Part shown: piece by piece, positions 1 to 64,000 of the stretch
How the letters are laid out: every line of letters starts with the position of its first letter
Position numbering within the stretch: the stretch's first letter is position 1
DNA from: an uncultured Microbacterium sp.
Lineage (GTDB): Bacteria; Actinomycetota; Actinomycetes; Actinomycetales; Microbacteriaceae
Direction: 5' to 3'
Assembly: GCF_945952435.1 (NCBI RefSeq)
Contig: NZ_CAMFHZ010000015.1
Coordinates: forward strand, 1 to 64,000
DNA length: 64,000 nt
Translations under genes and position numbers: made by a program
The notes under the pieces: generated by a model
The model's input: only the letters and a program-made list of their open reading frames with translations
What the model was told of the DNA's origin: nothing
The model's database searches: none

Positions 1-308
1 CGTCCTCGGGTGGTGCGTTTTCGGGGTCGTTGAGCGAGCGCAGCGAGACGAAACGGGGTCTCCGGGGTGGGGGCGTTTCGTCTCCGTCGCCGGTGGCGTC
101 GTCGCTCAACGCCCCCGGTTTGGTAGTGCGCTTTGGGGGTCGTTGAGCGAGCGCAGCGAGACGAAACGCGGTCTCCGAGATGGGGGGCGTTTCGTCTCCG
201 TCGCCTGCGGCGTCGTCGCTCAACGACCCCCGGGTGGTGCGCTTTGGGGGTCGTTGAGCGAGCGCAGCGAGACGAAACGCGGTGTCCCCGGCGGGAGGGC
301 GTCGCTCA
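1..308. repeat. Tandem palindromic REP-like repeat array (about 111-113 bp period, three left arms GGTCGTTGAGCGAGCGCAGCGAGACGAAACG at about 25, 138 and 249)
   Basis: Direct reading: repeated GGTCGTTGAGCGAGCG..GAGACGAAACG and complementary CGTTTCGTCTCCGTCGCC..GTCGCTCAACG arms. Confidence 0.9.
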
Positions 309-950
309 GCGACCGCCGGAGGGAAGGGTGGACAGGGCGGCGGTCACAGCGTGGGCCGCGGCGTCCAGGGCGTCGTCGAGCTGACTGACGACCGTGCCGG
401 GGAGCGCGCCGCCGCGGGCGACGTGCGTGCGCAGATCCGTGCGGACGCGGGCGCGGAACGCGTTGATCGACGCGTCGGCGCGGCGAAGCTCCTCGCGGCT
501 CGCGATCCGCTCGTCCGCACGGGACGAGGCCTCCCGGGAGGACGACGAAGCCGAGGCGGAGTGCTCCTCGCGCGCGGCGGCGGCGAGGTCGGCCCGCAGG
601 CTCTTCATCGCCTCCTGCACGCTCTGGCGCACCTCGTTCGCGATGAGCCGGACGGAGTCGTTCAGTCCCGCCTCGATCGTGTGCAGATCCCCCTCGCGGG
701 CGGAGAGCTCGGCCCGGCCGGCGTCGGTGATCGCGTAGATCGTGGTCCGGCCGTCGGCCGTCTTGGTGACGAGGCCCTCCTCCTCCAGCTTCGCGAGGCG
801 AGGGTAGATCGTGCCGGCGCTCGGGGTGTAGGTGCCTCCCGTGCGATCCGTCAGCGCCTGGATGATGCCGTAGCCGTGCTGCGGCGACTCCGCCAGCAGC
901 GCGAGCAGGTACAGGCGCAGATCGCCGTGGGAGAAGACCGCGGGGCTCAC
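306..950 (-). CDS. PadR family transcriptional regulator
   Basis: GTG start overlapping upstream stop (GTGA); HGDLRLYLLALLAESPQHGYGIIQALTDRTGGTYTPSAGTIYPRLAKLEEEGLV is a PadR winged helix. Confidence 0.88.
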   Translation of the reverse strand: MSPAVFSHGDLRLYLLALLAESPQHGYGIIQALTDRTGGTYTPSAGTIYPRLAKLEEEGLVTKTADGRTTIYAITDAGRAELSAREGDLHTIEAGLNDSVRLIANEVRQSVQEAMKSLRADLAAAAREEHSASASSSSREASSRADERIASREELRRADASINAFRARVRTDLRTHVARGGALPGTVVSQLDDALDAAAHAVTAALSTLPSGGR

Positions 951-1798
951 AGCAGGTCCTCGCCGTCCGCCGTGAAGGACACCGGTGCCTCGGCCGCGTC
1001 GCGGCGCAGCACCGTGATGTCGCCGGAGACCGTGTTCACCCGGACATCCGCGAAGGATCCCGCCAGCTCGCCGCGCGAGCCGGTGAAGTTGGACGGCCCG
1101 GAGTTGCCGCGCGGCACCCCGTCGATCACGACACGGCCGCTGAGCGTGCGGGTGACGTAGTTCGAGGCGAGATCCTCGTCGAGGCGGACGGTCGCGTCGC
1201 CGGACACGCTGTTCAGCGCGACGGTGTTGACCGCGCCCGTGGCGTCGATGAGCATGGCGCCCGAGACGCTGTCGATCGTCGCCTTGCGCACCTGGCCGGT
1301 GAGGGCGACGGCGCCGGAGACCGTGTTGGCCGTCGCCGCGCCGTTCAGCCCGCGGACGTGGACGTCGCCGGAGACGGTGTTGAGCGTGAGGTCGCCGGCG
1401 TGGGTGTCGACGATCAGATCGCCCGAGACGGTGTTCAGCCGCGCGTCCTCGGTGAGCCCGGAGACGAGCGCGCCGGCGCTGACGACGCCGAGGTTCAGGG
1501 CGATGTCGCGGGGCACCGCCACGCTGATCTCGGCCTTGGGGCCACCGGCGCCGAAGTTGCGGAACACCTCGAGGAAGTTGTCCCAGCCGATCTGCGGGTG
1601 ATCGATCTCGATCTGAGTCCCGTCGGATTCGATCCGCAGATCCTTGACGGTCACGTTGTGCACCTCGATCCGGATGCCCGGTTCGTCGTGCGCGATCACG
1701 TCGACCTGGCCGCCGACCAGTCCGATCTTGAGCTTCGACGCGCGCTCGATGTCGATCACGCGCTCCTGCCCGGGGGCGATGAGCCACTTCTCGGTCAT
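947..1798 (-). CDS. DUF4097-type beta-strand repeat protein
   Basis: Repeated NTVSGD/SVSGD motifs; SD AGGAGA upstream of ATG. Confidence 0.85.
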   Translation of the reverse strand: MTEKWLIAPGQERVIDIERASKLKIGLVGGQVDVIAHDEPGIRIEVHNVTVKDLRIESDGTQIEIDHPQIGWDNFLEVFRNFGAGGPKAEISVAVPRDIALNLGVVSAGALVSGLTEDARLNTVSGDLIVDTHAGDLTLNTVSGDVHVRGLNGAATANTVSGAVALTGQVRKATIDSVSGAMLIDATGAVNTVALNSVSGDATVRLDEDLASNYVTRTLSGRVVIDGVPRGNSGPSNFTGSRGELAGSFADVRVNTVSGDITVLRRDAAEAPVSFTADGEDLL

Positions 1799-1812
1799 GT
1801 CTGTTCTCCTGT

Positions 1813-1852
1813 GGATGAGGATGAGGATGAGGATGAGGATGAGGATGAGGAT
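1813..1852. repeat. Hexanucleotide microsatellite (GGATGA)6-GGAT in the 5' UTR of the DUF4097-padR operon
   Basis: Direct reading. Confidence 0.97.
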
Positions 1853-1864
1853 CCCGATCTCAGA

Positions 1865-1907
1865 TCGAGATATATCGTGAATAAGAGCATAACACGATAT
1901 ATCTCGA
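1865..1907. promoter_or_regulatory. Perfect 15-bp inverted repeat TCGAGATATATCGTG-N13-CACGATATATCTCGA, candidate operator
   Basis: Direct reading; lies between divergent DUF4097-padR and MerR genes. Confidence 0.75.
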
Positions 1908-1947
1908 AGCTGTCAAGGGGTGATTCCGTGCGCGTCGCGAATCCTGC

Positions 1948-1978
1948 TTGACCTTGCCGCGACGTCAACTTCTACCGT
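1948..1978 (+). promoter_or_regulatory. MerR-type promoter: TTGACC - 19 bp - TACCGT, with TTGAC..GTCAA dyad in spacer
   Basis: Direct reading; long spacer typical of MerR-controlled promoters; 30 bp upstream of a merR-family gene. Confidence 0.55.
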
Positions 1979-2007
1979 GGAGTCAGGAGCACGAGAGGAG
2001 GTCCGGG

Positions 2008-2832
2008 ATGAGCGGACGGGACTGGTCGATCCAGGACATCGCACGCCTCGCCGGCACGACGAGCCGGACGCTGCGCCACTACGACGAGATCGGTCTGCTG
2101 CCGCCGACGAGGATCGCGGCCAACGGCTACCGGCACTACGACGCGGAGGCGCTCGTGCGCCTGCAGCGCATCCTGCTGCTGCGCGAGCTCGGCCTGGGGC
2201 TTGCGGCCATCGCCGAGCTGCTCGGAGCGGATCAGAGCGGCGACGCCTCGGCGGCTTCCGCGCTCGAGACGCATCTCGGTCTGCTCCGCGCGGAACAGAC
2301 CAGGCTGGCGCGGCAGATCGCGTCGGTCCAGAACACCATCGCATCACTGAGGAAAGGAGGAGCCCTCATGCCCGAGAGCATGTTCGACGGCTTCGATCAC
2401 ACGAGGTATAAGGACGAGGTCGAGACCCGCTGGGGGACCGAGGCCTACGCGGACGGCGACCGCTGGTGGCGGGAGCTGTCGGAGGACGACAGGGCCGCGT
2501 GGAAGCAGCGCGTCGTCGACCTCGGCGCCGCCTGGATCGCGCTCGCCGAGGACGGGGCGGATCCCGCGTCGGCCGAGGCGCAGGACGTCGCGCGCCGTCA
2601 CGTCGCGTGGCTCACCGGCGTCCCCGGGACGCCCGCACACGATCCGGGCGCCGATCGACGGGCCTACGTCACCGGTCTCGCCGAGATGTACGTGGCGGAC
2701 CCCCGCTTCGGCGCGAACTACGCCACCGCCGCCGACCGCGAGAACGGCACGACGACGGGCGCGATATTCGTCCGCGACGCGCTGCGGATCTACGCGGAGG
2801 CGAACCTCTCGGACGCCGTCGCCGGCCGCTGA
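2008..2832 (+). CDS. MerR family regulator with TipAS-like C-terminal domain
   Basis: WSIQDIARLAGTTSRTLRHYDEIGLLPPTRIAANGYRHYD; C-terminal RYKDEVETRWG..AYADGDRWW. Confidence 0.85.
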   Translation: MSGRDWSIQDIARLAGTTSRTLRHYDEIGLLPPTRIAANGYRHYDAEALVRLQRILLLRELGLGLAAIAELLGADQSGDASAASALETHLGLLRAEQTRLARQIASVQNTIASLRKGGALMPESMFDGFDHTRYKDEVETRWGTEAYADGDRWWRELSEDDRAAWKQRVVDLGAAWIALAEDGADPASAEAQDVARRHVAWLTGVPGTPAHDPGADRRAYVTGLAEMYVADPRFGANYATAADRENGTTTGAIFVRDALRIYAEANLSDAVAGR

Positions 2833-3731
2833 GTCGGTGTCGGCCCCGCCGCCGCGCCGAACGGTCGGCCGGGCAGCGTGGGGTCCGCCGGCAGGCCCAG
2901 CGCCGCGAGGGCCTGCGGGAGCACGTCGGCGTGATCGACGAGCGGCGCGGTTCCCACCGGATGCGGGGCGATCCCCGGACCCGCGGCGGCGATCCAGGCG
3001 AGGCGCTCCTCGTCGGAGTCGCCGCCGTGGTGCCCGGCGTCGAGATGTCCGTGATCTGTCGCCACGACGACGGTCCACTCCTCCTGGGACCGCGTGGGCC
3101 GGGCGGCGATCGCGGCCAGCAGGACCCCGAGCTGTTCGTCGCACGCCTCGATCGCGGCCCGGTAGCGGTCCGTGACGCCCTCGGCGTGACCCACCATGTC
3201 CGGCAGCACCGCGTACGCGAAGACGACCGCGTGGTCGCGGTCGAGCAGTTCGCGGGCCGCGCGGTTCATGACCGCGTCGTCCATCGCGGCGATGAGCTCG
3301 AGCGATCCGGTGTCCTCCGTGCCGGGAGGCAGCGCGGGGCGGTAGCCGCCGGGCGCGAAGACCGGGCCTCCCGCGACCTCCTCGACGAGCGGGGCCCAGG
3401 ACGCGGCGGCGAAGGTCGTCGATCCCGGCAGAGCGGCGCGCACGCGCGTCAACAGATCGGGGTGGGCGGCGAAGGCGTTGCCGCGGAAGTCGTTGTCGTG
3501 CACGCCGTGGCGGTCGCGGTAGACCCCGGTCGCGAGGGTCGACCACACGGGCCCCGAGATCGTCGGGTTCTTCTCGTGCACCCGCACGGTCGCGAAGAAT
3601 CCTCGCGCGGCGAGCGCGTCCAGGTGCGGCGTGTGCACGGCCCGCACCACGTCGTCGCGGACGCCGTCCCAGCCCATGATGAGCACGTGCGGGCGAAGAT
3701 CGCGGTGGGGGGCGGAGGGCGAGGCGGACAT
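2790..3731 (-). CDS. Alkaline phosphatase / nucleotide pyrophosphatase family protein
   Basis: VLIMGWDGVRDDVVR...NPTISGPVWSTLATGV...VVVATDHGH motifs. Confidence 0.82.
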   Translation of the reverse strand: MSASPSAPHRDLRPHVLIMGWDGVRDDVVRAVHTPHLDALAARGFFATVRVHEKNPTISGPVWSTLATGVYRDRHGVHDNDFRGNAFAAHPDLLTRVRAALPGSTTFAAASWAPLVEEVAGGPVFAPGGYRPALPPGTEDTGSLELIAAMDDAVMNRAARELLDRDHAVVFAYAVLPDMVGHAEGVTDRYRAAIEACDEQLGVLLAAIAARPTRSQEEWTVVVATDHGHLDAGHHGGDSDEERLAWIAAAGPGIAPHPVGTAPLVDHADVLPQALAALGLPADPTLPGRPFGAAAGPTPTQRPATASERFASA

Positions 3732-3842
3732 CCGCCCAGCGTAGGGGAGCGCACGGCGAGGAAAGAGGCGGGAACGCGCGTCGAACGCGAAGGGGCTCGC
3801 CGAGCACTTGCGCCCGCGTACATGATCGCCTAATCTCACCTA

Positions 3843-3866
3843 TTAATCGGTTAGCTAATCGATTAA
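3843..3866. promoter_or_regulatory. Near-perfect 24-bp palindrome TTAATCGGTTAGCTAATCGATTAA, candidate LacI-family operator
   Basis: Direct reading; upstream of sugar ABC operon encoding its own LacI regulator. Confidence 0.65.
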
Positions 3867-3990
3867 CATCCCTCACAGACAGCGTCACGGCACGGTCCCT
3901 CCTCGCGAATCGTCGCCTCTCCCGACGCGCCCCGATCCGGGCGGAACACCCGTCTCGGCCCGCAGCACCAGGATCCAAAGGAGGATCAGG

Positions 3991-5259
3991 ATGATTCGAC
4001 GCAGACTCACCAGAACGGCGGCGCTCCTCGCCGTCACGGCCGCGGCCGCCGCGGGCCTCGCCGCGTGCAGCTCGGGCGGGGCGGAAGCCGACTCCGGCCC
4101 GGTCACCCTCACCTACGGGATCTGGGACGCGACGCAGAAGCCGACGATGCAGAAGATCGCCGATGCATTCACGCGGACGCACAAGAACGTGACGATCGAC
4201 ATCCAGGTGACGCCGTACAAGGAGTACTTCACCAAGCTGCAGACCGCGGTCTCGGGCGGTTCCGCCCCCGACGCGTTCTGGATGAACGGCCCGAACTTCC
4301 AGCTGTACGCCTCGAACGGCGTGATCGCGCCGCTTGACGACACCGGGATCAAGACCGCGGACTATCCGAAGGGGCTCGTCGACCTCTACACCTTCGACGG
4401 GAAGCTCTACGGCGCCCCGAAGGACTTCGACACGATCGCCGTCTGGTACAACAAGACCCTCTTCGACGCGGCCGGCGTGGCCTATCCGAAGGCGGGCTGG
4501 ACCTGGGACGACATGAAGGCGACCGCGGCCAAGCTCACCGATCCCGCCAAGGGGCAGTACGGCATCGCCGCCGCACAGTTCAACCAGGAGAACTATTACG
4601 ACTCGATCGCCCAGGCGGGCGGCCAGGTCATCAACGCGGCGGGCACCAAGACGGGATACGGCTCCCCAGAGGCGCTCGCCGGCATCACGCTGTGGACCGA
4701 CCTCATCGCGGCGGGGTCTTCGCCGACGGCGCAGCAGATGACCGACACGGCGCCCACCGACATGTTCCTGAGCGGTAAGGTCGCGATGCTGCAGAACGGC
4801 TCCTGGGCCGCGCACACCTATGCGGACAACGCGGACGTCGCCGACAAGGTGGACGTGGCGCCGCTGCCCGCGGGGAAGGCGGGCAACCAGAGCGTGATCC
4901 ACGGACTCGCCAACGTCGCGAACGCGAAGAGCAAACACCTCGACCTGGCCCGGCAGTTCGCCGCCTTCGCGAGCGGCTCGGAGGCGGCCGGTCTGCAGGC
5001 CGACGCCGGAATCGTGATCCCCGCGCTCTCGGGGACGCAGGACGCCTGGGTGAAGGCGCTCCCGCAGTACCACCTGCAGGTCTACATCGACGCGCTGAAG
5101 ACGGCGGTGCCGTACCCGGTATCGAAGAACACCGCCGCGTGGAACGCCGTCGAGGACGAGCAGCTGTCGCAGGTCTGGGCGGGGAGCGTGACCCCGGAGG
5201 CCGGGCTGAAGACGCTGGCCTCCCGGATGCAGGAGCTCCTCGACAAGGAGAAGAAGTGA
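3991..5259 (+). CDS. Extracellular solute (sugar)-binding lipoprotein, ABC transporter
   Basis: Lipobox LAACSSG; family-1 solute-binding protein features. Confidence 0.9.
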   Translation: MIRRRLTRTAALLAVTAAAAAGLAACSSGGAEADSGPVTLTYGIWDATQKPTMQKIADAFTRTHKNVTIDIQVTPYKEYFTKLQTAVSGGSAPDAFWMNGPNFQLYASNGVIAPLDDTGIKTADYPKGLVDLYTFDGKLYGAPKDFDTIAVWYNKTLFDAAGVAYPKAGWTWDDMKATAAKLTDPAKGQYGIAAAQFNQENYYDSIAQAGGQVINAAGTKTGYGSPEALAGITLWTDLIAAGSSPTAQQMTDTAPTDMFLSGKVAMLQNGSWAAHTYADNADVADKVDVAPLPAGKAGNQSVIHGLANVANAKSKHLDLARQFAAFASGSEAAGLQADAGIVIPALSGTQDAWVKALPQYHLQVYIDALKTAVPYPVSKNTAAWNAVEDEQLSQVWAGSVTPEAGLKTLASRMQELLDKEKK

Positions 5260-5260
5260 G

Positions 5261-6229
5261 ATGACCGAGGCGATCGCTGCACGCGAGATCGCGCCGGCCG
5301 CCGTGCCGGACCGGGGGCTCGCGGCCCCCGGTTCCGGCCGCCGCCGGCGGCGCGGCCCGCATCAGTCCGGCTGGTGGGCGCTGCTCTTCGTGGGCCCCAC
5401 GGCGCTCGGCATGGCCGTGTTCTACCTGTGGCCGACGGTGCGCACGTTCCTCATGTCGTTCACCGAGACCGGCCCGTTCGGCGGTTCCCAGTTCGTCGGA
5501 CTCGCCAACTACGCCCGGCTGTTCCAGGACCCCGAGCTCCTCGGCGCGCTCCGCAACACGGCGATCTACACGGTCATCGCGCTCGTCGGCATCCCGATCG
5601 CCATCGCGATCGCCGCGCTGCTGAACACGGCGGGACTCAAGGGGCGCAGCGCCTACCGCACGCTCTACTTCATCCCCGTCGTCACGATGCCCGCGGCCAT
5701 CGCGCTCGTGTGGCGCATGATCTTCAACGGCGACTTCGGGGTGCTCAACCAGTTCCTCGCCGTGTTCGGCATCCGGGGCACGTCCTGGCTGACGGATCCG
5801 CACACGGCGCTCGTCGCGATCGCCGTCGTCGGCATCTGGGCGGGGCTGGGCACGAACGTCGTCATCTTCCTCGCCGGGCTCCAGGGCATCCCGGACACGA
5901 TCATGGAGGCCGCGGACCTGGACGGCGCCGGTCCGATCCGCAAGTTCTTCTCGATCACCATCCCGATGCTCAGCCCGACGATCTTCTTCGTCAGCGTGAT
6001 CGGCGTGATCGGCGCGCTGCAGGTGTTCGACCTCGTCTACATGATGCTCGGGCGCAACAACCCCGCGATGCCGAACACCCGCACGATCGTCTACCTCTTC
6101 TATCAGGCGGGCTTCATCGACCACGAGCAGGGCTACGCGGCGGCGATCGCCTTCCTGCTCCTGGTGATCATCCTCGTGCTGACCGTCGTGCAGTTCCGGC
6201 TGCAGAAGAAGTGGGTCCACTATGAGTGA
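5261..6229 (+). CDS. Sugar ABC transporter permease
   Basis: EAADLDGAGPIRKFFSITIPML EAA motif; TM segments. Confidence 0.92.
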   Translation: MTEAIAAREIAPAAVPDRGLAAPGSGRRRRRGPHQSGWWALLFVGPTALGMAVFYLWPTVRTFLMSFTETGPFGGSQFVGLANYARLFQDPELLGALRNTAIYTVIALVGIPIAIAIAALLNTAGLKGRSAYRTLYFIPVVTMPAAIALVWRMIFNGDFGVLNQFLAVFGIRGTSWLTDPHTALVAIAVVGIWAGLGTNVVIFLAGLQGIPDTIMEAADLDGAGPIRKFFSITIPMLSPTIFFVSVIGVIGALQVFDLVYMMLGRNNPAMPNTRTIVYLFYQAGFIDHEQGYAAAIAFLLLVIILVLTVVQFRLQKKWVHYE

Positions 6230-7106
6230 CACGATCCCCGCCGACACCCGCGCCTTCGCCGGCGTGCCGGACGCTCCCCGGCGGCGTCCCCTCAACCGCG
6301 GCCTGCTCGCCGTGCACATCGTGCTGATCCTCGGCGCCGTGCTCATGGTCTTCCCCTTCGTGTGGCAGACCCTCACCGCGTTCAAGACGTTCCAGGCCTC
6401 CGTGCAGGTGCCGCCGACGATCCTGCCCTCGCCCTGGGTATGGACCAACTTCGGCAAGGTCTTCGACTCGATGCCGTTCGCGCAGATGTTCCTCAACTCC
6501 GTGCTGCTCACGATCGGCCGCACGCTCGGCCAAGTGGTGCTGTGCACGATGGCCGGCTATGCGTTCGCGCGCATGCCGTTCCGCGGACGCAACGCCCTGT
6601 TCGTGGTGTTCCTGTCCGTGCTGATGGTGCCGTCGCAGCTCTACCTGCTGCCGCAGTACGAGATCGTCCAGTCGCTCGGCTGGCTGAACTCGCTGCAGGC
6701 GCTCGTCGTCCCCGGCATCTTCAGCGCGTTCGGCACGTTCCTCATGCGCCAGTTCTTCATGTCGCTTCCCGCCGAGCTGGAGGAGGCCGCGCGGATCGAC
6801 GGGGCGAACCCGTGGCAGGTCTTCTGGAAGGTCATGCTGCCGCTCGCGAAGCCGGGGATCGTGGCACTCGCCGTCTTCACCGTGCTGTGGTCGTGGAACG
6901 ATCTGCTCTGGCCGCTCGTGGTGACCACCGATCCCGAGAAGATGCCGCTGTCGGTCGGCCTGTCCCAGCTCGTCGGCCTGCACGGCACGGATTATCCTGT
7001 GCTGATGGCCGGAGCGCTGCTGGCGACGCTCCCGATGCTGATCACGTTCATGATCCTGCAGCGCCAGTTCATCCAGGGCATCGCCTTCTCCGGGACGAAG
7101 GGCTGA
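6222..7106 (+). CDS. Carbohydrate ABC transporter permease
   Basis: EEAARIDGANPWQVFWKVMLPLAKPG EAA motif. Confidence 0.92.
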   Translation: MSDTIPADTRAFAGVPDAPRRRPLNRGLLAVHIVLILGAVLMVFPFVWQTLTAFKTFQASVQVPPTILPSPWVWTNFGKVFDSMPFAQMFLNSVLLTIGRTLGQVVLCTMAGYAFARMPFRGRNALFVVFLSVLMVPSQLYLLPQYEIVQSLGWLNSLQALVVPGIFSAFGTFLMRQFFMSLPAELEEAARIDGANPWQVFWKVMLPLAKPGIVALAVFTVLWSWNDLLWPLVVTTDPEKMPLSVGLSQLVGLHGTDYPVLMAGALLATLPMLITFMILQRQFIQGIAFSGTKG

Positions 7107-7108
7107 CC

Positions 7109-8206
7109 ATGGAATCCGCATCCGTTCCCGAGCCGGTGGACGAGGTCGTCGCGGGCGAGAGCGCCTCGTCCGCGAGCAGTCCGCGTCGCGCCACGCTGCG
7201 CGCCGTGGCCGAGGCCGCGGGCGTGTCCACCGCCACCGCGTCCTACGTGTTCTCCGGACGGCGGGGTCCGGGCGCCGGGGTCTCTCCTGGCACCGCCCGC
7301 CGCGTGCACGAGGCGGCGGCGCGCCTCCACTACCGGCCCAACCGGGCGGCGCAGGCGATCCGCACGGGCCGCACCGAGATGGTCCAGCTCTCGCTCTACA
7401 TGCTCAGCGACCCGTGGGCGCTCGCGGTCGCGGAGGCGGTGAACGAGGCCGCCAACAGGCACGGCCTCACCACCCTGATCCTCGCCGACGGGGACTGGCA
7501 TGCCGCGCTCGAACGGGTCGAGAGCGACGTCGCGTACCTCGACAGGATCGAGGACGACGCCGAGACCCGGCGCAAGCTGCAGAGCCTGGTCGGGCGCGGG
7601 CAGCGCCTGGTCGTCTTCTCGGAGACGCTCGAGGCCGACGGCTTCGACGTGATCCGCTCGCTGTCGCTGCCCGGCTGCGAGCTCGCGATGGACGCGCTCC
7701 TCGAACGCCACACGGAGATCGGCTGCCTCGCCGCCCAGAGCGCCGTGGACGCCAGCGCCACCCAGCGCACCCGCTACTCCGTCTACCGGGAGAAGCTCGC
7801 CGCCGCCGGACTGCCGTATCGTCCCGAGCACGAGGCCTTCTTCGCGGGGACGCAGGCGACCGCCTTCACCGCCGCGGTGGAGCTCCTGTCGCGCCCGAAG
7901 CGTCCCAGCGCGATCTACGCGACGACCGACTTCGCGGGCATCGCGGCCATCAACGCCGCGCACATGCTCGGCCTGCGCGTGCCGCACGACGTCGCCGTGA
8001 TCGGTGTCGGCAACACTCCGGACGCGCATCTCATCGCCCCGACGCTCACGACGGTCGGCCCCACCGACTTCTACGAGCGGCAGGCGCAGATCATCGTCGG
8101 CCGTGCGGTGCAGGAGCAGCCGGATCCGCCGCGCATGCACGAGTTCCCGTGGTCACTCTTCCCCGGCGGATCCACCGACCTCGACGCCCCGCCGGCGCGC
8201 GCATGA
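7109..8206 (+). CDS. LacI family transcriptional regulator
   Basis: ATLRAVAEAAGVSTATASYVFSG HTH; PBP-like effector domain. Confidence 0.88.
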   Translation: MESASVPEPVDEVVAGESASSASSPRRATLRAVAEAAGVSTATASYVFSGRRGPGAGVSPGTARRVHEAAARLHYRPNRAAQAIRTGRTEMVQLSLYMLSDPWALAVAEAVNEAANRHGLTTLILADGDWHAALERVESDVAYLDRIEDDAETRRKLQSLVGRGQRLVVFSETLEADGFDVIRSLSLPGCELAMDALLERHTEIGCLAAQSAVDASATQRTRYSVYREKLAAAGLPYRPEHEAFFAGTQATAFTAAVELLSRPKRPSAIYATTDFAGIAAINAAHMLGLRVPHDVAVIGVGNTPDAHLIAPTLTTVGPTDFYERQAQIIVGRAVQEQPDPPRMHEFPWSLFPGGSTDLDAPPARA

Positions 8207-8265
8207 CGTCCCCCTCCGCCCTCCACCGCCTACCATCACCCCTCGACAGCAAGGAGCAGGACCGC

Positions 8266-9441
8266 GTGGATCTGCGTATCGGAATCATCGGCTTCGGCGC
8301 GCGCGCGTCCCTGCGCACGGAGGCGCATCGCCCCGGCGAAGGGTCCCGCATCGTCGCGGTCTGCGATCCCTCCGAACGCGCCAGGCAGGAGGCGCGCGCG
8401 TTCGCGCCCGACGCCCTCGTGACGGACTCCCTCGACGAGCTGCTCGCCGCGGACCTCGACGCGGTGATGGTGCTGACGCCGGACGACACGCACGCCGCGA
8501 TCTCGATCCGTGCCCTGGAGGCCGGTGTCGCGGTGTTCTGCGAGAAGCCGCTCGCGATCGATCTCGCCGACGCCGATCGGATGCTCGAGACCGCGCGGCG
8601 CACGGGCACCCGCCTCTACATCGGCCACAACATGCGGCACATGCCGGTCATCACGCTCATGCGCCGGCTCATCGAGGACGGTCGCATCGGCGAGGTCAAG
8701 GCCGTGTGGGTGCGCCACTTCGTCGGTCACGGCGGCGACTACTACTTCAAGGACTGGCACGCCGACCGGCGCCGCACCACGGGTCTGCTGCTGCAGAAGG
8801 GCGCGCACGACATCGACATCATCCACTGGCTCGCCGGCGGATACAGCGCGCGCGTGGCGGCGATGGGCGCGCTCACCGTCTACGGGGAGAACGAGGATCG
8901 GCGGGACCGCGTCGGCGAGCGGATGCCGGACTGGTTCAGCGTCGACAACTGGCCGCCCGCGTCGCTGACCGGGCTGAACCCCGTGATCGACGTCGAGGAC
9001 GTGTCGATGGTCACGATGACGCTCGACAACGGCGTGCTCGCGTCCTACCAGCAGTGCCACTTCACGCCCGACTACTGGCGCAACTACACGGTGATCGGCA
9101 CCGCGGGACGCATCGAGAACATCGGCGACAGCGCCGGCGGCGAGGTGCGCCTGTGGGACCGTCGTCACCGCGGATTCGCGGAGGCCGACGAGGTCTTCCC
9201 GATCCCGGAGGTCCCCGACGCCGGGCACGACGGCGCCGACGCCCTGCTCATCGCCGAGTTCCTCCGTTTCGTGCGCGACGGCGGGCCGACCGAGACCTCC
9301 CCGGTCGCGGCGAGGGAGGCGGTGGCGGCGGGGATCCTCGCGACCGCCTCGCTGCGGGGCGACGGATCCGCGATCGAGGTGCCCCCGCTGAGCGAGGACC
9401 TGATCGGCTACTTCGCGCGAGGGCAGGTCGACGCGGACTGA
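8266..9441 (+). CDS. Gfo/Idh/MocA family oxidoreductase (GTG start)
   Basis: DLRIGIIGFGARA..AVFCEKPLAIDLADADRM; SD AAGGAG. Confidence 0.88.
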   Translation: MDLRIGIIGFGARASLRTEAHRPGEGSRIVAVCDPSERARQEARAFAPDALVTDSLDELLAADLDAVMVLTPDDTHAAISIRALEAGVAVFCEKPLAIDLADADRMLETARRTGTRLYIGHNMRHMPVITLMRRLIEDGRIGEVKAVWVRHFVGHGGDYYFKDWHADRRRTTGLLLQKGAHDIDIIHWLAGGYSARVAAMGALTVYGENEDRRDRVGERMPDWFSVDNWPPASLTGLNPVIDVEDVSMVTMTLDNGVLASYQQCHFTPDYWRNYTVIGTAGRIENIGDSAGGEVRLWDRRHRGFAEADEVFPIPEVPDAGHDGADALLIAEFLRFVRDGGPTETSPVAAREAVAAGILATASLRGDGSAIEVPPLSEDLIGYFARGQVDAD

Positions 9442-9512
9442 ACGCGCTCCGGCCGATGCGGGCGCTCTCCGCGTGGGCGAGGCACGGGGCGGCGGGATAG
9501 GCTGACAGCACG

Positions 9513-10925
9513 ATGGGCATCACGCGGCGAACCCTGCTCGTCGGCGCCGGAGCCGGTGCCGTCGCGGTCGTCCTCGCCGCGTGCACGCCCCAGCCGTCGC
9601 CCACCACGAGTCCCACGGCGACCCGTCCTCCGCGACCACGGCCGACGCTCGCCCCCGGCGCCGCGCCGGAGCCCGCGGCGTGGGTCCGCAGCGCCTGGTC
9701 GACGGATCCCTACGCCCGCGGGGCGATGAGCTACCTGCCGGCGGGGGCGACGCCCCGGCTGCGCGAAGACCTCTCCTCCGCGCTCGCGCAGCGCGTGTTC
9801 TTCGCCGGGGAGGCCACCGACCCCGACCGCCCGGGGACCGTGCCCGGCGCGGTCGATTCCGGGCGCCGCGCCGCCGCGGAGGTCGTCGCGGCTTCCTCGA
9901 GCGAGGAGCGGATCGCGGTGATCGGCGCGGGTGCCGCGGGCGCCGCGGCCGCGCGGGCCCTCTCCGACGCCGGACGCACGGTCACCGTCTTCGAGGCGAG
10001 AGAACGCACCGGCGGCCGGATCCGGTCGATCTCGGGCAAGGACTGGCCGTTCACGGTCCAGCTCGGCGCGTGGCTCTCCCCGACCGAGGACGCCGGCACG
10101 CTCGGCGGGACCCTCGCCGCCGAAGGCATCCACCGGATCGGCTTCGACGCGGCGACCGGCTGGTCGAAGGACGGCGCCGCCCCGACCGTGGACGGCGGTC
10201 CGCTGAAGGCCGCGCTCGAGCGCGCCGCGAACGCGGCGTCCGACGTCCCCGTCGACGAAGCGCTCACCGCGGCCGGCGCGAACCCCGAGGATCCGGCACT
10301 GGCCGCCGCGCTCGCCTGGGTTCAGGCGACCACGGGGGCCGACACCGCGAAGGCATCGAGCTGGTACCCGCCGTCGTTCCTCCCCGATGCGCTCTTCGGT
10401 GCGGACGGAGATCTCTCGGTGCTCGTGGACGACGCGCTCGACGGCGTCAAGGTCGCTCTGGCCTCCCCGGTCTCCCGCGTCGCGTACGACGACTCGGGGG
10501 TCAGCCTGCGGCTGGGCACGGGGGAGGCGCAGTCCTTCGACCGGGTCGTCGTCACGGCACCGCTCGGTGTGCTGCAACGGCAGGGCATCGAGTTCTCGCC
10601 CGCGCTGCCGTTCGCGCAGCGGGGCGCGATCGCGGGTCTCGCCTCGGGCTTCGTGGAGACCGTGTGGGCGCGCTTCGACGAGGCGTTCTGGAAGGCCGAC
10701 GCCGACATCTGGCACGTCGTCGGAGGGGACGGACCGATCCGCACCTGGCTCAACCTGCGGCCGGTCACCGGTCATCCCGTGCTCGTCGGGCTCGTGGGAG
10801 GACCGGATGCGGAGGCCTTCGCCAAGCTCGGCGACGACCAGGCCCTCCTCGGGGTGCGGGAATCGCTGCGGTTCTTCGTCGCGGAGACCCCCTCCCCGTC
10901 GCCGACGCCCACGCCGTCACACTGA
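9513..10925 (+). CDS. FAD-dependent flavin amine oxidase-like lipoprotein with apparently circularly permuted motif order
   Basis: N-terminal lipobox; WSTDPYARGAMSYLP..VFFAGEATDPDRPGTVPGAVDSGRRAA precedes VIGAGAAGAAAARAL..FEARERTGGRI. Confidence 0.85.
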   Translation: MGITRRTLLVGAGAGAVAVVLAACTPQPSPTTSPTATRPPRPRPTLAPGAAPEPAAWVRSAWSTDPYARGAMSYLPAGATPRLREDLSSALAQRVFFAGEATDPDRPGTVPGAVDSGRRAAAEVVAASSSEERIAVIGAGAAGAAAARALSDAGRTVTVFEARERTGGRIRSISGKDWPFTVQLGAWLSPTEDAGTLGGTLAAEGIHRIGFDAATGWSKDGAAPTVDGGPLKAALERAANAASDVPVDEALTAAGANPEDPALAAALAWVQATTGADTAKASSWYPPSFLPDALFGADGDLSVLVDDALDGVKVALASPVSRVAYDDSGVSLRLGTGEAQSFDRVVVTAPLGVLQRQGIEFSPALPFAQRGAIAGLASGFVETVWARFDEAFWKADADIWHVVGGDGPIRTWLNLRPVTGHPVLVGLVGGPDAEAFAKLGDDQALLGVRESLRFFVAETPSPSPTPTPSH

Positions 10926-11588
10926 GCCGGGGGCGGCGCGGGATCCGGGGGTGGCGCCGGATCCGGCGGTGACGTGCAGCCGGCTCAGCGCGACGAGGCC
11001 TGCCGCGACGAGGGCGAAGATCGCCAGCGCGGTCGCGCACGCGACGACGGTCTCGCCCGGCCCCGACACCTGACGCGGGTCGAAGAAGTAGTACGGGTAC
11101 CAGCCGACGATCCTTCCGCGCCAGATGGTGAACACGCCCCAGACGACCGGGTAGGCGAGCACGACCGGCAGGATCCGCCACGGCGCCGCGCGACGGCCGG
11201 GTCCGAACACCCAGGCGACGATCGTCCAGGCAGGCAGAACCCAGTGCAACACGACGTCAGACCAGGGCACCCAGATCGGCACCCCGTGCACCCCGGCCTG
11301 CCACACGATGAGTCCGAAGGCGAGGCCCGCGGTGATCGTCCAGCTGAGCACCACGGCGCGCGCGGCCGTCAGCCACGGCGGATCCTCCGCGCGGCGCAGC
11401 GCGACCATCCCTGCGACGATGGCGAGCGCTGCGAAGGCGATGTTCGACTGGATCGTGAGGTAGGCGAAGAAGTTCTGGCCGGCGATGGTCTGCGAGCCGA
11501 GACCCCAGAACAGCCGGTGCACGAGGGCGGCGGCGCACACGGCCGCGGTGAGGAGGCGCGACCAGCCGAAGGCGATCCTCATCCTCAC
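10917..11588 (-). CDS. Pr6Pr-like (FAR-17a/AIG1-like) integral membrane protein
   Basis: FFAYLTIQSNIAFAALAIVAG; multiple TM segments. Confidence 0.65.
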   Translation of the reverse strand: MRMRIAFGWSRLLTAAVCAAALVHRLFWGLGSQTIAGQNFFAYLTIQSNIAFAALAIVAGMVALRRAEDPPWLTAARAVVLSWTITAGLAFGLIVWQAGVHGVPIWVPWSDVVLHWVLPAWTIVAWVFGPGRRAAPWRILPVVLAYPVVWGVFTIWRGRIVGWYPYYFFDPRQVSGPGETVVACATALAIFALVAAGLVALSRLHVTAGSGATPGSRAAPGSV

Positions 11589-11722
11589 GCGGGCATCGTC
11601 CTCCTCCGCCGGCTCCCGGCGGCCACGATTCGGGCGACCGCCCCGCCCGAGTCTACGGAACGCGTCCGGGAGCAGGCTCCGCGCTCGCGGACGAGGACGG
11701 ACGCGGGCATAGGCTGAGAGCC

Positions 11723-12130
11723 GTGTCCTCCCCCGTCCCGCTGCGTCTCGGTCTCGTCGTGGCCGGCGGCGTGATCGGCACGGCGGCGCGGATCGGCCTC
11801 GGCCTCGCCCTGCCCGCCACGAGCGGATCGGGCTGGGGAGCCGTGCCCTGGTCCACGCTCCTCGCCAACGTCGGGGGCGCGTTCCTCATCGGGGTGCTCG
11901 CCGCCCGGCTGCCGGGATCGAGCGCACGGCGGATCTTCCTCGGCACCGGGGTGCTCGGAGGGTTCACCACCTACAGCTCGTTCATGGTCGGCACGATCAC
12001 GCTGTGGGGAGCAGCCCCGGTGCTCGCGGTCGGCTACGCGATCGGCAGCCTCGTGCTGGGGATCGGCGCGGCGGCTCTGGGACTCGATCTGGCGCGCCCG
12101 CGGGGCGCGCGTCGGGGGGAGGGCGGATGA
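11723..12130 (+). CDS. crcB: CrcB/FluC fluoride channel subunit
   Basis: LLANVGGAFLIGVL..GVLGGFTTYSSFM. Confidence 0.88.
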   Translation: MSSPVPLRLGLVVAGGVIGTAARIGLGLALPATSGSGWGAVPWSTLLANVGGAFLIGVLAARLPGSSARRIFLGTGVLGGFTTYSSFMVGTITLWGAAPVLAVGYAIGSLVLGIGAAALGLDLARPRGARRGEGG

Positions 12131-12492
12131 GTCCGATCCTGTTCGTCTGCGCCGCGCTCGCCGGAGGGATCGGCGCGGGCCTGCGCTACCTGGTCGATCT
12201 CCTCGTCGCCCGGCTGGTCGGCACCCGCTATCCCTGGGGCGTGCTCGTGATCAACCTCACCGGTTCCTTCGCGCTCGGCCTCGTGACCGGCGGCTTCCCC
12301 GCAGCGGTCCTCATCGTGGGGGCGGGGCTCCTCGGCGGGTACACGACCTTCAGCACCGCGATGCTCGATACCGTGGCGCTGCGACGGGACGGGGCGTCCA
12401 GGGCGGCGGCCTTCAACGCGGTCGGGATGCTGCTCCTCGGCCTTCTCGCCGCGGGGGCGGGGCTCGCGCTCGGCGCCGCGCTCGCCCGTTGA
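12127..12492 (+). CDS. crcB: CrcB/FluC fluoride channel subunit (second copy, ATGA overlap)
   Basis: GAGLRYLVDLL..WGVLVINLTGSFALG..LLGGYTTFSTAMLD. Confidence 0.88.
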   Translation: MSPILFVCAALAGGIGAGLRYLVDLLVARLVGTRYPWGVLVINLTGSFALGLVTGGFPAAVLIVGAGLLGGYTTFSTAMLDTVALRRDGASRAAAFNAVGMLLLGLLAAGAGLALGAALAR

Positions 12493-12545
12493 GCAGAGCA
12501 GCGGATGACGGATTCCCCGTCGCTCTCAGGTCGTTCTACACTCGA

Positions 12546-12565
12546 CTCTGTACAGATGTACAGAG
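12546..12565. promoter_or_regulatory. Perfect palindrome CTCTGTACA-GA-TGTACAGAG, candidate TetR operator
   Basis: Direct reading; 22 bp upstream of tetR start. Confidence 0.7.
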
Positions 12566-12586
12566 GGACGGCCGAGAGGGGACGGC

Positions 12587-13189
12587 ATGGCACAGGCACG
12601 ACGCCGCAGCGATCCCGCGGCGCGCCGTCGTGCGATCGTGAGCGCCGCCGCCGAGCTCATCACGGAGGTCGGCGTCGACGCCGTCACGCATCGCATGATC
12701 GCCGGGCGCGCCGACGTGCCGCTCGGGGCGACGACCCAGTACTTCGACACCCTCGACGACCTGCGGGCCGAGGCCCTCGCCGAGCTCGCTCGGGAGATCG
12801 ACGCACGCACGGGCGAGGTCAAAGCGGTCCTCGACGCCGAGGGCGTGACGCCCGCCGTGCTCACCCGGCTGCTGGTGGAGGGGCTCGCCGACGCCGGCGC
12901 CGTGCACGCCGACCGTGCGGTCGTCACCGCGGCGGTGCACGACCCGCGCGTCCGCGCGCTCGCCCGCCTGTGGTCGGACCGGCTCGTCGAGTTCCTCACC
13001 CCCTCGTACGGCGCGACCCGCGCGAGGGCCGCCGCGGCGTTCATCGACGGGCTGCTCTGGGCGACGCTCATCGGCGAGGCCGCACCCTCCCGCGCCACGA
13101 TCGAGACCGGTCTGACCGGGATCCTCGTGATCGAATCCGCCCACTCCGCCTCCGTGCCATCACCGACCACCCGCCGATCGGGAGACTGA
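12587..13189 (+). CDS. TetR family transcriptional regulator
   Basis: ARRRAIVSAAAELITEVGVDAVTHRMIAGRADVPLGATTQYF. Confidence 0.88.
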   Translation: MAQARRRSDPAARRRAIVSAAAELITEVGVDAVTHRMIAGRADVPLGATTQYFDTLDDLRAEALAELAREIDARTGEVKAVLDAEGVTPAVLTRLLVEGLADAGAVHADRAVVTAAVHDPRVRALARLWSDRLVEFLTPSYGATRARAAAAFIDGLLWATLIGEAAPSRATIETGLTGILVIESAHSASVPSPTTRRSGD

Positions 13190-13193
13190 AACC

Positions 13194-16100
13194 GTGTCGA
13201 AGCTCGCCGTCCTGAGCCTGCGCAACCGCGCGCTCATCGCCCTCATCACGATCGTCGCCGCCGTCTTCGGCGGCCTCGCGCTGACCAATCTCAAGCAGGA
13301 GCTCATCCCCTCGATCGAGTTCCCGCAGCTCGCCGTCGTCGCGAGCTACCCCGGCGCCTCGCCCGAGGTCGTGGAGCACGACGTCTCGACGCCGATCGAG
13401 ACCGCGATCCAGGGTGTTCCGGGTCTCGACACCTCCACCGCCACGAGCACGACGAACTCCTCGGTCATCCAGGCGTCGTTCGCGTACGGGACGAATCTCG
13501 CCACCGCCGAGCAGAAGATCACGCAGGCGATCGGGCGCATCTCCTCGCAGCTCCCCGACGGGGTGGATCCGCAGGTCATCAGCGCCAGCATCGACGACCT
13601 CCCCGTGATCCAGGTGGCCGTGACCGGCTTCGACGACGCCGCGCTCGCCCAGCAGCGCATCACCTCGACGATCATCCCGAAGATCGAGAGGCAGGCGGGC
13701 GTCAACGCCGCCTCGCTCGTCGGCGGTCAGGGCAAGCGGGTGACGATCGTGCCGGATCAGACCGCGCTGCTCAAGGCCGGCGCCGCGAGCACGGCGATCA
13801 AGGACGCCCTGCAGCAGAACGGGACGCTCTTCCCCGGCGGCACGATCACCGAGGGCGACAAGACCCTCACGGTGCAGACGGGCGACAAGCTCACCAGCGT
13901 CGAGCAGATCCAGGCGATCCCGCTCGTCGGCGCGGCGCCGGGCACCACGATCGGATCCGTCGCGAGCGTGAAGCTCGACGGCGATCCCGTCACCTCGATC
14001 TCGCGCGTCGACGGCAAGCCCGCTCTGACGATCGCGGTCACCAAGCTCCCGTCCGCCAACACGGTCGACGTGTCGAAGGCCGTCACCGCGCTGCTGCCGC
14101 AGCTCAAGAGCGACCTGCCCGGCGCGACGTTCACGACGGTGTTCGACCAGGCGCCGTTCATCCAGCAGTCGATCGACTCGCTCGCGGAGGAGGGTCTGCT
14201 CGGACTCGGCTTCGCCGTCCTGATCATCCTCGTCTTCCTGCTGTCCGTGCGCTCCACGCTTGTGACCGCGATCTCGATCCCGACGAGCGTGCTCATCACG
14301 TTCATCGGGATCCAGGCGTTCGGCTACTCGCTGAACATCCTCACGCTCGGCGCCCTCACGATCGCGATCGGCCGCGTCGTGGACGACTCGATCGTCGTGA
14401 TCGAGAACATCAAACGGCACTATGTGGGCGACGCCGACAAGAAGGCGTCGATCCTGCTCGCGGTGCGGGAGGTCGCGACGGCGGTCACCGCGTCGACCAT
14501 CACGACCGTCGCCGTGTTCCTGCCGATCGCGTTCGTCGGGGACGTCACCGGGGAGCTGTTCCGCCCGTTCGCGCTGACGGTCACCATCGCGATGCTGGCG
14601 TCCCTGTTCGTGGCGCTCACCATCGTCCCCGTGCTGGCGTACTGGTTCCTGCGCCCGGGCAAGCCGCTCCACGACGCCGAGGGACGCGTGATCGACCCCG
14701 AGCATCCCGGCGCTCCGCCGTCGCGGCTGCAGAAGGCGTACATCCCGATCCTCGGCTGGACGCTCCGGCACTCCTGGATCACGCTCGTCCTCGCCGTCCT
14801 CGTGCTCGTCGGCACGGGCGCCGCCGCACCGCTCATGAAGGTGAACTTCCTCGGATCCAGCGGGCAGAACACCTTCAGCATGACCCAGACGCTCGGCTCC
14901 TCCCCGAGCCTCGACGCGGAGGACGCCGCCGCGCAGAAGGTCGAGGAGGCGATCAAGGACATCCACGGCATCAAGACCGTGCAGGTCTCGATCGGGTCGA
15001 GCGGATCCGCCCTCCGCGACGCGTTCTCGGGCGGAGGCTCCGGCATCACGTACTCGATCACCACCGACCCCGCGGCGGATCAGGACGCGATCCAGGCCGA
15101 CGTGCGCGCGGCCGTGAAGAAGCTCACCGACGTCGGCGACATCACGATCGCCGCCTCGGAGGGCTTCGGATCCAGCGACATCGAGGTCAAGGTCACCGCC
15201 CCGGACGACAAGACGCTGCGCACCGCGTCCGACGCGCTCGTGGCCAAGCTCGAGGGCCGCAAGGGCGTCAGCCAGGTCACGAGCAACCTCGCCGCCTCGC
15301 TGCCGTACATCGCGGTGCAGGTGGACCGGGATGCCGCGGCGCAGGCGGGCCTCAGCGAGGTCGCCGTCGGCGGGATCGTGTCGCAGGCCCAGCGGCCGCA
15401 GCAGGTCGGCACGGTCGAGATCGACGGTTCCTCGCTGACCGTCTATCTGCAGGCCGCGAACCCGCCGGCCACGATCGACGAGCTCAAGGCGCTGCAGATC
15501 CCCTCTCGCACCGGGCTCCTCCGCCTCGACCAGATCGCCACGGTCGCCCAGAGCGAGAGCCCCGCGTCGATCACGACGCAGCGCGGCCAGCGCACCGCCA
15601 CCGTGTCCGTCACCCCGGAGGGCAACGACCTGGCCACGGCGTCGGCCACCGTGAGCGCGGCGATCAAGGACGCGAAACTGCCGGCCGGCGCGGACGCCTC
15701 CCTCGGCGGCGTCGTCACGCAGCAGCAGGACTCGTTCGGCCAGCTCGGCCTGGCGATGCTCGCCGCGATCCTCATCGTCTACATCGTCATGGTCGCGACG
15801 TTCAAGTCCCTGCGCCAGCCGATCCTGCTGCTGAGCTCTGTGCCGTTCGCGGCGACCGGCGCGATCCTGCTGCAGATCGCGACAGGCGTCCCGCTCGGCG
15901 TCGCCTCGCTCATCGGCGTGCTCATGCTCATCGGCATCGTCGTGACGAATGCCATCGTGCTCGTCGATCTCGTGAACCAGTACCGCGAGAAGGGCATGAG
16001 CGCGCACGACGCGACCATCGCCGGTGGATCGCGGCGTCTGCGTCCGATCCTGATGACCGCGCTCGCGACGATCTTCGCGCTCACCCCGATGGCCCTGGGC

Positions 16101-16556
16101 GTCACCGGACACGGCGGGTTCATATCGCAGCCGCTCGCGATCGTCGTGATCGGCGGCCTGGTGTCCTCGACCGTGCTGACACTGCTCGTGCTGCCGACGC
16201 TCTACAACCTCGTCGAGGGGGCGAAGGAGCGCCGCGCAGCCCGGCGGGCGGCGCGCGGGGGAGACACCGGCTCCGCGGACGGCGGTGGCGACGGCCCGGA
16301 CCCGGCCGGTCCCGGCGGCGGAGGGTCGGGGGAGGAAGCGTCGCCGCACCCTGGTGCGCCCGCTTCGGACGCCGAGGCGGCGCACGCCGCCGGTGCGGAC
16401 GGCGCCGGCACGGAGCCCGGCGTGCCCGCGGGGTCGCCGGAGCCGTCCACCTCGACGTCTCAGTTGTCGGCGATCGCCGCGGCGTACGCCGGCGGGACGG
16501 AAGCCCCTGGCCATCACCCGACCCGCCGGGAGCTGCGGGAGCACGGCGGCGCCTGA
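13194..16556 (+). CDS. RND (HAE1-type) efflux transporter permease, with low-complexity C-terminal tail
   Basis: PSIEFPQLAVVASYPGASPEVVEHDVSTPIE; GRVVDDSIVVIENIKRH; GIVVTNAIVLVDLVNQYR. Confidence 0.92.
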   Translation: MSKLAVLSLRNRALIALITIVAAVFGGLALTNLKQELIPSIEFPQLAVVASYPGASPEVVEHDVSTPIETAIQGVPGLDTSTATSTTNSSVIQASFAYGTNLATAEQKITQAIGRISSQLPDGVDPQVISASIDDLPVIQVAVTGFDDAALAQQRITSTIIPKIERQAGVNAASLVGGQGKRVTIVPDQTALLKAGAASTAIKDALQQNGTLFPGGTITEGDKTLTVQTGDKLTSVEQIQAIPLVGAAPGTTIGSVASVKLDGDPVTSISRVDGKPALTIAVTKLPSANTVDVSKAVTALLPQLKSDLPGATFTTVFDQAPFIQQSIDSLAEEGLLGLGFAVLIILVFLLSVRSTLVTAISIPTSVLITFIGIQAFGYSLNILTLGALTIAIGRVVDDSIVVIENIKRHYVGDADKKASILLAVREVATAVTASTITTVAVFLPIAFVGDVTGELFRPFALTVTIAMLASLFVALTIVPVLAYWFLRPGKPLHDAEGRVIDPEHPGAPPSRLQKAYIPILGWTLRHSWITLVLAVLVLVGTGAAAPLMKVNFLGSSGQNTFSMTQTLGSSPSLDAEDAAAQKVEEAIKDIHGIKTVQVSIGSSGSALRDAFSGGGSGITYSITTDPAADQDAIQADVRAAVKKLTDVGDITIAASEGFGSSDIEVKVTAPDDKTLRTASDALVAKLEGRKGVSQVTSNLAASLPYIAVQVDRDAAAQAGLSEVAVGGIVSQAQRPQQVGTVEIDGSSLTVYLQAANPPATIDELKALQIPSRTGLLRLDQIATVAQSESPASITTQRGQRTATVSVTPEGNDLATASATVSAAIKDAKLPAGADASLGGVVTQQQDSFGQLGLAMLAAILIVYIVMVATFKSLRQPILLLSSVPFAATGAILLQIATGVPLGVASLIGVLMLIGIVVTNAIVLVDLVNQYREKGMSAHDATIAGGSRRLRPILMTALATIFALTPMALGVTGHGGFISQPLAIVVIGGLVSSTVLTLLVLPTLYNLVEGAKERRAARRAARGGDTGSADGGGDGPDPAGPGGGGSGEEASPHPGAPASDAEAAHAAGADGAGTEPGVPAGSPEPSTSTSQLSAIAAAYAGGTEAPGHHPTRRELREHGGA

Positions 16557-16568
16557 GCGCTCGGCGGA

Positions 16569-17117
16569 TCAGCCCGGGACGTGCTCGTGCACGGCCGTGC
16601 TGAGCGCCGTGCCGTTGAGGTCGAGGTAGAGCGTGCCCTCGGTGACCGTCATCGTGACCGCGTTCCGGCGTGCGATCAGCGCCACGGCGGCGTCGATGAA
16701 GCCCGAGTCGAAACTGTGCAGGCGAAGGTGCTCGGCGCGATGGATGCGCTTGCCCTGCCACGCCGCCATGACCTTCGCGGGGTCGCGGTGCGTGTACACG
16801 ACCGTGCGTTCCGCGAGGCGGCTGCCGTGGTGCAGACGCTCCGCATCGGGCGCGCCGACCTCGATCCAGGCGACGAGGCGCCCGGTGAGATCGCGGACCA
16901 CGACGGCGGGCTCCTCGGTCGAGGAGAGTCCTTCGCCGAAGGCGATCCCCTCGGCGAATTCGAGGCCGTACGCGAGGACGCGCGTGAGCATGTACGCGTC
17001 GGTCTCGGAGGGGTGCCGCGCCACGCGCAGCGCGTAGTCCTCGTAGACGCCGCGGTCGGTGTCCGCCAGCTGCACGTCGAACGTGTGGATCGTCGCCCCG
17101 GTTGCCATCGCAGACAA
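16569..17117 (-). CDS. YaeQ family protein
   Basis: ADTDRGVYEDYALRVARHPSETDAYMLTRVLAYGLEFAEGIAFGEGLSSTEEPA. Confidence 0.85.
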   Translation of the reverse strand: MSAMATGATIHTFDVQLADTDRGVYEDYALRVARHPSETDAYMLTRVLAYGLEFAEGIAFGEGLSSTEEPAVVVRDLTGRLVAWIEVGAPDAERLHHGSRLAERTVVYTHRDPAKVMAAWQGKRIHRAEHLRLHSFDSGFIDAAVALIARRNAVTMTVTEGTLYLDLNGTALSTAVHEHVPG

Positions 17118-17154
17118 CTCTACGGCCCGTGCGCGGCGGCGCCCGCGGCGGACC

Positions 17155-17628
17155 TCAGTGTCCGGCGGTGCCCGCGACCTGTCCGAGCAGGTGATCGAGG
17201 ATCGGATCCAGCACCGCGAGCCCGTCGCGCACGCCGCCGCGCGATCCGGGCAGGTTCATCACCACGCTGCGTCCGGCCACCCCGGCGACGCCGCGGGTGA
17301 GCAGGGCCATCGGCGTGGCCGCGAGGCCACGACGGCGCAACTCCTCGATGAGTCCTGGGAGCTCCCGGTCGAGCAGCGCGGAGGTGGCCTCGGGCGTGCG
17401 GTCGTCGGGGGAGACGCCCGTCCCTCCGGTCGTCAGGATCAGATCGGGCCCCGTCGCGAGCGCCGCCGCCAGCGCGACGGCGACCTCGGCGTCCGGGGCG
17501 ACGATCGGCTCCGGCACCGCGAAGCCGCGCTCCGTCAGCCACGTGCGGATCAGCGGACCCGTCTCGTCGGCGTAGACCCCGGCGGAGGCGCGGGTGGAGA
17601 CGACGAGGACCAGAGCCGAGCGGGTCAT
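17155..17628 (-). CDS. MogA/MoaB family molybdenum cofactor biosynthesis protein
   Basis: [21 protein letters not shown]; in Moco cluster. Confidence 0.88.
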
Positions 17629-18095
17629 GCGATCGACCAGTCGCCGCTCTTGCCGCCCGACTTCGCGAGGACCCGGACGTCGTCGATCACCGCGTGCTTG
17701 TCGACCGCCTTGATCATGTCGTAGAGGGTCAGGGCGGCGATGCTCACGGCGGTGAGCGCCTCCATTTCGACGCCCGTGACCCCGGTCGTCACGGCGGTCG
17801 CGAGGATCCGCACGGCGTCGTGCTGGGGCTCGAAATCGATCTCGACCTTGCTCAGCGGCAGCGGGTGGCACAGGGGGATGAGGGCCGAGGTCTGCTTGGC
17901 GCCCATGATCCCGGCGATGCGTGCCGTTCCCAGCGCCTCGCCCTTGGGGAGCGAGCCGTCGGCGATCTTCGCCACGACCTCGGCGGTGGTGCGCAGCACC
18001 GCCTGCGCGGTCGCCTCCCGTCGGGTCACGGCCTTGTCGGTCACGTCGACCATGTGCGCAGTGCCATCCGCCCGCAGATGTGTCAGGTCACTCAC
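17625..18095 (-). CDS. moaC: Cyclic pyranopterin monophosphate synthase MoaC
   Basis: [37 protein letters not shown]. Confidence 0.95.
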
Positions 18096-18107
18096 TTCCG
18101 GCTCCTC

Positions 18108-18350
18108 TCAGCCGCCCGCGAAGGGCGGAAGGATGTCGACCCTGGCGCCCAGCGGGCGGGCAGGGTCGCGGCTCACGGTCCCGTCGACGAGGAAGGATCC
18201 GGAGCGCAGCACGCGCGCCATCGGGTCCCCGTAGCGGCGGATCAGCTCCGCGCGCAGAGCGTCCAGCGTCGCGGGGGCGGGGATCTCCAGGAGCTCCTCG
18301 TCGCGGCTCGCGGCGTCGGCGGCGGCCGCGAAGTATCGGACGGTGATCAT
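18108..18350 (-). CDS. moaD: MoaD/ThiS sulfur carrier protein
   Basis: Small ubiquitin-like protein ending PPFAGG. Confidence 0.88.
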   Translation of the reverse strand: MITVRYFAAAADAASRDEELLEIPAPATLDALRAELIRRYGDPMARVLRSGSFLVDGTVSRDPARPLGARVDILPPFAGG

Positions 18351-18451
18351 CGCACCTCTCCCTCCACTGACCTTCATTCTGCGGAATCATGCCTCCGCAT
18401 GTCGGAAACGTATCCATCCTGCCACGGCAATCCCGCCGTACACTCGATCCT

Positions 18452-19639
18452 ATGATCGCGCTCGTCGAACCGGGGCAGGAGCTGACCCCCGAGCTCATCT
18501 CCCGGTACAGCCGCCAGCTGATGCTGCCCGGATTCGGAGAGGCGTCCCAGCGCCGGCTGCGGGCCGCGCGGGTGCTCGTGATCGGCGCGGGCGGGCTCGG
18601 CAGCGCCCTCGTCCCCGCGCTCGCCGGGACGGGCGTCGGCACGATCGGCGTCCTCGACGACGACACCGTCGAGCTCTCCAACCTGCCGCGGCAGCTGAGC
18701 CACGGCGTCGCCGACCTGGGGCGCGCCAAGACGGACTCGCTCGCCGAGACCGTCTCCGCGACGGATCCCTCCGTCACCGTGGTCACGCACCGGGAACGCG
18801 CCACGGCGCAGACGCTGCCCGCGCTGCTCGAGGACTACGACCTGCTCGTGGACGGCAGCGACAACTTCCCGACCCGCTACCTCGCGGACGACACGGCATC
18901 CCTGGCGGGGAAACCCCTGGTCTGGGGCTCGATCCTGCGCTTCCAGGGGCAGGTGGGCGTCTCGGTGCCCTCCGTCGGCTTCCGGGATCTCTTCCCCGTG
19001 CCGCCGCAGGCGTCCGAGGTGCTGTCCTGCGAGCTCGGCGGGGTCCTGCCGAGCCTGTGCGTCACGGTGGGATCGCTCATGGCGACCGAGGTCGTCAAAC
19101 TGATCACCGGCATCGGCGATCCCCTGGTCGGACGCGTGCTCTTCTACGACGCGCTCACCGCGCGCACGCAGGAGATCGGGTATGCGCGGGCCGAGGGCAC
19201 GCCCGCGGTGACCGAGCTCGTGGACTACGAGCTCTTCTGCGCGGGGCCGTCCGCCGGCGACGCCGAGGAGCTGCCGTCCGTCTCCGCCGCCGCGCTGCTC
19301 GCGGAGACCCGCGAGGGCGAGGCGCGTCTCCTGGACGTCCGTGAACCGCACGAGGTCGCCGCACGACGGATCCCCGGCGCCGCCGTGCTTCCCCTCGGCG
19401 AGCTCGAGGGCGGGGCGCCCGTCCCGCCGGAGCTCCTCGCGGCGACGGCGCCGCTCGTGGTCTACTGCGCGCAGGATCCGCGCTCGCGCCGGGCGGTGCG
19501 ATTGCTGCGGGAGCGCGGTATCGACGCGGTCTACCTCGCCGGAGGGATCCGCGCGTTCGCGGAGCTCGGCGGCGAGACGATCGGCGCCGAGGCGGATGCG
19601 GAGCCGCGGGTCGAACCCGCACGAGGAGGACGAGCATGA
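18452..19639 (+). CDS. MoeB/MoeZ-like adenylyltransferase with C-terminal rhodanese domain
   Basis: SRQLMLPGFGEASQRRLRAARVLVIGAGGLGS; C-terminal rhodanese-like VVYCAQDPRSRRAVRLLRERG. Confidence 0.9.
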   Translation: MIALVEPGQELTPELISRYSRQLMLPGFGEASQRRLRAARVLVIGAGGLGSALVPALAGTGVGTIGVLDDDTVELSNLPRQLSHGVADLGRAKTDSLAETVSATDPSVTVVTHRERATAQTLPALLEDYDLLVDGSDNFPTRYLADDTASLAGKPLVWGSILRFQGQVGVSVPSVGFRDLFPVPPQASEVLSCELGGVLPSLCVTVGSLMATEVVKLITGIGDPLVGRVLFYDALTARTQEIGYARAEGTPAVTELVDYELFCAGPSAGDAEELPSVSAAALLAETREGEARLLDVREPHEVAARRIPGAAVLPLGELEGGAPVPPELLAATAPLVVYCAQDPRSRRAVRLLRERGIDAVYLAGGIRAFAELGGETIGAEADAEPRVEPARGGRA

Positions 19640-20043
19640 CCCTGGCCGAGATCAGCGAGGAGCCTCTCGACGAGGCCGCGATCCGCGAGGCGGTGGCCGA
19701 TGCCGCGCACGGCGCGACCGTGATGTTCGCCGGGGTGGTCCGTGATCACGACGGCGGGCAGGCCGTGCGCGCGCTCGACTACCGCGCGCACCCCGATGCC
19801 GAGCGCTTCCTGCGCGAGATCGTGGACCGCGTCGCGGCCGAGACCGGGCTGCGGGTGGCGGCGTCCCACAGGGTGGGCGACCTGCGCATCGGCGACGTCG
19901 CGCTGTTCGCTGCCGCGTCGGCCGGGCACCGCAAGGAAGCCTTCGACGCGTGCGAACGGCTCGTGGAGGAGATCAAGCGAGGCGTCCCGATCTGGAAGCG
20001 CCAGCACTACGAGACCGGCGTCTCGGAGTGGGTCGGGCTCTAG
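19636..20043 (+). CDS. moaE: Molybdopterin synthase catalytic subunit MoaE
   Basis: HGATVMFAGVVRDHDGG..ASHRVGDLRIGDVALFAAASAGHRKEAF. Confidence 0.93.
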   Translation: MTLAEISEEPLDEAAIREAVADAAHGATVMFAGVVRDHDGGQAVRALDYRAHPDAERFLREIVDRVAAETGLRVAASHRVGDLRIGDVALFAAASAGHRKEAFDACERLVEEIKRGVPIWKRQHYETGVSEWVGL

Positions 20044-20100
20044 ACATCCGGCGTCCGCGTCCGTGCCCGGCCGCACGCCTGCCGCTCGGCGGGCGCGGAC

Positions 20101-21177
20101 TCAGCCGCCGATGTAGCTCATCTCGACGTGCGGGCGGGCCGCGCGCAGCTCAGGTGTGAGCAGGGAGCGGATCTCCGAGTACCGGTCGTCGCGGATCCCC
20201 CAGATGCCCGCGAGCGCGGCGGAGAGCTCCGCGTCGTCCGCGCCGCCACGCAGGAGCGCGCGCAGGTCGTGGCCCTCGCTCGCGAACAGGCAGGTGAACA
20301 GGCGTCCCTCGGTCGACAGCCTGGCGCGATTGCAGGTTCCGCAGAAGGCGTTCGTGACCGAGGAGATCACCCCGACCTCGCCGCCGCCGTCGAGGTAGCG
20401 CCATCGCCGGGCGGTCTCCCCGGGCACCGAAGCAGAGATCGGTTCGAGCGGATGACGTTCGGCGATCCGTGCGACGACCTCGGCCGAGGGGACCACGTCG
20501 TCCATCGTCCAGCCGTTGGTCGCGCCGACGTCCATGTACTCGATGAAGCGCAGCGTGTGCCCCGTCCCCCGGAAGCGCTCCGCCATCGGCAGGATCTCGC
20601 CGTCGTTCAGCCCGCGCTTGACGACGGTGTTCAACTTCACCGGGAGGCCCGCGTCCTGCGCCGCGTCGATCCCGTCCAGGACGCGCTGCAGGGGGAAGTT
20701 CACGTCGTTCATCCGGCGGAACAGCGTGTCGTCGAGGGAGTCGATCGAGACCGTGACGCGGTCCAGGCCTGCGGCCTTCAGGGCGACCGCCTTGACCGCG
20801 AGGGCGGAGCCGTTGGTCGTCAGCGCGATCTCCGGCTTGGTCCCCTCGACGGTGCGCAGCGCTGCGAGCATCGCGACGAGCTCCTCGAGCCCGCGTCGCA
20901 GCAGCGGCTCGCCGCCCGTGAGACGCAGCTTGCGCACGCCGTGGCCGAGCGCGGCGCGCGCGATCCGTTCGATCTCCTCGAAGGTGAGCAGTTCATGCCG
21001 TTCGAGGAATGCATAGTCGCGACCGAAAACCTCCCGCGGCATGCAGTACACGCAGCGGAAGTTGCAGCGGTCGGTCACGGAGATCCGCAGATCGCGCAGC
21101 GGGCGCTCGCGCGCATCGCGCAGACCCGTGGAGGCGAGCCGGACCGCGCGGGTCTTCTCGGATGGCGTGAACGACAT
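20101..21177 (-). CDS. moaA: GTP 3',8-cyclase MoaA (radical SAM)
   Basis: [19 protein letters not shown]-terminal [21 protein letters not shown], ends GG. Confidence 0.96.
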
Positions 21178-21246
21178 CGGCTCCTCCTCTCGAGGGGCAA
21201 CGGTAGCACCGCCCGGGTGGGGGAAGCCGCGCGGAGCGGTGGTCGC

Positions 21247-22368
21247 TCAGGCCTCGCGCCGGATCGAGACGTCCTCCGCCGACACCCGGAAGCGCAGGCG
21301 CTGACCCGGCCTCAGGCCCAGCGCGACGGCGACGGTCGACGGGCAGTCCGCGGCGATCGCGGGGTGCTCGGCGGTGCGGATCCGGATCCCGGCTGCCGCC
21401 GGCTCCAACTCCGCGACCGTTCCCGTCCAGCCCGCGCCCGTCCAGACCGAGCCCGTCCCGGCGGTGGCGCGATCGTCGGCCTCGTCCGCGTCGGCGAGGA
21501 CCCGGACGGATCCCGGGGCGAAGACGACGGTCGCGCCGGCTCCTGCGCCGATCGGATCCCCGTGACCGGCGAAGTCGATCCCGTCCGCGCGCACGGCGCC
21601 CGTTCCGCTCCCGGAGCCGGTCAGCCTGTTCACCCCGACGAGCGCGGCCACGAAGGGCGAGTGGGGGTGGCCCAGCACCTCGGCCGTCGCCGCCTGCTGC
21701 ACCACGACGCCCTCCTGCAGCACGAGGGTGCGCGAGGCGAGGAGGAGGGCGTCCATCGGATCGTGGGTCACGAGCAGGATCGGGATCCGGGCGTCGTCGC
21801 GCTGCGCGGCGATCAGCCTCCGCGCCTGGGTCGCGGTCTGCGCGTCGAGCGCCGCGAACGGCTCGTCGAGCAGCAGCGCCTCGGGGGTCGATGCCAGCGC
21901 CCGGGCGATCGCGACCCTCTGCTGCTGCCCGCCGGACAGGCGCGCGGGGCGGCGCTCGGCGAGTTCCAACAGGCCGACCTCCGCGAGCCGGGCGCGCGCT
22001 GCCCGCAGTGCGTCCGTGTGCGGGACCGCCTGCGCGCGAGGGCCGAACGCAACGTTCTCCTGCACCGACAGGTGCGGGAACAGCACCGGTCGCTGTCCGA
22101 GGAGGGCGAGTCGGCGCTCGGCGGGGGCAAGGCGGATCGGGCGGCCGGCGGAACGATCGCCCGCGGGGCCCGCGCTGTCGTCGAGCACGCGATCGCCGAT
22201 CGCCACCCGGCCGGTCGAGGGCAGGTTCCCCGCGATCGCGTCGAGCAGCGTGGACTTGCCGGAGCCGTTCGGACCGATCACCGCGAGGATCTCCCCGGGT
22301 CGCACCGCGAACGCCGCGGCGACGGCGAAAGCGCCGCGCTCCGTACGCAGGTCGACGGAGAGCGTCAT
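21247..22368 (-). CDS. modC: Molybdate ABC transporter ATP-binding protein
   Basis: GPNGSGKSTLLDAIAG; LSGGQQQRVAIARAL; C-terminal TOBE-like domain. Confidence 0.88.
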   Translation of the reverse strand: MTLSVDLRTERGAFAVAAAFAVRPGEILAVIGPNGSGKSTLLDAIAGNLPSTGRVAIGDRVLDDSAGPAGDRSAGRPIRLAPAERRLALLGQRPVLFPHLSVQENVAFGPRAQAVPHTDALRAARARLAEVGLLELAERRPARLSGGQQQRVAIARALASTPEALLLDEPFAALDAQTATQARRLIAAQRDDARIPILLVTHDPMDALLLASRTLVLQEGVVVQQAATAEVLGHPHSPFVAALVGVNRLTGSGSGTGAVRADGIDFAGHGDPIGAGAGATVVFAPGSVRVLADADEADDRATAGTGSVWTGAGWTGTVAELEPAAAGIRIRTAEHPAIAADCPSTVAVALGLRPGQRLRFRVSAEDVSIRREA

Positions 22369-23177
22369 CGCACGGCTCCCGGGCGCCATCCGCGCACGAG
22401 CACGAGGGCGGCGATCGCGACCAGGATCAGCATGAGCGACAGCGCGATCGCGGTGTCCTCCTGCACGCCGGCGCCGTTGAACGCCGTGTAGATCGCGAGC
22501 GGCATGGTGCGCGTGACGCCCGCCGCGTTGCCGGCGAACAGGGCGGTCGCGCCGAACTCGCCGAGCGCGCGGGCGAAGCACAGCACGGTCCCCGCGACCA
22601 GGCCGGGGGCGGCGAGCGGCAGCGTGATGCGCCGGAAGACGGTGAACCGGCTCGCGCCCAGCCCTGCGGCCACCCGTTCGTGCTCGGTGCCGATCGCGCG
22701 CAGCGCGCCCTCGATCGAGATCACCAGGAAGGGGAGGGCCACGAAGGCCTGCGCGATCACGACGGCCGTGGTGGTGAACGGGATCCGGATGCCGAGGACG
22801 GCGAGCGCACCGCCGAACAGGCCGTTGCGGCCGAGGAGCGAAAGCAGGGCGATCCCGCCGACGAGCGGCGGCAGCACGAGCGGCAGCGTGGTGAGCGTGC
22901 GCAGCACGGCGGCGAGACCGCTCGGGCTGCGCGCGATGAGGACGGCCAGAGGCACTCCGAGCACGGCGCAGATCGCGGTCGCGATCGTCGCGGTGATCAG
23001 GGAGAGGCCCAGGGCCTGCACGGCCTCGGGCGAGGTGACGGCTGCGGGGACCGTCGCCCAGTCGAGTCGGACGATCAGGGCGACGAACGGCAGCACCAGC
23101 AAGAGCACCGCGACACCTGCCGGGATCAGCAGCCATGCCGGAAGGCGCCCGCGGATCCCGGTCCCGGCGATCGTCAC
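22365..23177 (-). CDS. modB: Molybdate ABC transporter permease
   Basis: Order between modA and modC; AGLGASRFTVFRRITLPLAAPG. Confidence 0.9.
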   Translation of the reverse strand: MTIAGTGIRGRLPAWLLIPAGVAVLLLVLPFVALIVRLDWATVPAAVTSPEAVQALGLSLITATIATAICAVLGVPLAVLIARSPSGLAAVLRTLTTLPLVLPPLVGGIALLSLLGRNGLFGGALAVLGIRIPFTTTAVVIAQAFVALPFLVISIEGALRAIGTEHERVAAGLGASRFTVFRRITLPLAAPGLVAGTVLCFARALGEFGATALFAGNAAGVTRTMPLAIYTAFNGAGVQEDTAIALSLMLILVAIAALVLVRGWRPGAVR

Positions 23178-23205
23178 GATGCCTCTGCGATACGGCGTTC
23201 GATGG

Positions 23206-24015
23206 TCACTTGGCGCCGAACCCGAAGTCCTTCAGGATCTTCTGCCCGGCGTCCGAGCGCACGAACGTCACGAACGCCTCGGCGGCCTTCGGGTTCGGCG
23301 CCCCCTTGAGCACCGTGATCGGGTACGAGTTCACCGCCTTGTCCGCGGTGGGGATCGTGATCCCTGTGATCGCGGACCCGGCCGCCTTCACATCGGTGGT
23401 GTAGACGAGGCCGGCGTTCGCGTCTCCGGACTTGACCTTGGTGAGCACCGCCGTCACGTTCTGCTCCTCGCTCACGGGCGTGACGGTCACTCCTGCGTCG
23501 TCGAGGAGCGTCTTCGCCGCGTTGCCACAGGGGACGGCCGGGGCGCAGAGGACGACTTTGAGAGCCGGGTCGCTCAGCGACTCCAGCCCCGTGACCTTGT
23601 GCGGATTGCCCGGCTCGACCGCGATCTGCAGCGCGTTCGTCGTGAAGACGGGGGCATCCCCGGCCATGCCCGCCTGGGCGACCTTGTCCATGTTCTTGGT
23701 GTCCGCGGAGGCGAACACGTCGACCGGCGCGCCGGCGATGATCTGCGTGGCGAGGGTCGAGGATCCGTCGTACGTGATCGGCTTGACCGTCACGCCCGGG
23801 TTCTCCGCGGAGAACGCGTCGGAGATCTTCGCGAAGGCGCCGCTGAGCGACGCGGCAGCGTACACCGTCAACTCGCCGGTCGCGCTGCTCGTCGCCGTCG
23901 CGGACGGCGTGGACGAGGCCGTGCTCGGCGCGGTCGCCGTGCCGGAACAACCGCTGAGCACCAGGGCGGCGGCAAGCGCCGCGGTCGTGAGTGCGGGGAG
24001 GCGGAGTCGGTTCAT
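23206..24015 (-). CDS. modA: Molybdate ABC transporter substrate-binding lipoprotein
   Basis: ELTVYAAASLSGAFAKISDAF; lipobox LSGCSG. Confidence 0.92.
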   Translation of the reverse strand: MNRLRLPALTTAALAAALVLSGCSGTATAPSTASSTPSATATSSATGELTVYAAASLSGAFAKISDAFSAENPGVTVKPITYDGSSTLATQIIAGAPVDVFASADTKNMDKVAQAGMAGDAPVFTTNALQIAVEPGNPHKVTGLESLSDPALKVVLCAPAVPCGNAAKTLLDDAGVTVTPVSEEQNVTAVLTKVKSGDANAGLVYTTDVKAAGSAITGITIPTADKAVNSYPITVLKGAPNPKAAEAFVTFVRSDAGQKILKDFGFGAK

Positions 24016-24416
24016 CGAGAGTCGGTCCTCTCGGCTTCGATGATCATCATGGTGGCTTTGGTGACGGCGACGGCCTTCGATCCGACCTCGAGCGCCAGCT
24101 CCTGAGCGGCCTCCGCGGACATCAGGGAGACGATGCGGTGCGGACCGCTCTGCACCTCGACCTGGGCCATGAGCCCCTCGATCCGCACGGCGGTCACGAG
24201 TCCGACGAAGCGGTTGCGGGCACTGCGCAGGATCTCGTCCTCGCCGGGATCGGCGGCGATCGCCTGAGCGCGCTCGGCGAGCTCCGTCCCGGGCACGACC
24301 TGGTGCCCCGAGTCGTCGCGGGAGAGGGTCAAGATCCCTTCCGCGGCCCAGCGGCGGATGGTGTCGTCGCTGACGCCCAGCAAACTCGCTGCCTCCCGGA
24401 TCCGAAAATGCGTCAT
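24012..24416 (-). CDS. Helix-turn-helix regulator with TOBE (molybdate-binding-like) domain
   Basis: FRIREAASLLGVSDDTIRRWAAEGIL; TOBE-like ARNRFVGLVTAVRIEGLMAQVEVQSGPHRIVSLMS. Confidence 0.85.
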   Translation of the reverse strand: MTHFRIREAASLLGVSDDTIRRWAAEGILTLSRDDSGHQVVPGTELAERAQAIAADPGEDEILRSARNRFVGLVTAVRIEGLMAQVEVQSGPHRIVSLMSAEAAQELALEVGSKAVAVTKATMMIIEAERTDSR

Positions 24417-24443
24417 GAGAGAGACCATAGCGCCGTGAATGCG

Positions 24444-24453
24444 GTTTGCAAAC
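24444..24453. promoter_or_regulatory. Perfect palindrome GTTTGCAAAC upstream of HTH-TOBE/modABC operon
   Basis: Direct reading. Confidence 0.4.
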
Positions 24454-24665
24454 TCGGAATACCGAATGATGGAATATGTGTTCCGAAAAGTCCTCGACAC
24501 GTCCACGCCATCGTTGTTACAGTCGTCCCAACCCGGCGCCGCACCCTCGGCCCCGGCGCACATCACCAACATCGAGCGGTTCGACGTATATCTCGTGGAA
24601 CGACCCGACTCCGGGTCCGACCCGATAAGCCGTATCACTGCGCTGAAAGCAAGGAAGCTCTCCGC

Positions 24666-25184
24666 ATGAACAGCACCCCAGCGCCCGCCACCACCTCCGC
24701 GGTCGACGCCACGCCGGCCGCCTACCTGGCCCGCGCCGTCGCGCTCGCCACGCAGAACGTCCGTGAAGCCGGCGGCCCGTTCGGCGCCCTCGTCGTCGCC
24801 GCCGACGGCCGTGTCTTCGAGGGCGTCAACCGCGTGACCGCCAACCTCGACCCGTCCGCGCACGCCGAGGTGACCGCCATCCGCAACGCCTGCCAGGGGC
24901 TGGGGACCTTCGACCTCAGCGGCGCCGTGCTCTACACGAGCTGCGAGCCGTGCCCCATGTGCCTGGCCACCTCGCTCTGGGCGCGCATCGACCGGGTGTA
25001 CTTCGCCGCGAACCGCGATGACGCCGCCGATGCCGGCTTCGACGACGCCGTGTTCTACCGGTACTTCGAAGGCGGCGCCGAGGATCGCGAGATCATGCCG
25101 GTGTCCGACATCGAGCTGCCGGCTGCCGAGCGCGTCGCGCCGTTCACGGAGTGGGCGCACACCGCCACCCGCATCGACTACTGA
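24666..25184 (+). CDS. Guanine deaminase-like nucleoside/nucleobase deaminase
   Basis: AHAEVTAIRNACQ..TSCEPCPMCLATSLWARIDRVYFAANRDDAADAGFDD zinc deaminase motifs. Confidence 0.88.
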   Translation: MNSTPAPATTSAVDATPAAYLARAVALATQNVREAGGPFGALVVAADGRVFEGVNRVTANLDPSAHAEVTAIRNACQGLGTFDLSGAVLYTSCEPCPMCLATSLWARIDRVYFAANRDDAADAGFDDAVFYRYFEGGAEDREIMPVSDIELPAAERVAPFTEWAHTATRIDY

Positions 25185-25309
25185 ATCGACGGGCCCGGCC
25201 GCCGAGGCCGCGGCCCTCCCGGCGCAGGCGATCCCGCCCGCGCCTCCTCGCGCGCCCGCGACCCCGCGGCGCGTCGTACGAACCGACTCTCGCTGCAAAG
25301 GAGCAGACC

Positions 25310-26842
25310 ATGACGTCGACCACACCCGACGACGGATCCGGGGTCCCCGAGGTCTCCGGATCCCCGTTCTCCCGCACCGCCGACACCCTGCCGCCGCTCA
25401 AGACCGGCGCGACCACGACCGTGGAGGGGGAGCCGAAGAACGCGCTGGACCGCTTCTTCGAGATCACCCGCCGCGGCTCGACCGTCGGACGCGAGGTGCG
25501 CGGCGGCATCGTGACGTTCGTCACGATGGCCTACATCGTCATCCTCAACCCGCTGATCCTCGGCGGCACGAAGGACGTAGCCGCGCACGCCCTCGACGCC
25601 GCCCAGATCGGCGCCGCCACCGGCCTGACGGCCGGCGTCATGACGATCCTCTTCGGCGTGATCGCACGGCTCCCGTTCGCACTCGCCGCGGGCCTCGGCA
25701 TCAACTCCTTCCTGGCGGTCTCCGTCGTCGGGCAGGTGACGTGGCAGGAGGCGATGGGGCTCGTCGTGATCAACGGTGTGCTGATCGTGCTCTTCGGGGC
25801 CACGGGCATCCGGACCGCGATCTTCAAGGCCGTGCCGCAGCCGCTCAAGGCCGCGATCACCGTCGGTATCGGCCTGTTCATCGCCTTCATCGGCTTCGTC
25901 GACTCCGGCTTCGTGAACCGCACCGCGGGCGGCCCGCCCGTCCAGCTCGGCGAGGGCGGATCCATCACCTCGGTGCCGACGCTCATCTTCCTTCTCGGCG
26001 TCGTCGTGATCGGGATCCTCGTCGCCCGCAAGGTGCCGGGAGGGATCCTCATCGGGATCGTCGCGACCACGATCGTCGCCCTCATCGCCCAGGCCGTCCT
26101 GCAGCTCGGACCCTCGTTCAAGGATCCGAACGGCTGGCACATGACCATCCCGCAGCTCCCCAGCTCGTGGGTGACGGTGCCCGACTTCGGGCTCGTCGGG
26201 CAGTTCGACCTGTTCGGCGCCTTCGGTCGTATCGGCGCGCTCTCGGCGACCATGCTCGTGTTCACCCTGGTGTTCTCGAACTTCTTCGACGCGATGGGGA
26301 CGATGACGGGTCTCGCCCGCAACGCGGGACTCGCGTACAAGGACGGCACCTTCCCGCGGCTCCGCTCGGCCTTCGTCGTCGAGGGCTTCGGCGCGGTGGC
26401 CGGCGGAGTGACCTCGACCTCCTCGAACACCGTCTACGTGGACAGCGCCTCCGGGATCGGCGAGGGAGCGCGCACCGGGCTCGCCTCGCTCGTCGTCGGC
26501 GCGCTGTTCCTGCTGTCGATGTTCGTCACCCCGCTGACGCTCGTCGTCCCGATCGAGGTCGGATCGGCCGCGCTGGTGGTCGTCGGAGCGATGATGATGG
26601 CCCAGATCCGCGAGATCAAGTTCACGAACTTCGCCGTCGCGCTCCCCGCCTTCCTCACGATCGTGACCATGCCGCTGACGTACTCGATCGCGAACGGCAT
26701 CGGCGTGGGCTTCATCTCCTGGGCGCTCATCAACGCGCTCTCGGGACGCGCGCGCAAGGTGCACTGGCTCATGTGGATCGTCGCCGCAGGCTTCGCGCTC
26801 TACTTCGTCCGCGGTCCGGTGGAGCAGCTGCTCCCGCACTGA
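25310..26842 (+). CDS. NCS2 family purine (xanthine/guanine/hypoxanthine) permease
   Basis: GIVTFVTMAYIVILNPLILGG; GTMTGLARNAGL; SSNTVYVDSASGIGEGARTGL. Confidence 0.9.
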   Translation: MTSTTPDDGSGVPEVSGSPFSRTADTLPPLKTGATTTVEGEPKNALDRFFEITRRGSTVGREVRGGIVTFVTMAYIVILNPLILGGTKDVAAHALDAAQIGAATGLTAGVMTILFGVIARLPFALAAGLGINSFLAVSVVGQVTWQEAMGLVVINGVLIVLFGATGIRTAIFKAVPQPLKAAITVGIGLFIAFIGFVDSGFVNRTAGGPPVQLGEGGSITSVPTLIFLLGVVVIGILVARKVPGGILIGIVATTIVALIAQAVLQLGPSFKDPNGWHMTIPQLPSSWVTVPDFGLVGQFDLFGAFGRIGALSATMLVFTLVFSNFFDAMGTMTGLARNAGLAYKDGTFPRLRSAFVVEGFGAVAGGVTSTSSNTVYVDSASGIGEGARTGLASLVVGALFLLSMFVTPLTLVVPIEVGSAALVVVGAMMMAQIREIKFTNFAVALPAFLTIVTMPLTYSIANGIGVGFISWALINALSGRARKVHWLMWIVAAGFALYFVRGPVEQLLPH

Positions 26843-26851
26843 CCTCCGACT

Positions 26852-26893
26852 CCGAAGCCCCCGATCCGCGCCTCAGCGGGCCGGGGGCTTCGG
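26852..26893. terminator. Hairpin terminator CCGAAGCCCCCG..CGGGGGCTTCGG between convergent genes
   Basis: 12-bp perfect stem. Confidence 0.7.
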
Positions 26894-26925
26894 CGTCCTC
26901 GCCGTCGGCCCGGAGCGGGTCCGGC

Positions 26926-27543
26926 TCAGGGGGTGAAACCCAGCTCGGGCCAGCCGGCGAGATCCGCGGGCTCGTCGATGTCGTCGCCGCGGCCCAGGTC
27001 GTCGCAGTCGACGACGTCCACGAGGTGGCCATGCGCGGCGATCCAGGCGCGCGCCCCGGCATCCCCCTCCGCCATCGCCGCCGCGGCCGCCAGGTGCGCG
27101 GTGTCGAACACGATCGGATTGCCCGGGTACCCGCCCCACGCGGCGCGGGTCACCCTGCCGTGGCGGTGCGCGGCGAGGAGCCGGCGGATCACCGCGGCGC
27201 CGACGCCGGGCTGATCTACGAGCAGCACGACCACCGCGCGGGGAGGGGCGTCCGAGACGATGAGCGGCACGACCGCCGCCCGCAACGAGGCGGACATCCC
27301 CCGGTGCGCCTCGCGCACCTCCACGGCGTGCGCGGCAGGGCACCGCGAGCGCAGCCAGCTGCGCACGGTGCGCGCCGCGGGCCCGACCACGACCGTCACC
27401 GAGCACCCGGCCTCCACGGCGGCCCGGGCGGCGCGGGTGGCGAGCACCTCGCCCTTCCACGGCAACAGCGCCTTCGGTCCGCGGCCGAGGCGGACACCGC
27501 GGCCGGCGGCGAGCACGATCGCGTGCGGGAGCGGGGGCCTCAT
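26926..27543 (-). CDS. MobA-like / MocA-like nucleotidyltransferase
   Basis: AIVLAAGRGVRLGRGPKALLPWKG..VVLLVDQPGVGAAVIRRLL; ATGA overlap with xdh. Confidence 0.85.
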   Translation of the reverse strand: MRPPLPHAIVLAAGRGVRLGRGPKALLPWKGEVLATRAARAAVEAGCSVTVVVGPAARTVRSWLRSRCPAAHAVEVREAHRGMSASLRAAVVPLIVSDAPPRAVVVLLVDQPGVGAAVIRRLLAAHRHGRVTRAAWGGYPGNPIVFDTAHLAAAAAMAEGDAGARAWIAAHGHLVDVVDCDDLGRGDDIDEPADLAGWPELGFTP

Positions 27544-30413
27544 AAGGCGCTCTCCCCGGACGTGGGGCGCCTCGCGTCCCGGGCGACGAGCGCCGCATGG
27601 ATCCGGTCGCGGGTGAACGGCGTCTCGGTCATCCGGATCCCGGTCGCATCCCGGATCGCCGAGGCGAGCGCCGGGGCGACCGGATTGAAGGGGGATTCGC
27701 TCATGGACTTGGCGCCGAGCGGCCCGAGCACATCGGAGGTCTGCGCGAACATCACCTCCGAGCGCGGAACGTCGGCGAACGTCGGCACGTGGTACTGGCG
27801 GAGGATGTCGGAGACCACGCGGCCGTTCTCGTCGAGGCGCACGATCTCGTGCAGCGCGGCGCCGATCCCCTGCGCGATGCCGCCCTCGACCTGCCCTCGG
27901 CACTGTTCGGGGTTGACGACGACGCCGGCGTCGGCCGCATGGATCGAGCGGAGGATCCGCAGCTCACCGGTCGCCTCGTGCACCGCGATCCGGAACGCCT
28001 GCACGTTGAAGGCGACCGAGCGCGGCGTGCCGCCCCAGTGCCCCTTCTCCTCGAGGGGCTCACCGCGCCGTGCAGCCTCGGCGGCGAGCTTCGCGAGCGT
28101 CAGGGAGACGTCACCGCGGACGACGCCGGTGGCGGTGAGCACGCACTCGGAGACCGGTGCGCGGAGCAGCTCCGCCGCGAGCGCGAGGATCCGGTCCGCG
28201 AGCGCAGTCGCGGCGGCGTGCGTCGCGCGCCCCGCGACGACGGTCCCGGTGGAGCCGAAGGCGCCGGTGTCGTGGGGGACGAGGTCGGAGTCCGACTGTC
28301 GCAGCCGCACCGCCCGGGCGGTCGTCCCCAGAACGGTCGCCGCGATCTGCTGGTGCACGGTCGAGGTGCCGTTGCCGAACTCTGCCGTCCCGACGTCGAG
28401 CCCGAACGCGCCGTCCGCGTCGAGACGGATCGCGACGTGCGAGTGGTGGCCGCGCGGCGGGACGGTCGCGATCATCGCGACCGCGGATCCCTCCCCGATG
28501 CGCCACCCCGGCGCGAGGGATCCGCGGTCGCTCTCCCGGTCCCGGGCGAGGGCGTCCCGCGCGAGGGCGACGCCCTCGTCCAGGCCGTAGCTGCCGATCA
28601 CGAGGTCCGGTTCCTCGTGCGCGGCGATGATCGGATCATCGGGGCCGATCAGGTTCTGCGCACGGAACGCGAGCGGGTCCCAGCCGATGCGCCGGGCCAG
28701 CTCGTCGACCGTGGACTCGATCGCGAAGATCATCTGGCTGAGGCCGTAGCCGCGGAACGCCCCGGAGGGGATGGTGTTCGTATAGACGACGTCGGCGTCG
28801 ATCTTCTTCGCCGCGGCACGATAGACCGCGATCGACTCTCCGACGCCGTGGAACATCACCCCGGGCCCGTGGTTGCCGTACGCCCCGGTGTTCGAGCGGA
28901 CGTCGACCCCGATCCCGGTGATCCGCCCGTCCTTCGTCGCCCCCATCCGCACCCGGATGCGGAACGGGTGACGCACGCTCGTCGCGGTCAGCACCTCCTT
29001 GCGGGAGAACTCCACGCGGACGGGGCGCCCTGTCGCCATGGCCGCGAGCAGGGCGAGGTCCTCGGTGAACACCTCCTGCTTGCCCCCGAAGCCGCCGCCG
29101 ACCCTCGTCGCGTAGACGCGCAGCCGCGCGGGCTCCAGGCCGAAGACGCGGGCGAGGGTGCGCCGGGCGAGGAACGGCACCTGGGTGCTGCTGCGCACGA
29201 CCCAGCGCCCGTCGGGATCCTGCCAGGCGATCGAGCCGTGCGTCTCCAGTGCGGTGTGCGAGACGCGGTGCGTGCGGTACTCGCGCTCCTCGACGACGTC
29301 GCTCGCGGCGAGGGCGGCCGCCAGGTCGCCGACCTCGGTGTGCAGCTCCACGAGGACGTTGTCCGCGGCACGGTCGACGCCGGCGGGATCCGGGACCGCG
29401 CGGCCCTCCGCCTGTGCGCGCAGCCCACCGGGGGAGGAGGCGCCGTGCAGCGCGACTGTGTCGGGATGGTCCGCCCGCTCCGGATCCAGGTTCGCGGGCA
29501 GCACCTCGTACTCGACGTCGACGAGGCGGGCGGCCCGCTCGGCGTCGCGCGGGGTCTCGGCGACGACGAGCGCGACGCGCTGCCCGACGAAGCGGACGTA
29601 CTCGTCGAACACGTGGGTGTCGGCCGGGTCGTCGGCCTCGATCTCGTGCTGCGCGGTCGAGAAGAGCGTGGACGGGGCGTCCGCACGGGTCAGCACGCGG
29701 ACGACCCCGCTCGCGGCGAGGGCGCGGGCGGCATCGATGCGAACGACCCGCGCATGGGCGTGCGGGCTGCGCACGACCGCGGCGTGCAGCAGAGGGGCGG
29801 GAAGCTCCGACGGATCGACGTCCATCGTGTAGCGGACCGTCCCGGTCACGACCCCGGCCGCCGCCGGTGCCCCCGTGGCGCGCCCCACGCCTCCGGCGCG
29901 GTCGTCGATGTTCACCGTTCCGCGCACGGCGTCCTCGATCGCCCGGTAGCCGGTGCACCGGCAGATGTTGCCCTTGAGCGTGCGATCGAGGTCGTGCTCC
30001 GCCCCCGGGGGCATCGCCGCGACCGTGCACACCATCCCCGCGGTGCAGAACCCGCACTGGAACCCGGCGGCCCGGCGGAACCGCTCCTGCACCGGGTGCG
30101 GATCCTCGGGGGTCCCGAGACCCTGCACCGTCACGATCTCGCGCCCGGCCGCGCGTTGGGCGGGGTAGACGCAGCTGTGCACGGCATCCCCGTCGACGAT
30201 CACCGTGCAGGCGCCGCAGTCGCCCCCGTCGCAGCCCTTCTTCACGCCGTACGATCCCTGGTCGCGCAGCCAGGTGCGCAGGCACTGGCCCGGCTGCGGA
30301 TCCACCATGACCGTCCGTCCGTCGACCACGGCACTGCGCTTCGGCGGTGTCGTGGTCGCCGCCTCGGGGGCGCAGGTCTCTCGCTCGGTCGGCTCGATGC
30401 GCGTGGCGCTCAT
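27540..30413 (-). CDS. Molybdenum hydroxylase: N-terminal 2Fe-2S domain fused to molybdopterin-binding large subunit (xanthine dehydrogenase-like)
   Basis: GCDGGDCGACTVIVDG..GFQCGFCTAGMVCTVAA..GNICRCTGYRAIEDAV then GGGFGGKQE..PSGAFRGYG..GPLGAKSMSE. Confidence 0.92.
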   Translation of the reverse strand: MSATRIEPTERETCAPEAATTTPPKRSAVVDGRTVMVDPQPGQCLRTWLRDQGSYGVKKGCDGGDCGACTVIVDGDAVHSCVYPAQRAAGREIVTVQGLGTPEDPHPVQERFRRAAGFQCGFCTAGMVCTVAAMPPGAEHDLDRTLKGNICRCTGYRAIEDAVRGTVNIDDRAGGVGRATGAPAAAGVVTGTVRYTMDVDPSELPAPLLHAAVVRSPHAHARVVRIDAARALAASGVVRVLTRADAPSTLFSTAQHEIEADDPADTHVFDEYVRFVGQRVALVVAETPRDAERAARLVDVEYEVLPANLDPERADHPDTVALHGASSPGGLRAQAEGRAVPDPAGVDRAADNVLVELHTEVGDLAAALAASDVVEEREYRTHRVSHTALETHGSIAWQDPDGRWVVRSSTQVPFLARRTLARVFGLEPARLRVYATRVGGGFGGKQEVFTEDLALLAAMATGRPVRVEFSRKEVLTATSVRHPFRIRVRMGATKDGRITGIGVDVRSNTGAYGNHGPGVMFHGVGESIAVYRAAAKKIDADVVYTNTIPSGAFRGYGLSQMIFAIESTVDELARRIGWDPLAFRAQNLIGPDDPIIAAHEEPDLVIGSYGLDEGVALARDALARDRESDRGSLAPGWRIGEGSAVAMIATVPPRGHHSHVAIRLDADGAFGLDVGTAEFGNGTSTVHQQIAATVLGTTARAVRLRQSDSDLVPHDTGAFGSTGTVVAGRATHAAATALADRILALAAELLRAPVSECVLTATGVVRGDVSLTLAKLAAEAARRGEPLEEKGHWGGTPRSVAFNVQAFRIAVHEATGELRILRSIHAADAGVVVNPEQCRGQVEGGIAQGIGAALHEIVRLDENGRVVSDILRQYHVPTFADVPRSEVMFAQTSDVLGPLGAKSMSESPFNPVAPALASAIRDATGIRMTETPFTRDRIHAALVARDARRPTSGESAL

Positions 30414-31375
30414 CGTGTGCTCCTCTCCATGCGCAGATCGCCCGTGGTCCTGCCCCTCGCCGCATCCACGCCGGTGGCGATCCCGGGCAGGAGCTCGGCC
30501 AGGATCTCGTCGCCGAGCCGGTGGGTCATCGCCCGTCGCCAGGCCGGACTCCCGTGGATGTCGTCGTACCAGCCGCCCGTGCGCGAGACGGCGCGGTCGA
30601 TCGCGACGCGCCAGGCGGATCCGTCGGCGCGGACCGTGCGAGTTCCCCCGCGGGCGTGCGGCTCCGACATGACATCCAGGACGACGGGATGGACCGTGGA
30701 GGCGGTGACGGTCAGCCGCAGCGCCGTGTCGGATATGCGGCGTCCGATGAGCAGCGCCGCGGAGCGTCCGCGCTCGGTGAGGGAGATCCGCCGGAAGGCG
30801 GGGCGCTCCCGCAGCGAGGCCGCGGGGACGTGGAAGCCGCGGATCAGCTCTCCGTCGCCGAGGCGCGTGCGCGCGGGGCCGAGGATGAGCTCCGCGACCG
30901 GCGTGCGACGGAGGGATCCGTCCCGTCGCCGCACGAGGGCGACGGCGTCCCATCCGCTCAGCAACGAGATCATGGGTCCGGCGGGAAGGGCGGTGGCCAC
31001 GTTGCCGCCGACCGTCGACACGTTCCAGATCTTCCAGGAGGCGACGAAGGCGTCGCACGCCGGGGCGATGAGGTCCAGCCCGGGCAAGCTCGATCGCGGC
31101 ATCCCTCCCGGCTCTGCCTCGACGGCGAGCGCGCGGAGCTCGGCGATGCGGCAGGTCGCGGCGATCTCGAGCGAGACCGTGCCGTCGTCCTCGTGATGCC
31201 AGACGAGCGGCGGCCAGCCCGCCCCGGTGATGTCGAGCAGCCGGGTCGGCGCGCCGCGGGTGATGTCCGTGCCGTAGGAGAAGGTCACCGTGCCTCCGGC
31301 GAGCCAGGAGTCGCCCGGCCGCCACCGGCGCGGATCGGCGCACAGCAGCACCTCGTCGACGCTCGTCACGTCCAT
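30410..31375 (-). CDS. FAD-binding subunit of xanthine dehydrogenase
   Basis: WKIWNVSTVGGNVATALPAGPM FAD-binding motif; overlaps neighbours. Confidence 0.88.
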   Translation of the reverse strand: MDVTSVDEVLLCADPRRWRPGDSWLAGGTVTFSYGTDITRGAPTRLLDITGAGWPPLVWHHEDDGTVSLEIAATCRIAELRALAVEAEPGGMPRSSLPGLDLIAPACDAFVASWKIWNVSTVGGNVATALPAGPMISLLSGWDAVALVRRRDGSLRRTPVAELILGPARTRLGDGELIRGFHVPAASLRERPAFRRISLTERGRSAALLIGRRISDTALRLTVTASTVHPVVLDVMSEPHARGGTRTVRADGSAWRVAIDRAVSRTGGWYDDIHGSPAWRRAMTHRLGDEILAELLPGIATGVDAARGRTTGDLRMERSTR

Positions 31376-32682
31376 GCCGGTGTCTCCCTCGTGCTCGGGG
31401 ACGCGGCGCACGCCCGGCGCGTCGGGACGGTGGCGGCCGTCGCGGCGGGGGCGGCGGGGAGGAGGTCGGTGCGAGCGGGCTCGGTGCGGGCCGTCCCCGC
31501 CGCGCGACGCCGGGCGTCGTCGTGGACGTCGCCCGTGGTGTCGCGCAGACGGGAGGGGACCGGCCGGGCGGCCGTCGCCGGGGCGGTCGACCCCGCTCGT
31601 GCGGAGGACTCGGTGAGGATCAGCTCCGCGAGGATCGACACGGCCACCTCCGCGGGGGTCCGCGCGCCCAGATCCAGCCCGATGGGCGAGTGCAGGCGGC
31701 TCAGCTCGTGGTCCGTCAGGCCTCCCGCGCGGAGCTCCTGGATCCGCTTCTCGTGCGTCACGCGCGAGCCCATCGCTCCCACGTAGGCGACCTCTCGGCG
31801 CAGGAGCAGATCGAGCACCGGCAGGTCGAAGCGGGGGTCGTGGGTGAGCACGACGACGGCGGTGCGCGCGCCGATGCGACCCGCGGCGAGCTCCTCGGCG
31901 AGGTGCTCGGCGGGGTGCATGAGCACGACCTCGTCCGCCCCGGGGTGGCGCTCGCGGGTGGCGAAGACCGGGCGTGCGTCGCAGACCGTGACACGACGCC
32001 CCAGGACCGCCGCCGCCTGGGCGAGCGCAGCGGAGAAGTCGTTCGCGCCGTACACGATCAGCCGAGGCGGCGCGATCGTCGACTCCACGAAGAGGCGCCG
32101 CACGACGGGGCATCCGGGGACGGAGCGGTCGGCGATCTCGACCACGTGTGCGCCGCCGGCCCGCAGCGCGGCGCCCACCCGATCGGCCGCGTGCGCCGCT
32201 GCCGCGCGCACCGCCGCCGGCGGCTCGTCGCCGTCGAACGCGACGCACAGGGCCGTCTCGTCGAGGGGGATGCCGATGCCCTCCGCGGTCAGCAGCGCGC
32301 CGGAGGTCGTGTCGTGCAGGGGGAGGTCGCGCACGAGATGCGTGTGGGCGGCGGGAGCCGCGGATCCGATCGTCCGCAGCGGCTGCACGAGCACGCGCAC
32401 GTCGCCTCCGCACAGGAGACCGACCCCGAGTCCCTCGTCGTCCCCGTAGCCGAAGGAGTGCAGTTCGACGTCGCCCGAGTCCAGACAGGAGAGGGCGGCG
32501 CCGACGACCACCCCTTCCACGCAACCGCCCGACACCGACCCGATCGTGCGGCCGTCGTCGCGAACGGCCATCGACGTTCCGGCGGGGCGCGGGACGGATC
32601 CGGACACCTCGACGATCGTCGCGATCGCCCAGCGTCCTGGTTCGGCGAAGCACTCGGCGTAGTCGGCGATACGGTCGAGCAT
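31366..32682 (-). CDS. xdhC: XdhC family protein (Moco insertion/protection factor)
   Basis: RWAIATIVEVSGSVPRPAGTSMAV..GSVSGGCVEG. Confidence 0.88.
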   Translation of the reverse strand: MLDRIADYAECFAEPGRWAIATIVEVSGSVPRPAGTSMAVRDDGRTIGSVSGGCVEGVVVGAALSCLDSGDVELHSFGYGDDEGLGVGLLCGGDVRVLVQPLRTIGSAAPAAHTHLVRDLPLHDTTSGALLTAEGIGIPLDETALCVAFDGDEPPAAVRAAAAHAADRVGAALRAGGAHVVEIADRSVPGCPVVRRLFVESTIAPPRLIVYGANDFSAALAQAAAVLGRRVTVCDARPVFATRERHPGADEVVLMHPAEHLAEELAAGRIGARTAVVVLTHDPRFDLPVLDLLLRREVAYVGAMGSRVTHEKRIQELRAGGLTDHELSRLHSPIGLDLGARTPAEVAVSILAELILTESSARAGSTAPATAARPVPSRLRDTTGDVHDDARRRAAGTARTEPARTDLLPAAPAATAATVPTRRACAASPSTRETPAWT

Positions 32683-32706
32683 GGGGCACCTTCCTCATCC
32701 GGATGA

Positions 32707-32810
32707 GGCGATGCGCCGGGGCTGTGACGGCGTTCACCGGTCACGATCCGCGGCGTGATCGCCAGGGATGCCCGGTAGATGGTTCGCGGTGGTAACCCGC
32801 CTAGGCCTGG
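32707..32810 (-). ncRNA. Candidate structured leader RNA (copy A) of xdhC-xdh operon
   Basis: Conserved with copy B: GCCUAGGCGGGUU-hairpin-AUCUACCGGGCA-CCNNGGCGAU and distal AUCGCC; directly downstream of TTGCCA-N17-TAGACT promoter. Confidence 0.55.
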
Positions 32811-32814
32811 GAGG

Positions 32815-32843
32815 AGTCTACGGCGGCCCTCGTGTCGTGGCAA
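32815..32843 (-). promoter_or_regulatory. Sigma70-type promoter TTGCCA-N17-TAGACT of xdhC operon
   Basis: Direct reading; conserved with 38924-38953. Confidence 0.6.
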
Positions 32844-32927
32844 GCAGATTTTCCTCATCACGGATGATAACTTCCATGATGTGGACGTGGCGGAAACGAT
32901 AGCGTGATCTTTCACGAAGGAGGATCC

Positions 32928-33428
32928 ATGACCACCCCTGACCTGCGCTCCCGCCTGGACGAGATCTTCGCCGCCCGGGACCGCGCGCACATGGCGCCGA
33001 CGATCGCCGCCTTCCTGGACGTGCTCGCCGAGCACCCGGACGATGCGACGGTGCTCTACGAGGTCGGAGGCTCCTACGACACCGATGGCCAGGAGGAGAC
33101 CGCCCTCGGCTATTACCGCCGCGCGATGGACGCCGGTCTCGACGGGCGATGGCTGCGACAGTGCTATGTGCAGTACGGCAGCACGCTGCGCAACCTCGGG
33201 CGGCTCGACGAGAGCCTTGCGGTCTTCGACGAGGGCCTGCAGCGCTTCCCGGAGTCGGAGTCCCTCGGGATCTTCCGCGCCCTGACGCTGCATGCCGCGG
33301 GGAAGCCCAGCGCCGCACTCGGTGCCGTGCTCACCGTGATCGCCGATCGGTTCCCCACCGACGAGGTGCAGCGCTACGAGGCCGCGCTGCGCGGCAACGG
33401 CGCCTACCTCGCATCGCTCGACGCCTAG
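32928..33428 (+). CDS. Small tetratricopeptide-repeat protein, divergent from xdhC operon
   Basis: TPR-like helices (YEVGGSYDTDGQEETALGYYRRAMDAGL; LRNLGRLDESLAVFDEGLQRFP); SD AAGGAGG. Confidence 0.75.
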   Translation: MTTPDLRSRLDEIFAARDRAHMAPTIAAFLDVLAEHPDDATVLYEVGGSYDTDGQEETALGYYRRAMDAGLDGRWLRQCYVQYGSTLRNLGRLDESLAVFDEGLQRFPESESLGIFRALTLHAAGKPSAALGAVLTVIADRFPTDEVQRYEAALRGNGAYLASLDA

Positions 33429-33510
33429 CGCCTGTCTGGCCGTCTACCGCGCCAACGTCCTCATCCCCACCGCCATCGCCTGGACGAAGGTTCTCGGCTC
33501 TCGTCGCCGA

Positions 33511-33876
33511 TCAATTGAGTTCGCGCAGCTCCGAGGTCAGCTCCCCGCCGGCGTCTCCGGTGTTGACGGTCCCCTTCGGCTCGAACAGGATCGCGTGCAC
33601 CTCGTCGCTCGCCTTCGGACAGTGCTCCACGCCACGCGGCACGACATAAACATCGTTCGGGTTGAGGACGACGTCTCGATCACGGAGCTGGATGGTCAGC
33701 TGCCCACTCACGACCATGAACAGCTCATCCGTATCAGGATGGGTGTGCCAGACGAACTCGCCCTGCAGCTTGACCACCTTGACGTCGTAATCGTTGATGC
33801 TCGTGAGGCGATGAGGCTGCCAATACTCACCGACCACGGAGAGGGCATCGTGCACGTTGCGGACATCGTCTGCCAT
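33511..33876 (-). CDS. Cupin domain protein
   Basis: GEFVWHTHPDTDELFMVVSGQLTIQLRDRDVVLNPNDVYVVPRGVEHCP. Confidence 0.9.
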   Translation of the reverse strand: MADDVRNVHDALSVVGEYWQPHRLTSINDYDVKVVKLQGEFVWHTHPDTDELFMVVSGQLTIQLRDRDVVLNPNDVYVVPRGVEHCPKASDEVHAILFEPKGTVNTGDAGGELTSELRELN

Positions 33877-33985
33877 GGCTCGAGGCTATCTGATCCCCTC
33901 ATTCGTCAGACGCGCGCTCGCCGGGCGGGAGCGCGTGCGCCGGGCGCGCGCGTCCCGGTCGAGCTCGTCCGTGCGCTTCCGGAAG

Positions 33986-34826
33986 TCAGGAAGCGGCAGG
34001 ATCCCGCGCCGCGGCTTCCTCGATGAGCTGCAGGATCCGGGCGGCGACGCTCACGGCGATCGCCGCCGGCTGCTTACCGGAGACCTCGGGAATCCCGATG
34101 GGCGTCGTCACGCGGGAGAGGTCGGCGTCGCCCTGCCCCAGCTCCCGCAGTCGCTTGCGGAAGCGGGCCCATTTCGACGCGGATCCGATCAGGCCGATGG
34201 AGGCGATGTGCTCCGCGCGCAGCGCCTGATCGACGATCGCCAGGTCTTCGACGTGGTCGTGCGTCATGACGAGCACGTGAGCGCCGGGGGTCAGTTCGCT
34301 CAGCGTCGCCTCCGGCACGGGGGCGTGCACGACCCGGACGCGGGCGACCGCGTCGCTGAGCACGCCGATGCGCCCCGGCACGCCGACCCGCTCCTCGGTG
34401 AGCATGTCGGCGCGCGAGTCGACCAGCACGAGGTCGAGCTCGTGCCGAGCGAGGATCCGCGCCAGTTCGAGGCCGACGTGACCCAGGCCGAAGACGGCGA
34501 CGGCCGGGGTGACCCTGATCGGTTCGAGCAGCATCGTGACCTCTCCTCCGCAGCACTGCACGCCGTATTCCGTGACCGCCTTGTCGCTGAGCGTGAGCGC
34601 CAGCAGCTCGGGTTCCGCCGATCCATGCGTGAGCATCCGTCGGGCGCGCTCGATCGCGGTCTGCTCGAGGTTCCCCCCGCCGACCGTGCCATGCACGGCA
34701 TCGGGGGAGACGACCATCTTCGCGCCGCCATTGCGCGGCGCATGCCCGCGCACGGTCGCCAGTGTCACGATCACCGCGGGGATCCGCCGTGCCCGCAGAT
34801 CCTGCAGCGCGTCCAGCCAGTCCATC
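33986..34826 (-). CDS. xdhC: Second XdhC family accessory protein
   Basis: RRIPAVIVTLATVRGHAPRNGGAKMVVSPDAVHGTVGGGNLEQ; Rossmann GLGHVG. Confidence 0.9.
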
Positions 34827-34863
34827 GTCAGCCCCGGGCGCGCAGGGTGCATCGGGCGAGGGT

Positions 34864-34910
34864 GTTTCGTCTCGGTCGCCGGGTGGCGTCCTCGCTCAAC
34901 GTCCGGGTGG
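34864..34910. repeat. Degenerate/solo copy of the REP-like element (one arm)
   Basis: GTTTCGTCTCGGTCGCCGGGTGGCGTCCTCGCTCAACG resembles right arm of terminal arrays. Confidence 0.7.
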
Positions 34911-34919
34911 GGGCGCGCA

Positions 34920-37316
34920 TCAGTCGCCCGCGGTGGTGACGAGGGTGCGCTCCGCGCGCGGCGCCGGATCGGCCGACGCCTCCGCCGCCGTCGCGTCCTG
35001 CGCGGCGCGCACGGCCCAGAACACCGCCTCGGGCGTCGCCGGCGAGGCGAGGTCGACGGAGTGCCCTCTCGGTCCGAAGGCGCCCACGGCGTCGCGCAGC
35101 GCCTCGCGAGCGCTGAAGGCGAGCATGAACGGAGGCTCGCCGACGGCCTTGGAGCCGTACACGGCGCCCTCCTCGCGCGCGTTGCGGAACAGCCGCACGT
35201 GGAACTCCTCCGGCATCTCCGAGAAGCTCGGCAGCTTGTACGTCGACGCCGACTGGGTCTGCAACCGCCCGCGATGCGGGCCGTCCGTCTCGTCCCAGCG
35301 CAGTTCCTCCAGGGTGAGCCAGCCCACGCCCTGCACGTACGCGCCCTCGATCTGGCCGATGTCGAGCATCGGCGACAGGGAGTCGCCCACGTCGTGGATG
35401 ATGTCGACGCGGCGCACGCGGTAGGCGCCGGTGAACTCGTCGACCTCGACCTCCGTGGCCGCCGCGCCGTAGGCGAAGTACTTGAACGGCGACCCCTGCA
35501 TGATCTCCGGGTTCCAGTGCAGACCCTCGGTGCGGTAGTAGCCCGCGGCGAACAGCTGCACGCGCTGGAAGTACGCGGCCTTCACGACCTCCGCGAACGA
35601 CACCTTCTTGACGGGTGCGCCGAGCGCCGTGACGAAACCTCCCCCGAAGCGCACATCCCGCTCGTCGACGTCGAGCATGCGCCCTGCGACCTTCGCGAGA
35701 CGATCGCGGATCTGCTCGCACGCGTTCTTCACGGCGCCTCCGTTGAGGTCGGCGCCTGAGGAGGCCGCGGTCGCCGAGGTGTTCGGGACCTTGTCGGTGC
35801 GGGTCGGTGCGAGGCGCACGCTGTGCAGCTCCACGCCGAGCGCGGTCGCCGCGACCTGCAGCATCTTCGTGTGCAGGCCCTGGCCCATCTCGGTGCCGCC
35901 GTGGTTGACGAGGATCGATCCGTCCTTGTAGACGTGCACCAGGGCACCCGCCTGGTTGAACGCGGCGAAGTTGAACGAGATGCCGAACTTGATCGGCGTC
36001 ATCGACAGGGCCCGCTTGACGTGCGGGCTGGTCCGGTTGAACGCGGCGATCTCCTCGCGGCGCGACGCCACGGAGGCCTCCTCGGACAGCTGTCCCCAGA
36101 TCGTCTCCAGGCGGTCCGCGTCCTTCACGGTCTGGCCGTAGGGCGTCGTCTGGCCGGGCTGGTAGAAGTTGCGGCGGCGCAGATCCAGCGGGTCGATCCC
36201 GAGCTGCGGTGCGACGCGACCCAGGATGTCCTCGATGAGGAACACGCCCTGCGGGCCGCCGAAGCCGCGGTAGGCGGTGTTGGACTGCTTGTTCGTCTTG
36301 ACGATCCGCCCGTGGGCGCGCACGTTCGGGATCCAGTACGAGTTGTCGAGATGGCAGAGCGCCCGCCCGAGCACGGGCTCGGACAGGTCGATCGACCAGC
36401 CGCCGTCGCAGGTCAGCGTGGCGTCGAGGGCCTGCAGCAGGCCGTCCTCGTCGAAGCCGACCTTCCAGGAGATGTGGAACGGGTGCCGCTTGCCCGTCAT
36501 CGTGATGTCCTGGGTGCGGTTCAGGCGCAGTCGCACCGGACGTCCGGTGAGCTTGGCGCCGAGCGCGGCGATCGCGGCGAATCCGTGCGGCTGCATCTCC
36601 TTGCCGCCGAACCCGCCGCCCATGCGCAGGCACTGCACGGTCACCTCGTGCGCGTGGATCCCGAGGACGTGCGAGACGAGATCCTGGGTCTCCGTGGGGT
36701 GCTGGGTGGAGCACTGGATGAAGTACTGGCCCTCGGAGTCACGCACCGCGAACGACGCGTGCGTCTCGAGGTAGAAGTGCTCCTGACCGCCGAACTCGGT
36801 GACGCCCTCGAAGACGTGCGCGGATCCCGCGAGTCCCGCGTCGGCGTCGCCGCGCTCGACGGTGCGGGGCGTGCCCTGGAACGATCCGGCGTCGACCGCG
36901 TCCTGCACGGTGACGAGGGAGGGCAGCGGCTCGTACTCGACCGTCACGCGCTCGGCGCCGAGTCGCGCGGCCTCCTGCGTCTCGCCGAGCACCCAGACCA
37001 GGGCGTGGCCGTAGAACATGGCCTCGCTCGGGAACAGCGGCTCGTCGTTGCGGATGCCCGCATCGTTGAGGCCGGGCACGTCGTCGGCGGTGAGGACGCG
37101 CACCACGCCGGGGACGTCGTAGGCGCCCGAGACGTCGATCGTGACCTTGGCATGCGCGTTCGTGGACTGCACAGGCCACGCGGTCAGCACGCCCGCGGTC
37201 TGCTCCGCGAGGTCGTCGGTGTACATCGCGGCGCCCGTGACGTGCAGGGCGGCGCTCTCGTGGGCGGCCCGCAGGCCGACGACGGGGTTCTCCGGGCGGT
37301 CGGCGAGAGTGCTCAT
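34920..37316 (-). CDS. xdhB: Xanthine dehydrogenase molybdopterin-binding subunit
   Basis: GGGFGGKEMQ; NTAYRGFGGPQG; GSKAVGEPPFMLAF. Confidence 0.95.
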   Translation of the reverse strand: MSTLADRPENPVVGLRAAHESAALHVTGAAMYTDDLAEQTAGVLTAWPVQSTNAHAKVTIDVSGAYDVPGVVRVLTADDVPGLNDAGIRNDEPLFPSEAMFYGHALVWVLGETQEAARLGAERVTVEYEPLPSLVTVQDAVDAGSFQGTPRTVERGDADAGLAGSAHVFEGVTEFGGQEHFYLETHASFAVRDSEGQYFIQCSTQHPTETQDLVSHVLGIHAHEVTVQCLRMGGGFGGKEMQPHGFAAIAALGAKLTGRPVRLRLNRTQDITMTGKRHPFHISWKVGFDEDGLLQALDATLTCDGGWSIDLSEPVLGRALCHLDNSYWIPNVRAHGRIVKTNKQSNTAYRGFGGPQGVFLIEDILGRVAPQLGIDPLDLRRRNFYQPGQTTPYGQTVKDADRLETIWGQLSEEASVASRREEIAAFNRTSPHVKRALSMTPIKFGISFNFAAFNQAGALVHVYKDGSILVNHGGTEMGQGLHTKMLQVAATALGVELHSVRLAPTRTDKVPNTSATAASSGADLNGGAVKNACEQIRDRLAKVAGRMLDVDERDVRFGGGFVTALGAPVKKVSFAEVVKAAYFQRVQLFAAGYYRTEGLHWNPEIMQGSPFKYFAYGAAATEVEVDEFTGAYRVRRVDIIHDVGDSLSPMLDIGQIEGAYVQGVGWLTLEELRWDETDGPHRGRLQTQSASTYKLPSFSEMPEEFHVRLFRNAREEGAVYGSKAVGEPPFMLAFSAREALRDAVGAFGPRGHSVDLASPATPEAVFWAVRAAQDATAAEASADPAPRAERTLVTTAGD

Positions 37317-38788
37317 GCCGACACCTCCTTCGATGCGAGAGTGGTCTGGCTGTAGAGCTTGAGCAGTGCGGTGCCGAGCATGTGCGAGCGGTACGCGCTG
37401 CTGGCGCGGTGGTCCGACATCGGCGTGCCCTCGCCGCGGAGCACCTCGGAGGCCGCCTTCACCGTGGCGACGTCCCAGGGCTTGCCGACCAGGGCCTCCT
37501 CGGTGGCGCGGGCACGCAGCGGGGTCGCGGCGACGCCGCCCAGGCCGATCGTCGCGCCGGTCACGACGCCGCCGGAGATGTCGAGCGCGAACGCGACCGC
37601 GACGCTGGAGATGTCGTCGAAACGGCGCTTCGCGATCTTGTGGAAAGCGGTCGTGGTCGCGAGCGACAGCGGGATCCGCACGGCCTTGATGAGCTCGTCG
37701 GGGCGCTTGACGGTCTGCCGATAGCCGGTGAAGTACTCGGCCAGGTCGACCTCGCGCTCACCGTCGACCGAGGCGAGGACGACCCGCGCGCGCAAGGCCA
37801 GCAGTGCGGGCGGGGTGTCGCCGATCGGGGATCCGGTGCCGAGGTTGCCGCCGAACGTGGCGCGGTTGCGGATCAGCCGGGAGGCGAACTGCGGGAGGAG
37901 CTGCGCGAGCAGCGGGATCCGGCCGTCCAGTCTCCTCTCGACCTCGGACAACGGCAGTGCGGCGCCGATCTCGACGACGTCCTCGCCGATCGTCAGGGTG
38001 CGCAGCTCCGGCAGCTGCTCGATCGCAACGACAAGCGGGGCGCGACGGCCGCGGATGTTCACCTCGACCCCCCAGTCGGTGGATCCGGCGACGAGCAGCG
38101 CGGCCTCCTCGTCGTGCAGGATCCGCAGGGCGTCGGCCAGCGTCGCGGGGCGCACGAACCGAGCGCCGTCGACCGTGGCGTCCGTCGCGACGGTCGACGG
38201 AGCGGGACGGTCGAGCCGCTGCCGCAGAGGGTCGTCGGCCTCGGGCGAGCCGAGCGTGTAGGCGGCGTCGCGGATCGGGCGGTAGCCGGTGCAGCGGCAG
38301 AGGTTGCCACTCAGGGCATGCAGATCGAAGCCGTTCGGGCCGTGCTCGGGGTCGTGCACGGGGCACGCGACGGATTCGTCGTGCGCATCGGCGTCCGCCG
38401 CGGTGCGGTCGGCGCGGTAGTACTCCCCGGCCATGCTGCATGCGAAGCCGGGGGTGCAGTAGCCGCACTGGGATCCGCCGGCCTCTGCGAGCTTCTCCTG
38501 CACCGGGTGCAGATCGTCCGGCGAGCCGAGGCCCTCCGCGGTCACGATCTCCTGGCCGTCGAGCGCGTACACCGGCACGAGGCACGCGTTGACCGGAGTC
38601 CAGGCGGTGCCGCCGTCCGGGGTCGGCGTCGCGAGAAGCATCGCGCACGCCCCGCACTCGCCTTCGGCGCACCCCTCCTTGCTGCCGGAGAGCCCGCTGT
38701 CGCGGAGCCAGTCCAGCGCCGTCGCATGCGCAGGCGTGCCTGCGAGCGGACGGCTGTTCCCGTTCACGGTGACGGCGGTGTCGGCCAT
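37313..38788 (-). CDS. xdhA: Xanthine dehydrogenase small subunit (2Fe-2S + FAD domains)
   Basis: GCAEGECGACAML..GSQCGYCTPGFACSM..GNLCRCTGYRPI; RNRATFGGNLGTGSPIGD. Confidence 0.95.
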   Translation of the reverse strand: MADTAVTVNGNSRPLAGTPAHATALDWLRDSGLSGSKEGCAEGECGACAMLLATPTPDGGTAWTPVNACLVPVYALDGQEIVTAEGLGSPDDLHPVQEKLAEAGGSQCGYCTPGFACSMAGEYYRADRTAADADAHDESVACPVHDPEHGPNGFDLHALSGNLCRCTGYRPIRDAAYTLGSPEADDPLRQRLDRPAPSTVATDATVDGARFVRPATLADALRILHDEEAALLVAGSTDWGVEVNIRGRRAPLVVAIEQLPELRTLTIGEDVVEIGAALPLSEVERRLDGRIPLLAQLLPQFASRLIRNRATFGGNLGTGSPIGDTPPALLALRARVVLASVDGEREVDLAEYFTGYRQTVKRPDELIKAVRIPLSLATTTAFHKIAKRRFDDISSVAVAFALDISGGVVTGATIGLGGVAATPLRARATEEALVGKPWDVATVKAASEVLRGEGTPMSDHRASSAYRSHMLGTALLKLYSQTTLASKEVSA

Positions 38789-38810
38789 TGGTTCTCCTCG
38801 CGCCAGGTGG

Positions 38811-38917
38811 GGCGATGCGTGGAGGCCAGAAGGGTAGTCGGGACCCGGAGCATGAGCCTCGGCGGCATCGCCGTGGTCTGCCCGGTAGATGATCCGTTTC
38901 CGAACCCGCCTAGGCGT
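38811..38917 (-). ncRNA. Candidate structured leader RNA (copy B) of xdhAB operon
   Basis: Same conserved segments as copy A; inner hairpin closes with GAAA tetraloop; distal GGCGAUGC/GCAUCGCC helix. Confidence 0.55.
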
Positions 38918-38923
38918 GCCGAC

Positions 38924-38953
38924 AGCCTAACCCGGGCTGCACGGACGTGGCAA
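38924..38953 (-). promoter_or_regulatory. Sigma70-type promoter TTGCCA-N18-TAGGCT of xdhAB operon
   Basis: Direct reading; conserved with 32815-32843. Confidence 0.6.
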
Positions 38954-38971
38954 GCAGAATTCTAAGAGACG

Positions 38972-38998
38972 GATTTCCACATCCGCTGGGCGGAAATC
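38972..38998. promoter_or_regulatory. IclR-like operator GATTTCCAC-N9-GCGGAAATC
   Basis: Imperfect inverted repeat just upstream of the xdhAB promoter, next to the iclR gene. Confidence 0.5.
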
Positions 38999-39031
38999 AA
39001 AAAGCGGCCTCGTCGCCGCGCGATGTGGTGC

Positions 39032-39784
39032 TCACGCGGCGGCGGCGGCCGAGATCTCCGCGGCGATCTCGTGCAGGACCGGCACGGCGCGATCCGCGAG
39101 CCCCTCGTCCGCTCGCGACATCGGCAGCGAGATCGAGAGCGCCGTGGGCGTCGGCATCCGCGGGACGATCACGGCGTAGCAACGCACCCCGACCTCGTGC
39201 TCGCCGTCGTCGATCGCGTGACCGCGCTCGCGCGTGCGCTCGAGCTATGCAAGCAGCTCGTCGAGCGCCGTGATGCTCCGCGGCGTCGAGGCGGGAAGAC
39301 CCGTGCGGGCGGCGAGCGCACGCACCTGCTGCTCGGGCAGCTCCGCGAGCAAGGCCTTTCCGACCGCGGTCGAGTGCAGCTGCGCCCGTCCGCCCACCTC
39401 CGTGAACATGCGCATGGCGTGGGGCGACGGCGCCTGGGAGACGTACACGACCCGGTCGTCGTCGAGCGTCGCAAGGTTGGCGGTCTCTCCGAGGCGGTGC
39501 ACGAGGTCCTTCAGCTGGGGCATCGCGATCGCGCCGAACTGACGGTTGGCGATCTCGCCGAGCCGCACGAGGCGCGGGCCGAGCGCGTAGCGCCGATCCG
39601 ACAGCTGTCGCACGGCGCCGCACTCGATGAGCGTCTGCAGCAGCCGGTGCGTCGTCGTCAGCGGGAGCCCGGCCTGCGCCGAGATCTCGCTGATCGTGAG
39701 CAGGCCGCCGGCTCCGGCGACGAGCTCGAGCAGCTCGAAGACCCGCGTCACGGACTGCACGGTGGTGGGTGCCTTGGCGGCCAT
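39032..39784 (-). pseudogene. IclR family regulator interrupted by in-frame TAG (39245-39247)
   Basis: N-terminal IclR HTH and effector domain (39248-39784), then same frame continues LERTRERGHAIDDGEHEVGVRCYAVIVPR..TGA. Confidence 0.85.
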
Positions 39785-39796
39785 CGCGACCCTTTC

Positions 39797-39820
39797 GATG
39801 CGGAGGAGCACATCCGCATC
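39797..39820. promoter_or_regulatory. Inverted repeat GATGCGGA-N8-TCCGCATC in the iclR 5' region
   Basis: Perfect 8-bp arms, 12 bp upstream of the iclR start. Confidence 0.5.
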
Positions 39821-39864
39821 GTGGAAGCGCGGATGAGGGGCAGGCTATCCCATCCGCCCCGCGG

Positions 39865-40766
39865 TCACACGGTCAGCGACACGCCCCACTGCGCGCTCCA
39901 GCTCTCGCCCGGCCCCAGGCGGCGCAGCCCCCGCCCCGAGTTGAAGGCCTCCGCCGGTGCCGACATCGGTTCGAGCGCCACGACGAGCGGCCGGCCCGGG
40001 TACTTGTCGTTCGTGAAGGCCTGCACGTAGTCCAGACCCGGACCCTGCCACAGGGTAGCGGTGCGTCCGTCCGGCGCGGCGAGCGTGCTGCGCACCCGGC
40101 CGTCGGCATCCCGACGCAGGGTGGCGAAGCCCGTGTCGAGCGCCAGGTCGCCGAGCCGTCTCGGCATGCGCAGATCGGTGCCGCCCGCGACGGGGGACTC
40201 GCCGACCGGGAGCATGCGATCGTCGGTCTCGAAGAACGTCTCGGCGGGGATCCGCAGCCGCAGCTCGCTCGGATCCGCATCCCCGATCGTGAGGTAGGGA
40301 TGGGCGCCCAGCGCGACCGGGGCCGGAGTGGCCGAACGGTTGGCGATCACGTGCTCGACCTCGATGCCGTCGGCGGTGAGCGTGTATCGGACCGACGTCT
40401 CGAGCAGATACGGGTACCCCGTCTGCGGCACGACGTCGGCGCGCAGCAGCACCGAATCCGCCGTCCGCTCCGCGATCTCGTAGGCCGTGAAACGCAGGAG
40501 GCCGTGACTCGCGTTGCGCAGCTTCGGCTCGGTGATCGCCAGCGCGCGGGTCTCGTCCCCGTCGATCCAGATGCCGTCGCGGATCCGGTTCGGCCACGGC
40601 ACCAGCACGACCCCGGAGGCGCCGGGAGCCGGCTGGTCCTCCGGATAGGGGGGACCACGACCGTCCCGCCGACGACGAGATGGCGCAGTGCGGCGCCGAC
40701 CTGGGAGATCTGCGCGTGGACGCCGTGGGCGTCGAGGACGACCTGTGTGCCGGTGGGAGTGGTCAT
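39865..40766 (-). pseudogene. Aldose 1-epimerase family protein, frameshifted at a six-base homopolymer (40648-40653)
   Basis: MTTPTGTQVVLDAHGVHAQISQVGAALRHLVVGGTVVVPP in one frame; YPEDQPAPGASGVVLVPWPNRIRDGIW.. in the next. Confidence 0.8.
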
Positions 40767-40828
40767 GCGGCCATCGTAGGACGGTGGCAGGTCGCGCGCG
40801 GCCGTGCGTCGTCCGGGATCCGGAGAGG

Positions 40829-42394
40829 TCAGATCCGGCCGAGAGCGGCGAGGAATCGCTTCGTGTACCCGAGCGCGGGGACGGACGGATCCGAGTTGCA
40901 CGTGTCGGACAGTGCCGTCGAGGTGCAGGGGACGTCGCGGTCCAGGGACCAGAAGTGGATGCCCGCGAGGCCGTTCTCCCGCGCGAAGGCCGTCATCTCA
41001 TCGACGTCCTGCAGGGAGAAGCTCTCGTCGGCGATGTCGTTGCGCGAGATCATCGGCGTGAGCTCGATCCGCGCGAGCGGGATGGACGGATAGGTGTGCC
41101 GGAGGTTCGCGACTGCCTGGATCGCCGAGGCGCCCATGTTGCAGACCGCGCCGCTCAGCACGCAGGTGCTGCGGGACGCGGGGCCGTAGTCCATGACCAT
41201 GAGGTTGATCGTGTAGTTGCGCAGGCCCGACGCGAGCACGGCTTTGACGACGGCGTCGCCCGTCGCGTTCACGCCGCCGAAGCTGCCGTCGGACGCGGCG
41301 AGCGTGGCGACGGTGAACGAGAAGCGCAGGCCGGGGTAGCGGTCCTGCACGGCCGCCGCGGCGGCGACCTGTGCGCCGATCTCGGAGACGGACTGGCCCC
41401 GCTCGATGTCGAAGTCGACCCCCACCAGGTTGTCGCTCGCGTAGCGGTCGATGAAGGTCCGCATGCCCGCAGCGGACGAGCAGGTAAAGCTGCCCGCGGC
41501 GCCGCCCGTTCCGATCACGTAGTCGTACCCCGCCTGATCGAGGCGGTGGACGTTGTCGTCGGCGAACGCCTGTGCGGGCACCCCGGCCCAGTTCTCCGCG
41601 CCGCACTCGCCGGTTGCGAACGCGAGGGTCACGGCGTCGAGTGCGGGCAGGGTCGAGGCCAGCGTCGTCCCGGATCCGACGAGAGGGACCGGGGATCCGT
41701 TGACGGCCGTCGTGCCGAGCACGTAGCCCGTGCTCCAGAACATGGCCTGCGCGATGTCCTTGTAGGGGCTGAAGAGGAACGCGGGTGCGGATCCGGTCGC
41801 CGGCGGGGTCGCGGTCGTCGGGGCCGGAGTGGGACTCGGGGCCGGAGTGGGGCTCGGGGTGGCGGGCGGCGCGGTGGGTGCGGGCGTGGATCCGTCGCAC
41901 GACGTGGCGGCCCAGAGCGACGGCGCGGCGCTCGGCGACCACCAGTTCGGTGTCGACGTGGACACATATCCCTTGCCGTCGAAGAGGACCTTGTCGCCGG
42001 TGGTGTAGGCGCGGTCCCCCGCATAGGGCTGCCGGAAGGGCGCACAGGCGACGGACGGGGACGCGCTCGGGCTCGGAACGGACGTCGGCGCGGGAGTCGG
42101 AGCAGGGGTCGCCGTGGGGACGGCGCCGTCGCAGGTGGTCTTGGCCCAGTACGAGGGCGCGGCGGTCGGCGACCACCAGTTGGGTGCGAAGGTCGAGACG
42201 TAGGCGGTGCCCTGGAAGAGCACCTTGTCGCCCTTCTGGTACGCGGGATCGCCCGAATAGGGCTGGCGGAAGTCGGGGCAGGCGCCTGTCTGTGCGGCGA
42301 CGGCGACGAGGGGCACGGCGAGCGACGCCGCGGCGATGCCGAGTGCGACGACGAGGGACACGACTCGACGAGAGACGGCGCGCGGCAGGGACAT
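40829..42394 (-). CDS. Secreted GH18 chitinase-like protein with two CBM5/12-like domains
   Basis: Signal peptide; two copies of DKVLFxGxxYVSTxxPNWWSPxAAPSxWA; LVGVDFDIER GH18-like active-site region. Confidence 0.85.
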   Translation of the reverse strand: MSLPRAVSRRVVSLVVALGIAAASLAVPLVAVAAQTGACPDFRQPYSGDPAYQKGDKVLFQGTAYVSTFAPNWWSPTAAPSYWAKTTCDGAVPTATPAPTPAPTSVPSPSASPSVACAPFRQPYAGDRAYTTGDKVLFDGKGYVSTSTPNWWSPSAAPSLWAATSCDGSTPAPTAPPATPSPTPAPSPTPAPTTATPPATGSAPAFLFSPYKDIAQAMFWSTGYVLGTTAVNGSPVPLVGSGTTLASTLPALDAVTLAFATGECGAENWAGVPAQAFADDNVHRLDQAGYDYVIGTGGAAGSFTCSSAAGMRTFIDRYASDNLVGVDFDIERGQSVSEIGAQVAAAAAVQDRYPGLRFSFTVATLAASDGSFGGVNATGDAVVKAVLASGLRNYTINLMVMDYGPASRSTCVLSGAVCNMGASAIQAVANLRHTYPSIPLARIELTPMISRNDIADESFSLQDVDEMTAFARENGLAGIHFWSLDRDVPCTSTALSDTCNSDPSVPALGYTKRFLAALGRI

Positions 42395-42704
42395 GGACGA
42401 ACGGTAGCAGCGGCGATGGCGTTCCGATATACCGCGTGCGAAGTTCCTCGGCGGGCGTCGAGGTGCCTCGGTTAGAATGGGGTGTCGGCTTCGGGCAACC
42501 GCGACCTGTTTCTCCGGGACGCGGCTGTGTGTGAACGTGTGAGCCCCGTGTGGGCGGCCCAGGGCCGATGGTGCGTCGGCGGGACCCCGCCTGACGCGAA
42601 CACCATCACAGGAATGGCCCCGGCCGAAGGCCGCCCGGGTATGTCCGCGCCCTCCTCGGGCGACGGGCGCTGTTCTCGTGCGAGAACCAGACAAGGACAC
42701 CCCG

Positions 42705-44648
42705 ATGCCCAAGAACCACAAGCCCAAGGGCGGTCGCCCCTCGGCGAATTTCGAGCCGCGCTACGCGAAGAAGACCTCGTTCCACGATCGTCATCGCCAG
42801 GGACGCCCCGCCCGCGACGGCGACGCGCCGCGCGCCCACGACCGGGACAGGACCGATCGCGACCGGGTCGACCGCGGATACGGGCGCGACGCCCGTCCGG
42901 CCAGGGACGACCGCCGCGTGGACTCCCGTCCCGGCAGTCGCTCGCCCGGACACCGCGGGTACCGCGCAGAGTCCGCGGGGGCCGAGCGGGATCCGAAGCG
43001 TCGCTGGTCCGCACAGGAGCGCGCGGGTCGTGACGAGGCCCGTCCGATCCGCGGTCGCGCCGAGTCGGGTCGGGTCGACGCCCCGCACCGCCGGGACGAC
43101 CGGTCGGACCGCCCCCGGTTCGACCGGGACGACCGTGCGCGTCGGGATGACCGTCCGCGATACGGCCGTGACGACCGTGCGCGTCGCGACGACCGTCCGC
43201 GGTATGACCGTGACGACCGTGCGCGTCGGGAGGACCGGTCGCACCGCGCCGACCGCCCCCATCGGGACGACCGGCCCCGATTCGATCGCGACGACCGCCC
43301 GCGTCGGGACGACCGCCCGCGTCGCGACGACCGCTCCTCCCGCCCGGCCAGGGACGACTGGAGCCGCGGCAGTGACCGGACCCCTCGCCCCGAGCAGACC
43401 GAGGACGTCGTCCACGAGCGCCTCGTCGCGCAGACCGTCGAGGCCGAAGCCGTGGCCGACGTCACTTTCGCGGATCTGGGTCTCGGCTCCAACATCGTCG
43501 AGGTCCTCGGCAACATGGGCGCGCAGAGCCCCTTCCCGATCCAGGCCGCCTCGATCCCGGCCGTACTCGAGGGCCGCGACGTGCTCGCTCGCGGGCGCAC
43601 CGGATCCGGAAAGACGATCGCTTTCGGGGCGCCGCTCGTCGAGAGCATCCTGCTCTCGCAGAAGGGCAAGAAGCGCGAGTTCGGGCGGTCGCCGCGCGCG
43701 ATCATCCTCGCGCCGACGCGCGAGCTGGCGCTGCAGATCGACCGCACCGTGCAGCCGATCGCCCGCAGCGTCGGCCTGTTCACCACCCAGATCTACGGGG
43801 GCGTCCCCCAGGCCCGCCAGGTCGGAGCGCTCAAGAAGGGCGTCGACATCGTGATCGGCACCCCGGGGCGCATCGAGGATCTGATCGCGCAGGGCAAGCT
43901 CGACCTCTCCGATGTGCGCGTCGCCGTGCTCGACGAGGCGGATCACATGTGCGAGCTCGGTTTCGTCGAGCCCGTCCAGCGGATCCTGCGAGCGACGGGG
44001 GAGGGGAGCCAGAAACTGCTGTTCTCCGCCACGCTCGATCGTGAGGTCGCCGCGCTCGTGGACGAGTTCCTCGTCGACCCCGCCGTGTTCGAGGTCGCGG
44101 GGGAGACCCAGGACTCCGGCACGATCGAACACCGGGTGCTCGTGATCGAGCACCGCGACAAGGCCGAGATCCTGCGCTCGCTCGTCGATCGCGACGGCCG
44201 CACGCTCGTCTTCGCCCGGACTCGCGCGTATGCCGAGATGCTCGCGGAGCAGTTCGAGGATGCCGGTATCCCCGCCGTCTCGCTGCACGGCGATCTGAAC
44301 CAGGCGAAGCGCACCCGCAATCTGCAGAAGCTGACCTCGGGGCGGGTCAACGTGCTGGTCGCCACCGATGTGGCGGCGCGAGGCATCCACGTCGACGACA
44401 TCGACCTCGTGGTCCAGGCCGACGCCCCCGACGAGTACAAGACGTATCTGCACCGCGCCGGCCGCACCGGGCGTGCGGGCAACGCCGGTCGCGTCGTCAC
44501 GCTCATCACGCGTCCGCGCAGCCGCCGCATGTCGGAGCTGCTGGATCGGGCGGAGATCGACGCCCCCTTCGAGCAGGCGCGTCCCGGCGACGACCTCGTC
44601 GAGGAGATCGCGGGACGCATGCCGACGGAGGCGGACCTGACGTCCTGA
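42705..44648 (+). CDS. DEAD/DEAH-box RNA helicase with Arg/Asp-rich N-terminal repeats
   Basis: GRTGSGKTIAFG, PTRELALQ, VLDEADHM, HRAGRTGR. Confidence 0.95.
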   Translation: MPKNHKPKGGRPSANFEPRYAKKTSFHDRHRQGRPARDGDAPRAHDRDRTDRDRVDRGYGRDARPARDDRRVDSRPGSRSPGHRGYRAESAGAERDPKRRWSAQERAGRDEARPIRGRAESGRVDAPHRRDDRSDRPRFDRDDRARRDDRPRYGRDDRARRDDRPRYDRDDRARREDRSHRADRPHRDDRPRFDRDDRPRRDDRPRRDDRSSRPARDDWSRGSDRTPRPEQTEDVVHERLVAQTVEAEAVADVTFADLGLGSNIVEVLGNMGAQSPFPIQAASIPAVLEGRDVLARGRTGSGKTIAFGAPLVESILLSQKGKKREFGRSPRAIILAPTRELALQIDRTVQPIARSVGLFTTQIYGGVPQARQVGALKKGVDIVIGTPGRIEDLIAQGKLDLSDVRVAVLDEADHMCELGFVEPVQRILRATGEGSQKLLFSATLDREVAALVDEFLVDPAVFEVAGETQDSGTIEHRVLVIEHRDKAEILRSLVDRDGRTLVFARTRAYAEMLAEQFEDAGIPAVSLHGDLNQAKRTRNLQKLTSGRVNVLVATDVAARGIHVDDIDLVVQADAPDEYKTYLHRAGRTGRAGNAGRVVTLITRPRSRRMSELLDRAEIDAPFEQARPGDDLVEEIAGRMPTEADLTS

Positions 44649-44668
44649 CCGGCTCCATCCGGTTCTGC

Positions 44669-44708
44669 GGAGGGCTCGGAGGCGACGACACGTCGCTCCG
44701 GGCCCTCC
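44669..44708 (+). terminator. Hairpin terminator after DEAD-box helicase
   Basis: GGAGGGC..CGGAG.CGAC-GACA-GTCG.CTCCG.GCCCTCC. Confidence 0.6.
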
Positions 44709-44936
44709 CGTCGTGGAACCGGCGGTGACCGCGCGGAGGCCGGGCAAGCGCGGGGCGCGGGCAGCCAGCGACGGAAGGACGCGCCTGAGAATCGGGTAAA
44801 AAATTATTGTGCATCCGGGTCAAACTCGGAAACCTCCCAGCCGGGGTGATGCAGGATCGTTACCTTGTGCGCGCCACCCGAGGCGCCAGCGCCGCTTCCC
44901 GAGCGGTGCCCCGGACTCAAGGATCGTTACTTCTTC

Positions 44937-45800
44937 ATGTCGAAAACCCCGCTTTCCCGTCAGACCCCGCTTTTCCGCTCGGCCCGTAGCAAGACCATCG
45001 CCTTCGTCGGAGCCGCCGCCGTTCTCGGCGCGGTCGCCGTAGGAGGCGCCGCCCTCCTTGCCCCCGCGACGGCTGCCGCCGAACCCGCGGCGGCGGCCGA
45101 AAGCGCCGTGAACGCCGTCAACGAACGTGCCCAGGTGCGCGCCTCCCTCGACACGGCGACGACCGCGATGGTCGACGCGGCGGCGGTCAACGCCGACGTC
45201 AAGGCCTCCGGCCTCGACCTCGGCCAGGGCCGAAAGTTCGTCGACACGACCGGCCTGCGCTCCGCGCACGACGTGCTCGCCTCCCATGCCTCCGACAACG
45301 CGGCCCCGCACACGACGCTCGCGGTCGTCGTCGCGTCCTACTCGGAGCGCGTCGAGTCCGAGGTGAGCGAGGTGCGTACCAACCTCGACAACGCGGTCGC
45401 CGCGAAGCAGGCCGCGGACGCCGCTGCCGCCAAGGCCGCCGAGGAAGCGGCGGCAGCCGCGCAGGCCGCTGCCGACGCCCAGGCCGCCGCCAACACCCCC
45501 GACGGCGCGCGCAACGCCGCCCGGCAGCTGATGTCGAGCCAGTACGGCTGGGGCGACGACCAGTTCCAGTGCCTGGACTCGCTGTGGACCAAGGAATCGG
45601 GCTGGGACTACCAGGCGTACAACCCGTCCGGCGCGACCGGCATCCCGCAGGCGTTGCCCGGCGACAAGATGGCCACCATCGCCGACGATTGGGCGACCAA
45701 CGCGGTCACCCAGATCACCTGGGGCCTCGGCTACATCTCCAGCGTCTACGGCACCCCGTGCTCGGCGTGGGGTCACTCCCAGGCGACCAACTGGTATTGA
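44937..45800 (+). CDS. Secreted lytic transglycosylase / aggregation-promoting-factor-like protein
   Basis: Signal peptide; Ala-rich coiled region; CLDSLWTKESGWDYQAYNPSGATGIPQALPG. Confidence 0.85.
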   Translation: MSKTPLSRQTPLFRSARSKTIAFVGAAAVLGAVAVGGAALLAPATAAAEPAAAAESAVNAVNERAQVRASLDTATTAMVDAAAVNADVKASGLDLGQGRKFVDTTGLRSAHDVLASHASDNAAPHTTLAVVVASYSERVESEVSEVRTNLDNAVAAKQAADAAAAKAAEEAAAAAQAAADAQAAANTPDGARNAARQLMSSQYGWGDDQFQCLDSLWTKESGWDYQAYNPSGATGIPQALPGDKMATIADDWATNAVTQITWGLGYISSVYGTPCSAWGHSQATNWY

Positions 45801-45888
45801 TCCACGATCGCCTCTTCGTGGGTTCGTGGACTCGTGGGCTCGAGACTGAGGCTTCCGTCGCAGAACAGACGCTTCGGAGCAGCGTGCT

Positions 45889-46998
45889 TCAGAACAGCGT
45901 CGGGGTCGGTGCGGGCGCTCGTCGCGCGCCGACCCTCGACGGCGCGATGCGTTCCCCCGCGGGCTGCTCGAACAGCCACAACGGCTGCGTGCCGACCGGT
46001 TCCGGTTCGGAGAACGAGCGCCGCCGGGGACGGTCCGCGGAGTGCCGCGCCTCCAATCCGTGCATGCGGATGAGCGGTTTCACCCTGCGCCCGAGCCAGG
46101 TGCGATAGTCCTTCGGCGCCTCGGAAGCCCCACCCGGATAGAGAGCGCGATAGGAGCTCAACAGATCCGGGCGATGCTGCGAGAGCCACTGCAGGAACCA
46201 GGCCTTGACGCCGGCACGCAGGTGCAGGGCGCCGTAGATGACGTGGTCGGCTCCGGCCTCCCTGATGCGGCGCAGTGCGCGGTCGATCGCGTCCACCGAG
46301 TCGGTGAGGTGGGGCAGGATCGGCATGAGGAATACGCCCACGCGGAACCCCGCATCGCTGAGCGCCCGCACGGTGTCGAGGCGGGCCTGCGTGGTGGGTG
46401 CGCCGTGTTCGATCGCCTCACGCAGCGTCTCGTCGAACATCGCGATCGACAACTGCACGTCGACGGGGACCTGTGTCGCCGCATCGACGAGCGCCGGGAT
46501 GTCGCGGCGGATCAGCGTGCCCTTCGTGAGCACCGAGAACGGGGTGCCCGACTCCGCCAACGCCGCGAGGATCCCCGGCATGAGGCGATAGCGCCCCTCG
46601 GCCCGCTGGTACGGATCGGTGTTGGTGCCGAGCGCCACGGTCTCGTGCTTCCAGGATCCGCGTCGCAGTTCCTTCTCGAGCGTCTCGACGACGTTGACCT
46701 TCACCACGATCTGCGAGTCGAAGTCGCGTCCGGCGTCCAGGTCGAGATACGTGTGCGTGCCCCGGGCAAAGCAGTACACACAGGCATGGCTGCATCCGCG
46801 GTAGGGATTGATCGTCCACTGGAACGGCATCCGGGAGCTGCCCGGCACGTGGTTCAGGGCGGACTTCGCGAGCACCTCGTGGAAGGTCATCCCCGCGAAC
46901 TCCGGCGTCGTCACCGTGCGGAGGAATCCCGTGCGGTTCTCCATGCCGGGGAGCGCTTCGGAGTCGGTCTCGTCGATCCTCTGCCCTTGCCATCTCAT
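45889..46998 (-). CDS. Rv2578c-type radical SAM protein
   Basis: NPYRGCSHACVYCFARGTHTYLDLDAGRDFDSQIVVKVN. Confidence 0.9.
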   Translation of the reverse strand: MRWQGQRIDETDSEALPGMENRTGFLRTVTTPEFAGMTFHEVLAKSALNHVPGSSRMPFQWTINPYRGCSHACVYCFARGTHTYLDLDAGRDFDSQIVVKVNVVETLEKELRRGSWKHETVALGTNTDPYQRAEGRYRLMPGILAALAESGTPFSVLTKGTLIRRDIPALVDAATQVPVDVQLSIAMFDETLREAIEHGAPTTQARLDTVRALSDAGFRVGVFLMPILPHLTDSVDAIDRALRRIREAGADHVIYGALHLRAGVKAWFLQWLSQHRPDLLSSYRALYPGGASEAPKDYRTWLGRRVKPLIRMHGLEARHSADRPRRRSFSEPEPVGTQPLWLFEQPAGERIAPSRVGARRAPAPTPTLF

Positions 46999-47095
46999 GC
47001 CCATATTCGAACATAAGGACGATCTTGAGTCAAGAGATAATCGTCGAAAGCTTCGAATGACTCCGACGTCCAGGTTCGCCGGGGAGAATGGAGGC

Positions 47096-48058
47096 GTGGC
47101 AGACCCGAACCAGCCCGCGGAACGTCGTGGCATGGACCCGCGACTGCGGTTCCGTCTGTCGTTGACGATCGGTCTCGCGGTCGCGCTCGCCGGAGCGCTC
47201 TGGGCGCTCGCCGACGGGTCGGCGTCGTCTCGATCCGTGGCCGATCCGGTCACGGTGAAGAGCGCGTCGACCATCGCGATGCCGCCCACGGCGAAGAGTC
47301 TCCCTGCGGTCTCGCTGCGCACCGTCGCCGTCGCGGATCCCTGCGGCCAGGCGGCGGTGAAGGAGGCCCTGGCGTCCGGCGGGGACGACGCGGTCGTCGC
47401 GGCCTTCGGCGGAGGTGCCGCTTTCCGGGCCGCGGTGGCCACGGGCAACGCGCCGTGCATCGACCTCGGGGACCCGGTCCGGGACTGGCTCGTCGTGAAC
47501 AAGACACGTCCGCTGAACCCGCTCGCCTACGCCCCTGCGTCGCTCTCGGAACCCTCGCTCGTGGTCGACGACACCGCCGGTCCGCTCCGGACCGACGTGG
47601 CGCAGGCGCTCGACGCGCTGTCTGCCGGGGCCGACGCGGCCGGCGTGGGCACGATCGCGCTCGGCAGTGGCTACCGCTCCTACGACACCCAGGTGCAGAC
47701 CTACTCCGGGCAGGTCGCGACCTACGGCCAGGCAAAGGGCGATGCGCTCTCGGCCCGTCCGGGCCACAGCGAGCATCAGACCGGGATGGCGGCCGACGTG
47801 ATCTCGTGCGGCGGAGGCTGCGGAACGATCGACTCCTTCGGCGGCACGCCCGCCGGGGCCTGGGTCGCCGAGAACGGGTGGCGCTACGGCTTCATCGTCC
47901 GCTACGTCGCCGGGCAGACGCCCATCACCGGCTACGACGCCGAGCCGTGGCATCTGCGCTTCATCGGCGTGCCGCTGGCGACCGCGTACCACGACGGCGG
48001 CTTCGCGACCCTGGAGCAGTTCTTCGGCCTGCCCGCCGCTCCCGCCTACCCGGGGTGA
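47096..48058 (+). CDS. D-alanyl-D-alanine carboxypeptidase family (VanY-type) protein
   Basis: SGYRSYDTQVQTY..ARPGHSEHQTGMAADV..EPWHLRF. Confidence 0.88.
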   Translation: MADPNQPAERRGMDPRLRFRLSLTIGLAVALAGALWALADGSASSRSVADPVTVKSASTIAMPPTAKSLPAVSLRTVAVADPCGQAAVKEALASGGDDAVVAAFGGGAAFRAAVATGNAPCIDLGDPVRDWLVVNKTRPLNPLAYAPASLSEPSLVVDDTAGPLRTDVAQALDALSAGADAAGVGTIALGSGYRSYDTQVQTYSGQVATYGQAKGDALSARPGHSEHQTGMAADVISCGGGCGTIDSFGGTPAGAWVAENGWRYGFIVRYVAGQTPITGYDAEPWHLRFIGVPLATAYHDGGFATLEQFFGLPAAPAYPG

Positions 48059-48216
48059 CCTGCGGATCGACGCACACGGGCGGCTGGACACTCCCCACAA
48101 TCGTGACACCGAGTGTCATCCAGCCCGGAATGCATTCCCACAAACGGGGCCAGGATCCGCGGAATCGCGCATAGGATCGCGAGTGCGAAGACGCACACGA
48201 TTTCGAAGGAGCGCGC

Positions 48217-49380
48217 ATGGAACGCGACATCTACGACGAGGACCACGAGGCCTTCCGCGACCTCGTCAAGGACTTCATCAAGCGCCACGTCACGAACGAG
48301 GCGATCGAGCGCTGGGACGCCGCCGGTGAGATCGACCGGGAGACCATGCTCGCCGCGGGCGAGGCCGGCATCATCGGCCTGTCCGTCCCGGAGGAGTTCG
48401 GCGGGGCGGGCATGCTGCAGGACTACCGCTTCCGCTCGATCGTGAACGAGGAGGTCATCGCGGCCGGTGCGGGCTCGCTCGCCGGTGCCTTCGGGATCCA
48501 GGACGACCTCGCCGTGCCGTACCTGGTGCACATGGGGACGCAGGAGCAGAAGGAGAAGTGGCTGCCGCGCATGGCCACCGGTGAGATCCTCGGCGCGCTC
48601 GCGATGACGGATCCCGGAGCGGGCAGCGATCTGCGCGGCATCAAAACGAATGCCAAGAAGGTCGACGGCGGGTACGTCCTCAACGGCGCGAAGACGTTCA
48701 TCTCCTCCGGCAAGACCGCGGACATCGTGGTGACGTTCGTGAAGACCGGCGAGGGCAACCGTCCCGACGCGTTCAGCCTGCTGATCGTCGAGAACGGCAT
48801 GGAGGGCTTCGAGCACGGCAAGAAGCTCAGCAAGATGGGCTTCCACGGCTGGGACACGGCGGAGCTGAGCTTCAGCGACGTCTTCATCCCCGAGGAGAAC
48901 CTCATCGGCGGCAAGGAGGGGCTCGGCTTCGTCCAGCTCATGATGAACCTGCCGCTCGAGCGCCTCTCGATCGCGGTCGCCGCAGCCGCGGCGGCGCAGG
49001 CCGCGCTGGACTGGACCGTGGCGTACACGAAGGAGCGCGAAGCGTTCGGCGAGCGGATCATCGACTTCCAGAACACGCGGTTCCGGGTAGCCGACATGGC
49101 GACCGCAGTCGACGCGCTCTGGGCCTACGTGGATCGCGGCCTGAAGGCCTACGCGGCCAGCAAGCTGACGGCGGAGGAGGCCGCACAGCTGAAGTTCTGG
49201 GCCACCGAGCGCGAGTGGGAGGTGCTCGACACGGGCGTGCAGCTGCACGGCGGCTACGGCTACATCACCGAGTACCCCATCGCCCGCGCCTTCCTCGACG
49301 CCCGCGTGCACCGCATCTACGGCGGCACGAACGAGATCATGCGCGAGCTCGTCGGTCGCAAGATCGCGGGCAAGCGCTGA
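48217..49380 (+). CDS. Acyl-CoA dehydrogenase
   Basis: LGALAMTDPGAGSDLRGIKTNAKK; QLHGGYGYITEYPIARAFLDARVHRIYGGTNEIMRE. Confidence 0.95.
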   Translation: MERDIYDEDHEAFRDLVKDFIKRHVTNEAIERWDAAGEIDRETMLAAGEAGIIGLSVPEEFGGAGMLQDYRFRSIVNEEVIAAGAGSLAGAFGIQDDLAVPYLVHMGTQEQKEKWLPRMATGEILGALAMTDPGAGSDLRGIKTNAKKVDGGYVLNGAKTFISSGKTADIVVTFVKTGEGNRPDAFSLLIVENGMEGFEHGKKLSKMGFHGWDTAELSFSDVFIPEENLIGGKEGLGFVQLMMNLPLERLSIAVAAAAAAQAALDWTVAYTKEREAFGERIIDFQNTRFRVADMATAVDALWAYVDRGLKAYAASKLTAEEAAQLKFWATEREWEVLDTGVQLHGGYGYITEYPIARAFLDARVHRIYGGTNEIMRELVGRKIAGKR

Positions 49381-49399
49381 CCCGCTGACGGCTCTCTCT

Positions 49400-49435
49400 C
49401 GGACGCCCTCGGATCCTCGGATCCGGGGGCGTCCG
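49400..49435 (+). terminator. Hairpin terminator after acyl-CoA dehydrogenase
   Basis: CGGACGCCC.CGGATCC..GGATCCG.GGGCGTCCG. Confidence 0.65.
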
Positions 49436-49468
49436 TCGTGCGGCGGCGACGCGCTTGGATAAGTCTTG

Positions 49469-49534
49469 GTATTCAGTGTTGCTATGTACCGGTACTCAGT
49501 GTTACTTTCTACCGGTAGTCAACATCACTGAGTA
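49469..49534. promoter_or_regulatory. 23-bp-period direct repeat TA(T/C)TCAGTGTT..TACCGGTA plus an inverted copy, candidate PadR operators
   Basis: GTATTCAGTGTTGCTATGTACCGGTA / GTACTCAGTGTTACTTTCTACCGGTA / CACTGAGTA. Confidence 0.7.
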
Positions 49535-49550
49535 GAAGGAGGTGATCGCG

Positions 49551-49922
49551 ATGGCGAGCCAGATGACCGAGATGCTCAAGGGCACGCTCGAAGGCATCGT
49601 CCTGGCGATCCTGGCCGAGCGATCCGCCTACGGGTACGAGATCACGACGCGGCTGCGGGACGAAGGCTTCACCGACATCGCGGAGGGCACCATCTACGCC
49701 GTCCTCGTGCGGATCGAGCAGCGCGGGCTGGTCGATGTGGAGAAGGTGCCCTCCGAGAAGGGGCCGCCGCGCAAGGTGTTCTCGCTCAACCCGCAGGGGC
49801 GCGACCAGCTCGACGAGTTCTGGGGGACCTGGAGCTTCCTCGCGGATCGCATCGAGCGGCTCCGCCACACCCACCGCACGACCGGAACGAACCGCACGAC
49901 CGACACGAACGAAGGAGCCTGA
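49551..49922 (+). CDS. PadR family transcriptional regulator
   Basis: LEGIVLAILAERSAYGYEITTRLRDEGFTDIAEGTIYAVLVRIEQRGLV; SD AGGAGGT. Confidence 0.9.
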   Translation: MASQMTEMLKGTLEGIVLAILAERSAYGYEITTRLRDEGFTDIAEGTIYAVLVRIEQRGLVDVEKVPSEKGPPRKVFSLNPQGRDQLDEFWGTWSFLADRIERLRHTHRTTGTNRTTDTNEGA

Positions 49923-49923
49923 C

Positions 49924-50292
49924 ATGGCCGCCAAATGGATCGAAGCCCTCACCGGACCCCTCGAGCAGAAGAAGCAGTACAAGCAGGACAAGGCGCGCAT
50001 CGAGAAGCTTCCCGCGCCGTACGCGGAGGCCGCGCTCGCCATGCACCGCTACCTCCTCTCCTCGGGTCGGATCACCGACGGCGACACCCTCATCCGCATG
50101 TTCACCGATCTGGCGGACCTCTGGGAGCGGGCCGCGATCGATCGCACGCCGATCCGAGACATCGTCGGCGACGATCCCGTCGACTTCGTGGAGAGCTTTG
50201 CCGCGGCCTACGCCGGCCGTGAGTGGATCGACAAGGAGCGCGCCCGGTTCACGAGCGCGATCGACGCCGCCGAGAAGGAGCAGCGATCATGA
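49924..50292 (+). CDS. DUF1048 family protein
   Basis: About 120-aa helical protein between padR and an ABC exporter, typical neighbourhood. Confidence 0.75.
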   Translation: MAAKWIEALTGPLEQKKQYKQDKARIEKLPAPYAEAALAMHRYLLSSGRITDGDTLIRMFTDLADLWERAAIDRTPIRDIVGDDPVDFVESFAAAYAGREWIDKERARFTSAIDAAEKEQRS

Positions 50293-51086
50293 CCAGCACC
50301 GCTCTCGCGGCCCCGGCGATCCGGGTGCAGGGCATCACGAAGGGTTTCAAGGGTCTTCCGGTGCTCCGCGGGGTCGACTTCGACGTCGAGCGGGGCAGCA
50401 TCTTCGCTCTGCTCGGCTCGAACGGCGCGGGCAAGACCACGCTGGTGCGGATCCTGTCCACGCTGCTCAAGGCCGACGACGGATCCGCCACCGTCCAAGG
50501 CTTCGACGTGGCCACAGCGCCGGACGCCGTGCGCGAGAGGATCAGCCTCACCGGGCAGTTCGCGGCCGTCGACGAGATCCTCACCGGGCGCGAGAACCTC
50601 GTGCTCGTCGCGAAGCTGCGTCACCTGCCCGATCCTGGAGCCGCGGCCGACGACCTGCTCGCGCGGTTCTCGCTCACGGACGCCGGGGGGCGCCGCGCCG
50701 GTACGTACTCGGGCGGGATGCGCCGTCGCCTCGACATCGCGATGAGCCTCCTCGGCGAGCCCTCGGTGATCTTCCTCGACGAGCCGACCACGGGCCTGGA
50801 TCCGCAGGCCCGGATCGAGGTGTGGGACACCGTCACGGAACTCGCCAAGGGCGGCACGACCGTGCTGCTCACCACGCAGTACCTCGACGAAGCCGAGCAC
50901 CTGGCCGACCGCATCGCGATCCTGCACGAGGGCGCGATCATCCAGAACGGCACCCTCGCCGAACTCAAGGCTCTGCTGCCGCAGGCACGGGTCGAGTACG
51001 TCGAGAAGCAGCCCACGCTCGAGGAGGTCTTCCTCGCGCTGGTGGGACCGGCGACAACGAACGAGAAGGACGAGGTGGCGAAATGA
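50289..51086 (+). CDS. ABC-type exporter ATP-binding protein (DrrA-like)
   Basis: GSNGAGKTTLVRILSTLLKADDGSATVQGFDV; YSGGMRRRLDIAMSLLGEPSVIFLDEPTTGLDPQ. Confidence 0.92.
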   Translation: MTSTALAAPAIRVQGITKGFKGLPVLRGVDFDVERGSIFALLGSNGAGKTTLVRILSTLLKADDGSATVQGFDVATAPDAVRERISLTGQFAAVDEILTGRENLVLVAKLRHLPDPGAAADDLLARFSLTDAGGRRAGTYSGGMRRRLDIAMSLLGEPSVIFLDEPTTGLDPQARIEVWDTVTELAKGGTTVLLTTQYLDEAEHLADRIAILHEGAIIQNGTLAELKALLPQARVEYVEKQPTLEEVFLALVGPATTNEKDEVAK

Positions 51087-51847
51087 CCCGACACATCCTG
51101 AGCGACGCCCGCGCACTGACGGGACGCTCGCTCCGGCACATCCTGCGCAGCCCCGACACGATCATCACCACCGCGGTGACGCCGATCGCGCTCCTGCTGC
51201 TGTTCGTGTTCGTGCTCGGCGGGGCGATCCGGACCGGATCCGATCAGTCCTACGTCGCGTACATGCTGCCGGGCATCCTGCTCATCACGGTGGCGTCGGG
51301 CATCGCGTACACCGCGTACCGGCTGTTCCTGGATCTGCAGGGCGGGATCTTCGAGCGCTTCCAGTCGATGCCGATCGCGCGGTCCAGCGTGCTGTGGGCC
51401 CACGTGCTCACCTCGCTCGTCGCGAACGTGGTGTCGGTGGCGATCGTCACGGGGGTGGCGTTCGCGATGGGTTTCCGCACCGGCGCATCCTTCGGGGCCT
51501 GGCTCGCGGTGGCGGGGATCCTCATCCTGTTCACCCTGGCACTCACCTGGCTCGCCGTGATCGCGGGCCTCAGCGCCAAGACCGTGGACGGGGCGAGCGC
51601 GTTCAGCTACCCGCTCATCTTCCTCCCGTTCGTCAGCTCCGCGTTCGTGCCGACCACCTCGATGCCGGGTCCGGTGGCCTGGTTCGCCGAGTACCAGCCG
51701 GTCACGTCGATCGTCGACACGATCCGGGCGCTCTTCGCCGGGACACCGGTCGGCGCGAGCATCTGGATCGCGCTCGCCTGGCTCGTCGGGATCCTCGTCG
51801 TCGCCTACGCGGCCGCGATCGTCGTCTACCGGAAGCGGATCGGCTGA
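51083..51847 (+). CDS. ABC-2 type transporter permease (DrrB-like)
   Basis: Six TM segments; ATGA overlap with ATPase gene. Confidence 0.9.
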   Translation: MTRHILSDARALTGRSLRHILRSPDTIITTAVTPIALLLLFVFVLGGAIRTGSDQSYVAYMLPGILLITVASGIAYTAYRLFLDLQGGIFERFQSMPIARSSVLWAHVLTSLVANVVSVAIVTGVAFAMGFRTGASFGAWLAVAGILILFTLALTWLAVIAGLSAKTVDGASAFSYPLIFLPFVSSAFVPTTSMPGPVAWFAEYQPVTSIVDTIRALFAGTPVGASIWIALAWLVGILVVAYAAAIVVYRKRIG

Positions 51848-51875
51848 GCTCGGCCTCCACCGGTCCTGCGAGCAT

Positions 51876-51937
51876 CCGAACCGGATCGAACCGCCTTCGA
51901 CGCCCTGTGCGTGCGGAGGCGGTTCGACGCGGTTCGG
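51876..51937. terminator. Hairpin terminator between convergent genes
   Basis: CCGAACCG..TCGAACCGCC..GGCGGTTCGA..CGGTTCGG. Confidence 0.6.
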
Positions 51938-51941
51938 GCCG

Positions 51942-54497
51942 TCACGGCCGCCAGGGGAAGAACGCGACGGCGATCGCCGCCGACGCGAGGAACATCAGGA
52001 TCGGGAACGCCACGTCGCGCGCACGGAACGGGCTCTCGTGCCTCTCGGTGCGAGTCGGGTAGGCGCCGAACGCCCGCGAGTCCATCGCCAGCGCCACACG
52101 CTCGGCGTGCCGGATCGCGCCCGCGAGGAGCGGCACGATGTATCCCCAGCCGCGCGCGATCCGGGCGAACGGTCCGCGGCCTCCGTGCGTGCCGCGGACG
52201 CGATGCGCGGCCCTGATCGTCTGCAGTTCGTCGCCGAACCGCGGGACGAACCGGTAGGCCGCCAGCGCCGCGTACCCGATCCGGTAAGGGACGCGCAGCT
52301 GCTGGACGCCCGCTCGCACGAGCTCCGGTCCGGTGCTGGTCAGGCCGGGGATCAGGGCCAGGGCGAGGATCGCGGCGAGGCGCAGACCGGTCGCGAGTCC
52401 GACCTCGACGGCCCCCGCGTGCAGGGTCCACCCGCCGATCGTGAGCAGCGTCGGTGTTCGGGCGACCTGGGTCGGATCCGTCCACAGCGCCATCGCCGCT
52501 GACAGCACCAGCACGCCGACCGGCACCGCGACCATCAGCACGCCCCAGATCCGCCGACTCAGGTGCGCACCGGAGAGGACGATCGCGTACGCGAGCACGA
52601 GGAACGCCGCCGGGGTCGCGAGGTCGCGCACGAAGACGAGCAGGGTCATCGCGGGCAGTACGGCACCGAGCTTCGCGAGCGGGTTCAGCCGATGCAGCCA
52701 AGCGTGCGGCGGGAGGGTACCCCGCTCGGCGTACGGGTCGGTCGGGCGGTTCTGCGGCCGTGCCGGGACGTCTGGTGGGGCCAGGATCGGAGCAGGGGCG
52801 GCAGGGGCGTCCGTGAGCCGGGTGCGCAGGTCCGGGGGGATCACGCGGTACGCCTCCGGCAGCGGGATCAGTCCGTCCCGGACGAGGGTCGCGGTGGGGC
52901 CGGCGGCGCGGATTCCGCCGTCCTCCACCAGGATCGCGTGCGTCGAATGCCGGACGACGAGGTCGAGGTCGTGCGTGACCAGGAGGATCGTCGTCCCGGC
53001 GGCGCGGAGCTCCCGGAACAGCGCGAGCAGCTCCTCGGTGCGGGCGCGGTCCTGTCCGAACGTGGGCTCGTCGAGGACGAGCAGACGGGGCTCGGTGATC
53101 AGCGCCGTGCCGACCGACAGGCGCCGCTTCTCCCCGCCCGAGAGCAGGAACGGATGCACGTCGGCCTTCGCGGCGAGGCCGAACCGGTGGAGCATCGCAC
53201 CGACCCTCGCCCTGACCTCGGCGTCCGGTGTGCGACGCAGGCGGAGCCCGTGCGCGAGTTCGTCGAACACGGTGTGTGCGATGAACTGGTGCTCCGGGTT
53301 CTGGAAGACGAAGCCGATCCGCGCGGCGAGGGTGCGCGGATCGGCGCTGGCCGGATCCAACCCGCCCGCACGCACGCGTCCACGGGGTGGGGGGACGACC
53401 CCGGCGAGAGCCTGGACGAGCGTGCTCTTGCCTGCGCCGTTCGGGCCGATCACGGCGGTGATCGAGGCGGTCGGGACGTCGAGGTCGACGCCCCGCAAGA
53501 CCGGGACGCCGCGGCGGTGCACGTCGAGGTTCCGCGCGGAGACGATCGGATCATGGGTCGGGCCGTCGATCGGACCGACGCTCGCGCGGCTGACCACCGC
53601 TGCGCTCGGGGTCTCTCCCGCGGTGATCCCGGCCCGTGCGAGAGCGCTCAGGAGCTCGTCGGGCGTGAGGGGCAGCGGGGCGATCGCGCGAAGGGCGAGT
53701 GCGGGGATCCGCTCGTCCAGCCGCAACGCGGCCAGGGCTGCGGTGGGCAGCGCGACGCCCAGTGCCAGGAGCTCGGCCGCGTGCGCGCGCAGGGTCTCCG
53801 CGATCGGTCCGTCGAACGCGATCCTCCCCTCGTGGTCGAGCACGATCACGCGTGTCGCGATCTCCTGCGCACCGTCGACGTCGTGCTCCACGAGCACGAT
53901 CGCTCGGTCGTGTGCGGCGGCGATGTCGGCGAGCGCCGCGTGCACATCGGCGGTGCCCTGCGGATCGAGGTTCGCCGTCGGCTCGTCGAGGACGAGCACC
54001 GGTGCACCCGTCGCGAGGGCGGCCGCGATCGCGAGGCGCTGCTTCCCGCCGCCGGACAGCCGGTCCGGATTGTCGTGACGCCGCTCCCAGAGGCCCATGC
54101 GCCGCAGTGCCGCCTCCGATCGGGCGAGCACCGCCGGCACGGGCAGCCGCAGGTTCTCCAGCGCGAAGGCCGTGTCGTCGAGCACGGATCCGGTGATGAT
54201 CTGCGCATCCGGATCCTGGAACACGGTCGAGACGAGGCTGCTCAGCTCGGCGACCGGGGTGGTCGCGGCATCGAGACCCGCCACGCGGACGGATCCGGCC
54301 ACCTCGGCGTCGAGGGAGTGCGGGATGAGCCCGCCGAGGGCGAGGGCGAGGGTCGACTTTCCCGATCCGGACGGCCCGAGCAGCAGCACGACCTCGCCCG
54401 CGTGCACGTCGAACGACACCGATCGAACGGCGGGCTGGGTCGCGCCGGGGTGCGCGATGGTGAGATCGCGCACGCTCAGCAGCGGGGCGGCGGGCAC
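51942..54497 (-). CDS. ECF transporter: two ATPase domains and EcfT-like transmembrane domain fused in one polypeptide
   Basis: Two Walker A (GPSGSGKSTLA; GPNGAGKSTLV) and signature motifs, then C-terminal T-component-like region. Confidence 0.9.
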   Translation of the reverse strand: MPAAPLLSVRDLTIAHPGATQPAVRSVSFDVHAGEVVLLLGPSGSGKSTLALALGGLIPHSLDAEVAGSVRVAGLDAATTPVAELSSLVSTVFQDPDAQIITGSVLDDTAFALENLRLPVPAVLARSEAALRRMGLWERRHDNPDRLSGGGKQRLAIAAALATGAPVLVLDEPTANLDPQGTADVHAALADIAAAHDRAIVLVEHDVDGAQEIATRVIVLDHEGRIAFDGPIAETLRAHAAELLALGVALPTAALAALRLDERIPALALRAIAPLPLTPDELLSALARAGITAGETPSAAVVSRASVGPIDGPTHDPIVSARNLDVHRRGVPVLRGVDLDVPTASITAVIGPNGAGKSTLVQALAGVVPPPRGRVRAGGLDPASADPRTLAARIGFVFQNPEHQFIAHTVFDELAHGLRLRRTPDAEVRARVGAMLHRFGLAAKADVHPFLLSGGEKRRLSVGTALITEPRLLVLDEPTFGQDRARTEELLALFRELRAAGTTILLVTHDLDLVVRHSTHAILVEDGGIRAAGPTATLVRDGLIPLPEAYRVIPPDLRTRLTDAPAAPAPILAPPDVPARPQNRPTDPYAERGTLPPHAWLHRLNPLAKLGAVLPAMTLLVFVRDLATPAAFLVLAYAIVLSGAHLSRRIWGVLMVAVPVGVLVLSAAMALWTDPTQVARTPTLLTIGGWTLHAGAVEVGLATGLRLAAILALALIPGLTSTGPELVRAGVQQLRVPYRIGYAALAAYRFVPRFGDELQTIRAAHRVRGTHGGRGPFARIARGWGYIVPLLAGAIRHAERVALAMDSRAFGAYPTRTERHESPFRARDVAFPILMFLASAAIAVAFFPWRP

Positions 54498-54520
54498 GGC
54501 GGATCCTCTCGGCAGGGTGC

Positions 54521-54534
54521 TTAGGCAAGCCTAA
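54521..54534. promoter_or_regulatory. DtxR/IdeR-like iron box TTAGGCAAGCCTAA
   Basis: Direct reading; 14-bp inverted repeat related to TTAGGTTAGSCTAACCTAA. Confidence 0.6.
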
Positions 54535-54570
54535 CCGGGCTGTTCCGGGGCGGGAGACGAGCCGGACGGA

Positions 54571-55116
54571 TCAGCGCTGCGCGACCCCGGCACGGCGCAG
54601 CAGGACGCCGATCCGCAGGCCGATCGCCGTCCAGAGCACCGGACCGAGCACCGCGATCGGCAGGTAGACGATCCGCGCCCAGAGCGGAAGCTTCGCGAGG
54701 TCCACGGCGAAGAAGACGACCACAGCGATGACCGCGCCGATGATCACCGCGGAGACGAAGAAGCGCACGGCGCCCCAGGCCCGGTATCGCGTGAGCGCGG
54801 CGACGCCCTCCTGGATGAGCCCGAACAACAGCGCCGTACCGAGGAACCGAGGGAACCAGATCGGGTTGAACGCACTGGCGACCAGGGCCGCCAGCACGTG
54901 CGTGAGCAGTGCGACGAGCGGTCGTCGCAGCACCTCCTGCGCGATGATCCCGGGCAGCACGTGCGAGCCGAGCACCAGCCCGTAGGCGAACGGCGCCCCC
55001 GCGATCACGGGGATCGTCACCCAGCCTGCGGCGGCGCCGAGCAGCCCGGTGGCGACGCCGATCGCGGCGCAGACCAGCAGGATGCGCGTGGGCAGAGGGG
55101 AGCGGGTGCGGGGCAC
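54571..55116 (-). CDS. ECF transporter S component (YkoE-like)
   Basis: Small multi-TM protein next to ECF ATPase/T gene. Confidence 0.75.
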   Translation of the reverse strand: MPRTRSPLPTRILLVCAAIGVATGLLGAAAGWVTIPVIAGAPFAYGLVLGSHVLPGIIAQEVLRRPLVALLTHVLAALVASAFNPIWFPRFLGTALLFGLIQEGVAALTRYRAWGAVRFFVSAVIIGAVIAVVVFFAVDLAKLPLWARIVYLPIAVLGPVLWTAIGLRIGVLLRRAGVAQR

Positions 55117-55197
55117 GGCCTCAGCGTAGCGGCGCCCGGCAAGCGCCGGGAGCGACGACGGACCGCGGGGGCGGCGGGGTCGCGCCGACGACGCCGG

Positions 55198-56139
55198 TCA
55201 GACGCGCCGGCGGCGAGGCATCAGACGCACGCCAGGGATCGGCGGAGCGGGGATCCGCTCGTCGCCGTGACCCACGACGTGGCCGAAGCGATCGGATCCG
55301 GCCTCCCAGTCCTCACGCGCCTGCACGATCTCCTCGTGGCTGCGGGCGGCGAAGTTCCACCACATCACGAGGTCGTCGGTGAACGGCTCGCCGCCGAGCA
55401 GGAACAGCAGGGCGCCGGTCTCGGACGACACCGTCACGTCGTCGCGCGCGTCGCCGAGGAACAGCACGTCGTCGGTGGACAGCGCCGCGTCCAGTCCGTC
55501 CGCCCCGGCGATCCGGGCATCGCCCTCGACGAGCAGCAGCCCGTGCTCCCATGCCGACTCGAGGGGCAGCCGCGTCCGCGTGCCCCGGTCGAGGCGGATC
55601 TCCGCGCCGACGATCGGCGTGTACGCCGTCGCGGGGGAGTCGACCCCGGCGTACGACCCCAACACGACGGTCACATCCGCATCCGGTCCCTCCTCGGCCG
55701 GCACGGAGACCCTCGGCAGCGATGCGTGGCTCTCGAAGCCCGCGGATCCGGTCGCTGCGCCGTCGGGAAGCACGACCCAGAGCTGCAGCGCGTCGAGCGG
55801 CCCCGCGTCCTCGCCGACCGAGTACTCCGAGTGCGCGATCCCGCGGCCTGCGGTCATCAGGTTCAACTGGCCGCGGTGCAGCACGACGTCGCTGCCGAGC
55901 GTGTCCCGATGGCGGATCTCGCCGACCAACGGCCAGGTGACCGTCTGCAGGCCGATGTGCGGGTGCGGTTCGACGCGCATCCGCACGTCGGCGGGGCCGA
56001 ATCGGTCGAGGAAGCACCACGCGCCGATCGTCGGGACGTCCTTGTTCGGCAGCACGCGCAGAACGTTCATCGCGCGCACGCCGCCCAGCGGCACCTCGCG
56101 CGCCGCGAGCACGACCGATCGCGGTCCGAGCGGAGTCAT
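55198..56139 (-). CDS. Pirin family protein
   Basis: FDRFGPADVRMRVEPHPHIGLQTVTWPLVGEIRHRDTLGSDVVLHRGQLNLMTAGRGIAHSE. Confidence 0.93.
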   Translation of the reverse strand: MTPLGPRSVVLAAREVPLGGVRAMNVLRVLPNKDVPTIGAWCFLDRFGPADVRMRVEPHPHIGLQTVTWPLVGEIRHRDTLGSDVVLHRGQLNLMTAGRGIAHSEYSVGEDAGPLDALQLWVVLPDGAATGSAGFESHASLPRVSVPAEEGPDADVTVVLGSYAGVDSPATAYTPIVGAEIRLDRGTRTRLPLESAWEHGLLLVEGDARIAGADGLDAALSTDDVLFLGDARDDVTVSSETGALLFLLGGEPFTDDLVMWWNFAARSHEEIVQAREDWEAGSDRFGHVVGHGDERIPAPPIPGVRLMPRRRRV

Positions 56140-56495
56140 GCGTGCTCGGTGCCGGAGTCCGCGGACCCGCTTGCGGGGGCGTCGGAACCGTCGGAGGCTT
56201 CGGGGTCATCGGGGAACTCCACCTGCGCGCCGGGGACGTCGTGCGTGCGCAGATAGCGCGCGATGTAGGGGCAGTACGGCACGATCGTGAGGCCGGTGGC
56301 GACCGCGTCGGCGAGGGCGTCCTTCGCGAGGATCCCGGCGAGCCCCTGCCCTTGGAATGTCGGGTCGATCTCGGTGTGCGTGAAGAGGATCCGTCCGGGT
56401 CGGCGCTGGAACTCGGCGAAGCCGGCGAGAGCGCCGTCGACGGAGATCTCGTAGCGGGAGGCGGCGTCGTCGAGCGAGACGGAGATCTGCGGCAT
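56136..56495 (-). CDS. GNAT-like N-acetyltransferase (YjdJ/Gcn5-related type)
   Basis: ILFTHTEIDPTFQGQGLAGILAKDALADAVATGLTIVPYCPYIARYL. Confidence 0.88.
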   Translation of the reverse strand: MPQISVSLDDAASRYEISVDGALAGFAEFQRRPGRILFTHTEIDPTFQGQGLAGILAKDALADAVATGLTIVPYCPYIARYLRTHDVPGAQVEFPDDPEASDGSDAPASGSADSGTEHA

Positions 56496-56579
56496 GGCAC
56501 CCACCGTACGCGTGCCGGCGGCGACCGGGGCGTTCTGCGCGAGATCGACCGTTGACGGGTGAGAGGTCGTGCCCTAGCG

Positions 56580-56611
56580 TAATTCGTACGCATCTAGAAG
56601 TAATTAGTACG
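56580..56611. promoter_or_regulatory. Direct repeat TAATTMGTACG (21-bp spacing) at GH20 promoter
   Basis: TAATTCGTACG and TAATTAGTACG; preceded by TTGACG-N17-TAGCGT. Confidence 0.55.
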
Positions 56612-56657
56612 ACGCCGCGCATGCCCGAGGCGTCCCGACGTCCGGAGAAGTGCCGCG

Positions 56658-58169
56658 ATGACGACGCCCGCCCTGATTCCCTCCCCTGCACGTCTGGCCG
56701 TGCGCGATTCGGCGCCGTTCGTGCTGAGCGCCGCGACGCCGCTCCGCGTGGCGGACCCCGATCTCCGCCGCGCGGCCGCGTCGGCGCTGCGCACGGCGAC
56801 GGGGCTCGCCCTGGACGACGGCGAGCGGATCGACGAGGCCGACGGGCGCGGGATCGACGCACCGTCGATCGTCATCGAGATCACCGGCGCCGGCGTCTCC
56901 CCCGAGGGCTACACGCTCGACGTCGCCGCGGACGGGATCCGGATCGCCGCGCCCTCCGCGGCGGGCGCGTTCGCCGGCATCCAGACCCTCGCCCAACTCG
57001 CGGTCGCCGGCCTGGAGATCCCCGCCCTCGCGATCGAGGACGCGCCGCGCTTCGAATACCGCGGCGCGATGCTCGACGTCGCCCGGCACTTCTTCCCCGT
57101 CGAGGTCGTCGAACGGCTCGTCGAGCGCCTCGCCGCGCTCAAGATCAACCACCTGCACCTGCACCTCACCGACGACCAGGGGTGGCGCATCGAGGTCCCC
57201 GGACGGCCCGCGCTGACCGGGATCGGGGCCGCCACGCAGGTCGGCGGATCCGCGGGCGGCTTCTACTCCGTCGAGGACTACCGCCGGATCGTCCGTCACG
57301 CCGAACGGCACTTCGTCACGATCGTCCCGGAGATCGACATGCCCGGCCACACGCACGCCGCGCTCGTGGCGTACCCCGAACTCGCGCCGGAGGGCATCGT
57401 GACCGAGCCCTACACGGGCACGGACGTCGGATTCTCCACGCTGGACACCCGCAAGGAGGAGACCTTCGCGTTCGTCGATTCGATCATCGCGTTCCTCGCC
57501 GCGGAGACGCCGGGGCCGTTCCTCCACATCGGCGGGGACGAGGCCCGCAGCACCGAGAGGGCAGAGTTCGAGGCGTTCCTGGCGCGGGCCACGCGCCTCG
57601 TCGCGGCGCACGGGAAGACTCCGATCGTCTGGCACGAGGCCGGCGCGTGCGCAGACCTCGCGCCAGGGACGATCGGTCAGTACTGGGGCCGCAGCGATGC
57701 GCCGGACGAGGACGCGGATCCGATCCGATCGATCGTCGACCAGGGCGGCCGCATGATCGCCTCGCCGGCCGACGCGGTCTACCTCGACATCAAGCCGACC
57801 CCTGACCACCCGATCGGTCTGACCTGGTCCGCACCGTCGATCTCGCTCGAACAGGCGTACGCGTGGGAACCGGCTGCCCTCCTCCCCGGCATCCCCGAGG
57901 ACGCGGTGGCCGGCGTCGAGGCGCCGCTGTGGACCGAGACGGTGGAGACCGAGGCGGACATCGAGGGCATGCTGTTCCCCCGGATGTTCGCGGTCGCAGA
58001 ACGCGCCTGGGCGGTCGACGCACCGGAGTGGCCGACCTTCGCCCGCCGCGTCGACGCCCTGCGTCCGCTGCTCGACCGGCTCGGCGTGCGTCCCGGCCCC
58101 GCGGGTCAGGGCATCGCCGCCCACCCGGTCGACGGGGACCCCGCGACCCCGGCGCCCCTCCCGGCATAG
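56658..58169 (+). CDS. Beta-N-acetylhexosaminidase (GH20)
   Basis: LKINHLHLHLTDDQGWRIEV; FLHIGGDEA. Confidence 0.93.
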   Translation: MTTPALIPSPARLAVRDSAPFVLSAATPLRVADPDLRRAAASALRTATGLALDDGERIDEADGRGIDAPSIVIEITGAGVSPEGYTLDVAADGIRIAAPSAAGAFAGIQTLAQLAVAGLEIPALAIEDAPRFEYRGAMLDVARHFFPVEVVERLVERLAALKINHLHLHLTDDQGWRIEVPGRPALTGIGAATQVGGSAGGFYSVEDYRRIVRHAERHFVTIVPEIDMPGHTHAALVAYPELAPEGIVTEPYTGTDVGFSTLDTRKEETFAFVDSIIAFLAAETPGPFLHIGGDEARSTERAEFEAFLARATRLVAAHGKTPIVWHEAGACADLAPGTIGQYWGRSDAPDEDADPIRSIVDQGGRMIASPADAVYLDIKPTPDHPIGLTWSAPSISLEQAYAWEPAALLPGIPEDAVAGVEAPLWTETVETEADIEGMLFPRMFAVAERAWAVDAPEWPTFARRVDALRPLLDRLGVRPGPAGQGIAAHPVDGDPATPAPLPA

Positions 58170-58284
58170 GACGTCCTCCCTGCGCCGCCGCGGGCTCGGG
58201 GCCGCTCCCGCCCTCAGCCGCTATCGTCGACTCGGAAGCCGGATCCGTCCGGCATCGCGCGGCCCCGCGCGGGAGGGGAGCAGG

Positions 58285-59442
58285 ATGACCGGTGCCGACC
58301 GCCTGGGCGACCCTGGCCGCTCCGCGCTGCGTCGGCTGCGGACGACGCAGCGGATCGTCCCGCAGCAGGCCCGCGAGCAGAACAGGACCCTGCTGCTGCA
58401 GACGGTCTTCGCCGAGGGCCCCCTCAGTCGCGCCGAGCTCGCGCGCCGATCCGGGATCTCCGCGGTGAGCGTGTCGGATCTCGCGGGCGAGCTCGTCGAG
58501 AGCGGGCTGCTCGTCGAGACCGGCACGCAGCGCCACAGCGGCGCCGGCAAGCCCGCCGTGCTCCTCTCGGTGCGGGAGGACGCGTTCCGGATCGTCGCCC
58601 TCCACCTCTCCGACGCCGTGCGCTTCATCGGGGTCGTGACCGATCTGCGCGGAACGGTGCTGCATCGGGCGAGCGTCCCGATCGACGGGCGCGTCGGCGA
58701 GGAGGCGATCGAGGCGCTGCTCGGACTCGCGCAGCAGCTCGTCGACGCGGCCGAGGGGCCGGTGCTCGGGATCGGGATCGGCACGCCCGGCATCGTGGTC
58801 GACCGCCGGATCGTGCGTCGCGCGGACGTCCGCCGCTGGTTCGACCTCGACCTCGCCGCTCGCGTGACGGAGAGGCTGGGGCTGCCCGCGTACATCGAGA
58901 ACGACGGCAACGCGGCGGCACTGGGGATGTACACCCACGATCCCGAGGGGCGTGCGTCGCTGCTCGGGATCCTGCTCACGTACGGAGTCGGCGCGGGGCT
59001 CATCGTCGGCGGGGCGCTGGTCGAGGGCGACCGGTTCGCGGCGGGGGAGATCGGGCACCTGTCCGTGCAGCCCGACGGTCCGCTGTGCGACTGCGGACGC
59101 CGCGGCTGCCTGCAGCGCCTCGTCGACACGGCGCGGGTGCGGGAACGGCTCGCGGCGGTCCCGGAGCAGGAGAGGGACGGCGTGCTCGCGGAGGCCGGAG
59201 CGGTCCTGGGCACCGCGATCGCGCCCATGCTCGCCGTCACCGGCGTGGGATCCGTCTTCGTGTCGGGGCCCGACGACGTCGTGACCGGGACCTTCCTCGG
59301 CGCGTGCCGCGACGCCGTGCGGGCGCGGGTGCAACCGAGCGGGGAGGACGAGCTCGTGGTCGAGGCGGTGCACGACATCGAGGATCTGGTGCTCGTGGGC
59401 GTCTCCGCGCTCGTGCTCGAGGCGCGCCTGGGCCTGGCCTGA
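58285..59442 (+). CDS. ROK family transcriptional regulator
   Basis: LSRAELARRSGISAVSVSDLAGEL; GIGIGTPGIV; ENDGNAAALG; CDCGRRGCLQ. Confidence 0.92.
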   Translation: MTGADRLGDPGRSALRRLRTTQRIVPQQAREQNRTLLLQTVFAEGPLSRAELARRSGISAVSVSDLAGELVESGLLVETGTQRHSGAGKPAVLLSVREDAFRIVALHLSDAVRFIGVVTDLRGTVLHRASVPIDGRVGEEAIEALLGLAQQLVDAAEGPVLGIGIGTPGIVVDRRIVRRADVRRWFDLDLAARVTERLGLPAYIENDGNAAALGMYTHDPEGRASLLGILLTYGVGAGLIVGGALVEGDRFAAGEIGHLSVQPDGPLCDCGRRGCLQRLVDTARVRERLAAVPEQERDGVLAEAGAVLGTAIAPMLAVTGVGSVFVSGPDDVVTGTFLGACRDAVRARVQPSGEDELVVEAVHDIEDLVLVGVSALVLEARLGLA

Positions 59443-59452
59443 TGTCTGTCGG

Positions 59453-59720
59453 GTTCGTTGAGCGAGCCCGGCCGGAGCCCGAGCGAGACGAAACGGTGTG
59501 TGCGGGGTGGGGGCGTTTCGTCTTCGTCGCCGGCGGCGTCGTCGCTCAACGACCACCGGGTGGTGCGCTTTGGGGGTCGTTGAGCGAGCGGAGTGAGACG
59601 AAACGGGGTTTGCGGGGTGGGGGCGTTTCGTCTTCGTCGCCGGCGGCGTCGTCGCTCAACGACCACCGGGTGGTGCGCTTTGGGGGTCGTTGAGCGAGCG
59701 GAGCGAGACGAAACGGGGTC
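59453..59720. repeat. Second tandem palindromic REP-like array (110-bp period)
   Basis: GGTCGTTGAGCGAGCGGAGYGAGACGAAACGGGG and CGTTTCGTCTTCGTCGCCGGCGGCGTCGTCGCTCAACGACC repeated. Confidence 0.92.
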
Positions 59721-59791
59721 CCGGATTGCGGCGACGTCGCCCGTCGACCTCGGCGGACCCTGACGTCCGTGGCCCTCGTTACGCTGGAGAC

Positions 59792-61810
59792 ATGCCCGTG
59801 AACGATCCGCAGGACCCGTACGCGGATCTGCCCTGGGCGGATGCGCCGCTCGACGGGGCCTACGCCGACGAACCCTGGGACGCCCCGCCGCCCGAGGAGG
59901 GCGAGTGGGCGGGCACCCCCGGCGCCGTGCCCCAGGGCAGCTTTCCCGCTCCGGCCGCGTCGGCCCTCCCGCAGGCCCCCGCGCCCTCCCGCTTCGCGAC
60001 GCCGATCGACGCGCTGCGCACCGTCTACGGCTATGACGCGTTCCGTGGCGACCAGGCGGCCATCATCGACCAGGTCGTGGCGGGCGGCGACGCGGTCGTG
60101 CTCATGCCCACCGGTGGCGGCAAGAGCATCTGCTACCAGATCCCCGCACTCGTCCGCGAAGGCACGGGGCTCGTGGTCAGCCCGCTCATCGCGCTCATGC
60201 ACGACCAGGTCGACGCCCTGCGCGCCAACGGCGTGCGCGCCGCGTACCTGAACTCCACGCAGACCGCGGCGGACCGGGCCGAGGTCGAGCGCGCCTACCT
60301 CCGAGGCGAGCTGGATCTGCTCTACGTCGCGCCGGAACGGCTCTCGAACGCGCAGACCCTCGCGCTCCTGCAGCGCGGGTCGCTCAGCGTGATCGCGATC
60401 GACGAGGCCCACTGCGTTTCGCAGTGGGGGCACGACTTCCGGCCGGACTACCTCGCGCTCGGCGGCCTCGCGGAGCGGTTCCCCGGCGTTCCGCGGATCG
60501 CTCTCACCGCCACCGCGACGAGCCAGACGCACCGCGAGATCACCGAGCGACTGCACCTCCCGAACGCAGAGCACTTCGTCGCGAGCTTCGACCGCCCCAA
60601 CATCCAGTACCGCATCGACCCCAAGGTCGACGTCCGCAGCCAGTTGGTGGCCTTCATCCGCAGCCAGCCGGAGGGATCCGCGGGAATCGTCTATGCGCTC
60701 AGCCGTTCCTCGGTCGAGCAGACCGCCGAGTATCTGCGGAAGCAGGGATTCGACGCGATTCCCTATCATGCGGGTCTCGATGCGGCCACGCGCGCGGCCC
60801 ACCAGTCGCGCTTCCTCCGCGAGGACGGCGTCGTGGTCGTCGCCACGATCGCGTTCGGGATGGGGATCGACAAGCCCGACGTGCGCTTCGTCGCGCACGT
60901 CGACCTGCCGAAGTCGGTCGAGGGGTACTACCAGGAGACCGGTCGCGCCGGTCGTGACGGCGAGCCCTCCGTGGTGTGGATGGCGTACGGCCTGGGCGAC
61001 GTGGTGCAGCAGCGCCGGTTCATCCAGCAGGGCGACGGCGACCGGCAGATCAAGCAGCGGCAGAACCAGCACCTCGACGCGATGCTCGCGCTGTGCGAGA
61101 CGGTCGACTGCCGTCGGCAGAACCTGCTCGGCTACTTCGGGCAGGGTGCGGAACCGTGCGGCAACTGCGACACGTGCCTCACCCCGCCGGAGGGCTGGGA
61201 CGGACTGATCCCGGCCCAGAAGCTCCTCTCTACGATCGTGCGGTTGCAGCGCGAGCGGCGGCAGTCGTTCGGCGCAGGGCACCTCGTCGACATCCTCCGG
61301 GGTGCGTCGACGGAGAAGATCCGCAAGTTCCGCCACGACGAGCTCGCGACCTACGGGATCGGATCCGACCTCACGGATGCGCAATGGCGTTCGGTCGTGC
61401 GGCAGCTGCTCGCCCAGGGCCTCATGCAGGCGCAGGGGGAGTACGGGACGCTCGCGGTGAACGAGGCGAGCGCCGGGGTGCTCTCCGGGACCACTCCGGT
61501 GAGGCTGCGCCACGACGTGGTCACCCGAGCCGGCGCATCGGGCTCGGGCCGCTCCGCGAAGCGCGCAGCCGCGGAGGCGCTGGACGAGGGCGATCGCGGA
61601 CTCTTCGAGGCCCTCCGCGCCTGGCGCGCGCAGACCGCGCGCGAGCAGGGTGTGCCGGCGTACGTCGTGTTCGGTGACGCGACACTGCGTGCGCTCGCCG
61701 AGCACCGGCCGTCCCGGGCGGAGGATCTCGTCGGCATCAGCGGCATCGGCGAGAAGAAGCGCGAGGCCTACGGCGAGGCCGTGCTCGAGGTCATCGCAGC
61801 CGAGCACTGA
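59792..61810 (+). CDS. recQ: ATP-dependent DNA helicase RecQ
   Basis: [48 protein letters not shown]-like C-terminus. Confidence 0.96.
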
Positions 61811-62007
61811 GCGCGTCGTCCGCCGCGCGCGTGGCGTGCCACGATTCCGGGCGGTGCTCGGCCGGACGAGGGCGCTCCTGTGGGGACGCCACAATCGGCG
61901 GGAGCACCGTCGCCGCAGCGTCTTGGGTCGATCCCACAGTCGACTTCGTCGTGCGTTGTGCGAGACCTACCATCGAAGTGCCCCGATGACCTCACGAGAG
62001 GATCCCC

Positions 62008-64000
62008 ATGGTCGACGCCGCCGTCCGGACGAACTCCGCGAAAACCCCGCACACCGACACCCCCTCGGCGCCGCGCATCGACGTCGACGCGGTGGGCGAT
62101 CTGCTGCTCGGCACCTGGGCCGACACCCGCCGCGAGGCCCGCGAGATGATCAAGGACCCGGCGTTCTGGCGCGACGATGCGCTCGGCAAGGACGAGCACC
62201 GCGAGCGCGTGCTGAGCCAGATGCACCTGCTCGTCCAGAACAAGGCCGTGCACCGCGCCTTCCCCAAGCGCCTCGGCGGCGAGGAGAACAACGGCGGCAA
62301 CATCGCCGGGTTCGAGGAGCTCGTCGCGGCCGACCCCAGCCTGCAGATCAAGTCGGGCGTGCAGTGGGGGCTGTTCGGCTCCGCCGTGCTGCAGCTCGGC
62401 ACCACGGAGCACCACGACCGGTGGCTGCCGGGCATCATGAGCCTGGAGATCCCCGGGGCCTTCGCGATGACCGAGATCGGGCACGGATCCGACGTCGCCG
62501 CGATCGGCACCACCGCGACGTACGACCCCGAGGCCGAGGAATTCGTGATCAACACGCCGTTCCGTGCGGCGACGAAGGAGTACCTCGGCAACGCCGCTCT
62601 GCACGGCGTCGCCGCGACCGTGTTCGCGCAGCTCATCACGAACGGCGTGAACCACGGCGTGCACTGCTTCTACGTGCCGCTGCGTGGCGAGGACGGCGTG
62701 GACCTGCCCGGCATCGGCCGGGAGGACGACGGGCTCAAGGGCGGCCTGAACGGCATCGACAACGGCCGGCTCAGCTTCGACCACGTGCGCATCCCCCGCA
62801 CGAACCTGCTCAACCGCTACGGCGACGTCGCGGCGGACGGAACCTACTCGAGCGAGATCGACAGCCCCGGCCGCCGCTTCTTCACGATGCTCGGCACGCT
62901 CGTCCAGGGGCGCGTCTCCCTCGACGGCGCCGCCTCCTGGGCGTCCGCACTGGGGCTCTACATCGCGATCACCTACGCGTCGCAGCGTCGGCAGTTCGCC
63001 GGTGCCGACGGATCCGAGACCACCCTGCTCGACTACGGCAAGCACCAGCGGCGCCTGCTCCCGCGGCTCGCGACGACATACGCGCAGCTGTTCGCGCATG
63101 ACGAGTTCCTGAAGAAGTTCGACGGCGTCTTCTCCGGCGCGACCGACACCCCGCAGGATCGCGAGGACCTGGAGACGCTCGCCGCCGCTCTCAAGCCGCT
63201 GTCGACCTGGCACGCGCTGGACACGTTGCAGGAGTGCCGCGAGGCGTGCGGCGGATCCGGCTTCATGTTCGAGAACCGCTTCGTGGGCCTCCGGGCCGAC
63301 CTCGACGTCTACGTGACCTTCGAGGGCGACAACAACGTGCTGCTGCAGCTCGTCGGCAAGCGGCTGCTGACCGACTACGCGCGGCAGTTCACGGGCAAGG
63401 ACGCCGCGGCGCTCGCGAAGTACGCCGTCGGGCAGACCGCGGAGCGGGTGTTCCACGGAGCAGGGCTGCGCCAGTTCGGCCAGGCGGTCGCGGATCTCGG
63501 ATCCACCGCGCGCTCGGTCGAGAACGGACTGCGCGCCGAGCAGCAGCAGGAGCTGCTCACCGACCGGGTGCAGCAGATGGTCGCCGACATCGCCGGGCGT
63601 CTGCGCGCCGGCGGCAAGGACAAGGAGCTCGGCGCCCGCCTCTTCAACGAGAACCAGGCAGAGCTCATCGAGGCGGCTCGCGCGCACGGGGAGCTGCTGC
63701 AGTGGGAGGCGTTCACGGAGGCGCTGAACCGGGTGACCGACGACGAGAGCCGCACGGTGCTCACCTGGCTCCGCGACCTCTTCGGATTGCAGCTCATCGA
63801 GAAGCACCTCGCCTGGTACCTCATCAACGGGCGGCTGTCCGCGCAGCGCGCGGCATCCGTCTCGCGCTACATCGACCGGCTTTGCGCGCGGCTGCGCCCG
63901 CACGCAATCGACCTCGTGGACGCGTTCGGCTATGAGCCGGAGCACGTACGTGCGCCGATCGCCTCCGGCGCGGAGCGGATCCGTCAGGACGAGGCCCGTG
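62008..64000 (+). CDS. Acyl-CoA oxidase/dehydrogenase family protein (truncated by window end)
   Basis: Open frame from ATG 62008 to window end: PGAFAMTEIGHGSDVAAIGTTATYD..GGSGFMFENRF; not in supplied ORF list because no stop is reached. Confidence 0.9.
   Translation, partial: MVDAAVRTNSAKTPHTDTPSAPRIDVDAVGDLLLGTWADTRREAREMIKDPAFWRDDALGKDEHRERVLSQMHLLVQNKAVHRAFPKRLGGEENNGGNIAGFEELVAADPSLQIKSGVQWGLFGSAVLQLGTTEHHDRWLPGIMSLEIPGAFAMTEIGHGSDVAAIGTTATYDPEAEEFVINTPFRAATKEYLGNAALHGVAATVFAQLITNGVNHGVHCFYVPLRGEDGVDLPGIGREDDGLKGGLNGIDNGRLSFDHVRIPRTNLLNRYGDVAADGTYSSEIDSPGRRFFTMLGTLVQGRVSLDGAASWASALGLYIAITYASQRRQFAGADGSETTLLDYGKHQRRLLPRLATTYAQLFAHDEFLKKFDGVFSGATDTPQDREDLETLAAALKPLSTWHALDTLQECREACGGSGFMFENRFVGLRADLDVYVTFEGDNNVLLQLVGKRLLTDYARQFTGKDAAALAKYAVGQTAERVFHGAGLRQFGQAVADLGSTARSVENGLRAEQQQELLTDRVQQMVADIAGRLRAGGKDKELGARLFNENQAELIEAARAHGELLQWEAFTEALNRVTDDESRTVLTWLRDLFGLQLIEKHLAWYLINGRLSAQRAASVSRYIDRLCARLRPHAIDLVDAFGYEPEHVRAPIASGAERIRQDEAR

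Follow-up and report, generated by a model that had tools for sequence, protein, structure and literature searches.

The window, the whole 64,000-nucleotide stretch of Microbacterium DNA that was analysed, carries two molybdenum hydroxylase operons on its minus strand. Operon A consists of xdhC (XdhC/CoxI family; 31366..32682), a FAD subunit, a fused 2Fe-2S/molybdopterin subunit and a MobA-like protein. Operon B encodes a xanthine dehydrogenase, being composed of xdhA (small subunit, FAD and 2Fe-2S; 37313..38788), xdhB (molybdopterin subunit, matching TIGR02965 above the NCBIfam cut-off; 34920..37316) and a second XdhC (TIGR02964 above cut-off; 33986..34852), and ending with a small cupin protein (33511-33876, minus strand). 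The two operons are usually adjacent in relatives. Beside operon A lies a molybdenum island (20101-27561) harbouring moaA-, modB- and modA-like genes (names assigned from translations), a MerR/TOBE regulator and a MobA-like protein, along with a Xan_ur (xanthine/uracil-type) permease and a cytidine/guanine-type deaminase. Upstream of xdhA, a gene for an IclR-family regulator (39034-39811, minus strand) contains an in-frame stop (39245-39247); relatives have intact homologues of about 255 aa, and the interrupted gene is either a pseudogene or the product of a sequencing error.

Each operon is preceded by a copy of the same leader, read on the minus strand. Before xdhA (copy B), the promoter comprises a -35 hexamer TTGCCA (38948..38953), common to copy A and resembling the promoters of other species, and, after 18 nt, a -10 hexamer TAGGCT (38924..38929), which is TAGAAT in most relatives. 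These are followed by the 5' conserved block GCCTAGGCGGGTT (38903..38915; first 12 nt invariant in 20/20 members), the hairpin P2 (GGUUCG-GAAA-CGGAUC; 38891..38906) and the 3' conserved block ATCTACCGGGCA (38879..38890; invariant in 20/20). Further downstream, the local hairpin P3 (GGCG-AUGC-CGCC; 38861..38872) forms the apex of an alternative hairpin with the descending arm CCGGGUCC (38841..38848). The long-range helix P4 has its 5' arm GGCGAUGC (GGCGATGC in DNA) at 38865..38872 and its 3' arm GCAUCGCC (GCATCGCC in DNA) at 38811..38818, the latter doubling as the 5' strand of a hairpin in which the Shine-Dalgarno sequence (GAGGAG; 38794..38799) of xdhA is paired; the ATG of xdhA stands at 38788. 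Before xdhC (copy A), the corresponding elements are the blocks GCCTAGGCGGGTT (32794..32806) and ATCTACCGGGCA (32769..32780), P2 (GGUU-ACCACCGCG-AACC; 32781..32797) and the P4 arms GGCGAU (32758..32763) and AUCGCC (32707..32712), the latter overlapping a hairpin that pairs the Shine-Dalgarno region. A preliminary description of this DNA had placed the promoter, blocks, hairpin and P4 arms of copy B correctly, and the two copies do differ in hairpin sequence and spacer length, as it claimed. Its distance of about 125 nt from the predicted +1 to the start codon in both operons agrees with the 127 nt (copy B) and 124 nt (copy A) counted from GCC to ATG. Folding of the copy A core was no better than that of shuffles (z 0.79).

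The exact 12-mer ATCTACCGGGCA occurs twice in the 2.92-Mb genome, as copies A and B; allowing up to one mismatch, two occurrences were found in the window against 0.15 expected by chance. A gapped-pattern search returned 11 sites in 10/198 same-genus genomes, and a covariance-model search 20 real sites in 19/369 Microbacterium genomes, the weaker matches in Microbacterium genomes lacking the core themselves. Recurrence in 19 genomes places the motif far beyond chance. No real member was found outside the genus in samples of the family (400 genomes), order (317) and phylum (397): the family and order matches lacked the core and were due to chance, and none turned up in the phylum. Scanned with a 20-base core, about 85,000 species genomes yielded Microbacterium, MAGs matching loci of the genus and two chance matches (L048 and L052) without hairpin or context, and no match was found among the plasmids or viruses searched. 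Since all members lie within one genus, they record few independent changes. About 24 nucleotides around P2, where the transcript is predicted to begin, are invariant; on either side of this variable hairpin stand the invariant blocks GCCUAGGCGGGU and AUCUACCGGGCA.

In all other species the gene behind the leader is the xdhC of operon A. A protein search of 298 genomes placed 15/15 close orthologues of this XdhC behind the motif, whereas the next relatives, about 39-46% identical over most of the protein, are without it; the element therefore travels with one operon. Upstream of xdhA, the motif was not found in relatives whose upstream regions were readable, and a leader before every xdhAB operon is accordingly rejected. 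These orthologous xdhAB upstream regions are the place where the preliminary description had proposed to look for covariation; covariation is seen across the motif-bearing species. Given these motif-free xdhA regions, and the promoter and leader sequence common to A and B, copy B looks like a duplicate of promoter and leader put before xdhAB and private to this lineage. Three species (L096, L098, L099) carry another conserved leader before xdhA, unlike copy B, which contains a TTTCCGTATACCGGAAA-like operator, AATCTACTGGCGG and GGGCCTAGGCTCCG.

Counted from GCC to the start codon, the leader is short (73-83 nt) in seven members and long (124-181 nt) in the others. In both kinds, the invariant blocks are 10, 13, 14 or 15 nt apart, and a hairpin forms at every length. 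P2 reads GGUU-5 nt-AACC in five short leaders; other forms are GGUUAC-GACA-GU(g)AACC, GGUUGC-GACA-GC(ag)AACC and, in G601, GGUCAC-GCAC-GUGAACU, and among the long leaders one pair of P2 is A-U seven times and G-C four times. P4 (GGCGRUG with CAYCGCC) is present in 13/13 long leaders, with arms whose distance differs by tens of nucleotides. At its middle pair, seven leaders have G-C, four A-U and two G-U, so that the long-range alternative helix proposed earlier is retained throughout in all three versions. P4 is paired in 98.9% of cells over the 13 long leaders; for P2 and P4 together the value is 97.6%, compared with 31-71% after sliding the partners. On the XdhC tree, one row of which (G166) suffers from a frame break, at least three changes of the P4 pair are seen, the A-U copy A standing among G-C members. 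P3 is GGCG/CGCC, or the compensated GCAGCG/CGCUGC in G634 and G166. P2, P3 and P4 thus covary over the 20 sites, and the 5' leader holds a conserved structured domain, as is asked of a riboswitch. The preliminary view of an RNA element, more than a palindrome, is borne out by the covariation of P2 and GGCGRUG/CAYCGCC across species: conservation is not confined to CGCCTAGGCG, the hairpin and P4 pairing being kept as well. The leader is very probably a functional cis-acting RNA. No description of such an RNA was found in the literature sources searched; the structured leader is real, and was not found described in those sources.

Within the leader, the 3' invariant block can also pair with a CCCGG beyond P3, forming the alternative hairpin CCGGG..P3..CCCGG, which is the local minimum-energy fold in 19/20 members. 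The preliminary description had included neither this hairpin nor its covering of the Shine-Dalgarno sequence in the seven short leaders, and it also lacked the leaderless xdhAB orthologues and the operator upstream of the promoter. In the short leaders the hairpin extends into the Shine-Dalgarno sequence (AUCUACCGGG with CCCGGAGGU). Compared with shuffles, the energy of its outer arm is individually convincing only in five short leaders. In all seven, the unpaired value of the Shine-Dalgarno sequence is 0.00-0.15 when the leader folds freely against 0.43-0.67 with the conserved domain imposed, and shuffling the intervening sequence leaves a shift of only -0.01 to 0.09. In the long leaders, the 3' arm of P4 also folds onto the Shine-Dalgarno region, and removing or occupying this arm frees the Shine-Dalgarno sequence in 11/13 (mean +0.21; other windows +0.03). 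Computation therefore shows a competing expression platform in the seven short leaders and, through the P4 arm, in 11/13 long leaders. With the conserved domain imposed, whole long leaders changed their Shine-Dalgarno accessibility in no consistent direction, and the ON direction suggested for copies A and B is accordingly drawn by analogy. Relative to the free ensemble, the conserved fold is about 4-17 kcal/mol less favourable, and hence needs a ligand, a protein or cotranscriptional folding. Two other kinds of switch were ruled out in the 20 leaders inspected: a leader-peptide attenuator, since no start codon or frame is conserved, and an intrinsic-terminator switch, since in none of them is the alternative hairpin followed by a run of U.

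The pattern of conservation and pairing points to a riboswitch-like translational ON switch, which is the probable role of this structured 5' mRNA leader of a molybdenum hydroxylase operon; that the ON switch answers to a small molecule is likewise somewhat favoured. The conserved domain would fold, probably around a ligand, and thereby block the alternative hairpin. In short leaders the Shine-Dalgarno sequence would then be freed directly. In long leaders, including A and B, P4 competes with the alternative hairpin, its 3' arm being the strand that hides the Shine-Dalgarno sequence, which would thus be freed through P4. In either case the molybdenum-enzyme genes would be translated, and copy B, as a presumed duplicate of promoter and leader, would have been set before xdhAB in this lineage. 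The leader may be regarded as working like a riboswitch that falls in no described class, with ligand binding as a candidate property. A purine/xanthine or a molybdenum-cofactor signal can be guessed from the controlled genes only. The most specific reading, a new riboswitch class that senses an oxidised purine (xanthine/urate) or Moco, activates Microbacterium molybdenum hydroxylase genes and, through a recent duplication, came to place another operon, that of xanthine dehydrogenase, under the same control by RNA, is advanced tentatively, with slightly more doubt than confidence.

A protein, for example XdhC itself or an RNA-binding regulator, might bind the conserved domain in place of a small molecule. 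Covariation and conservation do not tell a ligand from a protein, and the tight link to one XdhC orthologue would fit autoregulation. Nevertheless, the scanned operon proteins contain no RNA-binding domain, and copy B precedes another operon, which has a different XdhC of its own. Furthermore, some 24 invariant nucleotides in a compact fold are typical of small-molecule aptamers. Binding by a protein is, on balance, unlikely.

The sign of the switch depends in part on the helix within the core. The preliminary description had drawn a stem P1 (GCC-GG/CC-GGC), and if P1 were the aptamer stem, ligand binding would block P4 and the long leaders would be OFF switches. The pairs of P1 hold in 13/13 long leaders, and its CC is invariant even in G616, whose alternative hairpin can do without CC. 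However, P1 shows no covariation, and G634 and G166 lack one of its pairs, while they keep the local hairpin on the same strand by compensatory change; moreover, the same operon would be ON with short leaders and OFF with long ones. This opposite logic is distinctly improbable. Inside the invariant blocks, GCCU and GG could instead pair with CC and GGGC as an alternative inner helix. Both helices are compatible with the long leaders because none of their bases varies, and covariation cannot choose the core helix, since the inner helix never varies; the two fit equally well, and P1 is one of two candidates. The alternative inner helix permits the domain and P4 to form together, with the same sign in both leader types, which P1 would not.

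Upstream of the leader, a TCCG-N5-CGGA palindrome is present at 38982-38994 of the window and in the homologous promoter regions L023-L040. In several relatives there are two such palindromes with a 21-bp spacing, lying about 53 and 74 bp upstream of the leader, and copy B carries one; the palindrome resembles an IclR-type operator, which would exert a separate control on transcription. The idea that the conserved blocks are themselves transcription-factor DNA operators just downstream of +1, with incidental pairing, draws on the perfect palindrome GCCTAGGC at the transcription start and on the existence of this upstream operator, but it is very improbable, as a rigid DNA operator fails to explain the leader pattern: the distance between the blocks changes by up to 5 bp (half a turn) with hairpin pairing kept, the P4 arms covary across a variable distance, the conservation of AUCUACCGGGCA, not itself palindromic, fits poorly, and the upstream operator pair, in contrast, holds its 21-bp spacing where both sites match.

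Among known RNA classes, a search of Rfam 15 at gathering thresholds gave 0 matches in the window, and a permissive cmscan against all Rfam families gave chance-level matches only, none of them to the NMT1 or Moco models. NMT1/xanthine-I, xanthine-II and the Moco motif are the nearest by gene association, and they differ in fold and taxonomic range. Xanthine-I (NMT1) is a compact rod-like hairpin with highly conserved junction nucleotides (PMC7373994, PMC8266621). It has these features in common with the Microbacterium leader, as well as control at the ribosome-binding site without an intrinsic terminator and an association with purine-oxidation genes (PMC7373994, PMC8266621); however, it is an OFF switch restricted to Proteobacteria, with different genes, and the leader has no match to its covariance model. 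The Moco RNA motif is likewise a leader of Moco-metabolism and Moco-enzyme genes, with GNRA tetraloops and some translational platforms (PMC2408646), but it is a multistem junction with up to five helices, the present leader has no match to its covariance model, and it precedes only molybdenum-enzyme operons and not the nearby moa/mod genes. Among the guanine-riboswitch variants, some members of xanthine-II stand before xanthine dehydrogenase genes (PMC9295807), whereas the three-stem junction of the purine riboswitches has no counterpart in the Microbacterium leader, which has neither such a fold nor an Rfam match.

One conserved domain is thus joined to two natural expression platforms, with 73-83 nt or 124-181 nt between core and start codon, and this makes the identity of the ligand and the sign of the switch testable with small constructs. 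If true, the proposed switch would add a rare riboswitch class, restricted in lineage and linked to purine oxidation and molybdenum enzymes, whose leader would have been copied, with compensatory changes, before a second operon in one lineage of Microbacterium.
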